Shown here piece after piece: positions 1-45,783 of a stretch of DNA of 45,783 nucleotides (position 1 is the stretch's first letter; the number at the start of each line of letters is the position of its first letter). The translations under genes were made by a program, and so were the position numbers. A model generated the notes under the pieces. That model was not told the DNA's origin and did not search any database. It saw only the letters and a program-made list of their open reading frames with translations. Origin of the DNA: an uncultured Eubacterium sp. (GTDB lineage Bacteria > Bacillota > Clostridia > Oscillospirales > Acutalibacteraceae); NCBI GenBank assembly GCA_905234995.1, contig CAJOJV010000008.1:1-45783 (forward strand), read 5' to 3'.

Positions 1-22
1 TTTTGATAAGGAGAATATTTAT

Positions 23-199
23 ATGAAAAAGAAAACGGAAAATCTTATGAAGGGCCTCGGCGCGGCAATGGCAGTCGGCTCCGTGGTCGCAGGCGCGGCG
101 GCAACTATGGGCAGCAAAAGCGCAAAAACGAAAAAAACGATGAAAAAAGCCGTTGATAAGGTTTCGGATTTCGTTGACACCGTTTCCGATATGATGTAA
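23..199 (+). CDS. small hydrophobic/basic protein of unknown function (58 aa)
   Basis: An ATG at 23 is preceded by AAGGAG (8-13) at good spacing and opens a 58-codon frame ending TAA at 197. The product starts MKKKTENLMKGLG, has one Ala/Gly/Val-rich hydrophobic stretch (about residues 10-29), then a Lys-rich segment and an amphipathic tail ending DTVSDMM. This resembles YtxH-like single-helix membrane proteins in overall shape only; I recognise no family. A palindromic repeat follows the stop codon directly. The start is well supported by its ribosome binding site; the function is unknown. Confidence 0.65.
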   Translation: MKKKTENLMKGLGAAMAVGSVVAGAAATMGSKSAKTKKTMKKAVDKVSDFVDTVSDMM

Positions 200-202
200 A
201 AA

Positions 203-275
203 GGGAGGGCGTGGAAGCCCTCCCCTACATTTTATTTAAGCTTGTTAGTAGGGGACGGTCTCCGTGCCGTCCCGC
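203..275. repeat. head-to-head pair of GTAGGG-type palindromic repeats
   Basis: Two inverted repeats face each other across a short AT-rich spacer: GGGAGGGC/GCCCTCCC followed by CTACAT (203-230), and GTAGGG followed by GACGG/CCGTCCC (248-275). They belong to a family seen about twelve times in the window (see 8909-8985, 30951-31036, 40414-40492). Lying between convergent genes, they could also help end transcription. Confidence 0.7.
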
Positions 276-278
276 CGT

Positions 279-776
279 TTAATCAATATAATATTCAACA
301 GGCTCATCAATTTTTTTGATTTCCTGCCCGTCGATATTATCAAGATATGAAGCAAATTCAAAATCAAACGCCGTGCCCGAGGGGAAAATATCCAGCATCG
401 GTGCAAGCACGAAGCGGCGCTCCCTTGCGCGCGGGTGCGGCACGGTTAAATTGCGGGTGTCAATGCGCTGATTTTCCGCAAGGATAACGTCTATATCCAG
501 AATTCGCGGGCCGTTTGCAAAGCCCCTCTTTCTGCCGAAGCCTGCCTCAATACCCAGGCAGATGCCAAGCATTTCGTGCGGCTCAAACCTGCTTTCAACA
601 AGCAGCACGCAATTATAAAAATTTTGCTGGCGGGCGTAACCTACGGGCTCCGTTTCATAAATTGCGGAGCGCTTGAGCACGTCCGTATAGGGCAAAAGAT
701 TAATTGCATTTATTGCTTTTTCAATATTCTCGGCACGCTCTCCGATATTGGTGCCGAGGCAAAGTACATATTTCAT
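279..776 (-). CDS. folK: 2-amino-4-hydroxy-6-hydroxymethyldihydropteridine diphosphokinase (HPPK)
   Basis: FolK transfers pyrophosphate from ATP to 6-hydroxymethyl-7,8-dihydropterin, the step before dihydropteroate synthase. The 165-residue product begins MKYVLCLGTNIGER and has the family's landmarks: the N-terminal LGTNIG segment, YETEPVG, the FGRKRGFANGPRILDID block (Arg-rich ATP loop followed by the Mg-binding DID) and TVPHPRARERRFVLAPM. I chose the ATG at 776 over an upstream in-frame ATG because a GGAG lies 5 nt before it and the extra 18 residues match nothing. It is the last gene of the leftward folE-folP-folB-folK operon. The Shine-Dalgarno lies in a perfect small hairpin (777-791) ending one base before the start codon. 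Confidence 0.95.
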   Translation of the reverse strand: MKYVLCLGTNIGERAENIEKAINAINLLPYTDVLKRSAIYETEPVGYARQQNFYNCVLLVESRFEPHEMLGICLGIEAGFGRKRGFANGPRILDIDVILAENQRIDTRNLTVPHPRARERRFVLAPMLDIFPSGTAFDFEFASYLDNIDGQEIKKIDEPVEYYID

Positions 777-836
777 AAAAACTCCGTTTTTATAGCTAAA
801 TTGCTTTGCAGCTAAATTAATGCTTCGCATTAGCTG
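777..836. repeat. hairpin array between folB and folK (linker AGCTAAATT)
   Basis: Three back-to-back hairpins are visible: AAAAAC-TCC-GTTTTT (777-791), GC-TTT-GC and AATGC-TTC-GCATT, separated by copies of AGCTAAATT. Read on the folK strand, the first hairpin shows GGA in its loop and forms the folK ribosome binding site. The same layout recurs upstream of folB and folP. Confidence 0.8.
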
Positions 837-1199
837 TTAGTTTCTTTCTCTGATAATATTTACCGCCATATAATCAAAATCTGCGCTGACGGGGGCATCG
901 GGCTTTTTAAGCGTTATATCAACTTTTTGCACCGCATCATATTCATCAAGAATTGCATTTGCAACCACTGCGGCGCATTTTTCAAGCAAATCATATTTCC
1001 GTGCCGTGAAAACGCGGCGCACGGTTTTAACCACCTTGGCGTAAGAAACCGTATCCTCAACGCTATCGCTTTCGCAGGCACGCTGCAGATTTGCATAAAG
1101 CTCAATATCAAAAATAAAATTCTGCCCCTGCTCCTTTTCCTCCGGGTTCACCCCGTGATAAGCAAAGAGCTTTAAGCCTTTTATAATTATTTTATCCAT
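837..1199 (-). CDS. folB: dihydroneopterin aldolase
   Basis: FolB converts 7,8-dihydroneopterin to 6-hydroxymethyl-dihydropterin and glycolaldehyde. The 120-residue product has normal family length and opens MDKIIIKGLKLFAYHGVNPEEKEQGQNF, matching the conserved FaYHGv..eEre.GQ.F pattern, with a LLEKCAAVVANAIL helix, and ends in the typical KPDAPVSADFDYMAVNI strand. The start at 1199 is supported by a GGAG sequence in the loop of a 6-bp hairpin (1202-1216). It sits between folP and folK in the same leftward operon, separated from each by a hairpin array. Confidence 0.94.
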   Translation of the reverse strand: MDKIIIKGLKLFAYHGVNPEEKEQGQNFIFDIELYANLQRACESDSVEDTVSYAKVVKTVRRVFTARKYDLLEKCAAVVANAILDEYDAVQKVDITLKKPDAPVSADFDYMAVNIIRERN

Positions 1200-1201
1200 A
1201 T

Positions 1202-1315
1202 AAACACTCCGTGTTTAGCTAAATTCGCCTGACGGCGAGCTAAATTTAACCTTGCGGTTAAGCGAAATTTGCCTGCGGCGAGCTAATAGCTTTTAGCTCT
1301 TAGCTGCGAAGCAAT
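1202..1315. repeat. hairpin array between folP and folB (linker AGCTAAATT)
   Basis: Successive hairpins are AAACAC-TCC-GTGTTT (1202-1216), TCGCC-TGAC-GGCGA, TAACC-TTGC-GGTTA, TTGCC-TGC-GGCGA (one G-T pair), GC-GAA-GC and GTGC-GAA-GCAC. They are joined by AGCTAAATT or its complement AATTTAGCT. The last modules run into the 3' end of folP near 1316. On the folB strand the first module presents GGA in the loop immediately before the start codon. Confidence 0.8.
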
Positions 1316-2131
1316 TTAGCTGTGCGAAGCACAATTTAGCTTTTTAATGGCGTCAGCCATTCTTATACCCTGAATTTCGTTTTCCACATCGTGCAGGCGG
1401 ATTATATCCGCACCGCCGAGGATTGCCGCCGTATCCGCCGCTATATTGCCGTAAATCCGCTTTTTCGCATCGGGCTGGCGGCTGTATTCGCCGATAACCC
1501 TTTTCCTGCTTGTGCCGAGCAGAAGCGGCACGCCCTCAATTTTATAATCCGCAATATTTGCAATCAGGCTTAAATCCTGCTGCCGCGTTTTGCCGAAGCC
1601 GATGCCCATATCAAGGCAAATCTGCTCCTTCGGCACGCCGAGCGCCTCCGCTTCAAGAATTGCGGAGCTGAAAAATTTGCCCGTTTCCTTGAAATCACCC
1701 GCACCGTTATACATCAAAATCCAGCCGCTGCGGCTGTTTTTGACGATTTTTGCCGTTTCAGGGTTAACTCTTCCCGAAACGTCGTTAATAATATCTGCGC
1801 CCGCTTCAAGCGATTTTTGAGCCACTTCGGGATAATACGTATCAACCGAAACGGGAATTTGCGAACGTTTGCGAAATTCCGCAAGCACGGGAGCAAGGCG
1901 AGCCCATTCCTCCTCGGCGGAAATTTCCGCATATCCCGGGCGGGTTGACTGCGCGCCGAAATCAATTATATCGGCGCCCTGCGCTTCAAGCAGCAGCGCG
2001 TGCTCAACCGCGGCGGCGGGGTCAAAAAAGCTGCCGCCGTCCGAAAAGGAATCGGGCGTAACGTTAACTATGCCCATTATCAGCGTGCGGTTGCCGTATT
2101 CGATTTTTTTATCTGCACATTTCCAATACAT
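1316..2131 (-). CDS. folP: dihydropteroate synthase
   Basis: FolP condenses hydroxymethyl-dihydropterin pyrophosphate with p-aminobenzoate to give dihydropteroate; it is the sulfonamide target. The 271-residue TIM-barrel protein shows the family signatures in order: IMGIVNVTPDSFSDGG (residues about 18-33), GADIIDFGAQSTRPG, PVSVDTYYPEVAQKSLEAGADIINDVSG, LDMGIGFGKT and LLLGTSRKRVIG, with a C-terminal IIRLHDVENEIQGIRMADAI helix. The usual DIGGESTRPG reads DFGAQSTRPG here. The ATG at 2131 has a GGAG inside a perfect hairpin (2132-2146), as for folB and folK. The last residues are encoded within hairpin-array-like sequence. Confidence 0.96.
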   Translation of the reverse strand: MYWKCADKKIEYGNRTLIMGIVNVTPDSFSDGGSFFDPAAAVEHALLLEAQGADIIDFGAQSTRPGYAEISAEEEWARLAPVLAEFRKRSQIPVSVDTYYPEVAQKSLEAGADIINDVSGRVNPETAKIVKNSRSGWILMYNGAGDFKETGKFFSSAILEAEALGVPKEQICLDMGIGFGKTRQQDLSLIANIADYKIEGVPLLLGTSRKRVIGEYSRQPDAKKRIYGNIAADTAAILGGADIIRLHDVENEIQGIRMADAIKKLNCASHS

Positions 2132-2287
2132 AAAAACTCCGTTTTTAGCTAAATTGTGCTCCGCACAGCTAAATTCACTTTGTGAGCTAAATTGCTTCGC
2201 AGCTAAGAGTTAATAGCTTTTAGCTTGCCGCAGGCAAACTTTGCTTAACCGCAAGGTTAATTTTCGCTCGCCGTCAGGCGAATTTAG
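2132..2287. repeat. hairpin array between folE and folP (linker AGCTAAATT)
   Basis: This is the most regular array in the window: AAAAAC-TCC-GTTTTT, GTGC-TCC-GCAC, CAC-TTT-GTG and GC-TTC-GC follow one another with AGCTAAATT between them. Then come TTGCC-GCA-GGCAA, TTAACC-GCAA-GGTTAA and TCGCC-GTCA-GGCGA. Arms differ between modules yet pair perfectly within each one, while the linker stays constant. The array spans the whole folE-folP gap and therefore lies in the operon mRNA. Confidence 0.85.
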
Positions 2288-2845
2288 CTATTTATCTAAC
2301 AGCGCCAGCGCTTCCGCTCTCGTTCTTGCGTCCGATTTCATTATTCCGCGAAGCGCCGAGGTCTGGGTTTTGCTGCCCGAAGCCCTTGCGCCGCGAATAG
2401 TCATACACGAATGCTCCGCCTCAAGAATAACAGCAACGCCCTGCGGCTTCATATTTTCCTCAAGGAAATCCGCAATATCGTGGGTGAGGCGCTCCTGCAC
2501 CTGCGGGCGCTTTGCAAAATTATCAACAATACGCGCAAGCTTTGAAAGCCCGATAATTCGGTTATCGCTCGGAATATAAGCTATATGAGCCTTGCCGACG
2601 AACGGCAGAAGATGATGCTCGCACATTGAGGCAAACGGAATATCGCGCACGATAACCATTTCATCGTTTGATTTTTCATCAAAGAATTTGAGGTGCTGCT
2701 TCGGGTCCTCGTGAAGCCCCGCAAAAATTTCCTCATACATATTTGCAACGCGGCGCGGAGTTTCAATGAGCCCCGACCTTTCAGGATCCTCACCGACTGC
2801 GATTAATATTTCGCGCACGGCGTTTTCAATTCTTTCCTTATCCAT
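2288..2845 (-). CDS. folE: GTP cyclohydrolase I
   Basis: FolE opens GTP to form 7,8-dihydroneopterin triphosphate, the first committed step of folate synthesis. The 185-residue product (from [14 protein letters not shown]) shows the family signatures: [14 protein letters not shown], the zinc and active-site block [21 protein letters not shown] (Cys, His, His), [23 protein letters not shown] and a later HSCMTIRG Cys. I chose the ATG at 2845 because an AAGAGG lies 6 nt upstream; an in-frame GTG at 2881 is less likely. As the first gene of folE-folP-folB-folK it sets up a nearly complete route to dihydropteroate in one transcript. No folC or pab genes are visible nearby. Confidence 0.95.
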
Positions 2846-2867
2846 AGCGTACCTCTTGTAAAAGCCA

Positions 2868-2930
2868 TTCACCTCTTCCACCGCAAGCGGTCCCCCTTCC
2901 CCTCAAGGGGAAGGCTAAGAGGTTTAATGA
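2868..2930. repeat. hairpin-rich intergenic repeat upstream of folE
   Basis: The gap contains CCGC-AA-GCGG and CCTTCCCC-TCAA-GGGGAAGG, both perfect inverted repeats, with CCTCTT and AAGAGG at the two sides forming an outer arm. A related GGTGGC/GGCGGAGGGATTG-type sequence occurs near 28780-28810. I see no clear promoter here. Confidence 0.5.
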
Positions 2931-3597
2931 TTAATAGGTTTCAATTATTTTATAATTGCCTGATTTTAAAGTGCTGATTAAATCCTTGTTATTTTTTATC
3001 GGAGTTTCCGTTATTATGCCGCCCCTTGCAAGCTGAGCGGGCGTGTGAAAATCAGAGCCCGAGGAAACGAGCTTGCCCGTTTTTATTGCCCAGAGCGCCG
3101 CCTTGGCGTTCGTTTTTTTATCGCATTTGCCGTTATAAATCTCTATGCCGTCTATATATTTGGGATTACATCTTAATATGTACGGCCTGAACGGGTGCGC
3201 CTGAAAAACGAGATAGCCCTGAGCGTGCATCAGCTGATAAACCTGCTTTTCCCACAGCTTCATCAGATTGCCCTGGCGGCGCAGCCATTCGGGGTCAACG
3301 CCGTAAATCAGATAATCCGCGCCAGTGGCATAATGCCGCAGCTCCATTCCGAACATAACGGAGAAATCCTCCGTTTCATATTTCTTCATTTCCTCATAGG
3401 AGGAGATGTAAAAATCAATAAAGCCTCTGCGGTTTATAATAGCTGTTCAGCTGAAAGGTTAAGGGGCTGTAATGCTCAGTAACGACGATGCCGGAATAGC
3501 CCTTTTCCCTGTACATTTTAACAATTTCTTTAGGCTCCACCCTGCCGCACTGGGAAACCATTTTCGTGTGGCAGTGAAGCTCATATTTATAACTCAT
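2931..3597 (-). pseudogene. PHP-domain phosphoesterase, split by a frameshift
   Basis: Two adjacent leftward frames together make one PHP (polymerase and histidinol phosphatase) protein of about 220 residues. The first (from 3597) begins MSYKYELHCHTKMVSQCG and includes VTEHYSP, then stops at about 3415. The second carries FQAHPFRP and SGSDFHTP. Together they hold the HxH, EH, AHP and SDFH metal-ligand motifs expected of the family. Reading through the junction (about 3415-3432) in the second frame gives GFIDFYISSYEEMKKYE, so a single-base indel explains the split. The function would be a metal-dependent phosphoesterase of unknown substrate. It may be a true pseudogene or an assembly/sequencing error. 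Confidence 0.75.
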
Positions 3598-3609
3598 TAT
3601 TACGCCTTC

Positions 3610-4527
3610 TTATTTGGTAAAATATCCCTGAATTTCCTTAACGGAGCTTGGATTAATTTCATTGCCCTCATATATCGGAACGACGGAATAGATATTAACG
3701 CCCGTCGTTTCACTTGAAAGCACGCGCAAGCCGTTATTTGCCTGCGTGAAATCCTTAACGGTTATATCCGTTTGCGAGCATTCGATGAATTTGCTGAAAA
3801 GCGCCTCCTGCCTTGCATAATTATCATCATTCAGCTGCTGGGAAAGCTGCGCAAGAAGCATATCGTTAACCGCGGAATAATTCTGCTCCTGCTCAATATA
3901 ATAGCGCATCAGCTTTTCAGCCGCCTCGCCGTCAAAGCTCTGCTCGCCCGCCTTGATTTTGATGTTATAGCCGTAGCGCGAAGTGTCCTTATACTTAACG
4001 TCGCTGAGCACTGTATAATTAATCTTGCCCATTGCGTTGAACATATCCTTATAACCGCTCAGATTTTCATCAATATAATAATCAATATCAATTCCGAAAA
4101 GCGAATTTAGGCTTTTAACGATTGCGCCCGCGCCGCCCGTTTCATAGACTGACTGCAGAGTGCCCTGCTCCGTTTTCGTGCCTGCGGAAAGAGTTGAGGC
4201 TTTATATGAAAGCGTATCCAGATCCACCTGATAAAGCGTGCAGAAATAAAGCTCGCCCGTGTTTTCATTGCTCAGCGCAAAAAGAAAATTAGTTTTGCCC
4301 GAAACCTCGGGAAGCTGCAGAGTGTTATCCTCAAGCGCAATTTCAACGTTTTCGGGTGTGAAAAATTTTTTAATTGAAAAATCATATTTTATCCCGAGCA
4401 AGCCGACGAAAATCACGGTGAAGGCAATGACGAAGCAAAGCCCTGCAAATAGCCAGCGCTTTTCCTTATCATCCTTAACCTCGGCGGAGGGGATATAAAT
4501 ATCGCCCCTGTGTTTGAATATACGCAT
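3610..4527 (-). CDS. LCP (LytR-CpsA-Psr)-like membrane protein, catalytic residues apparently lost
   Basis: The 305-residue product has a basic N-terminus, one membrane helix (WLFAGLCFVIAFTVIFVGLLG, about residues 25-45) and an extracellular domain. Its central part follows the LCP pattern: TGGAGAIVKSLNSLFGIDIDYYIDENLSGYKDMFNAMGKI, later AGEQSFDGEAAEKLMRYY. Typical LCP enzymes continue with R-x-R ... RQQ residues that bind the polyprenyl pyrophosphate; here the segment reads RYYIEQEQNYSAVND, and the early R-x-DS motif is absent. It is probably a non-catalytic homolog. I chose the ATG at 4527 for its TGGAGA upstream. It is the first leftward gene beside the origin. Confidence 0.65.
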   Translation of the reverse strand: MRIFKHRGDIYIPSAEVKDDKEKRWLFAGLCFVIAFTVIFVGLLGIKYDFSIKKFFTPENVEIALEDNTLQLPEVSGKTNFLFALSNENTGELYFCTLYQVDLDTLSYKASTLSAGTKTEQGTLQSVYETGGAGAIVKSLNSLFGIDIDYYIDENLSGYKDMFNAMGKINYTVLSDVKYKDTSRYGYNIKIKAGEQSFDGEAAEKLMRYYIEQEQNYSAVNDMLLAQLSQQLNDDNYARQEALFSKFIECSQTDITVKDFTQANNGLRVLSSETTGVNIYSVVPIYEGNEINPSSVKEIQGYFTK

Positions 4528-4682
4528 ATTTTTCTCCAACATATTTATACAAATCCCGATTTATCTAATTCAATTAACCCCATTATATATTATATTTGCG
4601 CATAAAACAAGGATTAAATAACCGTATTTTAATTACTTATAGATATATTATATTATATAAATATAAATATTTAATAAAAGTA

Positions 4683-4711
4683 TTGATAATCTTATAGTAA
4701 TATGCTATACT
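4683..4711 (+). promoter_or_regulatory. dnaA promoter (TTGATA-17-TGC-TATACT)
   Basis: TTGATA (4683-4688) and TATACT (4706-4711) are spaced 17 bp apart, and TGC directly before the -10 gives an extended -10 element. The surrounding 4540-4700 stretch is very AT-rich with runs of TATA, as expected near an origin. A DnaA-box-like 9-mer follows 13 bp downstream. Confidence 0.7.
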
Positions 4712-4724
4712 AAGCCGTGTATAT

Positions 4725-4733
4725 TTTTCAACA
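4725..4733 (+). promoter_or_regulatory. DnaA-box-like 9-mer TTTTCAACA in the dnaA leader
   Basis: The 9-mer matches the two TTTTCAACA sites of the dnaA-dnaN gap exactly and lies just after the dnaA -10. Its position suggests autoregulation of dnaA, as is common in bacteria. The match to the usual TTATCCACA is imperfect (A for C at position 6, T for A at position 3). Confidence 0.5.
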
Positions 4734-4770
4734 ATAAACGTAATTAATGTTTAAATTTCAGGAGTTATTA

Positions 4771-6168
4771 ATGAATAATTTTAACACTTATGATGATATC
4801 TGGCAGGCAGTGCTTGAATACTGCCGCCCGAGAGTAAGCGAAACAAGTATGACTCTGTGGCTGAGCAATCTTCAGTTCACCGATATTGAAAATAATATCG
4901 TTACCGTTATGTGCGAAAGCCCCGTTAAAAAGAAAATCGTGAAGGAGCAGTTTTCCTCACTTTTAACCGAGGCCTTTGAAAACGTGCTCGGCTTTAAGTG
5001 CGACGTTAATATTGACAGCGAGAAATTTTTCTTTGACGAGAATGATACGATTGAGGGAAATATGGAGCGCGCAAAGGAAATTGCCTCAAAGGTTATGGAG
5101 CTCACCAGCATTGACGACACTTATCCCTTCACCTTTGAAACCTTTATTGAGGGTCCGTCAAACAAATTTGCTTACAGAGCTGCAAAGGCGGTTGCGGCAG
5201 ACCCGGGCGGCCATATCAATCAAAACCATTCCTACGGCAATTATAACCCGCTTTTCATTTACGGTAAATCAGGGCTCGGCAAAACGCACATTCTGAACGC
5301 TATCTGCCACGAGATTAAAAAGAATTTTCCGGAAATGAAAATAATGTACGTTCGCGCGGAGGATTTCACAAACGAATTCATTAACGCGCTCGGCAGAAAA
5401 ACGGTTGACGCCTTTCACGAAAAATACAGAAACGTTGATATTTTGCTTATGGACGATGTTCAGTTCATCGGCGGCAAGGTGCAGACGGAAGAGGAATTTT
5501 TCCATACCTTTAATTCCCTCGTTGAAAGAGGAAAACAGATTGTTTTAACTTCCGACCGACCGCCGAAGGAAATTCAGAGTCTTACGGAGCGCCTTTGCTC
5601 ACGCTTTGAAAACGGGCTTCTGGCTGACATTCAGCCGCCCGAATATGAAACACGCTGCGCAATTATAAAGAATAAAGCAGCCCTGCTCAATTTTGAAATC
5701 AGCGATGAAATCGTTGATTATATTGCAACGAGAATTAAAACTAATATTCGTCAGCTTGAGGGCACAACGAAAAGAATGCACGCGGTTGTTAATATCAAAG
5801 AGGTTAAGCCGACGATTGCAATTGCGCAGGAAATTATTGACGACGTTCGCCATGACGAAATTCCCCCGATTCCGGACACTATTCAAAAGGTGCTTGAGGA
5901 GGTTTCAAGAACGGAGGCGGTTTCAATTGAGGATATTAAATCCACAAAGCAGAAGGCGCCGATTTCCCACGCAAGAAAAATGTGTATGTACATAATCAGA
6001 GAGGTTACGGATTTAACGCTTGAGGCAATCGGAAACGAATTTGGCAAGAATTATTCAACCGTTATTTACAGCATTAACGAGATTGAAAAGAAAATGAAAA
6101 CCGATTCAAAGCTGAACCGTAAAATCAGCGATATCGTCAGCAATATAAAGAGTGAAAATAACCTTTAA
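4771..6168 (+). CDS. dnaA: chromosomal replication initiator DnaA
   Basis: DnaA binds 9-bp boxes at oriC, melts the origin and recruits the helicase. The 465-residue protein has domain I (about 1-85), a short acidic linker, the AAA+ domain with Walker A (YGKSGLGKT) and Walker B (LLMDDVQF), and DNA-binding domain IV with ISHARKMCMYIIREVTDLTLEAIG. The recognition motif, nearly always GRDHTTV, reads GKNYSTV at residues 425-431, replacing the Asp and His that contact bases. The start at 4771 has CAGGAG 8 nt upstream; the ATG at 4747 lacks a site. It heads the canonical dnaA-dnaN-yaaA-recF-remB-gyrB-gyrA series. Confidence 0.98.
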   Translation: MNNFNTYDDIWQAVLEYCRPRVSETSMTLWLSNLQFTDIENNIVTVMCESPVKKKIVKEQFSSLLTEAFENVLGFKCDVNIDSEKFFFDENDTIEGNMERAKEIASKVMELTSIDDTYPFTFETFIEGPSNKFAYRAAKAVAADPGGHINQNHSYGNYNPLFIYGKSGLGKTHILNAICHEIKKNFPEMKIMYVRAEDFTNEFINALGRKTVDAFHEKYRNVDILLMDDVQFIGGKVQTEEEFFHTFNSLVERGKQIVLTSDRPPKEIQSLTERLCSRFENGLLADIQPPEYETRCAIIKNKAALLNFEISDEIVDYIATRIKTNIRQLEGTTKRMHAVVNIKEVKPTIAIAQEIIDDVRHDEIPPIPDTIQKVLEEVSRTEAVSIEDIKSTKQKAPISHARKMCMYIIREVTDLTLEAIGNEFGKNYSTVIYSINEIEKKMKTDSKLNRKISDIVSNIKSENNL

Positions 6169-6400
6169 AAAAGGGCAGATTTTCAACAAATTAATATACA
6201 TTAACAAAATTATTTTCAACACGATTGTTTAAAAAATTTTTTATCAACAATCAAAACAATTTATCAACAAATTTTTAACTGCAAGAAAAGGCTTTTAAAA
6301 TCACTTATAATCAGCGATTTAGGAGTTTTAAACATTTTGACAGCCTATATTACTAAGACTAAAAGAGAATAATACATATTAAAAAAATCGGAGGAGAATT
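6169..6400 (+). other. probable oriC: AT-rich dnaA-dnaN gap with four DnaA-box-like sites
   Basis: The 232-bp gap is AT-rich and contains four same-orientation 9-mers: TTTTCAACA at 6180-6188 and 6213-6221, and TTATCAACA at 6241-6249 and 6261-6269. Start-to-start spacings are 33, 28 and 20 bp. None matches TTATCCACA exactly; all share A at position 6. Gene polarity switches just upstream of dnaA, and many Firmicutes have origin segments on both sides of dnaA, so the 4540-4770 region may contribute. A weak TTGACA near 6337 may belong to a dnaN promoter. Confidence 0.7.
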
Positions 6401-7513
6401 ATGAAATTCACTTGCTCAACAAAAAAGTTAAATGAAGCGTGTAATAACGTAATGCGCGCAGTCAGCACGAAAGGAACTATTCCGACTATTGAAGGAATTC
6501 TGATTGAGTGCGGCTCTGATACCTTAAGCTTAACGGGCTATGATTTTGAATTTGGAATTAACACGATTGTTCAGGCAACCGTTGTTGAGCCGGGCGGAAT
6601 TATCATTAATGCAAGAATTCTTTGCGATATTATGAGAAAGGCTGCAACGGAAACGGTTTCCTTTGAGGTTGACGGAACCTCCGTAACTATCACCTCGGGC
6701 GCTGCTCAGTATAATATTACGGGAATTAATTCAGAGGAATATCCCGAGCTGCCAAGCGTTTCCGGAGGTTATCCCCTTTTCATTAATCAGAAAATGCTGC
6801 AGGGAATGGTTGAGCAAACGCTTTTTGCAGTTGCCGAAAGCGAAAGCAGCAAGCCCGTTCATAAAGGCTTGAAGTTTGAAATGACCTTAAATCAGCTTCG
6901 TCTTATCGGAGTTGACGGCTATCGCCTTGCAATCAGAACGGAAACAATTAAATATGACGGCGAGGATATTACCTTTATCGTGCCGAAAAAAACCGTAAGA
7001 GAGCTTATGAAAATCTGCGGCAGTGATGATGAAAAGGATATTTCAATCAGCGTCGGAAAAAGGCACATTATTTTTGAGGTTGATAATTACAGTATTATCA
7101 GCCGCCTGCTTGAGGGTGATTTTCTTGATTACCATGCAGCAGTGCCAAAAACAGCTTCAACAACGGTTCTTATTAATACAAACGACGCAATCAACTGCAT
7201 TGAAAGAACGATTCCCGTTATTGAAAATAATGCAAAGAATCCTATTCGCTGCGTATTTGATAACGATGAAATGAGAATTTCAACGGTTTCCTCTCTCGGC
7301 AGAGTTGTGGATTATACGCACGCAAATATCAGCGGCTCAAGAGTTGAAATAGGCTTTAATTCATCATATCTGCTTGATGCGCTTAAGGCTGCGGACACGG
7401 ATCAGGTTAAAATTGAGCTCAGCGGACCCGTCAGCCCCGTTAAGGTGCTTCCGCTTAACGACGAAAGCTTCCTTTTCCTCGTTCTGCCGATGAGACTTAA
7501 AAATGTTGAGTAA
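6401..7513 (+). CDS. dnaN: DNA polymerase III sliding clamp (beta subunit)
   Basis: DnaN forms the ring-shaped processivity clamp of the replicative polymerase. The 370-residue product is of normal length and has three clamp domains; it begins MKFTCSTKKLNEACNNVMRAVSTKGTIP and ends in the diagnostic LNDESFLFLVLPMRL segment that forms the partner-binding pocket. The ATG at 6401 is preceded by GGAGGAG. It lies between oriC and the S4-domain gene; a palindromic repeat follows its stop codon. Confidence 0.97.
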   Translation: MKFTCSTKKLNEACNNVMRAVSTKGTIPTIEGILIECGSDTLSLTGYDFEFGINTIVQATVVEPGGIIINARILCDIMRKAATETVSFEVDGTSVTITSGAAQYNITGINSEEYPELPSVSGGYPLFINQKMLQGMVEQTLFAVAESESSKPVHKGLKFEMTLNQLRLIGVDGYRLAIRTETIKYDGEDITFIVPKKTVRELMKICGSDDEKDISISVGKRHIIFEVDNYSIISRLLEGDFLDYHAAVPKTASTTVLINTNDAINCIERTIPVIENNAKNPIRCVFDNDEMRISTVSSLGRVVDYTHANISGSRVEIGFNSSYLLDALKAADTDQVKIELSGPVSPVKVLPLNDESFLFLVLPMRLKNVE

Positions 7514-7534
7514 TAAAGAACTTTATTATTAGAA

Positions 7535-7563
7535 TGTAGGGGGTGCCGACCTCGGCGCCCCGC
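7535..7563. repeat. GTAGGG-type palindromic repeat
   Basis: The sequence reads GTAGGGGGTGCCGA-CCT-CGGCGCCCCGC, a strong hairpin with one G-T pair. It ends ten bases before the yaaA start codon, where no clear Shine-Dalgarno is present (CGCAAAGAATACA). Confidence 0.75.
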
Positions 7564-7573
7564 AAAGAATACA

Positions 7574-7822
7574 ATGAATATCAAAGTTAAAATTGCACAA
7601 AGAAAAGAAGAAACAATTAAAATAAGCACGCCCTTTATTAAGCTGGACAGCCTTTTAAAATTTGCCGGCGCGGTTGAAACCGGAGCAATGGCGAAGGAGC
7701 TTATTCTTGACGGCAAGGTTAAGGTTAACGGCGAGGTTTGCACCGCAAGGGGCAAAAAAATCAAGGACGGCGATACCGTTTCTTTCTTTGAATATGATTA
7801 TAAAATAATTAATGAAAATTAA
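7574..7822 (+). CDS. yaaA: S4-domain RNA-binding protein YaaA/RlbA
   Basis: This 82-residue protein is essentially one S4 RNA-binding fold: [29 protein letters not shown], then VKVNGEV and [11 protein letters not shown]. It matches the small S4 protein always found between dnaN and recF in Bacillus and Clostridia, thought to act in ribosome assembly. Its 3' end overlaps the recF start by 11 bp, suggesting coupled translation. The ribosome binding site is weak. Confidence 0.92.
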
Positions 7823-8903
7823 CCGCATTGAAATTGAAAATTTCAGAAACATTGAAAGCCTTAATTTAACCTTTGACGACGTTAATATCATCTGGGGTGA
7901 AAATGCGCAGGGCAAAACTAATCTGCTTGAGGCGATTTATCTTTTCACGGGCTCAAAATCCTTTCGCGGCGCAAGAGATAAGGATTTAATTAAATTCAAT
8001 TCCGATTTTGCCCGCATAAAAATTGATTTTGAAAGCAGCGAAAGAAGCCAGAATGCAGAGCTTGTTATAAAAGAAAGGCGTGCGGCAAGGCTTAACGGGG
8101 TTAAAAAGAAATCCCCCGCCGAGCTTGGCAACGAAATCAAAGCCGTTATCTTTTCGCCCGTGCATCTTTCAATGATTAAGGACGGACCTGCCGAGCGCAG
8201 AAAATTTGTTGACGGCGCACTGTGCCAGATTAAGGCAAATTATTATTCCGTTTTAAAAAAATACAACAGAAATCTTGAGCAGCGCAATGCTGTGCTTAAG
8301 GATATTGCAGCCCACGATGAGCTTAAAAGTATGCTCTACGTGTGGGACGCCTCGCTTGCCGCAGAGGGCGCAAAAATAATTTATCAGCGCCTGAAATATA
8401 TTGAGGCAATTTTGCCCTATGCAAAGGAAATTTTCAGCGGGCTTTCCGGCGGCAAGGAAGAAATTGATATCAGGCTTATCGGCGAATTTGAATACGAGGG
8501 CTTAACTCAGAGCGAGATTGAAAGCAAATTGAAAGCCGCCCTTTCCGAAAAGCAGCATATTGATATCATTAATAAAATCACAAAAACGGGCCCGCACAGG
8601 GATGATATTGAAATTCTGATTAACGGCAAATCCGCAAGGCTTTTCGGCAGCCAGGGGCAGCAGAGAAGCTGTGTGCTTGCGCTGAAACTGGCAGAGGCAA
8701 GCCTGCTTAAAAATATGACGGAGGAAGAGCCGATTGCCCTGCTTGACGACGTTATGAGCGAGCTTGATGAAGGCAGGCAGGATTATATTTTAAACCATAT
8801 TAAGGATTGGCAGGTTTTCATCACCTGCTGCGATGCAAACACAATTCTGCGCCTGAAAGAGGGCAAAACAATTAATATTAAAGAAGGCACGGCAGTTAAT
8901 TAA
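7812..8903 (+). CDS. recF: DNA replication/repair protein RecF
   Basis: RecF is an SMC-like ATPase that, with RecO and RecR, loads RecA at gapped DNA. The 363-residue product is of standard length. It begins [21 protein letters not shown], has Walker [11 protein letters not shown], the GPHRDD motif, the ABC-type signature FGSQGQQRS and Walker [13 protein letters not shown]. The start overlaps the upstream yaaA gene by 11 bp. Two palindromic repeats separate it from remB. Confidence 0.97.
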
Positions 8904-8908
8904 AATAA

Positions 8909-8985
8909 ACGGGATGCCGAGGTCGTCATCCCCTACACACTACCTTTCGGCGTGATTGTAGGGGCGGTCAACCCTGACCACCCGA
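8909..8985. repeat. head-to-head pair of GTAGGG-type repeats with ACGCCGAAAGG-related spacer
   Basis: The first copy (8909-8938) is inverted and ends ATCCCCTACAC; the second (8957-8985) begins GTAGGGGCGGTCA and returns as TGACCACCC. The spacer contains CCTTTCGGCGTG, the reverse complement of the CACGCCGAAAGG spacer in the pair at 40414-40492, so the whole two-copy unit behaves as one element. It ends 12 bp before the remB start. Confidence 0.75.
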
Positions 8986-8997
8986 ACTATATGCACT

Positions 8998-9231
8998 ATG
9001 TATTTACATCTAGGCGAGAATATCACAATAACAACCGATAAAATTATTGGCATATTTGATATAGACACTTCAACGGTTAATAAGGCGACGAGGGATTATC
9101 TTTCCCTTGCCGAGAAAAATAAGAAAATCATTTACGTAAGCTATGAGCTTCCGAAAAGCTTTATTGTGACGGCGGATAAAATTTACATCAGCCCGATTAA
9201 TACGAGCACGCTTTTGAAGAGAGCAAAATAA
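8998..9231 (+). CDS. remB: extracellular matrix regulator RemB (DUF370)
   Basis: The 77-residue product (MYLHLGENITITTDKIIGIFDID...) matches the DUF370/YaaB family, found between recF and gyrB in Firmicutes; in Bacillus subtilis RemA and RemB regulate biofilm matrix genes. SFIVTADKIYISPINTSTL is the typical C-terminal part. No good Shine-Dalgarno is visible before the ATG at 8998; a palindromic repeat ends just upstream. The target here is unknown. Confidence 0.88.
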   Translation: MYLHLGENITITTDKIIGIFDIDTSTVNKATRDYLSLAEKNKKIIYVSYELPKSFIVTADKIYISPINTSTLLKRAK

Positions 9232-11214
<1,983 letters not shown>

Positions 11215-11248
11215 ACAGCGCACCTTGTAAAAGGTTAGGAGAATTTAT

Positions 11249-13738
11249 ATGGAAGAAATACGCTACGACAATCAAAGAATCGTGGATGTTGAAATCAGCA
11301 GCGAAATAAGAAAGGCGTTTTTAGATTATTCTATGAGCGTTATCGTAAGCCGTGCCCTGCCCGACGTAAGGGACGGCTTAAAGCCCGTTCACAGAAGAAT
11401 TCTTTACGCTATGTATGATAATAACCTTTATCCCGACAGACCTTACAGAAAATGTGCAACCACCGTCGGCGAAGTGCTGGGTCATTACCACCCGCACGGC
11501 GACGCTTCGGTTTACGACGCTATGGTGCGCCTTGCGCAGACCTTCTCAATGCGCCACATTCTTGTTGACGGCCACGGCAACTTCGGCTCAATAGACGGCG
11601 ACCCGCCTGCAGCTTACCGTTACACCGAAAGCAGAATGAGCAAAATCTCAATGAAGATGCTTGAGGATATCAAAAAGGATACGGTTGACTGGCTGCCGAA
11701 TTTTGACGACACCACCAAGGAGCCCGAGGTTCTGCCCGCCCGCTTCCCCAACCTGCTGGTTAACGGCAGCAGCGGTATTGCAGTTGGTATGGCAACAAAC
11801 ATTCCGCCCCATAATATGAACGAGGTTATTGAGGGAATGTGCTGCCTGATTGATAATCCTGATGCAACGCTTGAGGATTTGATGGAGCACATCAAGGGGC
11901 CGGACTTCCCCACCGCGGGAATTATTATGGGCACCAAGGGCATCAAAGAGGCTTATGCAACCGGCAGAGGCAAAATTTACGTTCGCGCACGTGCCGAAAT
12001 TATTGAGGCTAAGGGCGACAGATATAAAATCGTCGTAACCGAAATCCCATACGGCGTTAACAAGGCAAGGCTTATCACAAGAATTGCAGACCTCGTTAAG
12101 GAAAAGCGCCTTGAGGGCGTTGCCGACGTGCAGGATTATTCGGACCGCAAGGGTATGCACATTGAGGTTGTCTGCAAGCGCGACGCCAACGCGCAGGTTG
12201 TGCTCAACAATCTTTATAAAATGACGGATATGCAGGTTACCTTCGGCGCAATTCTGCTTGCGCTTGACGACGGCGTGCCGAAGGTGCTTACTCTTAAGCA
12301 AATCCTGCAGAAATACATAGCCTTCCAGAAGGATATCGTTCGCCGCAGAACTGAATTTGACCTCAAAAAGGCGCAGGAAAGAGCGCATATTTTAGAGGGT
12401 CTTGCAAGGGCGATTGATATCGTTGACGAGGTTATCGCAACCATCCGCGCAACCAAGGGCGGGCAGGCTGAGGCAAAGCTTGCCCTTATGGAAAAATTCG
12501 GCTTTGACGACCCGCAGGCGTCCGCAATCGTTGCCTTCAGGCTCGGTCAGCTGGCAGGGCTTGAGATTGAAAAGATTATGAATGAGCTGGACGATCTGCA
12601 CGCAAGAATTGCAGATTTCAAGGATATTCTTGCGCACGACGGCAGAATTGCAGAGCTCGTTAAAGAGGAAAGCCGCGCAATCGGCGCAAAATTCGGCGAC
12701 GAGAGAAGAACCGAAATCAGCGCCGTTATCGGCAGCGTTGAGGATGAGGATTTAATCCCCGTTGAGGAAAGCATTTTAACCCTTACAAATATGGGCTATA
12801 TGAAGAGAATGACGGTTGACACCTACCGCGCTCAGAACAGAGGCGGCAGGGGCATTATGGGAATGAGCCGCCGCGAGGAGGATGTTGCCAAAACGATGTT
12901 CAGCTGCTCTTCTCACGACGTGATCTTCCTCTTCACCAACACGGGCAAGGTGTTCCGCAAAAAGGCATATGAAATCCCCGCTTCATCAAGAACCGGCAAG
13001 GGTATGAACGTTGTTAACCTTTTGCCGCTTGAAAAGGGCGAAACCGTTTCCGCAATGGTTAAGATTCCCGAGGAGGAGGAGAGGCGCTACCTGTGCATGG
13101 TTACAAAGCAGGGCGTTATCAAGAGAACCGATATTGACGCTTATCAGCACATCCGCCAGAACGGAATTATTGCAATTAATCTTGACGAGGGCGACGAGCT
13201 TGCCTACGTTGAGGTAACGGACGGCAGCCGCGAGCTTATAGTGGCAACGCACGACGGTATGAGCATCTGCTTTAAGGAGAGCGACGCAAGGCTCATCGGC
13301 AGAACCGCAAGGGGCGTGCGCGCAATCACGCTTTCCGAGGGCGATTTCGTGGTAGGCTTTGCTGCCAAGCTTGAGGGGCAGACGCTTCTCACCGTTTCCG
13401 AAACGGGCTTCGGCAGAAAGAGCAGCTTTGACGATTTCCGCGTTCAGAACAGAGGCGGCAAGGGCTTAATCAACTACAAGACCGAGAAATACGGCAAGGT
13501 TGCAATGATTGCACCCGTTGCCGAGGATAACGACGTTATTATGATTACGAGCGACGGTATCGTTATCAGAACGCATATTGACCAGATTTCCACCTTCCAG
13601 CGACCGAGCAAGGGCGTTAAGGTTATGAGGGTTAACGACGGCGAAAAGATTGCAACAATCTCAATCGTTGACCGCTTTGAGGAAACGGACGACGGCGAGG
13701 GTGAAGAGCCCGAAACGCCTGAGGAGAATGAAGAATAA
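11249..13738 (+). CDS. gyrA: DNA gyrase subunit A
   Basis: GyrA cuts and rejoins DNA through an active-site tyrosine. The 829-residue product shows the N-terminal breakage-reunion domain with [10 protein letters not shown] (catalytic Tyr125) and a C-terminal domain with repeated GRG motifs ([24 protein letters not shown]) and an acidic tail. In the quinolone-determining region [12 protein letters not shown], residue 86 (Escherichia coli Ser83) is Ala, while Asp90 (E. coli 87) is kept. AGGAGA precedes the ATG at 11249; a strong terminator follows the stop. Confidence 0.98.
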
Positions 13739-13742
13739 CGAC

Positions 13743-13771
13743 AAAAAGGGACGCCGCCGCGTCCCTTTTTT
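13743..13771 (+). terminator. Rho-independent terminator after gyrA
   Basis: GGGACGC-CGCC-GCGTCCC followed by six T residues, flanked by A5, starts five bases after the gyrA stop. Confidence 0.9.
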
Positions 13772-13847
13772 AATGATATCGTGCTGCGCACGATGAAAAC
13801 ACCTCGTGATGATATCCGCAAGCGGATGAAATATGCCTGCGGCATAT
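13772..13847. repeat. hairpin array (linker ATGAAAT/ATGATAT), copy 1
   Basis: Four perfect hairpins follow one another: ATCGTGC-TGC-GCACGAT (13778-13794), CAC-CTC-GTG (13800-13808), ATCCGC-AA-GCGGAT (13814-13827) and ATATGCC-TGC-GGCATAT (13831-13847). Linkers are variants of ATGAAAT/ATGATAT. The same modules in the same order recur at 41667-41736. Confidence 0.85.
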
Positions 13848-13905
13848 TGCGGGCGGCACATCCGCACCTGATTATATTAAATATCTGTGACATTAATACG
13901 AATAA

Positions 13906-13950
13906 TGTTGAAAAGAATTATATTTTACGATATAATATTATATCGTAAAA
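13906..13950 (+). promoter_or_regulatory. lcp promoter with 28-bp perfect palindrome and DnaA-box-like site
   Basis: TTGAAA (13908-13913), a 17-bp spacer and TATAAT (13931-13936) form a good sigma-A promoter. A perfect 28-bp palindrome, TTTTACGATATAAT and its complement (13923-13950), covers the -10 and the start region and looks like an operator. The 9-mer TGTTGAAAA (13906-13914) is the complement of the TTTTCAACA origin boxes and covers the -35. The ribosome binding site AAAGGAGATG follows. Confidence 0.7.
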
Positions 13951-13971
13951 CACCGCAAAGGAGATGAAACG

Positions 13972-15630
13972 GTGAGCAAGCCTTATGATGTTGATGACAT
14001 TTTGCAGGAAGTGAAAAAGCGCAGAGAGGAAAACGAAGCGCAGCTTAAATCGCAGAGCGAGCCTGCAGAGGAGAAAGGCACGGATGAAAACAGCGCCCCC
14101 GAAGCCGAAGCGGCTGAGCCAAGCGCTGAGGATATTATTGAAGAAACGGCACGGGATTTTGACCCGCAGGAGCAGACCGAGGCTGCCGAAGCAGCTGATG
14201 CGCCCGACGAATACGAGGACATCAGCAGCAACGACGCAAAGCCCGCAGAGGAAAAGGCTCAGCCTCCGCAGGAATATGAGGATATCAGCAGCGGCGCGGA
14301 GAAAACCGAGGAAATCGGCGAGCCTGAAACGGAGCCGATTGACGAGCCTTCGCCCGACGGCGGCGAGGCAGAGGAGACAACTGACCTTTTTGAGCTTTCC
14401 GTTAAGGCGGAGGCTCCCGAATATGAGGAGCTTTCCTTTGCCCCCGTTAAGGTTGAGAGCAAAAAGCAGCAGAGCAAAACCTCAAAAATTCTGAAAAAAA
14501 TTATTTTCACCCTGCTTGTTTTAATTCTGGCGGCGCTTGTTGGCGCATACTTTTATATAGACCACGCGCTAAATAATGTTTCAGATAATCAGAACAGCAC
14601 TTCCCTTGAGGAATGGACGGGAATGGACGAGCTGCACGAAAGCTTTAACCCGATTTATGAGGACGAAAAAACAGACGTTGCCTCATACAAGGATATGGTT
14701 AAAAAGTGGTATTATAACGGCACGCCCGCTTCCTCAACCCACGTGCTAAACGTGCTGCTTATCGGCGAGGACACGCGCGATGATGAAATTGCAGACGATG
14801 AAACGAGGGCGGATTCCGCTATAATCGTCAGCGTGAATATCGACACGCAGGAGATTACGCTGACCTCAATCCTGCGCGATTCCTATTGCTATTACGAGGT
14901 TACGGAGGGTGACGAGAGCAGCGGCAAATTTGACAAGATTAACGCCGCAATGAGCGACGGCGGTATTGATTGCTACATCCGCGCGGTTGAGCACCTTTTC
15001 AAGATTAATATTGATAACTACGTTATCGTTAATTTCTCAAGCTTTGAGCGGATTATTGACAGCCTCGGCGGCGTTGACGTTGAGATGACCACGAAGGAAA
15101 TCAAGGAAATCAACAATAACCCCGACCGCTACGGCGACGTTTATATTGAAGGCGAGGCGGGCGTGCTGCACCTTAACGGCGAGCAGGCGCTTGCATATTG
15201 CAGAATCAGAAAAATTGATTCGGACGTTGTTCGCGGCGACAGGCAGAAAACCGTTCTGCTGCAGCTTTTTGAAAAGGCGAAAACCGCTTCAACGCTGAAG
15301 TCCGTTGAGGTCGTTAACGACCTTCTGCCCTACGTTAAGACGGGCTACGGCAAATCGGAAATCATCGGAATCGTTAAATACGCGCTCAAAAACGATTGGC
15401 TGACATATTCAACCCAAACCCACACCCTGCCGCAAAATGAAACCGCGGAGGACGGCACCGTTATCACCACCTGCAAGGGCGGCACGTATTTCGGAGCTTG
15501 GGTCTGGAAGGTGGATTACCCTCTTGCGGCGCAGGTGCTGCAGCAGAAAATCTACGGCAAAACGAGCATCACCCTTGCCGAAAAGCGCCCTGCCTTTGCA
15601 GAGCTGAGCGAAGCTAATAAATTTGCATAA
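13972..15630 (+). CDS. LCP-family cell-wall polymer ligase with long acidic cytoplasmic tail
   Basis: LCP enzymes transfer teichoic acids or other glycopolymers from undecaprenyl carriers to peptidoglycan. The 552-residue product has an acidic Glu/Ala/Pro-rich cytoplasmic region (about 1-165) with two YEDISS repeats, one membrane helix (about 176-197) and an extracellular LCP domain. Catalytic landmarks are present: TRADSAIIVSVNIDTQEITLTSILRDSY, NFSSFERIIDSLGGVDVEM, LNGEQALAYCRIRKID and VVRGDRQKTVLLQL. The start is GTG with AAAGGAGATG upstream. The N-terminal tail is unusually long and may be a phosphorylation or partner-docking region (inference). TarI and TarJ elsewhere in the window could supply a ribitol polymer substrate. 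Confidence 0.9.
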   Translation: MSKPYDVDDILQEVKKRREENEAQLKSQSEPAEEKGTDENSAPEAEAAEPSAEDIIEETARDFDPQEQTEAAEAADAPDEYEDISSNDAKPAEEKAQPPQEYEDISSGAEKTEEIGEPETEPIDEPSPDGGEAEETTDLFELSVKAEAPEYEELSFAPVKVESKKQQSKTSKILKKIIFTLLVLILAALVGAYFYIDHALNNVSDNQNSTSLEEWTGMDELHESFNPIYEDEKTDVASYKDMVKKWYYNGTPASSTHVLNVLLIGEDTRDDEIADDETRADSAIIVSVNIDTQEITLTSILRDSYCYYEVTEGDESSGKFDKINAAMSDGGIDCYIRAVEHLFKINIDNYVIVNFSSFERIIDSLGGVDVEMTTKEIKEINNNPDRYGDVYIEGEAGVLHLNGEQALAYCRIRKIDSDVVRGDRQKTVLLQLFEKAKTASTLKSVEVVNDLLPYVKTGYGKSEIIGIVKYALKNDWLTYSTQTHTLPQNETAEDGTVITTCKGGTYFGAWVWKVDYPLAAQVLQQKIYGKTSITLAEKRPAFAELSEANKFA

Positions 15631-15654
15631 ATAAATTTGAAGGGAATGAGTTAA

Positions 15655-16365
15655 ATGCCGGGAATTGTTACGGTTTCGGGCTTCGTTATCAGGATTTTAA
15701 TTGCAGTGGCGCTGGGCGTGTTTATGGGGCTTGAGCGCCAGCTCACCAACCACGTGACGGGAATTCTGACAAACGTTATCGTTTGCGTGGGCAGCTTTGC
15801 CTTCACTGCGTTTTCCTATCTCGCCTTCACTGACGGCGTTGATTTAACCCGTGTTGCGGCAGGAATAGTTTCGGGCATAGGCTTTCTCGGCGCGGGCGTT
15901 ATTCTCAGCGACGGCACCAAGGTTAAGGGGCTTACAACTGCGGCTTCAATCTGGGCTTCCTCGGCAGTGGGCATTCTTTGCTGCCTTGATAAAATCTGGT
16001 ATGCCGTTATCGTTGCGGCAACGATTGTTATCAGCCATCTGATTTTGCATCCGATTTCCGAATTCATTAATCAAACCCAGCGCTACAACAAGGAAAAGCT
16101 GAGAAATCAAGAGGCGTTTTATAAAATTTCAATCGTGTGCACGGAGGATAATGCAGACGAAATCAAAACCCACATCATGCAGTATATCAGGGATTTGGAT
16201 AACATCCTGCTGCGTAAGCTTGATATGGTCGGCACGGACAACGGCAACGAGAGAATTACCGCAGAGGTTTCCACAAAGAAGAAGGATAATGAGCTGATCG
16301 AGCGAATTATCACCCATATAGGAAAGCACGAAAATATTATTTCCACAGGATGGAAGAACATATAG
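15655..16365 (+). CDS. MgtC/SapB-family membrane protein
   Basis: The 236-residue protein has the MgtC pattern: several membrane helices at the N-terminus with LGVFMGLERQL and VAAGIVSGIGFLGAGVILSDGTKVKGLTTAASIWASSAVGILCC, the family's most conserved block, then a soluble C-terminal domain of about 85 residues that may be ACT-like. MgtC proteins are tied to magnesium limitation and phosphate or membrane homeostasis; the exact activity here is unknown. It starts 24 bp after the lcp stop, so the two genes are probably co-transcribed. Confidence 0.88.
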   Translation: MPGIVTVSGFVIRILIAVALGVFMGLERQLTNHVTGILTNVIVCVGSFAFTAFSYLAFTDGVDLTRVAAGIVSGIGFLGAGVILSDGTKVKGLTTAASIWASSAVGILCCLDKIWYAVIVAATIVISHLILHPISEFINQTQRYNKEKLRNQEAFYKISIVCTEDNADEIKTHIMQYIRDLDNILLRKLDMVGTDNGNERITAEVSTKKKDNELIERIITHIGKHENIISTGWKNI

Positions 16366-16426
16366 AGGCTCGCGAAAACGGGCATAAGCACGCCGAATAA
16401 TTATTTTGTTATACATTTGAATTATA

Positions 16427-16594
16427 AGGGACGGTCTTTGTGCCGTCCCGCTTTTTATTCCTATAATTATATAGAAACGCCTTGGGAGCATCGAATTCCC
16501 AAGGCGTTTGGCGTTTTTCGTCTTTTGCTCGGGGGCAGTACCTTTGTACAGCTCCCACTCGCAAAAAACGAAATTCTGCTACGTTTTCGTAGCC
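16427..16594. repeat. palindromic repeat and structured region between mgtC and the cystatin-like gene
   Basis: The 243-bp gap after mgtC contains a repeat of the GTAGGG family lacking its GTA (GGGACGG...CCGTCCCGC, 16428-16451) and a perfect 13-bp hairpin, AAACGCCTTGGGA with its complement around a 9-nt loop (16475-16509). A longer imperfect hairpin with GTAC-CTTT-GTAC at its tip (about 16514-16573) and GCTACG-TTTT-CGTAGC (16579-16594) follow. Lying between convergent genes, these probably end transcription from both sides. Confidence 0.65.
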
Positions 16595-16608
16595 TCTTAC
16601 ATATATTA

Positions 16609-17292
16609 TTATTCTACATTAAATTCCGAAACATTCGTGATTTCTGCGCCGCCGTCTAAACGCGAATATACGGTTACGAGCTGATACGGAATTTCATCAT
16701 CTGCAACATTCGGGTTTTCACAAAGCACAAGATAATTGAAGCCCGCAACCACCTGAGTTTGCAGATATGCAATTGGAGTAAAAGGATTAACATCAAGCGG
16801 CAGGCACGCCTTTTCAAGCGCCGCCCTTACCTCATCCGTAACCACGGGAGAAGCGGTTTCGCCCCAGCCGCCCGAAACAGGCTTATCATAGGACGGAACG
16901 GAAACGGTGCTGCCGGCAATATTTGAAACCTTTGCATTGCCCTGCAAATCCTCATAAATATAAAGGAGCGCATATCTTGATACGGCGTTTTTCTCCTTAG
17001 GCGTTTCCTTGCACAAAACGCAGTGGTTTGTGCCTGCAACGACCTGGCTCGCAAGATAAGCCACGGGTGTGTACTTAGCGTCCTTTACGCCCCTGACCGC
17101 CTTATCAAATACCTTTTGAAAATCCTTTGTGATTTCCACAGACTCGGCGCGCTGCCAGCCGCCGACAATTGCGGGCTCGTCGTAATTCGTTACGGGCTCG
17201 CCCTGATTTTTATTTCTGCCGCAGGCGGCAAAGCCCGCGCAAACCGCGGCAACAAGCGCAATACACAATATAATAATTATTGCATTTTTCAT
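16609..17292 (-). CDS. lipoprotein with two tandem cystatin (stefin)-like domains
   Basis: The 227-residue product has a signal peptide with a lipobox-like FAAC (Cys24), so it should be a membrane-anchored surface lipoprotein. Two homologous units follow. Each starts with a GGW motif (44-46 and 141-143), has a helix, and then TPVAYLASQVVAGTNHCVLC (75-94) or TPIAYLQTQVVAGFNYLVLC (172-191). QVVAG is the cystatin inhibitory-loop signature, and the Gly-rich N-terminus before it is the second edge of the papain-binding wedge in stefins. A third loop-like segment (YEDLQG, YSRLDG) follows in each. I infer a secreted inhibitor of papain-type cysteine proteases. The ATG at 17292 has AAGGTGATT upstream. 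It is a single gene convergent with mgtC. Confidence 0.8.
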   Translation of the reverse strand: MKNAIIIILCIALVAAVCAGFAACGRNKNQGEPVTNYDEPAIVGGWQRAESVEITKDFQKVFDKAVRGVKDAKYTPVAYLASQVVAGTNHCVLCKETPKEKNAVSRYALLYIYEDLQGNAKVSNIAGSTVSVPSYDKPVSGGWGETASPVVTDEVRAALEKACLPLDVNPFTPIAYLQTQVVAGFNYLVLCENPNVADDEIPYQLVTVYSRLDGGAEITNVSEFNVE

Positions 17293-17349
17293 AATAATCA
17301 CCTTATAGTTCAAGTGTCACAAAAACGCCAAAGAGTTGCAAAAAATTTA

Positions 17350-17988
17350 TTAATTTTCAGATTTAATTTCCTCAAGCGATTGAGGGGCTAAATCCACAAC
17401 CTCTAATTTATTTGCCTGCGACCAGAGCGAGGGGGTTATGCGCAGCTTATAGCCGTAGCCCGCGTCCATCTGCCAGTGCGCCATTGGAGCTTCGGGCAGG
17501 CCGTAGCAGGAAAGCAGGGTCATCAGCACGCCAGCGTGGCCGACTATGGCGCAGCTTTCAGTGCCTGTGCTCATCATACCCTCAACGATTTTCTCAAACG
17601 CATCGCAAACGCGGTGAATGAACTGCGCGTTTGATTCGCCGTGAGGCGGGGCTGCGTTGATATCGCCGCGAAGCCATTCCCTGAAATCCTCGTTATTCTC
17701 CAAATCCTTTGCGGTGCATTCCTCAAACTCGCCGAAGTCATATTCAATCAGCTCATTTATTACAATTGGGTTATTTTTCGGAAACATTATGTTTGCAGAA
17801 TCAAGGCACCTTTTAAGCGGCGAGGAGAACACTGCTTCCACCTGCGGATAATGGTGCTTCGCCTTGATTTTTTTCAGGGCTTCTATACTATCCATAGTTA
17901 ACGGATAATCCGTATGCCCAATATACTGTGCGTTGATATTGCCCTTCGTCAGCCCGTGACGGAAGAGATAAACGGTGTAGGTTTTCAT
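17350..17988 (-). CDS. histidine phosphatase family protein (phosphoglycerate mutase-like)
   Basis: The 212-residue product has the branch-1 catalytic motif LFRHGLTKGN (the catalytic His in RHG), a second conserved Arg in FSSPLKRCLDSA, the acid residue region VINELIEYDFGEFEECTAKDLE and the distal His in CAIVGHAGVLMTLL. The family includes alpha-ribazole phosphatase, phosphoglycerate mutase and broad phosphatases; the substrate cannot be told from the sequence. TTTGGAGG precedes the ATG at 17988. It lies upstream of the cystatin-like gene on the same strand, 57 bp away. Confidence 0.85.
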   Translation of the reverse strand: MKTYTVYLFRHGLTKGNINAQYIGHTDYPLTMDSIEALKKIKAKHHYPQVEAVFSSPLKRCLDSANIMFPKNNPIVINELIEYDFGEFEECTAKDLENNEDFREWLRGDINAAPPHGESNAQFIHRVCDAFEKIVEGMMSTGTESCAIVGHAGVLMTLLSCYGLPEAPMAHWQMDAGYGYKLRITPSLWSQANKLEVVDLAPQSLEEIKSEN

Positions 17989-18070
17989 ATTTTGCCTCCA
18001 AAAAGAAGTGTGGATTTTTGTAATATTTTGGCTTTAATCTATAGAAACTCCGTTTAAAATTACAAATTGT

Positions 18071-18118
18071 TTACAAAACCCCTTTTGGCTTTACAAGCGC
18101 AATTACAAAGCGTATAAT
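18071..18118 (+). promoter_or_regulatory. promoter of the XRE regulator with repeated TTACAA motifs
   Basis: TTTACA (18090-18095) and TATAAT (18113-18118) are 17 bp apart. TTACAA also occurs just upstream (about 18060-18076) and inside the spacer, giving four copies near the promoter. They could be operator half-sites for the XRE protein itself (inference). Confidence 0.65.
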
Positions 18119-18175
18119 ACAGATTGTATAGAAATTAGCGATTTTTAAACGTTTTATATATAAGGGGTAAGAATT

Positions 18176-18808
18176 ATGCCAACCGCAAAAAAGGAAAAAG
18201 CAACGCGCTTTGCCGCGATATTATCACAGCTCAGAAAGGAAAGGGGCTACAGCCAGAAAAAGGCGGCTGAGGATTTGGGAATCAGCCAGGCGCTGCTGAG
18301 CCATTATGAAAAGGGAATTCGCGAATGCGGGCTCGATTTCGTTATCCGCTGCAGCGAATATTACGGCGTTACAACCGATTACCTGCTCGGAATTTCCGAA
18401 AGCAGGCACGGAATGAACGAGGAATATCTGACGAAAATTTCAAGCGAAGCCATCGACGGCTCCTCTATGGCGAGCCTTTCGCACGGAATGAAGGCGCTGA
18501 TTGACACGGCGGTTGCCTCCGCCTCAAAGTCGGACAGCATTCATTACCTGCACGATTACTATATGCTCTGCCTTTACAGGGGCGCGCTGACCCTTGCGAA
18601 AGCGGGCGCGCTGCCGAGCGATATGTTTGCGCTTGATTATAATTTGGGGCACGAGCTTGCCTCCGCCGCAATCGCGCTGCTTGATTCGCGCTTTGCATTT
18701 ATCGAGGATAAATCCCGCACGGGCACGCAGGAGCTTAACAGTACCGCGCTGCAGGAGCTCGTTAAGGAATCCGAAGAATATATAATGAATAATTTTATAG
18801 CTGATTAA
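18176..18808 (+). CDS. XRE-family transcriptional regulator
   Basis: The 210-residue protein has an N-terminal helix-turn-helix (about residues 12-70): LRKERGYSQKKAAEDLGISQALLSHYEKGIRECGLDFVIRCSEYYGVTTDYLLG, a typical Cro/CI-type domain. The C-terminal 135 residues (from about 75) are helical, with no sequence I recognise, and may sense a ligand or form dimers. The ATG at 18176 follows AAGGGGTAAG. Neighbours are divergent (histidine phosphatase) and convergent (mtnN), so it appears to be monocistronic. Targets are unknown. Confidence 0.85.
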   Translation: MPTAKKEKATRFAAILSQLRKERGYSQKKAAEDLGISQALLSHYEKGIRECGLDFVIRCSEYYGVTTDYLLGISESRHGMNEEYLTKISSEAIDGSSMASLSHGMKALIDTAVASASKSDSIHYLHDYYMLCLYRGALTLAKAGALPSDMFALDYNLGHELASAAIALLDSRFAFIEDKSRTGTQELNSTALQELVKESEEYIMNNFIAD

Positions 18809-18811
18809 TTA

Positions 18812-18886
18812 TGAGTGGTCAGTTGTTGGTCGCTGCGCTCCGATTGTATTATCAGTAACCGTAGGGGCGGATATTATCCGCCCGTT
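18812..18886. repeat. GTGGTCAGT repeat plus GTAGGG-type palindrome
   Basis: The gap holds AGTGGTCAGTTGTTGGTCGCTGCGCTCCGATTGTA, as broken by its parts AGTGGTCAGT, GGTCGCTGCG and CTCCGATTGTA (from 18812), and a hairpin GGGGCGGAT-ATT-ATCCGCCC (about 18863-18883). The GGTCGCTGCGCTCCGATT part recurs at about 25060 and 36975. It lies between convergent genes. Confidence 0.6.
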
Positions 18887-18887
18887 T

Positions 18888-19568
18888 TTATTTATCTAAA
18901 AACTCAAGGATTATTGCCGCGGATTTTTCTGCGGCAATTTTTTTGAACGCGGGATAATCAATTAACGCGGCTTCGTCGCCCCCGTCGCTGATTGAGCGCA
19001 GCACGGCAAAGGGCACGGAATTAATATAGCACACCTGCCCGATTGCGCCGCCCTCCATTTCGCCGCAGATTGCGCCGAAATCCCGCACGATTTCCTCCTT
19101 TAACGCCTGCGAGGCAATGAAGGTATCCCCGCTTGCAATGCAGCCGCGGTGCACGGTTGCGCCGCAGTGCTCAGCCGCAAGAGCAAGCCCGTCTGAAAGC
19201 GCGGGGTCGGCAGGGATTTTTACTCTGTCTCCAAGCGCAAGCCCCTTGATTCCGTCGATTGCAGAGGTGTCAAAATCATATTGGCAGACCTCCGTTGCAA
19301 CGACGATATTTTTTATCACGACGTCACTTTTGAGCGAGCAGCCGACGCCGACATTGATTAGCGCGGAAATGCCGAAATTATCTATCATCGCCTGCGTGCA
19401 CAGCGCGGCGTTAACCTTGCCGGGATTGCATTTTGCAACGCAGACCTCAGCCCCGTTGATTGTGCCGCAGACGAACTCGCAGCCCGCATAAACGCTAACG
19501 TTCGGGCTTTCGATTTCATTTTTAATCGCCTCAATTTCAACATCCATTGCGCCGATAATTCCAAGCAT
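18888..19568 (-). CDS. mtnN: 5'-methylthioadenosine/S-adenosylhomocysteine nucleosidase
   Basis: MtnN cleaves methylthioadenosine and S-adenosylhomocysteine to adenine plus the thioribose, feeding methionine salvage and AI-2 production. The 226-residue product has normal length and family signatures: MLGIIGAMDVEIEAIKNEI, ALINVGVGCSLKSDV, ASGDTFI, CGEMEGGAIGQVCYINSVPFAVLRSISDGGD. The Glu-Met-Glu triad and the catalytic Asp (SDGGD) are present. A GGAGGG binding site overlaps the stop region of the VanZ-like gene 3 bp upstream, so the two are translationally linked. Confidence 0.95.
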   Translation of the reverse strand: MLGIIGAMDVEIEAIKNEIESPNVSVYAGCEFVCGTINGAEVCVAKCNPGKVNAALCTQAMIDNFGISALINVGVGCSLKSDVVIKNIVVATEVCQYDFDTSAIDGIKGLALGDRVKIPADPALSDGLALAAEHCGATVHRGCIASGDTFIASQALKEEIVRDFGAICGEMEGGAIGQVCYINSVPFAVLRSISDGGDEAALIDYPAFKKIAAEKSAAIILEFLDK

Positions 19569-19571
19569 AAT

Positions 19572-20399
19572 TTAACCCTCCGAAACAAGCCTCTGAATTT
19601 CTTTTGCGGCAAAATATCCGATTGCCGCGCCGAGCGTGTTTAACAATAAATCGTCAATATCCGCGTCGCCTCGCGCGGCAAGATACTGCGAAGCCTCGCA
19701 GAGAAGGCTCACCGCAAACGGCGCTCCGATATACAGCAAAAGCTCCGCTGCCCTGCCCCTGATTTTTCCTTTAAAAAACGAAAAAAGCATAAGAGACAGG
19801 GAGGAAAAAAACAGCAGATTTCCCACCATATGAACGACGACCGTCGGATATTTCAGATGCTGCAGAGCATAGCTGATTTCGCCCTGAAAGGGAATCAGAT
19901 TTACCGTGCAGAGCGAAACGTCAACCCTTGTGAGATAAAATATACGGACGAACAGAAAAACGAAAACAAAAAAATATCCCGTAAAAAAGCTCTTTATGAA
20001 ATAATCAAAATCAGCGGGCATTATTTTCTTTCGCGCAACTGCCGTCACCGCCGCAAGCGGCACGGCAAAAAACGCAATTTCCGCATAGGCATAATGGTTA
20101 TCCATATAGTATTTGGAAAAATGAACGTAGTAATTGTTAAAAACGATTGTGAAAATCACGAACGCGGGCTGCAGAAGCAGCATTATTACCGAAAGCGGGC
20201 GGAGATTTTTTGTTTTTATGATGCAGAGCAGCGCCGTAAAAAACGGCAGCAGCAGGCTGAGTGCCAGCTTAAGCCCTATGAAGCGGTGATTTATAATAAA
20301 GAAGCCGCCGTTCAAATCCGTAAACACGAAGGCGGGCAGCACGACGGCTGCAAAAACCGCAAAATAAAGCAGTATTTTTTTTGCCCTTGTTGCCGTCAA
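19572..20399 (-). CDS. VanZ-like membrane protein
   Basis: The product of about 275 residues has multiple hydrophobic helices and a C-terminal VanZ-type segment: NLIPFQ, VVVHMVGNLLFF, and LLCEASQYLAARGDADIDDLLLNTLGAAIGYF, which includes the conserved E-x-x-Q and D-I-D-D motifs. VanZ-family proteins affect glycopeptide or lipoglycopeptide tolerance in some species; the function here is unknown. The start is uncertain: I prefer the TTG at 20399 because GGGGGTG lies 6 nt upstream, but a TTG at 20414 is in frame. It is followed by mtnN on the same transcript. Confidence 0.8.
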   Translation of the reverse strand: MTATRAKKILLYFAVFAAVVLPAFVFTDLNGGFFIINHRFIGLKLALSLLLPFFTALLCIIKTKNLRPLSVIMLLLQPAFVIFTIVFNNYYVHFSKYYMDNHYAYAEIAFFAVPLAAVTAVARKKIMPADFDYFIKSFFTGYFFVFVFLFVRIFYLTRVDVSLCTVNLIPFQGEISYALQHLKYPTVVVHMVGNLLFFSSLSLMLFSFFKGKIRGRAAELLLYIGAPFAVSLLCEASQYLAARGDADIDDLLLNTLGAAIGYFAAKEIQRLVSEG

Positions 20400-20425
20400 C
20401 GCACACACCCCCAAGATATAGTGCT

Positions 20426-20454
20426 ATTATAATATATATTTTTAATAAAAACAA
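20426..20454 (-). promoter_or_regulatory. promoter of vanZ-like gene and mtnN (TTGTTT-17-TATAAT)
   Basis: On the minus strand TTGTTT (20449-20454) and TATAAT (20426-20431) are spaced 17 bp apart, about 27 bp before the predicted start. It lies back to back with the rpmH promoter. Confidence 0.7.
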
Positions 20455-20471
20455 GATTTATTATTTTTTTG

Positions 20472-20501
20472 TTGACAAGCTGCCCTTATTTAATATATAA
20501 T
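20472..20501 (+). promoter_or_regulatory. rpmH-operon promoter (TTGACA-18-TATAAT)
   Basis: A consensus TTGACA (20472-20477) and TATAAT (20496-20501) are 18 bp apart. The distance to rpmH is over 200 bp, leaving a long leader filled by a hairpin array. Confidence 0.8.
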
Positions 20502-20528
20502 ATCTAACGCTTGGCGCAGAGGAATGAA

Positions 20529-20680
20529 ATATTTTGCCCTGCAAAATATGATATATCTTCGCCCTGCGCAGATGCGATATAATTTGCCCTGCAAATTATG
20601 ATGTATTCTCGCGGTGCTCGAATGTTAACGCATTTGGGCAACGCCCAAATACGTTAATGCCTGCACTATACCGTGCAGAG
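20529..20680 (+). repeat. hairpin array in the rpmH 5' leader
   Basis: Modules include ATATTTTGC-CCT-GCAAAATAT (20529-20549), ATCTTCGC-CCT-GCGCAGAT (one mismatch, 20555-20573), ATAATTTGC-CCT-GCAAATTAT (20579-20599), a weaker ATTCTCGC-GGT-GCTCGAAT, ATTTGGGC-AAC-GCCCAAAT (20632-20650) enclosed by TTAACG/CGTTAA, and CTGCAC/GTGCAG (about 20661-20678). Short linkers resemble GATAT/GATGT. It fills most of the 20502-20728 leader and is transcribed with rpmH. Confidence 0.75.
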
Positions 20681-20728
20681 AAAATAAAGAAATAAGACAA
20701 GTTTATTCTTAGAAAGGTAGTGAATTTA

Positions 20729-20863
20729 ATGAAGAGAACATTTCAGCCGAAGAAAAGGCACGCACAGAAGGAGCATGGCTTCAGAAAAAGAATGAGCACA
20801 AGAGGCGGCAGAAAGGTGCTTGCACGCCGTCGTGCTAAGGGAAGAAAAACCCTTTCTTACTAA
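20729..20863 (+). CDS. rpmH: 50S ribosomal protein L34
   Basis: The 44-residue, very basic product starts [19 protein letters not shown] and ends [12 protein letters not shown], the full bL34 pattern. AGAAAGGTAG lies 7 nt before the ATG. L34 is a small protein of the large ribosomal subunit. It heads the rpmH-rnpA-yidD-yidC-jag block, here co-directional with dnaA, in contrast to the divergent order of Bacillus subtilis. Confidence 0.98.
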
Positions 20864-20896
20864 TTTTTTAGTTTTAACTGTTAGAGGGAACGATTT

Positions 20897-21229
20897 GTGA
20901 AAAGCATTGCGCTTAAGGAAAACAAGGATTTCCGCCGTATGTATTACAGGGCAAAGAGCCTTGCCTCCCCCTGTTTGGTTACCTATGCGATGAAAAACCG
21001 CACGGGCGAAACCCGCGTTGGCATAACCACGGGCAAAAAAATCGGCGGCGCCGTGCAGCGAAACCGCGCAAGGCGCGTTATCAGGGCGGCATTTTCACAG
21101 CTTGAGGGCAGAATTAACGGCAGCTATGACATCGTTTTCGTTGCAAGAACGAGAACCACACAGGTTAAAATGCAGGCGGTGCTTGCCGATATGGAAAAGC
21201 AGCTTGCCGGGTTGGGTGTGATTAAATGA
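20897..21229 (+). CDS. rnpA: ribonuclease P protein component
   Basis: RnpA is the protein cofactor of RNase P, which matures tRNA 5' ends. The 110-residue product has [16 protein letters not shown] at the N-terminus and the RNA-binding signature [14 protein letters not shown]. The start is a GTG with GAGGGAACG upstream. Its last codons overlap the yidD start by 4 bp (ATGA). Confidence 0.96.
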
Positions 21230-21483
21230 AAAATCCGATTAAACGGCTGTTTATCTTTTTGATTAAAACCTATCAGCTTACCTTAAGCCCCAGATTTTCA
21301 CACGGCTCCTGCCGTTTTACCCCAACCTGCTCGCAATATGCGATTGAGGCGATTGAAACCCACGGTGTTTTTAAGGGCAGCGCGCTTGCCGCATGGCGAA
21401 TAATGCGGTGCAATCCGTTTTCAAAGGGCGGATATGACCCCGTTCCCCCAAAGAAGAACAAAAAAGAAACATTTGAGGAATAA
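21226..21483 (+). CDS. yidD: membrane protein insertion efficiency factor YidD
   Basis: The 85-residue product has the family pattern [64 protein letters not shown], with three conserved Cys residues. YidD is a small amphipathic membrane-associated protein that aids YidC/Sec insertion. It overlaps rnpA by 4 bp and ends 2 bp before yidC. Confidence 0.97.
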
Positions 21484-21485
21484 TA

Positions 21486-22478
21486 ATGATTAATTTGTTC
21501 GTTAATCCCATTACGGCAGCAATGTCGCAGGGCGGCGGGTTTCTTGCGCCGCTTTACTGGGTGTTCGGCAAATGCATGGAGTTTTTGCTTGCGCTTCTCG
21601 GCAATCAGTATTTTGTTGCAATTATTATTTTCACGGTTGTAACAAGGCTTATTCTGCTTCCCGTTAATGTAAGGCAGCAGAAATCGGTTGCAAAAACCGC
21701 AAGGCTTCAGCCGAAAATTCAGAAAATTCAAAAGAAATATCCCGACCCTAAGGACAGAATGAAGCTCAACGAGGAAATGCAGGAGCTTTATGCAAGAGAG
21801 GGTCACAACCCGATGCAGATGGGCTGCGGGCCGATGGTTTTCCAGATGGTTTTCCTGATGGGTATTATCGGTATTATCTATTACCCGCTTTCTTATGTTA
21901 TCGGAATGTCAGACTTCACCAATTACACCTCTGACATTCAGGAGTTTATCACGGGGCTCGGATATGACGGAAGATATCTTCAGCTCAATATCCTTGCCAA
22001 CTGGACGGAGCTTAAGGACTCGCTTGTTGCGCAGTTCCCGAGCCTGTTCACGGATGCAAACGTTGTTGCAATTGAGAAATACAGAGAGGGTCTTTATCTC
22101 GGCAAAATGGATATGACCGCTATTCCCACCTGGAAGGGCGGCATTATAGTGCTCGTGCCGGTTTTTGCATTTCTTACCTCAATGGTTTCAACGGTTATTT
22201 CAACGCTTATTCAGAGAAAGAACAACCCCGCGCAGGCAAAGCAGATGGGCAGCATGCTTATGATGATGCTGATGATGCCCTTCTTCTCGCTTTACATTGC
22301 CTTCAAGGTTCCTGCCGCAGTTGGCTTTTACTGGATTATTTCAAATCTGGTTGCTGTTTTCCAGCAGCTGTTTATCGCAAAGTTCTATCCTCCGCAGAAG
22401 AGCCAGGCAAGGCTTATGGTTGAAAACACCATTGAGCGCAGGGCGAGAGAGGAAAGCATTAAGAGAACTAAACAATAA
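21486..22478 (+). CDS. yidC: membrane protein insertase YidC/OxaA
   Basis: YidC inserts small membrane proteins alone or with Sec. The 330-residue product has about five hydrophobic helices and the OxaA core: LLALLGNQYFVAIIIFTVVTRLILLPVNVRQQKS, with the conserved membrane Arg, then KIQKKYPDPKDRMKLNEEMQELYAREGHNPMQMGCGPM (cytoplasmic coiled segment). The family's late region is PFFSLYIAFKVPAAVGFYWIISNLVAVFQQLFI. It is longer in the second extracellular loop (about 130-200) than the Bacillus SpoIIIJ protein. No lipobox is visible. Confidence 0.96.
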   Translation: MINLFVNPITAAMSQGGGFLAPLYWVFGKCMEFLLALLGNQYFVAIIIFTVVTRLILLPVNVRQQKSVAKTARLQPKIQKIQKKYPDPKDRMKLNEEMQELYAREGHNPMQMGCGPMVFQMVFLMGIIGIIYYPLSYVIGMSDFTNYTSDIQEFITGLGYDGRYLQLNILANWTELKDSLVAQFPSLFTDANVVAIEKYREGLYLGKMDMTAIPTWKGGIIVLVPVFAFLTSMVSTVISTLIQRKNNPAQAKQMGSMLMMMLMMPFFSLYIAFKVPAAVGFYWIISNLVAVFQQLFIAKFYPPQKSQARLMVENTIERRAREESIKRTKQ

Positions 22479-22504
22479 GAACACAACCATTACCGGAGGA
22501 ATTT

Positions 22505-23485
22505 ATGATAAAAGAATTTACCGCAACGGGCAGAACTCTTGACGAGGCTATGACTGCGGCAAAGCTTGGGCTTCATGCTCCGTCCGACGCACTTATTCAC
22601 ACAGAGATTGTTGAGCAGAAAAAGAAAAAGTTTTTCGGTCTTTTCGGCAGCTCTGAGGTAACGGTTAAGGCGTCCTACGACGACGGCAGAAAGCCGAAGA
22701 AGCAAAAGCAGCAGAAGCCCGCTAAGAAGGAGAATGCTCCAAAGAAGGATGCGCAGAAGAGCGCGCCCGCTAAAAAGGAGCAGCCGGCAAAGAAGGCTGA
22801 AAAGCCCGCAGCAAAGAAGCCTGAGCCCAAGCCCGAAAAGGCTCAGAGCGAGGAAGAGGAAGTTAAAATCACCGAGGCTGACGTTGATATCAAGGCAGCG
22901 GAGGCTTATCTCGGCGAGATGATAAAGGGTCTTAAGGTTGAGGACGCTCAGATTACGGGCGCAGTCGTTGACGGCGTGCTTGAGCTCACAATCGAATGTG
23001 ATGATTACGGCATCATCATCGGCCACAGAGGCGAAACGCTTGATTCGCTGCAGTATTTAACAAGCCTTCAGGTTAAGAAGGCAAGCGGCAAATACGTGAG
23101 AGTTACGCTCAACGTAGGCAACTACCGTGAAAAGAGAGCGGAAACCCTGCGTAACCTTGCCCGCAAAAATGCAAATTACGTTAACCGCACCGGCAGAAGA
23201 TACACCTTTGAGCCGATGAATCCTTACGAGAGAAGGATTATTCACACCGCCGTTCAGGAAATTGAGGGCGTTGAATCAATGTCCATCGGTTACGGGCAGG
23301 ACAGAAAGGTTGTTATCCAGCCTATCGGCGGAGTTAAGCAGCAGTCCCGCGGCGGCAACCGCGGCGGCAGAGGCGGCAGCTACTCTTCATCACCGAAGCC
23401 TGCGGCTAAGCCCGTTCAGAAGGATTTCACAAAATTCGGAAAAATTGAGGTTCCCGCTCCCGCAGCTGAGGCAACCGAGGAATAA
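22505..23485 (+). CDS. khpB: RNA-binding protein KhpB (Jag)
   Basis: The 326-residue product has an N-terminal Jag_N domain (MIKEFTATGRTLDEAMTAAKLGL), a Lys/Ala/Pro-rich linker (about residues 63-118), a KH domain (GIIIGHRGETLDSLQYLTSLQV) and an R3H domain (YRGTR-like NRTGRRYTFEPMNPYERRIIHTAVQE). A Gly/Arg-rich tail (about 285-300) resembles RGG RNA-binding repeats and is unusual. KhpB works with KhpA as an RNA chaperone-like pair affecting cell elongation. GGAGG precedes the ATG, and a terminator follows. Confidence 0.95.
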   Translation: MIKEFTATGRTLDEAMTAAKLGLHAPSDALIHTEIVEQKKKKFFGLFGSSEVTVKASYDDGRKPKKQKQQKPAKKENAPKKDAQKSAPAKKEQPAKKAEKPAAKKPEPKPEKAQSEEEEVKITEADVDIKAAEAYLGEMIKGLKVEDAQITGAVVDGVLELTIECDDYGIIIGHRGETLDSLQYLTSLQVKKASGKYVRVTLNVGNYREKRAETLRNLARKNANYVNRTGRRYTFEPMNPYERRIIHTAVQEIEGVESMSIGYGQDRKVVIQPIGGVKQQSRGGNRGGRGGSYSSSPKPAAKPVQKDFTKFGKIEVPAPAAEATEE

Positions 23486-23490
23486 TTTCA

Positions 23491-23520
23491 AAGGGTGTTG
23501 GCAAGGTCAACACCCTTTTT
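23491..23520 (+). terminator. Rho-independent terminator after khpB
   Basis: AAGGGTGTTG-GCAAGGT-CAACACCC followed by T5 begins 5 bp after the stop codon, closing the rpmH-khpB unit. Confidence 0.9.
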
Positions 23521-23660
23521 AGCGAAATTTGCCTTCGGCGAGCGAAATTATTTCATAGCGAGGTTTGCCTGCGGCAAGCTAAAAGCTATTGCAAAGCAAT
23601 AATTTAGCTGCAAAGCAATTTAGCTAACGAAGTGAATTTAGCTGCGCGCAGCGCAATTCA
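23521..23660. repeat. hairpin array upstream of mnmE (linker AATTTAGCT)
   Basis: Modules are TTGCC-TTC-GGCGA, TTGCC-TGC-GGCAA, TATTGC-AAA-GCAATA, GC-AAA-GC, AAC-GAA-GTG (imperfect) and GCGC-GCA-GCGC, mostly joined by AATTTAGCT. The linker and several modules match the folate-operon arrays 21 kb away. The mnmE ribosome binding site TTGGAG follows directly. Confidence 0.8.
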
Positions 23661-23676
23661 GCTTTTGGAGAATACT

Positions 23677-25041
23677 ATGTCAACTACCATTGCCGCGCTT
23701 GCAACGGGCAATTCGCCCGGAGGCATAGGCGTTATCAGAATAAGCGGCGAGAATGCAATTGAAATTGCAAACCGCGTTTTTGAATGTGCGGACGGCTCTT
23801 CCCTGCTTGATTTGAAGGGCTACCGCGCAAAATTCGGCTGCGTTAAAAGCGGCGAAGAAAAATTTGATAATGCCGTTGCGCTCGTTTTCCGCGCGCCGAA
23901 GAGCTACACGGGTGAGGACGTGGCGGAAATCTCCGTTCACGGCGGCATATATATAATTGAAAAGGCGCTTGGCGCGGTTTTTGCCGCAGGGGCTCAGCCT
24001 GCCGAGGCGGGCGAATTCACAAAGAGAGCCTTTCTTAACGGCAAGCTTGATTTGACTCAGGCGGAATCCGTTGCGGATTTGATTTCGGCAGAGGGCGAGG
24101 CTGCGGCGCAGGCTTCCTTTAATCTGCTTCAGGGCGCGCTGAGCCGAAAAATCGGCGCCGTGCAGGACAGCCTGATTGACTCCGCTGCGCTTATGGCTGC
24201 CTGGGTTGATTATCCGGACGAGGAAATTCCCGAGCTTGAGCAGAGCACGCTTGAGGCAACGCTTAAAAATGCGGAGGCTCAGCTTGAGGAGCTGATTGAC
24301 AGCTATGACTGCGGGCAGACGATGACGCAAGGCGTGGAAACCGTTATTGCGGGCAAGCCCAACGCGGGCAAATCCACGCTTATGAACCTGCTTGCGGGCA
24401 GGGAGAAAAGCATCGTGACCGATATTGCGGGCACCACGCGCGACGTTGTTGAGGAAAGCGTGCGCCTCGGCGGTTTAGTGCTTCACCTGAACGACACCGC
24501 GGGAATTCACGCAGGCGGGGACGCGGTTGAAAGCATCGGAATTCAGCGCGCGATGGATAAAATATCCTCCGCCGTGCTCGTGCTTGCCGTGTTTGACAGC
24601 AGCACTCCCCTTTCCCCCGAGGACGAAACCGTGATTGAGCAGTGCCGCGGCAAACGCGCGATTGCGGTTATAAACAAAACGGATCTGGAGCAGCGAATTG
24701 ATTGCTCAAAAATAGAAAACGCATTTGCCGAAACCGTTTATATAAGCGCAAAAAGCGGCGAGGGTGTCGCGGAGCTTGAGGCGGCGGCAAAGCGCCTGCT
24801 CGGAGTTGAGCAGTTTGACACCTCTGCCCCGATTTTAGCAAACCAAAGGCAGAAAAACTGCTGCCGAAACGCGCTCGGATATATTAAGGAAGCGCGCGAG
24901 GCGCTTGAAAGCGGTATGACCTACGACGCAGTTAACGTTATGATGGACAGCGCAGTGGACGAGCTGCTTGCATTAACAGGCAAAAAAGCAACCATTGAGG
25001 TTGTTAATAATATATTCAGTAAATTCTGTGTCGGAAAATAA
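23677..25041 (+). CDS. mnmE: tRNA modification GTPase MnmE
   Basis: MnmE with MnmG makes the (carboxymethyl)aminomethyl group on U34 of tRNAs. The 454-residue product has the N-terminal folate-binding domain (MSTTIAALATGNSPGGIGVIRISG), a helical domain, the inserted G domain with GKPNAGKSTLMNLL, DIAGTTRD, DTAG and NKTD, and the C-terminal FCVGK with the catalytic Cys. The ATG at 23677 follows TTGGAG. mnmG is the next gene. Confidence 0.97.
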   Translation: MSTTIAALATGNSPGGIGVIRISGENAIEIANRVFECADGSSLLDLKGYRAKFGCVKSGEEKFDNAVALVFRAPKSYTGEDVAEISVHGGIYIIEKALGAVFAAGAQPAEAGEFTKRAFLNGKLDLTQAESVADLISAEGEAAAQASFNLLQGALSRKIGAVQDSLIDSAALMAAWVDYPDEEIPELEQSTLEATLKNAEAQLEELIDSYDCGQTMTQGVETVIAGKPNAGKSTLMNLLAGREKSIVTDIAGTTRDVVEESVRLGGLVLHLNDTAGIHAGGDAVESIGIQRAMDKISSAVLVLAVFDSSTPLSPEDETVIEQCRGKRAIAVINKTDLEQRIDCSKIENAFAETVYISAKSGEGVAELEAAAKRLLGVEQFDTSAPILANQRQKNCCRNALGYIKEAREALESGMTYDAVNVMMDSAVDELLALTGKKATIEVVNNIFSKFCVGK

Positions 25042-25109
25042 AGTGGCCAATGGTCAGTGGTGGGTCGCTGCGCTCCGATTGTAGGGGATGCCGACCTCGG
25101 CGTCCCGCA
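25042..25109. repeat. composite GTGGTCAGT repeat plus GTAGGG palindrome before mnmG
   Basis: Two repeat families are fused here: AGTGGCCAATGGTCAGTGG and GGTCGCTGCGCTCCGATT (25042-25078), then GTAGGGGATGCCGA-CCT-CGGCGTCCCGC (25080-25109). The palindrome ends just before the AAGGATACGAGG that starts mnmG translation. Confidence 0.75.
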
Positions 25110-25126
25110 AGGATACGAGGAATGTT

Positions 25127-27001
25127 ATGGAGAAGTATAACGCCGGAAAATATGATATTGCCGTAATCGGCGCAGGGCACGCAGGCATTGAGTCTGCGCT
25201 TGCTGCCGCGCGTCTTGGCTGCACAACCGCGGTGTTTGCAATTAATCTTGACTCCGTGGGCAATATGCCCTGCAATCCCTCTATCGGCGGCACTTCAAAG
25301 GGGCACCTTGTGCGCGAGCTTGACGCACTCGGCGGCGAGATGGGCAAGGCGGCTGATAAATACAGCATCCAGAGCCGTATGCTCAACCTCGGCAAAGGCC
25401 CCGCCGTTCATTCCCTGCGCGCGCAGATTGACCGCAGAGACTATTCAAAGGGTATGAAGCACACCTTGGAGCTTCAGGAAAACCTTGATTTAAGGCAAGC
25501 GGAGATTACAGCTATTGAAAAGCGCGAGGGCGGCTGGCTGCTGACGACGAGGCTCGGCGCAGAGTACCTTGCAAAGGCGGTTATCCTTGCAACGGGCACC
25601 TTTCTCGGCGGCAAAATCTATATCGGCGAGGCAGCTTACGAAAGCGGGCCGGACGGTATGTTCCCCGCAACCGAGCTTGCAGAGAGCCTTAAAGCGCTTG
25701 GTCTTCCGCTTCGCCGTTTTAAGACGGGAACACCCAGCCGCGTTAACAGGCGCAGCGTTGATTTTTCCAAAACCGAAATTCAGCTTGGCGATGAACGCAC
25801 CGTGCCCTTCAGCTTTGAAACCGAAGCGCGCCCCGAAAATAAGGCTGCGTGCTATATCACATATACAAACGAAAAAACGAAAGAGGTTATCCTCAGAAAT
25901 CTACACCGTTCGCCGATGTACAGCGGTAAAATAGACGGCAAGGGGCCGCGCTATTGCCCGAGCTTTGAGGATAAAATCGTTCGCTTTGCAGATAAGGAAA
26001 GGCATCAGCTTTTCATTGAGCCCTGCGGACTTGAAACCGAGGAAATGTACCTTCAGGGGCTTTCCTCCTCCCTGCCCGAGGAAGTGCAGCTTGAATTCCT
26101 GCACACGATTCCCGGGCTTGAAAACGCGCAGGTTATGCGCACCGCCTATGCGATTGAATACGATTGCGTTGACCCGACCGCGCTTAAGGCTTCCCTTGAA
26201 TTCAAGGATTTTGACGGCTTATTCGGCGCAGGGCAGTTTAACGGCAGCAGCGGATACGAGGAGGCTGCGGCGCAGGGGCTCGTTGCGGGCATTAACGCGG
26301 CAAGGCTCGTGCAGGGCAAGAGCGCGATTACGCTTGACCGCGGCGGCTCATATATCGGCACGCTGATTGACGACCTCGTTACGAAGGGCTGCTCAGACCC
26401 CTACCGAATGATGACGAGCCGCAGCGAATACCGCCTCGTGCTCAGGCAGGATAATGCAGACATCAGGCTGACTCCGCTCGGCTATGAAATCGGCTTAATC
26501 AGCGAGGAGCGATATGACCGCTTCCTTGAAAAGCAGGCGCAGATTGCTGCGGAGCGCCAAAGGATTGAGGAAAAATCAATCCCCCTCTCCCCTGCTCTCA
26601 ACGAAGCCCTTGAGGCGTGCGGCACGGCGCCGCTTGCAAAGGGCTGCAAAATGATTGAGCTGCTGAAAAGACCGCAGGTTACCTATGAAACCCTTGCAGC
26701 ATTTGATGATGAGCGCCCCGAGCTGCCCTACGAGGTGTTTGAGCAGGTTGAAATTTCCGTGAAATACGAGGGCTACATCACAAGGCAGGAACAGCAGATT
26801 AAGGAAATGCGCCGAATTGAGGCAAAGCAAATCCCTGCGGACATTGATTATTCCGCCCTCAAGGGGCTGAGGCTTGAAGCAATTGAAAAGCTTTCAAAAA
26901 TCAGACCCGAAAATCTTGGGCAGGCAGGCAGAATCAGCGGCGTTAATCCCGCGGACATTGCCGCCCTTAACATAATTTTGGAGTCGATGAACAATGATTG
27001 A
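25127..27001 (+). CDS. mnmG: tRNA uridine-5-carboxymethylaminomethyl modification enzyme MnmG
   Basis: MnmG is the FAD enzyme partner of MnmE in wobble-uridine modification. The 624-residue product has the N-terminal Rossmann FAD motif (IAVIGAGHAGIESALAAARLG), CNPSIGGTSKGHLVRE, LATGTFLGGKIYIG, RFKTGTPSRVN and a C-terminal helical domain (GYITRQEQQIKEMRRIEAKQIP). I use the ATG at 25127 (GAGG upstream); the in-frame GTG-like start in the repeat is unlikely. Its stop overlaps rsmG by 8 bp. Confidence 0.97.
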   Translation: MEKYNAGKYDIAVIGAGHAGIESALAAARLGCTTAVFAINLDSVGNMPCNPSIGGTSKGHLVRELDALGGEMGKAADKYSIQSRMLNLGKGPAVHSLRAQIDRRDYSKGMKHTLELQENLDLRQAEITAIEKREGGWLLTTRLGAEYLAKAVILATGTFLGGKIYIGEAAYESGPDGMFPATELAESLKALGLPLRRFKTGTPSRVNRRSVDFSKTEIQLGDERTVPFSFETEARPENKAACYITYTNEKTKEVILRNLHRSPMYSGKIDGKGPRYCPSFEDKIVRFADKERHQLFIEPCGLETEEMYLQGLSSSLPEEVQLEFLHTIPGLENAQVMRTAYAIEYDCVDPTALKASLEFKDFDGLFGAGQFNGSSGYEEAAAQGLVAGINAARLVQGKSAITLDRGGSYIGTLIDDLVTKGCSDPYRMMTSRSEYRLVLRQDNADIRLTPLGYEIGLISEERYDRFLEKQAQIAAERQRIEEKSIPLSPALNEALEACGTAPLAKGCKMIELLKRPQVTYETLAAFDDERPELPYEVFEQVEISVKYEGYITRQEQQIKEMRRIEAKQIPADIDYSALKGLRLEAIEKLSKIRPENLGQAGRISGVNPADIAALNIILESMNND

Positions 27002-27698
27002 CAGAGAATTATTAAAGCAGAGCGCCGAGGCAGTCGGCGTTTCGCTTGACGATATGGCGCTTGACCGCTTTGAGCTTATGGAGCAGAGGCTGCAGCGCTG
27101 GAACGAGCACACGAATTTAACGGCTATAACCGAGCCTGATGAAATCGTTATCAAGCACTTTGCGGATTCGCTGACGGTGCTCGGCGCAGTTGATATCCCG
27201 CAGGGCGCTCAAGTTGCGGACGTTGGCTGCGGCGCAGGCTTCCCCGGGCTTCCCCTTTTGTGCGCTCGCCCCGATTTGGAGCTGAGCTTCATTGACAGCG
27301 TCGGCAAAAAGCTGAGCTTTATTCGAGAAATGCTTAAGTACGAGGGCTTATTCGGCGAGGTGCTTCACGAGCGTGCCGAGGAGCTTGGGCAAAGCGGCGA
27401 TTACCGCGAGAGCTATGATATAGTAGTTTCCCGCGCGGTTGCTGCAATGAACGAGCTTTGCGAATATTGCCTGCCCCTCGTTAAGGTCGGCGGCGTGTTT
27501 GTTGCAATGAAGGGCGTGCAGGATGAAGCGGAGCTTGGTGCGAACGCAATTGCAACCCTCGGCGGCGAGATTGACAGAATCGTGCCCGTTGAGCTGCCGA
27601 ACGGCGACAAAAGAAATCTGGTTATCATTAAAAAGATTTCGCAAACGCCGACAAAATATCCCAGAAGAGCCAAGAAAATTACAAGCAAGCCGCTCTAA
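26994..27698 (+). CDS. rsmG: 16S rRNA (guanine527-N7)-methyltransferase
   Basis: RsmG methylates G527 of 16S rRNA; loss gives low-level streptomycin resistance in several bacteria. The 234-residue product shows NEHTNLTAI, the SAM-binding VADVGCGAGFPGLPLLCARPDLELSFIDSVGKKLSFI and VVSRAVAAMNELCEYCLPLVKVGG. It overlaps the mnmG end by 8 bp, so translation is probably coupled. A terminator follows. Confidence 0.96.
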   Translation: MIDRELLKQSAEAVGVSLDDMALDRFELMEQRLQRWNEHTNLTAITEPDEIVIKHFADSLTVLGAVDIPQGAQVADVGCGAGFPGLPLLCARPDLELSFIDSVGKKLSFIREMLKYEGLFGEVLHERAEELGQSGDYRESYDIVVSRAVAAMNELCEYCLPLVKVGGVFVAMKGVQDEAELGANAIATLGGEIDRIVPVELPNGDKRNLVIIKKISQTPTKYPRRAKKITSKPL

Positions 27699-27722
27699 CC
27701 CTGTCGATTATTACATATTATT

Positions 27723-27754
27723 AAGGATTTCTCTCGACGAGAAATCCTTTTTTT
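27723..27754 (+). terminator. Rho-independent terminator after rsmG
   Basis: AAGGATTTCTC-TCGAC-GAGAAATCCTT followed by a T run ends the mnmE-mnmG-rsmG unit 25 bp after the rsmG stop. Confidence 0.92.
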
Positions 27755-27816
27755 CTGTGAAAAAGTGTGATATATTATAGTCAGTGAGGACAAGGGGTCA
27801 CGCAAGAGGTTTAAAA

Positions 27817-28626
27817 ATGCCCGAGGAAGTTTTAAGAATAGCAACGGAAAAGCTGCTGCCAAACCCCTATCAGCCGAGAAAGCAGTTTAAAAGCGAGGAG
27901 CTTTTAAGCCTTTCGGAATCAATAAGGGAGAACGGCGTGCTGCAGCCCCTGCTTGCAAGGCGCATTAATAACAGCGATTATTACGAGCTGATTGCCGGTG
28001 AGCGCAGGCTGCGCGCGGCAATACTTGCCAATCAGAGCACGGTTCCCTGCCTTATCGTTGACTGCGATTATGAGGACGGCGCGCTCTATTCCATATTGGA
28101 AAACATTCAGCGATCAGATTTGAGCTTTTTTGAGGAAGCAACGGCGATAAGTCAGCTTCAAAACCATTTTGGTTTATCGCAAACGGAGATTGCAAGGAGG
28201 CTCGGCAAGAGCCAGAGCGCCCTGTCAAACAAGCTTAGGCTTTTAAAGCTTCCTGCTGACGCGCGATATTTCATAGAAAAAGAGGGGCTGACAGAGCGCC
28301 ACGCCCGCGCCCTGCTAAAGCTTGAGGATGAAAAGAAGCTTTGGACCGCATTAAAGTCCATTAAGGAGCGCAATCTTAACGTTACGCAGACGGAAGCCCT
28401 CGTAAACTCTATGACCCGGAAGAAGCCACGCCCCCATAAGAACGTGGTTAAGATATTCAAGGACGTGCGGATATTCGTCAATACGGTTAATAAGGCAATT
28501 AATACAATGCGCGAGGCAGGAATTCCCGCAGAAGCAAACAAAACGGAGACGGACGATTATATAGAATTCCTTGTCAGAATTCCCAAAACCGCGGAGAAGG
28601 CTGATAATTCGCCAAAAACCGCGTAA
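27817..28626 (+). CDS. noc: ParB-family nucleoid occlusion protein (Noc-like)
   Basis: The 269-residue product is a ParB/Noc CTPase clamp: LPNPYQPRKQF and IRENGVLQPLLARR (N-terminal domain), AGERRLRAA (CTP-binding motif), ENIQRSDLSFFEEATAI, a helix-turn-helix (LSQTEIARRLGKSQSALSNKLRLLKLP) and a C-terminal dimer domain. It is the second ParB-like gene of the window; the position between rsmG and parA is that of noc in Bacillus. The name is by position. I chose the ATG at 27817 because AAGAGG lies 7 nt upstream; the GTG at 27784 has none. Three parS-type sites follow. Confidence 0.85.
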   Translation: MPEEVLRIATEKLLPNPYQPRKQFKSEELLSLSESIRENGVLQPLLARRINNSDYYELIAGERRLRAAILANQSTVPCLIVDCDYEDGALYSILENIQRSDLSFFEEATAISQLQNHFGLSQTEIARRLGKSQSALSNKLRLLKLPADARYFIEKEGLTERHARALLKLEDEKKLWTALKSIKERNLNVTQTEALVNSMTRKKPRPHKNVVKIFKDVRIFVNTVNKAINTMREAGIPAEANKTETDDYIEFLVRIPKTAEKADNSPKTA

Positions 28627-28810
28627 AAAGCATATAATTATAGGAAAAGACCCCCTGATTTACATTAATTTGCTTAAAACGGGCAACCGTTTTAACATAT
28701 TCTCCTCTTTTCATCACGTGGAATGGCTCACCGTAAGGTGGGCCATTCTGCGTTTTGCCTCCCTTGTGTAAAGAGAGGTGGCTGCCGTAGGCAGGCGGAG
28801 GGATTGTTTT
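28627..28810. repeat. noncoding hairpin-rich stretch after noc
   Basis: No gene is supported here. Hairpins include AAAACGG-GCAA-CCGTTTT and GAATGGC-TCACCGTAAGGTGG-GCCATTC (about 28721-28749), the latter with an inner CACC/GGTG arm. The following CTCCCTT/AAGAGAGG and GGCTGCC-GTA-GGCAGGC resemble the intergenic repeat near 2880. The 128-codon frame from 28723 runs over these repeats and the parS sites and is not protein-like. Confidence 0.5.
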
Positions 28811-28817
28811 CCCCTTG

Positions 28818-28833
28818 TGTTTCACGTGAAACA
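28818..28833. promoter_or_regulatory. parS site 1 (TGTTTCACGTGAAACA)
   Basis: The 16-mer equals the consensus bacterial parS site, the loading site of ParB. The perfect palindrome extends to 22 bp (28815-28836). It lies between noc and parA, close to their own genes and about 22 kb from oriC. Confidence 0.92.
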
Positions 28834-28916
28834 CAACCACAAGATGTTGGTTTTTATTTAAACATTATTTCAAAGACACTTGTTGATCGTAATCAATGTT
28901 TGTTTTGGCGTTGTTT

Positions 28917-28999
28917 TGTTGAAAACTCTGTTGAAACTGTTCAAGGTTTAGTTTATATGCAGCATATTGCGCATAAATTGTTTAAAACTATGTTGAAAT
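28917..28999 (-). promoter_or_regulatory. three DnaA-box-like 9-mers between the parS sites
   Basis: On the minus strand, TTTTCAACA (28917-28925) matches the origin boxes exactly; GTTTCAACA (28929-28937) and ATTTCAACA (28991-28999) differ at one end. The clustering in the segregation locus may link DnaA and ParB (inference). Confidence 0.4.
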
Positions 29000-29012
29000 T
29001 GTTAAAGCCGTT

Positions 29013-29028
29013 TGTTCCACGTGAAACA
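29013..29028. promoter_or_regulatory. parS site 2 (TGTTCCACGTGAAACA)
   Basis: The sequence differs from the perfect palindrome by one base (C at position 5), a variant accepted in Bacillus-type parS sites. Confidence 0.9.
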
Positions 29029-29083
29029 TCTATATATTGTGAGAACATTCGTGCACACCACAATTTTTCAAAAAATTTGCAAT

Positions 29084-29099
29084 TGTTTCACGTGAAACT
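29084..29099. promoter_or_regulatory. parS site 3 (TGTTTCACGTGAAACT)
   Basis: This site has one terminal mismatch to the consensus and sits just upstream of the parA promoter, so bound ParB could affect parA expression (inference). Confidence 0.85.
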
Positions 29100-29111
29100 T
29101 CCCTTTTAATA

Positions 29112-29140
29112 TTGATTATGAAAAAGTTATGTTGTATAAT
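29112..29140 (+). promoter_or_regulatory. parA promoter (TTGATT-17-TATAAT)
   Basis: TTGATT (29112-29117) and TATAAT (29135-29140) are 17 bp apart, 68 bp before the parA start and just after parS site 3. Further AT-rich TATAAT-like sequence follows at about 29152. Confidence 0.65.
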
Positions 29141-29207
29141 GGCATTGTGTTATATAATATATAAATTAATACTATTTATATATACCGTTATGAAAGGCGG
29201 AATCTGT

Positions 29208-29969
29208 ATGGGAAAAGTTGTCGCAATATTTAATCAGAAAGGCGGAGTCGGCAAAACAACCACCTGCGTTAGCTTAGCAGCCGCGCTCGGCGCTAAAGGA
29301 AAGAAAACGCTTTTGGTTGACGTTGACCCTCAGGGCAATTCAACAAGCGGAGTTGGCGTTGATAAAGCCGAAATTGAATATTCAACTTATGATATTCTGA
29401 TTAATAAGGTGCCGGCAAGGGGAATATTGATTGAAACAGAGTTTAAGAACTTATCTCTGCTTCCGGCAAATATGAATCTGGCTGGGGCTGAGCTTGAGCT
29501 TGCAGAGCAGGAAGAGCGCTTCTTTTCGCTGAAAAAAGCGCTTGCGCCCCTCGTTGTTGATTTTGATTATGTCATTATCGATTGCCCGCCGAGCTTAGGG
29601 CTTCTCAGTCTTAACGCGCTCACCGCCGCGGATACGCTGATCGTTCCGCTGCAATGCGAGTACTATGCGCTTGAGGGCTTAAGCCAGCTTGTGGCAACGG
29701 TTCGCACGGTTAAGCAGCATTATAACGAGCACCTTGAACTGGAGGGCGTCATTTTCACGATGTTCGACAGCCGCCTGAAATTAAACCAGCAGGTAATGGA
29801 TGAGGTTAATCAGTATTTCCCGAATAAGGCTTATAAAACGATGATTCCGCGCAGCGTTAAATTGGCGGAGGCGCCGAGCTTCGGACAGCCGATAATATAT
29901 TATGAAAAATACTCAAAGCCTTCATTTGCCTATAAAAAGCTTGCCGACGAGTTCTTAAAAAGGCAGTAA
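29208..29969 (+). CDS. parA: chromosome partitioning ATPase ParA (Soj)
   Basis: ParA is a Walker-type ATPase that binds DNA as a dimer and moves ParB-parS complexes; in Bacillus, Soj also controls DnaA. The 253-residue product has the deviant Walker A (FNQKGGVGKTTT), DVDPQGNSTSGVG, VIIDCPPSLGLLSLNAL and PRSVKLAEAPSFGQPI. The ATG at 29208 follows AAAGGCGG; the longer frame from 29112 adds a non-family N-terminus. parB lies 123 bp downstream. Confidence 0.97.
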   Translation: MGKVVAIFNQKGGVGKTTTCVSLAAALGAKGKKTLLVDVDPQGNSTSGVGVDKAEIEYSTYDILINKVPARGILIETEFKNLSLLPANMNLAGAELELAEQEERFFSLKKALAPLVVDFDYVIIDCPPSLGLLSLNALTAADTLIVPLQCEYYALEGLSQLVATVRTVKQHYNEHLELEGVIFTMFDSRLKLNQQVMDEVNQYFPNKAYKTMIPRSVKLAEAPSFGQPIIYYEKYSKPSFAYKKLADEFLKRQ

Positions 29970-29982
29970 TGTTTGTGTGAAA

Positions 29983-30030
29983 TAGTGACCGGTGGCCAGT
30001 TCTCAGTGGTCAGTTGTCGGTTTGACGAGC
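29983..30030. repeat. GTGGTCAGT-type repeat between parA and parB
   Basis: The sequence has AGTGACCGGTGGCCAGT, CTCAGTGGTCAGT and then GACGAGC-TGC-GCTCGTC, a perfect 7-bp hairpin. The same opening AGTGACCGGTG is found at 43530. Confidence 0.6.
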
Positions 30031-30092
30031 TGCGCTCGTCTGAATTGAAAGTGAAGCATTGCAAGATGTGATGCTATAAAAGGAGAATGTAT

Positions 30093-30944
30093 ATGGCAAA
30101 GAAACAATCAGGTCTGGGCAAGGGGCTTGGCGCGTTAATGCTTGAGAACGCAACCGAGGATATGGTTGCAACCAACACGCTCTCAATCAATGAAATCGTG
30201 CCGAACAAGGACCAGCCCCGCAAAACCTTTGACGAGGGTACGCTGATGGAGCTTGCGGACAGCATTCGCCAGCACGGCGTTTTGCAGCCGCTGCTCGTTC
30301 GTCCGCTTCCGAGCGGAGGATATCAGCTTGTTGCCGGAGAGCGCCGCTGGAGAGCCTGCCGAATGGTTGGGCTTAAAGAGGTGCCCGTAGTCGTTAAGGA
30401 GCTTTCGGACACCGAAACGATGGAAATCGCAATCATCGAAAATCTTCAGCGCGAGGATTTAAACCCGATTGAAGAGGCTGAGGGCCTGCAGGCGCTTATT
30501 GATAAATGCGGCTTCACGCAGGAGGAAATCGCAACCTCCGTCGGCAAGAGCCGTCCCGCGATTGCCAACAGCCTGCGACTTTTAAGGCTTCCGCCCGAGG
30601 TTCTGGAAATGACGAAGAACGGCGACATCTCGGCAGGCCACGCACGCGCGCTGCTTGCGCTTGAAAACGACGCGCTGATTTATGAGGCGGCGCAGAACAT
30701 TATTAATAACAAGCTCACCGTGCGCGATGTTGAGCGCCTTGCAAAAATCAAGGATACGAGCGGCACGGTTCCGCAGAAGCGCTCCCGCCGCAGGGATAGC
30801 TTTTATGACGAGGTTGAGCTTTCGCTCACCGAGGCGCTCGGCAGGCGCGTTAAGGTTTACACCGGCAGGGGAAAGGGCACCCTTGAAATTGAGTTCTATA
30901 ATATGGAAGAGCTCAAGGACCTTGCAAATAAATTAGGTGAGTAA
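30093..30944 (+). CDS. parB: chromosome partitioning protein ParB (Spo0J)
   Basis: ParB is a CTP-dependent clamp that loads at parS and spreads. The 283-residue product has GLGKGLGALM at the N-terminus (ParA-activating segment), IVPNKDQPRKTF, LQPLLVRP, the CTP motif GERRWRACR, ENLQREDLNPIEEAEG, a helix-turn-helix (FTQEEIATSVGKSRPAIANSLRLLRLP) and a C-terminal dimer domain. I use the ATG at 30093, 7 nt after AAGGAG. With parA and the three parS sites it forms a complete segregation system. Confidence 0.97.
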   Translation: MAKKQSGLGKGLGALMLENATEDMVATNTLSINEIVPNKDQPRKTFDEGTLMELADSIRQHGVLQPLLVRPLPSGGYQLVAGERRWRACRMVGLKEVPVVVKELSDTETMEIAIIENLQREDLNPIEEAEGLQALIDKCGFTQEEIATSVGKSRPAIANSLRLLRLPPEVLEMTKNGDISAGHARALLALENDALIYEAAQNIINNKLTVRDVERLAKIKDTSGTVPQKRSRRRDSFYDEVELSLTEALGRRVKVYTGRGKGTLEIEFYNMEELKDLANKLGE

Positions 30945-30950
30945 TTGCAG

Positions 30951-31036
30951 GCGGGGCGCCGAGTCGACGCCCCCTACATTCTCACAACAGCGTTACAGGA
31001 AAAATGTAGGGTACGCCGACCTCGGCGTACCGCAAA
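30951..31036. repeat. head-to-head pair of GTAGGG-type repeats before serS
   Basis: The first copy is inverted (GGGGCGCCGAGTCGACGCCCC then CTACATT, 30954-30980), the second direct (GTAGGGTACGCCGA-CCT-CGGCGTACCGC, about 31005-31033). The second hairpin is the exact complement of the one at 40414-40445. The serS ribosome binding site AAAGGAG follows directly after CCGC. Confidence 0.78.
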
Positions 31037-31047
31037 GGAGAAATAAT

Positions 31048-32334
31048 ATGTTAGATATCAGATTTGTTAGGGAAAATCCCGAAATTGTTAAGGAAAACAT
31101 CAAAAAGAAGTTTCAGGATGAGAAGCTTCCGCTCGTTGACAGAGTAATTGCGCTTGACGAGGAAAAGCGCGAAACACAGAAAAGGGCAGACGAGCTGCGC
31201 GCAAACCGCAACAAGCTTTCAAAGGAAATCGGAAACCTTATGGCTCAGGGCAAGAAGGAAGAGGGAATGGCGCTGCGCGAAAAGGTTAAGGCGCAGGCGG
31301 ACGAGCTTGAGGAGCTTTCCAAAAAGGAAACCGAGCTCACCGCTGAGGTTACAAAGATTATGATGACCATTCCGAATATTATTGACGATTCCGTGCCTAT
31401 CGGTAAGGATGACAGTGAAAACGTTGAGGTTCAGCGCTACGGCGAGCCCGTCGTTCCGGATTACGAAATTCCTTATCACACCGATATTATGGAAACCTTT
31501 GACGGCATTGATTTGGATGCCGCAGGCAGAGTTGCGGGTAACGGCTTCTATTATCTTATGGGCGATATCGCACGCCTGCATTCCGCAGTGCTGGCTTATG
31601 CGCGCGATTTTATGATTAACCGCGGCTTCACCTATTGCGTGCCTCCGTTTATGATTCGCTCCGCCGTTGTTGACGGCGTTATGAGTTTTGCCGAAATGGA
31701 TGCAATGATGTATAAAATCGAGGGCGAGGATTTATATCTTATCGGCACCTCCGAGCATTCAATGATCGGTAAGTTTATTGACACGATTACACCCGAGGAA
31801 AAGCTGCCGATGACCTTAACCTCTTATTCACCCTGCTTCCGCAAGGAGAAGGGCGCTCACGGCATTGAGGAGAGGGGCGTTTACAGAATTCATCAGTTTG
31901 AAAAGCAGGAAATGATTGTTGTCTGCAAGCCTGAGGATTCCCCGATTTGGTTTGATAAGCTCTGGCAGAACACCGTTGATTTGTTCCGCACGCTTGATAT
32001 TCCGGTTCGCACGCTTGAATGCTGCTCGGGCGACCTTGCAGACCTTAAGGTTAAATCCGTTGACGTTGAGGCTTGGTCACCGAGACAGCAGAAATATTTT
32101 GAGGTTGGCTCCTGCTCAAATCTTTCGGACGCACAGGCACGCCGCCTTCGCATCAGAATTAAGGGCGAGGAGGGCAATTATCTTGCCCACACGCTTAACA
32201 ACACCGTCGTTGCACCGCCGAGAATGCTTATCGCTTTCTTAGAGAATAACCTGCAGGCGGACGGCACCGTTATTATTCCCGAGGCGCTCAGACCTTATAT
32301 GGGCGGCACCGAAAAATTAATCCCGAAAAAATAA
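31048..32334 (+). CDS. serS: seryl-tRNA synthetase
   Basis: SerRS charges tRNA-Ser. The 428-residue product has the N-terminal helical arm (about 30-100, coiled coil), then class II motifs: SPCFRKEKGAHGIEERGVYRIHQFEKQE (motif 2) and the C-terminal PRMLIAFLENNLQADG...LRPYMGG (motif 3, with the conserved Arg). The residues just before motif 3 read LNNTVVAPPR, where many bacterial enzymes have LNGSGLAVGR. The ATG at 31048 is 5-6 nt after AAAGGAG. The serS location after parB is common in Clostridia. Confidence 0.97.
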   Translation: MLDIRFVRENPEIVKENIKKKFQDEKLPLVDRVIALDEEKRETQKRADELRANRNKLSKEIGNLMAQGKKEEGMALREKVKAQADELEELSKKETELTAEVTKIMMTIPNIIDDSVPIGKDDSENVEVQRYGEPVVPDYEIPYHTDIMETFDGIDLDAAGRVAGNGFYYLMGDIARLHSAVLAYARDFMINRGFTYCVPPFMIRSAVVDGVMSFAEMDAMMYKIEGEDLYLIGTSEHSMIGKFIDTITPEEKLPMTLTSYSPCFRKEKGAHGIEERGVYRIHQFEKQEMIVVCKPEDSPIWFDKLWQNTVDLFRTLDIPVRTLECCSGDLADLKVKSVDVEAWSPRQQKYFEVGSCSNLSDAQARRLRIRIKGEEGNYLAHTLNNTVVAPPRMLIAFLENNLQADGTVIIPEALRPYMGGTEKLIPKK

Positions 32335-32355
32335 CGAAAGCAAGAGGTTTTTGCC

Positions 32356-33561
32356 GTGAAAACTAATGCAACTTATTTTGTGAATGATGAAAAAGCGCCG
32401 CTTCGCTACGGCGAAATCAATCTTATCAATCCGCCCAGGCAGAGGCTCAGGGGCGAGCCTGCGCTTGAGGGCGTTGAGGCAATTCCTGTTTTCTGCGGCT
32501 TTTGCGGAACGGATTTTGAGCTTATGAAAATGGGCAAAAGGGGAGAGCTTAACCCCAAATTCCCCGCCGGCGAAAAGCGCCTGATTAACGGGCACGAGGG
32601 TGTCGTGTGGGTTCCGTCGGAAAACCGTTTTGCAATCGTTCTCATCCGCGGGGGCGACAGCTATGACCCCACCCGATATACAGAGGACGAAACCTATTTT
32701 GAATACGGCTGCGACGGGGCAGACGGGCTTTTTGCCGATAAAAACTATTTTAATCCGGATATGCTTTTGCATCTGCCCGCAGAATACGAGCGCGCAGAGA
32801 AGCTGCCGCTTTCCGTTGCAAAGCGCCTTGTTTTCAGCGACCCTTATGCCTGCGCGATTTTCCAGCACGAGCGTATGAGCGATATTGGCGAGGCGCAGAG
32901 CTTCCGCGTCGTTATGGCGCGTGAAAAATGCACCGAGCAGCAGGCGCGCGAAATGGCAAAGAATGAAACCTTCTTTAACACCGTTATTTACGGACTGGGA
33001 ACGACGGGTCTTTTCATCGGCGACCAGATTCGCAGAAATCACCCGGACGCTAAAATCCTCTTCGTTGCAAGAAGCGGGGAGGACAGCGAAAAGGTGCGCT
33101 TCGTTAAGAAAAATCTTAATGCCGATTATCTTTGCGCCTTCGGGCTTTCCGAGGCAGAGGTTGCCGAAAAAATCAAGGCTTATTTCGGCGGCACGGCTTC
33201 CTGCTTCGTAGGCACCAGCGGCAACGAGGTTGAGCACAGAATAGCGTTTGAGCAGGGTGTGCTCGGCTGCAACGGTATTTATGACAGCTTTTCGCTCGGC
33301 CCGCACGTAACCTTTGACACGATGCCTTTCGGATTTAAAAACCACGTGATTTTATCCTCAATCAATTTCACGCAAAAGCATATGGAGGAGGCAATCCGCA
33401 TCCTCTGCACAAGCTGCTTTGATGAGCTTGTTGAGCTGATTGACAGGGCGGAATTCACTGCAGACCCGATGGATGCTTATATAAATAAAATCTACAGTAA
33501 GGGCGCTCCGCTCAAAACCGCTGTTATATGGAACAAGGATTATATTGAGGAGGCTGAATAA
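32356..33561 (+). CDS. medium-chain dehydrogenase, glucose dehydrogenase-like, without structural zinc
   Basis: The 401-residue protein is a GroES-plus-Rossmann medium-chain dehydrogenase. Catalytic-zinc residues are visible: CGFCGTD (Cys47-Cys50) and GHE (His80-Glu81). The structural-zinc lobe, normally four Cys, is replaced by SYDPTRYTEDETYFEYGCDGADGLF; the E-x-G...DG part resembles archaeal-type glucose 1-dehydrogenases. The nucleotide-binding region is VIYGLGTTGLFIGDQI. The start is GTG, 8 nt after AAGAGG. It overlaps the next gene by one base, forming an operon with another dehydrogenase and an amidohydrolase. The substrate is unknown, probably a sugar or polyol. Confidence 0.8.
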   Translation: MKTNATYFVNDEKAPLRYGEINLINPPRQRLRGEPALEGVEAIPVFCGFCGTDFELMKMGKRGELNPKFPAGEKRLINGHEGVVWVPSENRFAIVLIRGGDSYDPTRYTEDETYFEYGCDGADGLFADKNYFNPDMLLHLPAEYERAEKLPLSVAKRLVFSDPYACAIFQHERMSDIGEAQSFRVVMAREKCTEQQAREMAKNETFFNTVIYGLGTTGLFIGDQIRRNHPDAKILFVARSGEDSEKVRFVKKNLNADYLCAFGLSEAEVAEKIKAYFGGTASCFVGTSGNEVEHRIAFEQGVLGCNGIYDSFSLGPHVTFDTMPFGFKNHVILSSINFTQKHMEEAIRILCTSCFDELVELIDRAEFTADPMDAYINKIYSKGAPLKTAVIWNKDYIEEAE

Positions 33562-34586
33562 TGAAGGCTATAGAAATAACACAACCGTTTGAAATCAAGG
33601 TTATAGAAAAAGAGCGCCCCGTTGCCAAAGAGGGCGAGGCGCTTTTAAAGGTGCTTTATTGCGGAATCTGCGGCGCAGACGTTGCTTCCTTTACGGGCAA
33701 TCAGCCGTTCACGACCTATCCGCGAATTCCGGGGCACGAATTTTCCGCACAAATCGTTGAAATTCCCGCAAACGATAAGGGGCTTAAGGCGGGGGATGTT
33801 ATCACCTGCAATCCTTATTTTAACTGCGGCGAATGCTATGCCTGCAAGCGCGGCATAGTTAACGCCTGTCATGATAATCAGACTATGGGCGTTCAGCGCG
33901 ACGGCAGCTTTCAGGAATATATCACGATGCCGGTTGAGCGCATTATTGACGGCAAGGGCTTAACCGCGCCCGAGCTTGCGCTTATTGAGCCGTTTTCAAT
34001 CAGCGCCCACGCGCTCTCCCGCGCAACCGTTAATGCGGGCGATAATCTTCTGATTATGGGCGCAGGCCCGATTGGGCTTTTTGCCCTTATCAAGGCAAAG
34101 GCAATGGGTGCAAGAGTTGCAATTGCGGATTTGCTTGAAAGCCGCCTTAATCTTGCAAGGGAATACGGCGCGGATTTGATTATCAATAATAAAACCGATG
34201 ATTTTGCAGCGCTCTGCAGGGAGTTTACAAACGGAGGCGGCTTTGACGTTTGCGTTGAGGCTTGCGGCGCGCCCGTAACCTTCCTTTCCTGCATTGAGCA
34301 GGCGGCGCACGGCGCAAATATTATTCTCATCGGCAACGGCAAGAGGGAAACCACCTTCGTTCATTCCGTTCTTCTGAAGAAGGAGCTTAACGTTTTCGGC
34401 TCCCGCAACTCCTTTACCAAGGATTTTGAGGAGCTTATTGACCTCGTTTCCTCAGGCAAGGTGGACGTTAAAAAGATGGTCAGCGGCGTTTATGACGTTG
34501 ATAACGCGGCGGACGCGTTCAACGCGCTTGCAAATAACGACGGCTCCCTTGCAAAGCTTCTAATCAAATTTAGCGACGCACAGTAA
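33561..34586 (+). CDS. zinc-dependent medium-chain alcohol/polyol dehydrogenase
   Basis: The 341-residue product has catalytic zinc ligands in CGICGAD (Cys37) and PGHE (His59-Glu60), a full structural zinc set in FNCGECYACKRGIVNAC (Cys89, 92, 95, 103) and a Rossmann GAGPIGLFALIKAKAMGA. It resembles sorbitol or threonine dehydrogenase-type members; the exact substrate cannot be assigned. ATG and the upstream TAA share one base, and the amidohydrolase follows 10 bp on. Confidence 0.88.
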   Translation: MKAIEITQPFEIKVIEKERPVAKEGEALLKVLYCGICGADVASFTGNQPFTTYPRIPGHEFSAQIVEIPANDKGLKAGDVITCNPYFNCGECYACKRGIVNACHDNQTMGVQRDGSFQEYITMPVERIIDGKGLTAPELALIEPFSISAHALSRATVNAGDNLLIMGAGPIGLFALIKAKAMGARVAIADLLESRLNLAREYGADLIINNKTDDFAALCREFTNGGGFDVCVEACGAPVTFLSCIEQAAHGANIILIGNGKRETTFVHSVLLKKELNVFGSRNSFTKDFEELIDLVSSGKVDVKKMVSGVYDVDNAADAFNALANNDGSLAKLLIKFSDAQ

Positions 34587-34596
34587 GGTGAACGGT

Positions 34597-35466
34597 ATGA
34601 TAATAGACGCACACGCGCATCTCTGGAAAGCACAGACGGGCAGGCGGGATAATGCTCCCGTGCGCTCACTGCAAAACGGAGTAAGCGATTTCGGCGGCGA
34701 GCTTCGGCAGATGATGCCGCCCTATATGCTGAGCGGCGAGAATTCGCCCGAAATGCTGATTTCAAATATGGATTATGCGGGGGTAAACGGCGCCGTAATC
34801 GTAAGCGAGGTTATGGATGGCAATCAGAACGATTATTTCCTGCAGGCAAAGGCTAAGTTTCCGGACAGATTAAAGGTTTGCGCCTTTTTTGACGAGGGCG
34901 AGCCGTACACGCTCGAAGGGCTTGACGGCGTTAAGATATGCGCCTGCAAGCTGAAAACTCCCGGGCTTCAGAAGCATTTTGACGTTTTTGAAAATGCATA
35001 TAAGCAGGGCAAATTCGTATGCATAGAGCTTGAGGACGGTGACGCGCAAACGGGCGAGCTGCGCGAGATTATTGAGCAGCTTCCGGATTTGAAGATTGCA
35101 ATCGGACATTTCGGAATGGTAACCCGCGATAATTGGCAGGAGCAGATTAAGCTTGCCCGCTATAAAAACGTTTTCGTTGAAAGCGGCGGTATAACCTGGC
35201 TTTTCAATTATGAATTTTATCCCTATCCCTCCGCAATCGCGGCAATAAAGGAAGCTGCTGAAATCTGCGGCTTTGATAAGCTGATGTGGGGCAGCGATTA
35301 TCCGCGCACGATGGTGGAAATCACTTATAAAATGAGCTATGATTTCATAACGAAATCAAACGAAATCAGCCCTGCGGATAAGGAAAAACTCCTGTTTTCA
35401 AATGCAAAGGCGTTTTACGGCTTTGATAATCTGCCTCAGGTTAACCCGCTGCCGAATATGCTTTAA
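34597..35466 (+). CDS. amidohydrolase-family (TIM-barrel) metal-dependent hydrolase or decarboxylase
   Basis: The product of about 289 residues begins MIIDAHAHLW, the HxH metal motif of the amidohydrolase-2 (PF04909-type) family. IAIGHFGM gives a third His, and LMWGSDYPRTM has the conserved Asp. Members hydrolyse or decarboxylate small organic acids and lactones. I chose the ATG at 34597, which has AAGGTG 6 nt upstream, over the GTG at 34588. Coupling with two sugar-type dehydrogenases suggests a lactone or carboxylate intermediate (inference). A terminator follows. Confidence 0.82.
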   Translation: MIIDAHAHLWKAQTGRRDNAPVRSLQNGVSDFGGELRQMMPPYMLSGENSPEMLISNMDYAGVNGAVIVSEVMDGNQNDYFLQAKAKFPDRLKVCAFFDEGEPYTLEGLDGVKICACKLKTPGLQKHFDVFENAYKQGKFVCIELEDGDAQTGELREIIEQLPDLKIAIGHFGMVTRDNWQEQIKLARYKNVFVESGGITWLFNYEFYPYPSAIAAIKEAAEICGFDKLMWGSDYPRTMVEITYKMSYDFITKSNEISPADKEKLLFSNAKAFYGFDNLPQVNPLPNML

Positions 35467-35556
35467 ATAATTGTGAATGCGGAATTCGAAAGGCGCAATT
35501 AGATGTAACTCGCTTCGCTCAGACAATATAATAGGAGTGAACGAGGTTCATCCGAT

Positions 35557-35595
35557 AAAAAAAGCTGTATCACGTTTTTGTGATACAGCTTTTTT
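35557..35595. terminator. bidirectional Rho-independent terminator
   Basis: AAAAAAA-GCTGTATCAC with GTGATACAGC-TTTTTT around a 6-nt loop; A and T runs on both sides serve the convergent amidohydrolase and DUF975 genes. Confidence 0.92.
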
Positions 35596-35607
35596 GTTGC
35601 GTCTTTT

Positions 35608-36942
35608 TTATAAATCTATCGGCTTGCCGTCGTCTGAAAGGGGCTTAGGCTCCTCGCCGGAAGCGGCAAACGGGTCAATGCCCGCTGTCGGCTCAGTCGG
35701 TTCAACGAAGCTCTCCTCGGGCACGATAACCTCTGCATAGCTCGGCTCCTGCGGAGCCACGGGCTCGCTCACCGTAAAGCTCGGCGGCGTATACGGCTGC
35801 TGAACGGGCGGCACGGGCGCAACATACGGCGGCTGTGCGGGTTGAGCAGGCGAACAGGGCTGCTGCTGAACGGGCGGCTGATAATAGCCTGCGGGTGGCG
35901 GAGCAGTCGGCGGCATATACTGCGGCTGAATAGGCGGCTGATAATAACCGCTCTGCGGCGGAGCAGTCGGCGGCTGAACGGGCGGGGTGTAAATCTGCTG
36001 AGTCTGCGCATAAGCGCCGCTCTGCGCAGGGATGAACTGCGGCGGCTGATTATAGCTGCCTGCGTTCGGAGTCTGAACTCCGAAGGGATTAGCGTTGATT
36101 CCCGCGCCGCTTGCGTATTTTGCATATTTCTGCTGCTCGGAAAGGAAATCATCCTCTGAAAGCTCGCCCGTCTGCAGCGCACGCAGGCGGAAGTTTTCAT
36201 AGAAAAGCGCCTTCGTCGTTCTCGTGTAGGGCGCCACATAGATGGTCGGCAGAAGGAAAATGCAAAGTATGTACCAGCCAATGAAGCTTACGTCAAGCGC
36301 AAAAAGCTCGCCCCTGTGCCCCTGAATCATTTTCTTGCTAAGCTTGATTGCCTCCCAGCTGCTGAGCTCGGGATAATCGCACATCAGCTCAAACGCAAAG
36401 TAAGAGCTGTAATGGAAAATAATTCCCGGAATGACAAAGAGCAGCGAAAGTCCGCAGGAAATAATTCCCCTGAGAAATGCAACGAGCAGCTTTTTGCCGT
36501 AGGTTTTATTAAAGGTTTCCTTGAAAACTATCTCAACGCCCTTGCCCGCGTCGTATTCCGTGCCTCGTATAAACCAGACGAAGAAAACGCATAGCGTTAC
36601 GTTAAGCGGTGTAAGCAAAAAGGAGGCGACTGAGGCAACCATTCCGAGCATTGACGAAATTATCGCCAAGCCGGCGCCCGCACGCACGGGCAGAGCGGGA
36701 AGCTGACCGTTAAAATTGAAAAAGTCAGAGCCGTTGCCGTAGCTGTCGCCGAAATCGTAATTGCCGAAATCGCTGTACGAATTATCGTTAAGCCCTGCAA
36801 AGCCGCCCGAAAAGGTGTTTGAAACGGTTGAAACAGCGCTGAAGCAGATTGAAACGATAAACACGGCAAGGAAAAGCTTGCCGATTTTACCTTTGATTAA
36901 TTGCTTTGCCTGCATTTTAATCAGGCCTCTGTTAAGAGTCAT
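35608..36942 (-). CDS. DUF975 membrane protein with proline-rich cytoplasmic tail
   Basis: The 444-residue product has an N-terminal DUF975 region (about 1-270) with several membrane helices: KLFLAVFIVSICFSAV, FLLTPLNVTLCVFFVWFIRG, GIISCGLSLLFVIPGIIFHYSSYFAFELM and IGWYILCIFLLPTIYVAPYTRTTKALFYE. The C-terminal 170 residues are low-complexity and Pro/Gln/Tyr-rich, with repeats of PPTAPP and GYYQPP. The acidic end reads EEPKPLSDDGKPIDL. The function is unknown. GGAG precedes the ATG at 36942; it is downstream of glyQS on the same strand. Confidence 0.85.
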   Translation of the reverse strand: MTLNRGLIKMQAKQLIKGKIGKLFLAVFIVSICFSAVSTVSNTFSGGFAGLNDNSYSDFGNYDFGDSYGNGSDFFNFNGQLPALPVRAGAGLAIISSMLGMVASVASFLLTPLNVTLCVFFVWFIRGTEYDAGKGVEIVFKETFNKTYGKKLLVAFLRGIISCGLSLLFVIPGIIFHYSSYFAFELMCDYPELSSWEAIKLSKKMIQGHRGELFALDVSFIGWYILCIFLLPTIYVAPYTRTTKALFYENFRLRALQTGELSEDDFLSEQQKYAKYASGAGINANPFGVQTPNAGSYNQPPQFIPAQSGAYAQTQQIYTPPVQPPTAPPQSGYYQPPIQPQYMPPTAPPPAGYYQPPVQQQPCSPAQPAQPPYVAPVPPVQQPYTPPSFTVSEPVAPQEPSYAEVIVPEESFVEPTEPTAGIDPFAASGEEPKPLSDDGKPIDL

Positions 36943-36959
36943 AATATAATCTCCATTTA

Positions 36960-36992
36960 TTAGTGGTCAGTGGTGGGTCGCTACGCTCCGAT
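36960..36992. repeat. GTGGTCAGT-type repeat between glyQS and DUF975
   Basis: AGTGGTCAGTGGTGGGTCG and CTACGCTCCGATTTC match the composite repeats at 18812 and 25042 with one change in the TGCGCTCC part. Confidence 0.6.
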
Positions 36993-36993
36993 T

Positions 36994-38376
36994 TCAGAAT
37001 TCCGTTTTCTCTGCAAGGAAGCTTTCAAGCTCTGCAATCGGAATGCGAACCTGCTCCATAGTATCGCGGTCGCGAACGGTTACGCAATTATCCTCTGCGG
37101 ATTCAAAATCGTAGGTGATGCAGAACGGAGTTCCGATTTCATCCTGCCTGCGGTAACGCTTGCCGATTGAGCCTGCGTCGTCATAATCAACGCTGAATTT
37201 CTTTGCAAGCTTATCAAATATTTCGCCCGCCTGCTCGTTGAGCTTCTTTGAAAGCGGAAGCACTGCAGCCTTGAAAGGCGCAATTGCGGGGTGGAAATGC
37301 ATAACGATACGGGTGTCGTTCTTCTCCGCGTCGATAACCTCCTCGTCATAAGCCTCTGTGAGCAGGGCAAGGAATAATCTTTCAACGCCGAGCGACGGCT
37401 CAATAACGTAAGGAATATATTTTTCGTTTGCTTCCTGGTCAAAGTATTCCAGGTTTTTGCCGCTCGTGTTGATATGCTGAGTAAGGTCGTAATCAGTGCG
37501 GTCCGCAATGCCCCAAAGCTCGCCCCAGCCGAACGGGAACATATATTCAAAGTCGGTCGTAGCCTTGGAATAGAAGGAAAGCTCCTCGGGGTCGTGGTCG
37601 CGCAGTCTGAGATTTTCCGGGTTAATGTTAAGAGAGTACAGCCAGTCGCGGCAGAAGGCTCTCCAATACTCAAACCACTCCAAATCCGTGCCGGGCTTGC
37701 AGAAGAATTCAAGCTCCATCTGCTCAAACTCGCGCACGCGGAAGATGAATTTACCGGGGGTGATTTCGTTTCTGAAGGATTTGCCCACCTGAGCAACGCC
37801 GAAGGGAACCTTTTTCCTCGTCGTTCTCTGAATATTTGCAAAGTTAACGAAAATGCCCTGCGCGGTTTCGGGGCGAAGATAAATTTCGTCCTTGGTATCC
37901 TCGGTAACGCCCTGGAAGGTTTTAAACATCAGGTTAAACTGGCGAATGTCGGTAAAATTATTAGCGCCGCAGTTGGGGCAGGGGATGTTGTGCTCTTTGA
38001 TATAATCGCTCATCTCCTCGTTGCTCCAGCCTGCAACGGAGGTGCCGTCAAAGGCTTCAATCAAATCGTCAGCCCTGTGGCGGGTTTTACATTCGCAGCA
38101 GTCCATAAGCGGGTCCGAAAAGCCGCCGAGATGACCCGAAGCAATCCAGGTCTGCGGATTCATCAGGATTGCGGAATCAAGCCCGACGTTGAGCTTGTTC
38201 TCCTGAATGAATTTTTTGCGCCAGGCGCTTTTGATGTTGTTTTTCAGCTCAACGCCGAGAGGACCGTAATCCCAGGTGTTTGCAAGGCCGCCGTAAATTT
38301 CGGAGCCGGGATAAACGAAGCCTCTGCCCTTGCAGAGCGCAACAAGCGCGTCTAAAGATTTTTCAGTGTTTTTCAT
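36994..38376 (-). CDS. glyQS: glycyl-tRNA synthetase (single-chain alpha2 type)
   Basis: GlyRS charges tRNA-Gly; a tRNA-Gly lies at 45250. The 460-residue product is of the eukaryal/alpha2 type found in many Firmicutes and Actinobacteria, not the tetrameric GlyQ/GlyS type. Motifs: [66 protein letters not shown] (class II motif 2) and [12 protein letters not shown]-like [16 protein letters not shown] (motif 3); CITYDFES lies near the C-terminal anticodon domain. A two-Cys pair ([17 protein letters not shown]) may bind zinc. GAGGT precedes the ATG. I see no T-box upstream, only a hairpin array. Confidence 0.97.
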
Positions 38377-38412
38377 ATGTGTTTACCTCAAAATAAAAGA
38401 TTTACCAAAATT

Positions 38413-38630
38413 ATATTTGCGCCCTGCGCAAATATTTCATAGCGAAGCTATTTCATAACGAAGTTATTTCATAAATCCGCAAGGATTTATTTCATTAATG
38501 AAATATTGCTTTCGCAATATGAAATATCCTCGTAAAACTCGGATATGAAATAAGAACCTGCCTGTGGCAGAACCTTGTGAAATATTTGAGCGTTGCTCAA
38601 ATGTTAAACTTCCGCAATAGCGCAAGTTTA
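38413..38630. repeat. hairpin array between tarJ and glyQS (linker ATTTCAT)
   Basis: Modules in order: ATATTTGCGC-CCT-GCGCAAATAT (38413-38435), AGC-GAA-GCT, AAC-GAA-GTT, AAATCC-GCAA-GGATTT, a palindromic ATTTCATTAATGAAAT, ATATTGC-TTTC-GCAATAT, ATCC...GGAT, ATTTGAGC-GTT-GCTCAAAT (38584-38602) and AAACTT...AAGTTT. The ATTTCAT linker is the complement of the ATGAAAT linker at 13.8 and 41.7 kb. No promoter is obvious within it. Confidence 0.82.
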
Positions 38631-39653
38631 TAATTCTATTTTCATTATCGTTTTTCCGAAAGCCTTGCGCGCGTCCTTTTCAAACGCAGCCTTAACGTCT
38701 GCGGCGGAGCGCACCGTGTTAACGGAATTGATGATGTTGCCGAGATAATTTATAATCTCGGGGTTTTCCTCATAAAGCGCAACGGTGCTTCTGAAATCAG
38801 CCGCGCCGCTTCTTGATGAGCCGAACATCCGCAGCCCCTTTTCAAGAATCATTCGCGTGTTAATCTGCACGGGGTATTCGGAAACGCCTAAAATTGAAAT
38901 CGTGCCCTCGGGCTTGATAACGTCAATAATCTGCTCAATCGCAACGGGGCTGCCGTTGCCGCCCACGCATTCAAAGGCGTGGTCAACCCAAACGCCCTCG
39001 GGGATGCTGCTGACCAGATACGTTTCGTCGGCAAAGGTGAAGTTTGCCAGCTTTTCATAAGTGGTGCCGAAAACGATTATTTTTGAATTTTTAAATTTCT
39101 TTTTTGCAAGCAGGGCGGTAATATAGCCCAGATTGCCGTCGCCCCAAATGCCGATACGCTCCCTGCGGGCGTGCGCGATTTTGTCAAACCTCGTCAGCGC
39201 GTGCATTGAAACGGAAACGATTTCCGTAAACGCCGCAACGTTCATATTAATTCCTTCGGGAAGGCGCACGAGGCGGGCAGGCTCAAGCTCAACGTATTCC
39301 TGCAGAAAGCCGTCCATACTGCTGCCGCAGAATTTGCTTGAGCGCAGATAGTTTTCCGCAATGAATTCATCCTGCTCCACGGGCTTATTGGGCACCATAA
39401 CGACCCTTTCGCCCGGCTTAAAATTGCCGCTGTCGTCGAAAACAACCTCGCCCGCGCCCTCGTGAATCAGCGCAAGGGGCAACTTTTCGGCAAGCACCTT
39501 TGCATCCCTCGTGCCGAGGTAATAGCGCATATCCGCGTTGCAGATTGAAAGGTGCGTCGGACGCACGATAACGTTGCCGGCGAAGAGGTCAATATCCTCA
39601 AACGCAATCTCAAACCGCCTGGGGCTTGCAAGCCGATAAACGGTGTTTATCAT
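38628..39653 (-). CDS. tarJ: ribulose-5-phosphate reductase / ribitol-5-phosphate dehydrogenase (TarJ-like)
   Basis: TarJ makes ribitol 5-phosphate from ribulose 5-phosphate with NADPH, the substrate of TarI. The 341-residue medium-chain dehydrogenase begins MINTVYRLASPRRFEIAFEDIDL and has HLSICNADMRYYLG (catalytic-site Cys), LIHEGAGEVV, VMVPNKP and a Rossmann GIWGDGNLGYITALLAKKKF. Like TarJ it lacks the structural zinc Cys cluster. It overlaps the upstream tarI gene by 4 bp (ATGA), which strongly supports the pairing. Other dehydrogenase activities remain possible. Confidence 0.82.
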   Translation of the reverse strand: MINTVYRLASPRRFEIAFEDIDLFAGNVIVRPTHLSICNADMRYYLGTRDAKVLAEKLPLALIHEGAGEVVFDDSGNFKPGERVVMVPNKPVEQDEFIAENYLRSSKFCGSSMDGFLQEYVELEPARLVRLPEGINMNVAAFTEIVSVSMHALTRFDKIAHARRERIGIWGDGNLGYITALLAKKKFKNSKIIVFGTTYEKLANFTFADETYLVSSIPEGVWVDHAFECVGGNGSPVAIEQIIDVIKPEGTISILGVSEYPVQINTRMILEKGLRMFGSSRSGAADFRSTVALYEENPEIINYLGNIINSVNTVRSAADVKAAFEKDARKAFGKTIMKIEL

Positions 39654-40360
39654 TCCTCTTCATCCTCCAAAAGCGATTTTGCAATTCTTAAGTCGTACGG
39701 ATAAGTGATTTTGATGTTAAAGGTTTCGCCGTCAACCAGTGCAACCTCCTCGCCCTTAAGCACGAAAATCTTGCAGGCGTCGGTTAATATATCCTTTTCC
39801 TCGTCCGTCAGTGCTTCGTAAAGCGCCTTGAGCTTCGTTGCCTTGAAGCTCTGCGGGGTCTGCCCCTGATACATTCTGCTGCGATCGGGAATATTGCTGA
39901 TGGTTGCGCCGTTCAGCGCCTCAACGATTGTGTCCGTTGCGGGAATAACGGTGTCGCACGCGTCAAAATGCTCGCACACCTTAATGTTTTCCTCAATAAT
40001 CCTGTGGGTAACGAACGGGCGCACGGAGTCGTGGGTAACGATAACGGTGCTGTCGTCCAGCTTGCCCTCAGCCTCAATAAACGCAATGGCGTTCATAATG
40101 GTTTCGTTTCTGGTGCTGCCGCCCTCAATAACGGCAATTTTATCTCCCGCGGGGGCAAGGTGCTTTGCAATCAGGTTGCGCGTGTGCTCAACCCACTGTG
40201 CGGGGCAGAGAACGATAACCTTTTCAAACTGCGGGCAGGTAAAGAATTTTTCAATTGTGTAAACGATAATGGGCTTGCCCTTTAAATCAAGATACTGCTT
40301 GGGCTTTTCGCCGCCCATTCTTGAGCCGACTCCGCCGGCAAGGATAACACCGTAAACCAT
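39650..40360 (-). CDS. tarI: D-ribitol-5-phosphate cytidylyltransferase (TarI-like)
   Basis: TarI activates ribitol 5-phosphate to CDP-ribitol, used for ribitol teichoic acids or ribitol-containing capsules. The 236-residue product has the nucleotidyltransferase motif ILAGGVGSRMGGEKPKQYL, VTHDSVRPFVT, YQGQTPQSF, LTDACKIFVLKGEEVALVDGE and FNIKITYPYDLRIA. The last blocks fit TarI better than the related IspD, although IspD (isoprenoid synthesis) cannot be excluded on sequence alone. The ATG at 40360 has AAGGAG upstream, and tarJ follows with a 4-bp overlap. Confidence 0.82.
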   Translation of the reverse strand: MVYGVILAGGVGSRMGGEKPKQYLDLKGKPIIVYTIEKFFTCPQFEKVIVLCPAQWVEHTRNLIAKHLAPAGDKIAVIEGGSTRNETIMNAIAFIEAEGKLDDSTVIVTHDSVRPFVTHRIIEENIKVCEHFDACDTVIPATDTIVEALNGATISNIPDRSRMYQGQTPQSFKATKLKALYEALTDEEKDILTDACKIFVLKGEEVALVDGETFNIKITYPYDLRIAKSLLEDEEE

Positions 40361-40413
40361 AGGGACTCCTTTTTAATGAAACTTTGTTTATTCAGCGTTG
40401 CCTAAAACAGAAA

Positions 40414-40492
40414 GACGGTACGCCGAGGTCGGCGTACCCTACATTCACGCCGAAAGGTTTTTGTGTAGGGAAGGCCGACCTCGGCCTCCCGC
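40414..40492. repeat. head-to-head pair of GTAGGG-type repeats with ACGCCGAAAGG spacer
   Basis: The inverted copy GGTACGCCGAGGTCGGCGTACC (40416-40437 region, 22-bp near-perfect palindrome) ends CCTACATT; the direct copy GTAGGG-AAGGCCGA-CCT-CGGCCTCCCGC runs to 40491. The spacer CACGCCGAAAGG is complementary to the spacer at 8939-8956. It separates the Fe-ADH and tarI genes. Confidence 0.8.
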
Positions 40493-40508
40493 TATATTTA
40501 CATATATA

Positions 40509-41639
40509 TTAATATAAATTTTTATACATTTCAAGGATATTTTCTTTATTAAGCGGGATGGGGTTCCTTTCCATAAGCATACTCATGCTTTTTTCGGTCA
40601 GCTCGGCGATTTGTTCGTCGCTTGTGCAGCCGATTTCGGAAAGCCTCGTTCGCATTTTCAGCCGCTTTTTCAGCGCGGCGATTTCATCCGCCATTGCCTC
40701 GGCGCTCTCAAAGCCGCAATCCCTTGCAAACTGTGCCAGCCTGCCGCTTTCATCGGCATTCTTCGCGTTGAATTTAATGAAATAATCAAGCGTAAAGGCG
40801 CACGCCTCGCCGTGGGGCACGCCGTAAATATTCGTCAGCGGGAAGGAGCAGGCGTGGCTGCCCGTGGTGCGCGGGTGGGAAAAGGCAACGCCCGCAACGA
40901 TGCTTGCCTCCGCCATTTTTTCGCGCGCCTCAAGGTCCGCGCCGTCGTTATATGCGCGCTCAAGATATTCGAAAACAAGCCTTGCCGCGTGAAGCGAGCA
41001 GGCGGAGCAAATCGGCTGATTTAGCGTGCTCCAGAAGCTTTCAACCGCGTGGCTCAGCACGTCAAGCCCCGTTGAAGCCGTAACGGCAGGGGGCACGCTG
41101 AGCGTGAGCTCGGGGTCAACGATTGCGATTTTCGGGAACATTGCCGCGTCGTTCATCGGCTGCTTAAGATTTTGCTTTAAATCCGTCAGCACGGAGATGT
41201 TCGTAACCTCGCTTGCCGTGCCGCTCGTGGTCGGCAGCGCCAGCATCGGGATTGCCTCGTCCGCCGAAATCGGCTTGCCGCCCGTGTGATAGCTTTCAAT
41301 TACGTCGTTGCCCCTTGCAATCGCCGCCGCAGCCTTGCAGCAGTCCATCGGGCTGCCGCCGCCGAGCGCAACTGCAAAATCCGCGCCGCACTCGCGAATT
41401 AACGCGGCGCAGGCGTTGACGTTATCGGTGGTGGGGTTCGGGCGAATATCGCTGAAAACCGCGGCAATACTGCCGTTTGCGGCGTCAACCAGCTCCTGAG
41501 CGGTGCCGTTTTTCTCAAGCGTTTTGCTGCAAACCAAAACGCCCCTCGTGCCGCCGATTTCCTCTATATATTTTTTGATATCCCGCCTTTTTCCGTTTCC
41601 GAAAACGATTTTAACGGGCAAGTTAAAGCTCCAGTTCAT
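40509..41639 (-). CDS. iron-containing alcohol dehydrogenase
   Basis: The 376-residue product is a group III Fe-ADH. It has the NAD-binding FAVALGGGSPMDCCKAAA, LALPTTSGTASEVTNISVL, AIVDPELTLSVPPAVTASTGLDVLSHAVESFWS (metal Asp and His), and later SHPRTTGSHACSFPLTNIYGVPHGEACAFTL (two metal His). The substrate (alcohol, aldehyde or phosphonate aldehyde) cannot be told. AAGGAG lies 11 nt before the ATG at 41639, a rather long spacing. It is the upstream leftward gene of the tarI-tarJ-glyQS series and is divergent from the GPH symporter. Confidence 0.9.
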   Translation of the reverse strand: MNWSFNLPVKIVFGNGKRRDIKKYIEEIGGTRGVLVCSKTLEKNGTAQELVDAANGSIAAVFSDIRPNPTTDNVNACAALIRECGADFAVALGGGSPMDCCKAAAAIARGNDVIESYHTGGKPISADEAIPMLALPTTSGTASEVTNISVLTDLKQNLKQPMNDAAMFPKIAIVDPELTLSVPPAVTASTGLDVLSHAVESFWSTLNQPICSACSLHAARLVFEYLERAYNDGADLEAREKMAEASIVAGVAFSHPRTTGSHACSFPLTNIYGVPHGEACAFTLDYFIKFNAKNADESGRLAQFARDCGFESAEAMADEIAALKKRLKMRTRLSEIGCTSDEQIAELTEKSMSMLMERNPIPLNKENILEMYKNLY

Positions 41640-41659
41640 AATGCACTTCGCTCCTTATG

Positions 41660-41760
41660 AAATGATATCGTGCCGTGCACGATGAAATCACTTCGTGATG
41701 AAATCCGCAGGCGGATGAAATATGCCTGCGGCATATTAAGGGTGGGCAAGCCCACACCCG
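41660..41760. repeat. hairpin array (linker ATGAAAT), copy 2
   Basis: ATCGTGC-CGT-GCACGAT (41667-41683), CAC-TTC-GTG (41689-41697), ATCCGC-AG-GCGGAT (41703-41716), ATATGCC-TGC-GGCATAT (41720-41736) and GTGGGC-AA-GCCCAC (about 41742-41755) follow one another. The first four modules match the array at 13778-13847 in order and arm sequence, differing only at loops and linkers. Confidence 0.87.
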
Positions 41761-41964
41761 ATTTTATTATTCTATCACTATTATAATAAACATTCAACCC
41801 AAACGGGAAAGTTGCACTAAAAATCTGCCGCGCATTTGTGCAATATAGCCGATTTATGAACGGCGCCCCTTATTTTAGTTGATTAATTATTGAATTTTTG
41901 ATATATTAAAAATGTCTTATTGCCGCTTGCGGCAGCTAACTCTAATTGGAAAGTGGTGATTTGC
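41761..41964 (+). promoter_or_regulatory. intergenic region with GPH-symporter promoter (TTGATT-17-TATATT)
   Basis: TTGATT (41879-41884) and TATATT (41902-41907) are 17 bp apart, 57 bp before the proposed start. A minus-strand TATAAT lies near 41785 and could serve the Fe-ADH gene, but no clear -35 accompanies it. The hairpin TTGCCGC-TT-GCGGCA lies near 41920-41935. Confidence 0.55.
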
Positions 41965-43488
41965 TTGGCAGAAAACGAAAATATCCTTTCCGCTGAGGAA
42001 GAGCTGGATAAGCTTGCTTATACGAAAAAGAGATATTTAACACCAAAGGAAATCGCTGCCTATGTTCTTGTTAACTTCGGGCAGAAAAACTTAGGTCAGT
42101 TCACCTCTGCATTTAAGGAATTCTTTATGATTCAGTTCCTTAAGCTGAACACGACCGCTTATGCAAACATCAATCTGTTTGCCTCAATTTATGACGCTGT
42201 TGATGATACGATTTCGGGTCTTATCATTGACCGTACCCGCACAAGATGGGGGCGTGTAAGGCCGTTCTTCATCATTCCGCTGCCGCTCTGGCTTATCGGC
42301 GGATATATGATGTTCACCGTTCCGGGCGGGCACTTAAGCTCCGGCTTCAAGGTTTTCTGGGCAACAACGGCTATCATTATTTACGGCCTCGGTATGAGCT
42401 ATTTCGGCGCTTGGGGACTTATGATTTATAACATAACCCCAAACACTAACGAGCGAAACGACCTTATTACGATAACAAAGTTTTTTGAGCTTTTCGGCAC
42501 TTGGCTTCCGTCGCTCGTACCCGTGCTTGTAACCGTGCTGCCAAAGCTTAATTCCAAATTCACAATGATTGGAATTTACAGCGGCTTTGCTTACTTTATG
42601 CTTATTCTTGCGGCGGTGTTCGCTGTTTTCGGCTTCTTCAATATGCGTGAGCGCGTTCCGCTTATGAGCCGTGAAGAGATGAATGAAACCTCCGTGCTGG
42701 AATCTATTAAAAATATCTTCTCAAACAGACCGCTGCTTGTAACAATCCTTGCGGAATTCTTCAATAACTTCAAGGCAGTCGGCGGTTCTTCGGAGCAGTA
42801 TTTTTGGCTCAATAACACGGGCTCGCTTATGAATCAGACCATCTGCGGTCTGTTCACGGGTATTCCTAACTACGTTATGGTTCCCCTCGCCGCAAAGATG
42901 GTTAAAAAGCTCGGCGCAAGGCTCACCGCCGTTATCGCAGGTCTGTTCGGCTTCGTGGCATATATGGGGCTTTACATCGTCGGCTATCATCCGTTCGGCC
43001 AGAATTTTGAGCAGCATAAGCTTGCAAACCTTGCCTTCGTTATCGTCGGCCTCACAATCTGCGGACTTCCTAACAAAATCATTCAGGTTGCAAACCCGAT
43101 TCTTACGGCAGAGGCGCTTGACTGGATGGAATGGAAGCACGGCATGAGAAACGAAGCGCTTGTTACCACCGTTCAGGGCTATTTCATTAAGCTTGCAACC
43201 TCAGTAACGGGCTGGCTTTCCGGTATGGTGCTCACATGGATTAACTATATCCCGCTCACGGACTCCCTTGGCAACGCAATTCCGCAGACAGATCCGAAAA
43301 TGCTTAACGGCATCTGGGCAGTATTCTGCATTCTTCCCGCGCTTGCAAGAGGTCTTTACGGCGCCTCCTTCATTCTTTATCCGATTCACGGTAAGCTTCA
43401 GCAGCAGATGATTGTTGAGCTTGCGGAAATCCGCGCAAACCGTCTTGAGGAGCAGAACGGAAATAGCAGCACCGAAACAGCTGAATAA
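41965..43488 (+). CDS. glycoside-pentoside-hexuronide (GPH):cation symporter
   Basis: The 507-residue membrane protein matches the MelB/GPH branch of the MFS: NINLFASIYDAVDDTISGLIIDRTRTRWGRVRPF is the defining segment (conserved Asp pair and RTRxGRxRP), followed by about ten further hydrophobic helices. Such proteins carry sugars with Na+ or H+; the sugar is unknown. The start is uncertain: TTG at 41965 has GTGGTGAT just upstream, which pairs well with the anti-Shine-Dalgarno, and begins MAENENILSAEEELDKL. GTG at 41953 or 41956 is also possible. Its cytoplasmic N-terminus is longer than usual. Confidence 0.88.
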   Translation: MAENENILSAEEELDKLAYTKKRYLTPKEIAAYVLVNFGQKNLGQFTSAFKEFFMIQFLKLNTTAYANINLFASIYDAVDDTISGLIIDRTRTRWGRVRPFFIIPLPLWLIGGYMMFTVPGGHLSSGFKVFWATTAIIIYGLGMSYFGAWGLMIYNITPNTNERNDLITITKFFELFGTWLPSLVPVLVTVLPKLNSKFTMIGIYSGFAYFMLILAAVFAVFGFFNMRERVPLMSREEMNETSVLESIKNIFSNRPLLVTILAEFFNNFKAVGGSSEQYFWLNNTGSLMNQTICGLFTGIPNYVMVPLAAKMVKKLGARLTAVIAGLFGFVAYMGLYIVGYHPFGQNFEQHKLANLAFVIVGLTICGLPNKIIQVANPILTAEALDWMEWKHGMRNEALVTTVQGYFIKLATSVTGWLSGMVLTWINYIPLTDSLGNAIPQTDPKMLNGIWAVFCILPALARGLYGASFILYPIHGKLQQQMIVELAEIRANRLEEQNGNSSTETAE

Positions 43489-43495
43489 TACATAG

Positions 43496-43527
43496 AAAAA
43501 AGGAACTGCGGTTGCAGTTCCTTTTTT
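43496..43527. terminator. bidirectional Rho-independent terminator
   Basis: AAAAAA-GGAACTGC-GGTT-GCAGTTCC-TTTTTT lies between the convergent symporter and uracil-DNA glycosylase genes. Confidence 0.93.
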
Positions 43528-43528
43528 A

Positions 43529-43557
43529 GTGACCGGTGATCAGTGGTCAGTGGTCAG
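43529..43557. repeat. GTGGTCAGT-type tandem repeat
   Basis: AGTGACCGGTGATCAGTGG and two further GGTCAGT units are visible next to the udg stop codon; the family recurs at 18812, 25042, 29983, 36960 and 44802. Confidence 0.65.
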
Positions 43558-44121
43558 TTATATCTCAATTCCTAATTCGTCGATTTTTTCGCGCAGGGCA
43601 AGCCAGTCCTGAAATGCAAGCTCTTTATTATTAGGATTACGCAGAATTGCGGCAGGGTGGTAAGTGCCCATCATCAGCACGCCGTTCTTATCAACAAATG
43701 TGCCGTGCTCCTTGGTTACCCTGAAATCGGGGCTGATAAGCCTCTGCGCTGAAATTCTGCCCACGCAAACGATAATTTTCGGGCGGATGATTTTAAACTG
43801 CTTTCTAAGCCATTCAATGCAGATATCCTGCTCCTCGGGCTTCGGGTCGCGATTATGGGGAGGGCGGCATTTAACCATATTTGCAATATAAACGTTTTTA
43901 TCCCTTGAAAGGTCAACGCTTGCAAGGAATTTATCCAGCAGCTGCCCGCTTCTGCCAACGAAGGGCTGCCCCTGTAAATCCTCGTTTTCGCCGGGTCCCT
44001 CGCCGATAAGCATAATATCCGCGTCCTTCTTTCCCGTGCCGAAAACAAGGTTTGTTCTGCCCTCGCAAAGGGCGCATTTTCTGCAATTTTTGCATTCGAG
44101 TTCAAGCTCGTCCAAAGTCAT
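43558..44121 (-). CDS. family 4 uracil-DNA glycosylase (Fe-S)
   Basis: These glycosylases remove uracil from DNA and carry a 4Fe-4S cluster. The 187-residue product has CRKCALCEGRTNLVFGTGKKDADIMLIGEGPGENEDLQGQPFVGRSGQLLD, where GEGPGENED is the active-site loop and the first Cys pair binds the cluster. MVKCRPPHNRDPKPEEQDICIEWL gives the second Cys pair, and MGTYHPAAILRN holds the C-terminal catalytic His. The start at 44121 overlaps a region with a shared divergent promoter. It probably acts in uracil repair. Confidence 0.93.
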   Translation of the reverse strand: MTLDELELECKNCRKCALCEGRTNLVFGTGKKDADIMLIGEGPGENEDLQGQPFVGRSGQLLDKFLASVDLSRDKNVYIANMVKCRPPHNRDPKPEEQDICIEWLRKQFKIIRPKIIVCVGRISAQRLISPDFRVTKEHGTFVDKNGVLMMGTYHPAAILRNPNNKELAFQDWLALREKIDELGIEI

Positions 44122-44138
44122 TTTTCATCACCGTTGAT

Positions 44139-44185
44139 ATTATAACAAATTTACTATTGAAAAACAATCAAATTAGGTATAAAAT
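44139..44185. promoter_or_regulatory. overlapping divergent promoters of the udg and pduL genes
   Basis: Leftward: TTGTTT (44162-44167) and TATAAT (44139-44144), 17-bp spacing, minus strand. Rightward: TTGAAA (44157-44162) and TAAAAT (44180-44185), 17-bp spacing. The two -35 elements overlap, so only one polymerase can probably bind at a time. Confidence 0.7.
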
Positions 44186-44217
44186 AAACTCAACAAATTT
44201 AATTAGGAGAAAATGTT

Positions 44218-44799
44218 ATGGAAAATAATGAAGTTTTAGTAGAGATTTCCGCACGTCACGCGCATTTGTGCAGAGAGCATCTTGATGTGCTTTTCGGCGA
44301 GGGTTATGAGCTTACGGTTAAGAAGGAGCTTTCACAGCCGGGTCAGTATGCCTGCAATGAAAGAATCCGCGTAATCGGCGAAAAGGGCGAATTCCCCGCA
44401 GTTTCAATTCTCGGTCCGCTCAGAAATGCAACTCAGATTGAGATTTCTCTCACAGACGCACGCTCAATCGGCGTTAAGGCGCCGGTAAGAGAAAGCGGCG
44501 ATGTTGCAGGCTCAGGCGCCTGCAAGCTTGTCGGTCCCGCAGGCGAGCTTGAAATCAGCGAGGGCGTTATTGCCGCAAAGCGTCATATCCACGCAACCAC
44601 GGCAGATGCTGAAAGAATGGGCCTTGAAAACGGCGAAATCGTTCAGGTTGAAATTCCGACCTCGAACGACAGAAGCCTGATTCTCGGCGACGTTGTCGTT
44701 CGCGTTTCAGACAGCTATGCGCTTGCAATGCATATTGACACCGATGAGGCAAATGCAGCAGGCATGGCTCCGAATTCAATCGGCAAAATTATTAAATAA
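44218..44799 (+). CDS. pduL: phosphate propanoyltransferase / phosphotransacetylase PduL
   Basis: PduL-type enzymes interconvert acyl-CoA and acyl-phosphate and can serve as the acetate-forming phosphotransacetylase. The 193-residue product has both zinc-binding halves: EISARHAHLCREHLDVLFG, LSQPGQYACNE, ILGPLRNATQIEISLTDAR, APVRESG, then AAKRHIHATTADAERMG and MHIDTDEANAAGM. It starts directly at the catalytic domain, with no N-terminal encapsulation peptide, so it is probably cytosolic. No microcompartment genes are nearby. AGGAG precedes the ATG. Confidence 0.95.
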   Translation: MENNEVLVEISARHAHLCREHLDVLFGEGYELTVKKELSQPGQYACNERIRVIGEKGEFPAVSILGPLRNATQIEISLTDARSIGVKAPVRESGDVAGSGACKLVGPAGELEISEGVIAAKRHIHATTADAERMGLENGEIVQVEIPTSNDRSLILGDVVVRVSDSYALAMHIDTDEANAAGMAPNSIGKIIK

Positions 44800-44801
44800 A
44801 A

Positions 44802-44862
44802 GTGGTCAGTGGCCAGCGGTCAGCGAACAGTCAAGGGACGGATTTCCGCCCCTTGTTTTTTT
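44802..44862 (+). terminator. GTGGTCAGT-type repeat and terminator after pduL
   Basis: AGTGGTCAGTGGCCAGCGG (44802-44820) is followed by CAAGGGACGG-ATTT-CCGCCCCTTG (one mismatch) and seven T residues (about 44832-44862), a good terminator for pduL. Confidence 0.75.
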
Positions 44863-44870
44863 ACTTAAAC

Positions 44871-45104
44871 AAAAAAGAGATAGCCGAAGCTATCTCTTTT
44901 TTATTGGAGCGGATTTCGTCAAAGGCAATTCCGAGTTCAAAACAAAAAGCGTTGCTTTTTGAAAAAGAACTCTCCGTTGCCTTCTCCTCTCAAAAACAAA
45001 TCTTGCGATTTGTTTTTGTAAAGCACTCATAATATTAAAATACTTAAAATAAAACAGGACTGCAAAAGCAGTCCTGTTTTATTTGGAGCGGATTACGAGA
45101 CTCG
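44871..45104 (-). repeat. two degenerate copies of the tRNA-Gly 3' end with terminator hairpins
   Basis: Copy 1: terminator hairpin AAAAAAGAGATAGC-CGAA-GCTATCTCTTTTTT (44871-44902), then TGGAGCGGATT (44905-44915). Copy 2: AAAACAGGACTGC-AAAA-GCAGTCCTGTTTT (45051-45080), then TGGAGCGGATTACGAGACTC (45084-45104, 21 identical bases). On the minus strand both equal the 3' end of the tRNA-Gly at 45250 with its terminator. Hairpins such as CAAAAAGC-GTT-GCTTTTTG and a 12-bp CAAAAACAAATC one lie between them. Confidence 0.75.
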
Positions 45105-45215
45105 CCCATGTCGAGATAAATCTCTCCACGGCACGCACGCGGGCACCGCAACAGTTCACCGAACTGTTGCTATTCCTGCGGAATTGCCCTGTTCGAGTCT
45201 CTCAAAACCCAAAAC
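45105..45215. other. structured segment between tRNA-like remnants
   Basis: GAGACTCG (45097-45104) and CGAGTCTC (about 45194-45201) could close an RNA of about 100 nt with inner hairpins CAACAGTTC-ACC-GAACTGTTG and ATTCC-TGC-GGAAT. GTTCGAGTCTC on the plus strand resembles a tRNA T-arm in the opposite sense. I cannot fold a complete tRNA here. Confidence 0.4.
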
Positions 45216-45247
45216 AAAAAAGGAAGGTGAGAACACCTTCCTTTTTT
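45216..45247 (-). terminator. terminator of tRNA-Gly
   Basis: AAAAAA-GGAAGGTG-AGAA-CACCTTCC-TTTTTT lies 2 bp from the tRNA 3' end; the stem works in both directions. Confidence 0.88.
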
Positions 45248-45249
45248 AT

Positions 45250-45325
45250 TGGAGCGGATTACGAGACTCGAACTCGCCACCTCCACCTTGGCAAGGTGGC
45301 GCTCTACCGGATGAGCTAAATCCGC
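45250..45325 (-). tRNA. tRNA-Gly (anticodon GCC)
   Basis: The 76-nt minus-strand gene folds as a cloverleaf: acceptor GCGGATT/AATCCGC, D-arm with AGCTCATCCGGTAGAGC, anticodon arm CCACC-TTGCCAA-GGTGG with GCC, T-arm GGCGAGTTCGAGTCTCG-type loop, and an encoded CCA after the discriminator T. The upstream promoter is strong and a terminator follows. It would be charged by the GlyQS enzyme encoded at 36994-38376. Confidence 0.97.
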
Positions 45326-45338
45326 AAGTTGTATATGA

Positions 45339-45367
45339 ATTATAACCAATGATAACGGATTTGTCAA
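45339..45367 (-). promoter_or_regulatory. tRNA-Gly promoter (TTGACA-17-TATAAT)
   Basis: On the minus strand a consensus TTGACA (45362-45367) and consensus TATAAT (45339-45344) are 17 bp apart, 14 bp before the tRNA gene. Confidence 0.85.
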
Positions 45368-45508
45368 CCCTATATTTTCAAAAAATCAAATTTAACCACA
45401 GCCCATAAAAAGGGGCTGAGAAAAAAATATATTTACAAAAGCGTGCTTTTTTGCTAATATTAATATGTATTACTATATATAATCAGTAAATATAGGTAGA
45501 TTTTTGTT

Positions 45509-45783
45509 ATGAATTATCAGATTGTGCCGATTGGCGGGGTCTGGCAGGGCGGAATGTTTTCCGTGCCGCAGGCGATTGCCGATAAGTATTTGAAGCTTTC
45601 AAGTGAATATCAGATTAAGGCACTGCTGATTGTTCTCGGCAGCGGCGGCGTTGCATCCTCGGCGGATATTGCAAAGCGCCTCGGCATCACGGAGGCGGAC
45701 GCGCAGGGAATTATGGAGTTCTGGCTTGCGGAGGGCGTGCTTTCTGCGGACGGAGCTTCCGCTTCGGCATATGCAAATCAGCC
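45509..45783 (+). CDS. DnaD-domain protein (N-terminal part, cut by the window end)
   Basis: The frame begins MNYQIVPIGGVWQGGMFSVPQAIADKYLKLSSEYQIKALLIVL and runs open to the window end (91 codons). It has the N-terminal winged-helix layout of Clostridia DnaD-like primosomal proteins: a beta-like GGMFSVP start, DKYLKL helix, then ADIAKRLGITEADAQGIMEFWLAEGVL. DnaD helps load the replicative helicase. No strong Shine-Dalgarno is seen (TAGGTAGA). AT-rich DNA upstream (45420-45500) may hold its promoter (TTTACA...TAATAT). Confidence 0.7.
   Translation, partial: MNYQIVPIGGVWQGGMFSVPQAIADKYLKLSSEYQIKALLIVLGSGGVASSADIAKRLGITEADAQGIMEFWLAEGVLSADGASASAYANQ

Follow-up and report, generated by a model that had tools for sequence, protein, structure and literature searches.

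The dnaA-dnaN locus of this uncultured Eubacterium sp. raises the question of whether an initiator with an unusual DNA-recognition helix and an origin with unusual DnaA boxes have changed together. The initial annotation had proposed a co-evolved change in specificity, pointing to a GKNYSTV motif in DnaA and to boxes with A in place of C at position 6. The window, by which we mean the whole 45,783-nucleotide stretch that was analyzed, is contig C8 of a source genome of 2.04 Mb in 74 contigs. Judged by DnaA, the closest named relatives are RUG14311 (88%) and UBA1438 (83%), with Eubacterium coprostanoligenes at 55%.

The initiator and the boxes at its origin

The DnaA_N, Bac_DnaA (AAA+), and Bac_DnaA_C domains of the dnaA product score 25.5, 211.7, and 69.1 bits against curated cut-offs of 24.6, 23, and 31.5, so that all three domains of a bacterial DnaA initiator are present. 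The start was placed at the ATG at 4771 in preference to the in-frame ATG at 4747, because AGGAG directly precedes it (judged by eye). A single PF08299 match was found in the source genome, and dnaA is followed by dnaN and then by S4 and RecF/SMC-type open reading frames, the neighbors expected of DnaA. The next listed open reading frame upstream is divergent (3610 to 4542, minus strand) and matches LytR_cpsA_psr; in many Firmicutes, rpmH and rnpA precede dnaA. The dnaA-dnaN spacer is AT rich, contains a cluster of DnaA boxes, and lies near the switch in sign of the GC skew (about 4 to 5 kb of the window), as in a Firmicutes-type origin. In kind the system is a familiar one, an ordinary chromosomal DnaA whose origin lies between dnaA and dnaN. 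Its features are as follows.

4725 to 4733, plus strand: TTTTCAACA upstream of dnaA (motif scan), also found upstream in loci L059 and L060
4771 to 6168, plus strand: dnaA, 465 amino acids, with Asn427 at the Asp433 position (open reading frame, domain profiles, structure alignment)
5950 to 5952, plus strand: codon of Gln394, at the Arg399 position (alignment)
6043 to 6063, plus strand: codons of GKNYSTV, residues 425 to 431, the start of the DNA-recognition helix (translation, structure alignment)
6169 to 6400, no strand: dnaA-dnaN spacer, 23% GC, probable origin (GC skew, box count)
6180 to 6188, plus strand: box TTTTCAACA (motif scan)
6213 to 6221, plus strand: box TTTTCAACA (motif scan)
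6226 to 6234, minus strand: box-like TTTTAAACA, missed by the initial annotation (motif scan)
6241 to 6249, plus strand: box TTATCAACA (motif scan)
6261 to 6269, plus strand: box TTATCAACA (motif scan)
6326 to 6334, plus strand: box-like TTTTAAACA, likewise missed, and TTTTCAACA in L060 (motif scan)
6345 to 6361, plus strand: weak DnaA-trio-like run CTATATTACTAAGACTA (by eye)
6401 to 7513, plus strand: dnaN (open reading frame and domain profile)

Counted from the ATG at 4771, GKNYSTV occupies the residues and codons that had been assigned to it. It aligns with GGRDHTTV of 8btg and 1j1v, the preceding turn being one residue shorter, and in this alignment to proteins of known structure Asn427 falls on the Asp of GGRDHTTV, which is Asp433 in E. 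coli numbering. One study describes the base contacts Arg399, Pro423, Asp433, His434, Thr435, and His439 as conserved among the Firmicutes that it compared (PMC7561715). Two further published base contacts, previously overlooked, are altered here, namely, Gln394 at the Arg399 position and Glu418 at the Pro423 position; Arg399, Pro423, Asp433, His434, and Thr435 of the canonical set are therefore Gln, Glu, Asn, Tyr, and Ser in this protein. Gln in place of Arg399, a minor-groove contact, is found in this DnaA and in 36 of 262 unique DnaAs, and Arg399 is reported to be kept in all epsilonproteobacterial sequences examined (PMC5043019). As a driver of box type this Gln was rejected, since it does not track the boxes: TTWTCCACA is present in 18 of 22 origins whose DnaA combines it with Asp433 or His433. 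Also discarded as a mark of the change was the shorter turn, which has one G in place of two, because 3pvp has the same turn with an intact RDHTTV. The domain IV of L044 has a longer insert (FGGNGEKGKNHSTV) before the recognition helix than the other DnaAs compared.

The gap between dnaA and dnaN holds the four same-strand TTWTCAACA boxes that had been annotated, two of TTTTCAACA and two of TTATCAACA, and it is indeed devoid of TTATCCACA, the sole exact copy of which in the window lies at 10034, inside an open reading frame at 9241 to 11214. Boxes with C at position 6 (C6; TTWTNCACA, the canonical class) are absent from the spacer. Four copies of TTWTCAACA were reached in none of 5,000 dinucleotide shuffles of the 232-nucleotide gap (mean, 0.048 copies). 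The spacers of L059 and L060 contain very similar box arrays, and across the three spacers the boxes form conserved islands (48 of 54 columns conserved versus 105 of 181 elsewhere; Fisher P, 2e-5). After the last box, the only candidate DnaA-trio seen by eye is the weak run listed above.

Residue 433 and box type in related genomes

From 339 starting loci, 311 yielded a DnaA, 262 remained after removal of duplicates and of open reading frames shorter than 280 amino acids, and 242 of these had a usable spacer; column scans and trees were based on the 229 loci with at least one recognized box. L340 to L346 were added later and enter no count. Because the sample was assembled by similarity to the window and from selected groups (genus g38, families f9 and f18, and an Asn-codon pattern), class frequencies should not be read as estimates for the population at large. 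When the taxonomic class was searched for the Asn-codon pattern, 18 of 393 genomes gave a match; 15 of these loci had no extractable DnaA, two had DnaAs already known, and one had a new DnaA (L147). Among the 133 unique DnaAs of the order draw, residue 433 is Asp in 100, His in 17, Asn in 13, Thr in 2, and Ser in 1. The premise that GRDHTTV is nearly universal therefore fails in this order, where 33 of 133 depart from Asp at 433; Asp, His, Asn, and Thr are all found in the window's own genus. In L027, L029, and L045, residue 434 is Arg (DRTT motif) and all three spacers carry TTWTNCACC (7 sites; 0.1 expected); His434Arg with CACC sites was not adopted as a further class, as it comprises only three genomes.

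Boxes of the form TTWTxyACA were counted on both strands of the spacer at the 242 unique loci, with expectations from first-order Markov resamples. The classes below are defined by residue 433, xy denotes box positions 5 and 6, and expected site numbers are in parentheses.

Asp, 153 genomes: TTWTCCACA in 104, TTWTNCACA in 118; CC, 194 sites (3.1); CA, 144 sites (6.8) in 82 genomes
His, 30 genomes: TTWTCCACA in 17, TTWTNCACA in 21; CC, 35 sites (0.5); CA, 45 sites (1.0) in 21 genomes
Asn, 42 genomes: TTWTCCACA in 2, TTWTNCACA in 7; CC, 4 sites (0.5); CA, 57 sites (1.7) in 28 genomes; AA, 39 sites (3.4) in 24; CG, 14 sites (0.4) in 12
Thr, 14 genomes: TTWTNCACA in 3; CC, 1 site (0.2); CA, 6 sites (0.5) in 4 genomes; AA, 21 sites (1.3) in 8; GA, 19 sites (0.2) in 12
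Gln, 2 genomes: TTWTNCACA in 0; AA and GA sites plus one AG
Ser, 1 genome: TTWTNCACA in 0; AA and GA sites plus one AG

TTWTCCACA is thus present in 1 of the 17 Thr, Gln, and Ser origins together, and the difference between Asn and Asp has a Fisher P value of 2e-14 with relatedness ignored. With positions 6 to 9 left free, the Asp class (150 origins, after removal of three with Arg434) has 258 CACA (15.2 expected) and 253 AACA (34.7). Asn origins divide by residue 438: with Val, Ile, Leu, or Met (22 origins) they have 87 AACA (5.8) and 10 CACA (2.1), and with Asn or Thr (19 origins) 41 AACA (4.7) and 16 GACA (1.1). The 17 Thr, Gln, and Ser origins have 67 AACA (4.0) and 7 GACA (0.8). A at position 6 (A6) is common to the large residue classes, and it is the extent of C6 that separates them; the Thr/Gln/Ser class favors TTWTRAACA. 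Genus g38 supplied five later genomes outside all counts, two of the Asn and three of the Thr type; none has TTWTCCACA in the spacer, and one is without a recognized box.

G at position 6 (G6) goes with Asn433 plus Asn or Thr at 438. This subclass may be only a clade marker; neither residue 433 nor residue 438 was among the top eight of 424 columns for the G6 trait, and other columns came first. TTWTCGACA occurs in the spacers of the RNHSTVN-type loci L193, L194, L203, L269, L271, L280, and L292. The Thr- or Gln-type loci L009, L081, L092, L094, L095, L096, L109, L117, and L240 carry TTWTAAACA, TTWTGAACA, or both and are without TTWTCCACA and TTWTCAACA.

The 424 DnaA columns were scanned as predictors of TTWTCCACA, a trait present in 124 of 229 origins. 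Column 427 (residue 433) came first in corrected mutual information (0.253; z, 32) and column 432 (residue 438) second (0.201); by z-score the same columns were first and third, and for boxes with a purine followed by A at positions 5 and 6 they were first and fourth. The same two columns led an earlier scan of 196 loci for the C6 trait, which predated the inclusion of the extra clades. Of the altered motif residues originally pointed out, only Asn427 tracks the boxes: Arg432Lys, His434Tyr, and Thr435Ser were rejected as drivers, their columns 426, 428, and 429 ranking 319th, 248th, and 85th, and among 167 Asp types Lys432 occurs in 38, Ser435 in 115, and Tyr434 in only 4. In published work, D433 and L438 are described as contacting the position 7 bases of both box strands (PMC8235120). 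The covariation found here does not match that contact, as it concerns positions 6 and 5, and most leading box types retain A at position 7.

The proposed correlation of motif and boxes across relatives was recovered, as a loss of C6 with Asn, Thr, Gln, or Ser at 433, and the idea of linked change in domain IV and boxes survives in this form, although A6 is not its mark. Asp-type relatives with the same boxes, named beforehand as evidence against the idea, do occur in part, in that 82 of 153 Asp-type origins carry TTWTCAACA. In L147 and L340, which belong to a single genus of a different order within the class, DnaA reads GGKNHTTV, and yet three copies of TTATCCACA are kept beside A6 boxes; L261 keeps one copy. 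Asn433 alone therefore does not exclude C6. Loss of Asp is likewise insufficient, since His433 origins keep C6 (17 of 30).

Ancestry, composition, and order of change

We consider it probable that the covariation of residue 433 and the boxes is functional. It is likewise probable that residue 433, helped by residue 438, sets the bases tolerated at positions 5 and 6, with Asp to Asn narrowing C or A toward A. What is observed is the residue, the boxes, and the fact that they covary; that this reflects a binding preference is inferred, as is the chemistry suggested next. The carboxylate of Asp can only accept hydrogen bonds, and the amide of Asn can both give and accept them, a pattern suited to adenine in the major groove. 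Asn at 433 would thus favor A6 and weaken C6, and Ser, Thr, or Gln, mostly together with Lys438, would shift position 5 to a purine. Domain IV is described as reading the box by the N-terminal part of helix 5 (PMC5043019).

Shared ancestry offers a different account, in which a few old clades combine an altered residue (Asn, Thr, Gln, or Ser) with A6 by chance and without a functional link. Many altered rows do come from few clades (genus g38, f18, the window's genus, and g127), and the strictest test, that of independent pairs across supported branches, is underpowered and not significant (8 pairs; 4.8 in the expected direction, 0.1 opposite, 3.1 ties; median P, 0.0625). However, residue 433 outranks 423 other columns with the same ancestry, and the altered state requires at least 12 changes on the DnaA tree and on the DnaN tree. 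Dependent evolution was preferred over independent evolution by Pagel's test on both (FastTree of DnaA residues 1 to 360, without domain IV: likelihood ratio [LR], 45.3; P, 3e-9; DnaN tree of 222 rows: LR, 35.1; P, 4e-7). In shuffles within mixed families, from which the 13 of 229 loci without a family code were omitted, 2 altered origins bearing C6 were observed against 21.8 expected, and none of 20,000 shuffles was as low. In the six mixed strata, one of which is an NCBI family name that may overlap the coded families, C6 was found in Asp/His versus altered origins at 38/56 versus 1/32, 19/42 versus 0/4, 13/15 versus 0/1, 7/8 versus 0/3, 2/2 versus 0/7, and 5/5 versus 1/2. Within the window's genus the figures are 20 of 26 versus 0 of 8 (P, 0.00015). 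Taken with these within-family and within-genus results, chance association in old clades appears improbable. Still less probable is that drift toward AT produced both the Asp-to-Asn codon change and the C-to-A change in the boxes with no functional link. Asn-type spacers are lower in mean GC than Asp-type spacers (0.282 versus 0.339), and genome-wide TTWTCAACA greatly exceeds TTWTCCACA in most congeners; against this, the residue adds an LR of 74.0 beyond spacer GC. Below 27% GC, TTWTCCACA is kept in 32 of 54 Asp/His spacers and in 0 of 33 altered ones, in the middle bin the counts are 26 of 42 and 1 of 6, and above 33% they are 63 of 76 and 2 of 18; moreover, Asp-type congeners that keep TTWTCCACA have an equal genome-wide bias.

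Genome-wide box counts were rejected as supporting evidence. In the source genome, TTWTCAACA occurs 230 times versus 37 in a reversed control, and TTWTCCACA 33 times versus 35. The former figures are uninformative, because TTWTCAACA exceeds its control 2.5- to 17-fold in all 24 congeners searched, whatever their residue 433. TTWTCCACA is undepleted in the Asn-type genome G021 (133 versus 61). The 17-fold excess of TTWTCAACA was seen in G018; TTWTCCACA is two- to threefold over control in G021 and G017 and not in most other congeners.

The main rival to a residue-set specificity is a permissive order of events, which we regard as unlikely but clearly less so than the two accounts above. Here Asp-type DnaA tolerates A6, C6 boxes are lost first, and the residue, its Asp contact no longer needed, drifts afterward and follows the boxes without setting a new specificity. 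The A6 boxes in Asp-type origins are in keeping with this, as is the dependent model, in which the rate of change to Asn, Thr, Gln, or Ser is 0.53 without C6 and 0.00 with it; the DnaN tree also weakly prefers unequal rates (P, 0.043). On the DnaA tree, however, the constrained fit beat the full fit, an optimizer failure, so these rates fix no order of events. Furthermore, drift alone predicts no residue-specific boxes, whereas Asn goes with CA and AA and Thr, Gln, and Ser go with AA and GA. A broader form of the reading in which residue 433 sets the tolerated bases, for which we put the chances at about even, is a DnaA-box code in which residue 433, tuned by 438, sets positions 5 and 6 and has been rewritten several times in one order. 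Asp would read C6 or A6; Asn would read A6, plus G6 when 438 is Asn or Thr; and Thr, Gln, or Ser, mostly with Lys438, would read TTWTRAACA.

Relation to known DnaA systems and implications

The DnaAs of E. coli and Clostridioides difficile (TTWTNCACA) belong to the same family and share the dnaA-dnaN setting and box cluster, but their first five contacts are canonical, unlike the Gln, Glu, Asn, Tyr, and Ser found here with a spacer lacking C6 boxes. In 2z4r, which we take to be the Thermotoga maritima DnaA, the motif reads RSHPVV. As here, altered contacts go with an altered box, a 12-mer, in T. maritima (PMC7561715); that case differs in being one distant lineage with a longer box and several contacts changed together. 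The epsilonproteobacterial variant is also alike, in that a lineage-wide box change has been attributed to domain IV helix 5 (PMC5043019). There, as that report describes, T5 is fixed, residues 435 and 438 to 439 are suspected, and footprints are available, whereas the present covariation links residue 433 to positions 6 and 5 and comes from comparative data. The mollicute consensus TT(A/T)TC(C/A)ACA accepts A6 as well (PMC3322544), but the relevant passages of that paper do not link this to any residue of DnaA. No mollicute DnaA that could serve as an outside test was among the 25 matches listed of 68 in a protein search of a plasmid collection. No earlier report of the present covariation was found by title or passage in the open-licence literature, and as far as literature searches show, the combination of Asn, Thr, Gln, or Ser at residue 433 with boxes that mostly lack C at position 6 is new.

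Because neither the initiator nor the origin is dispensable, it is hard to study how the pair changes its specificity. One order of gut bacteria provides repeated changes at residue 433 with matching origins, of which this genome is one example, and single-residue and box swaps are therefore directly testable. In genomes of this kind, scans for exact TTATCCACA or for TTWTNCACA will overlook the majority of sites, particularly in the TTWTRAACA class. If the code is true, the origins of some clades would be poorly read by a classical DnaA.
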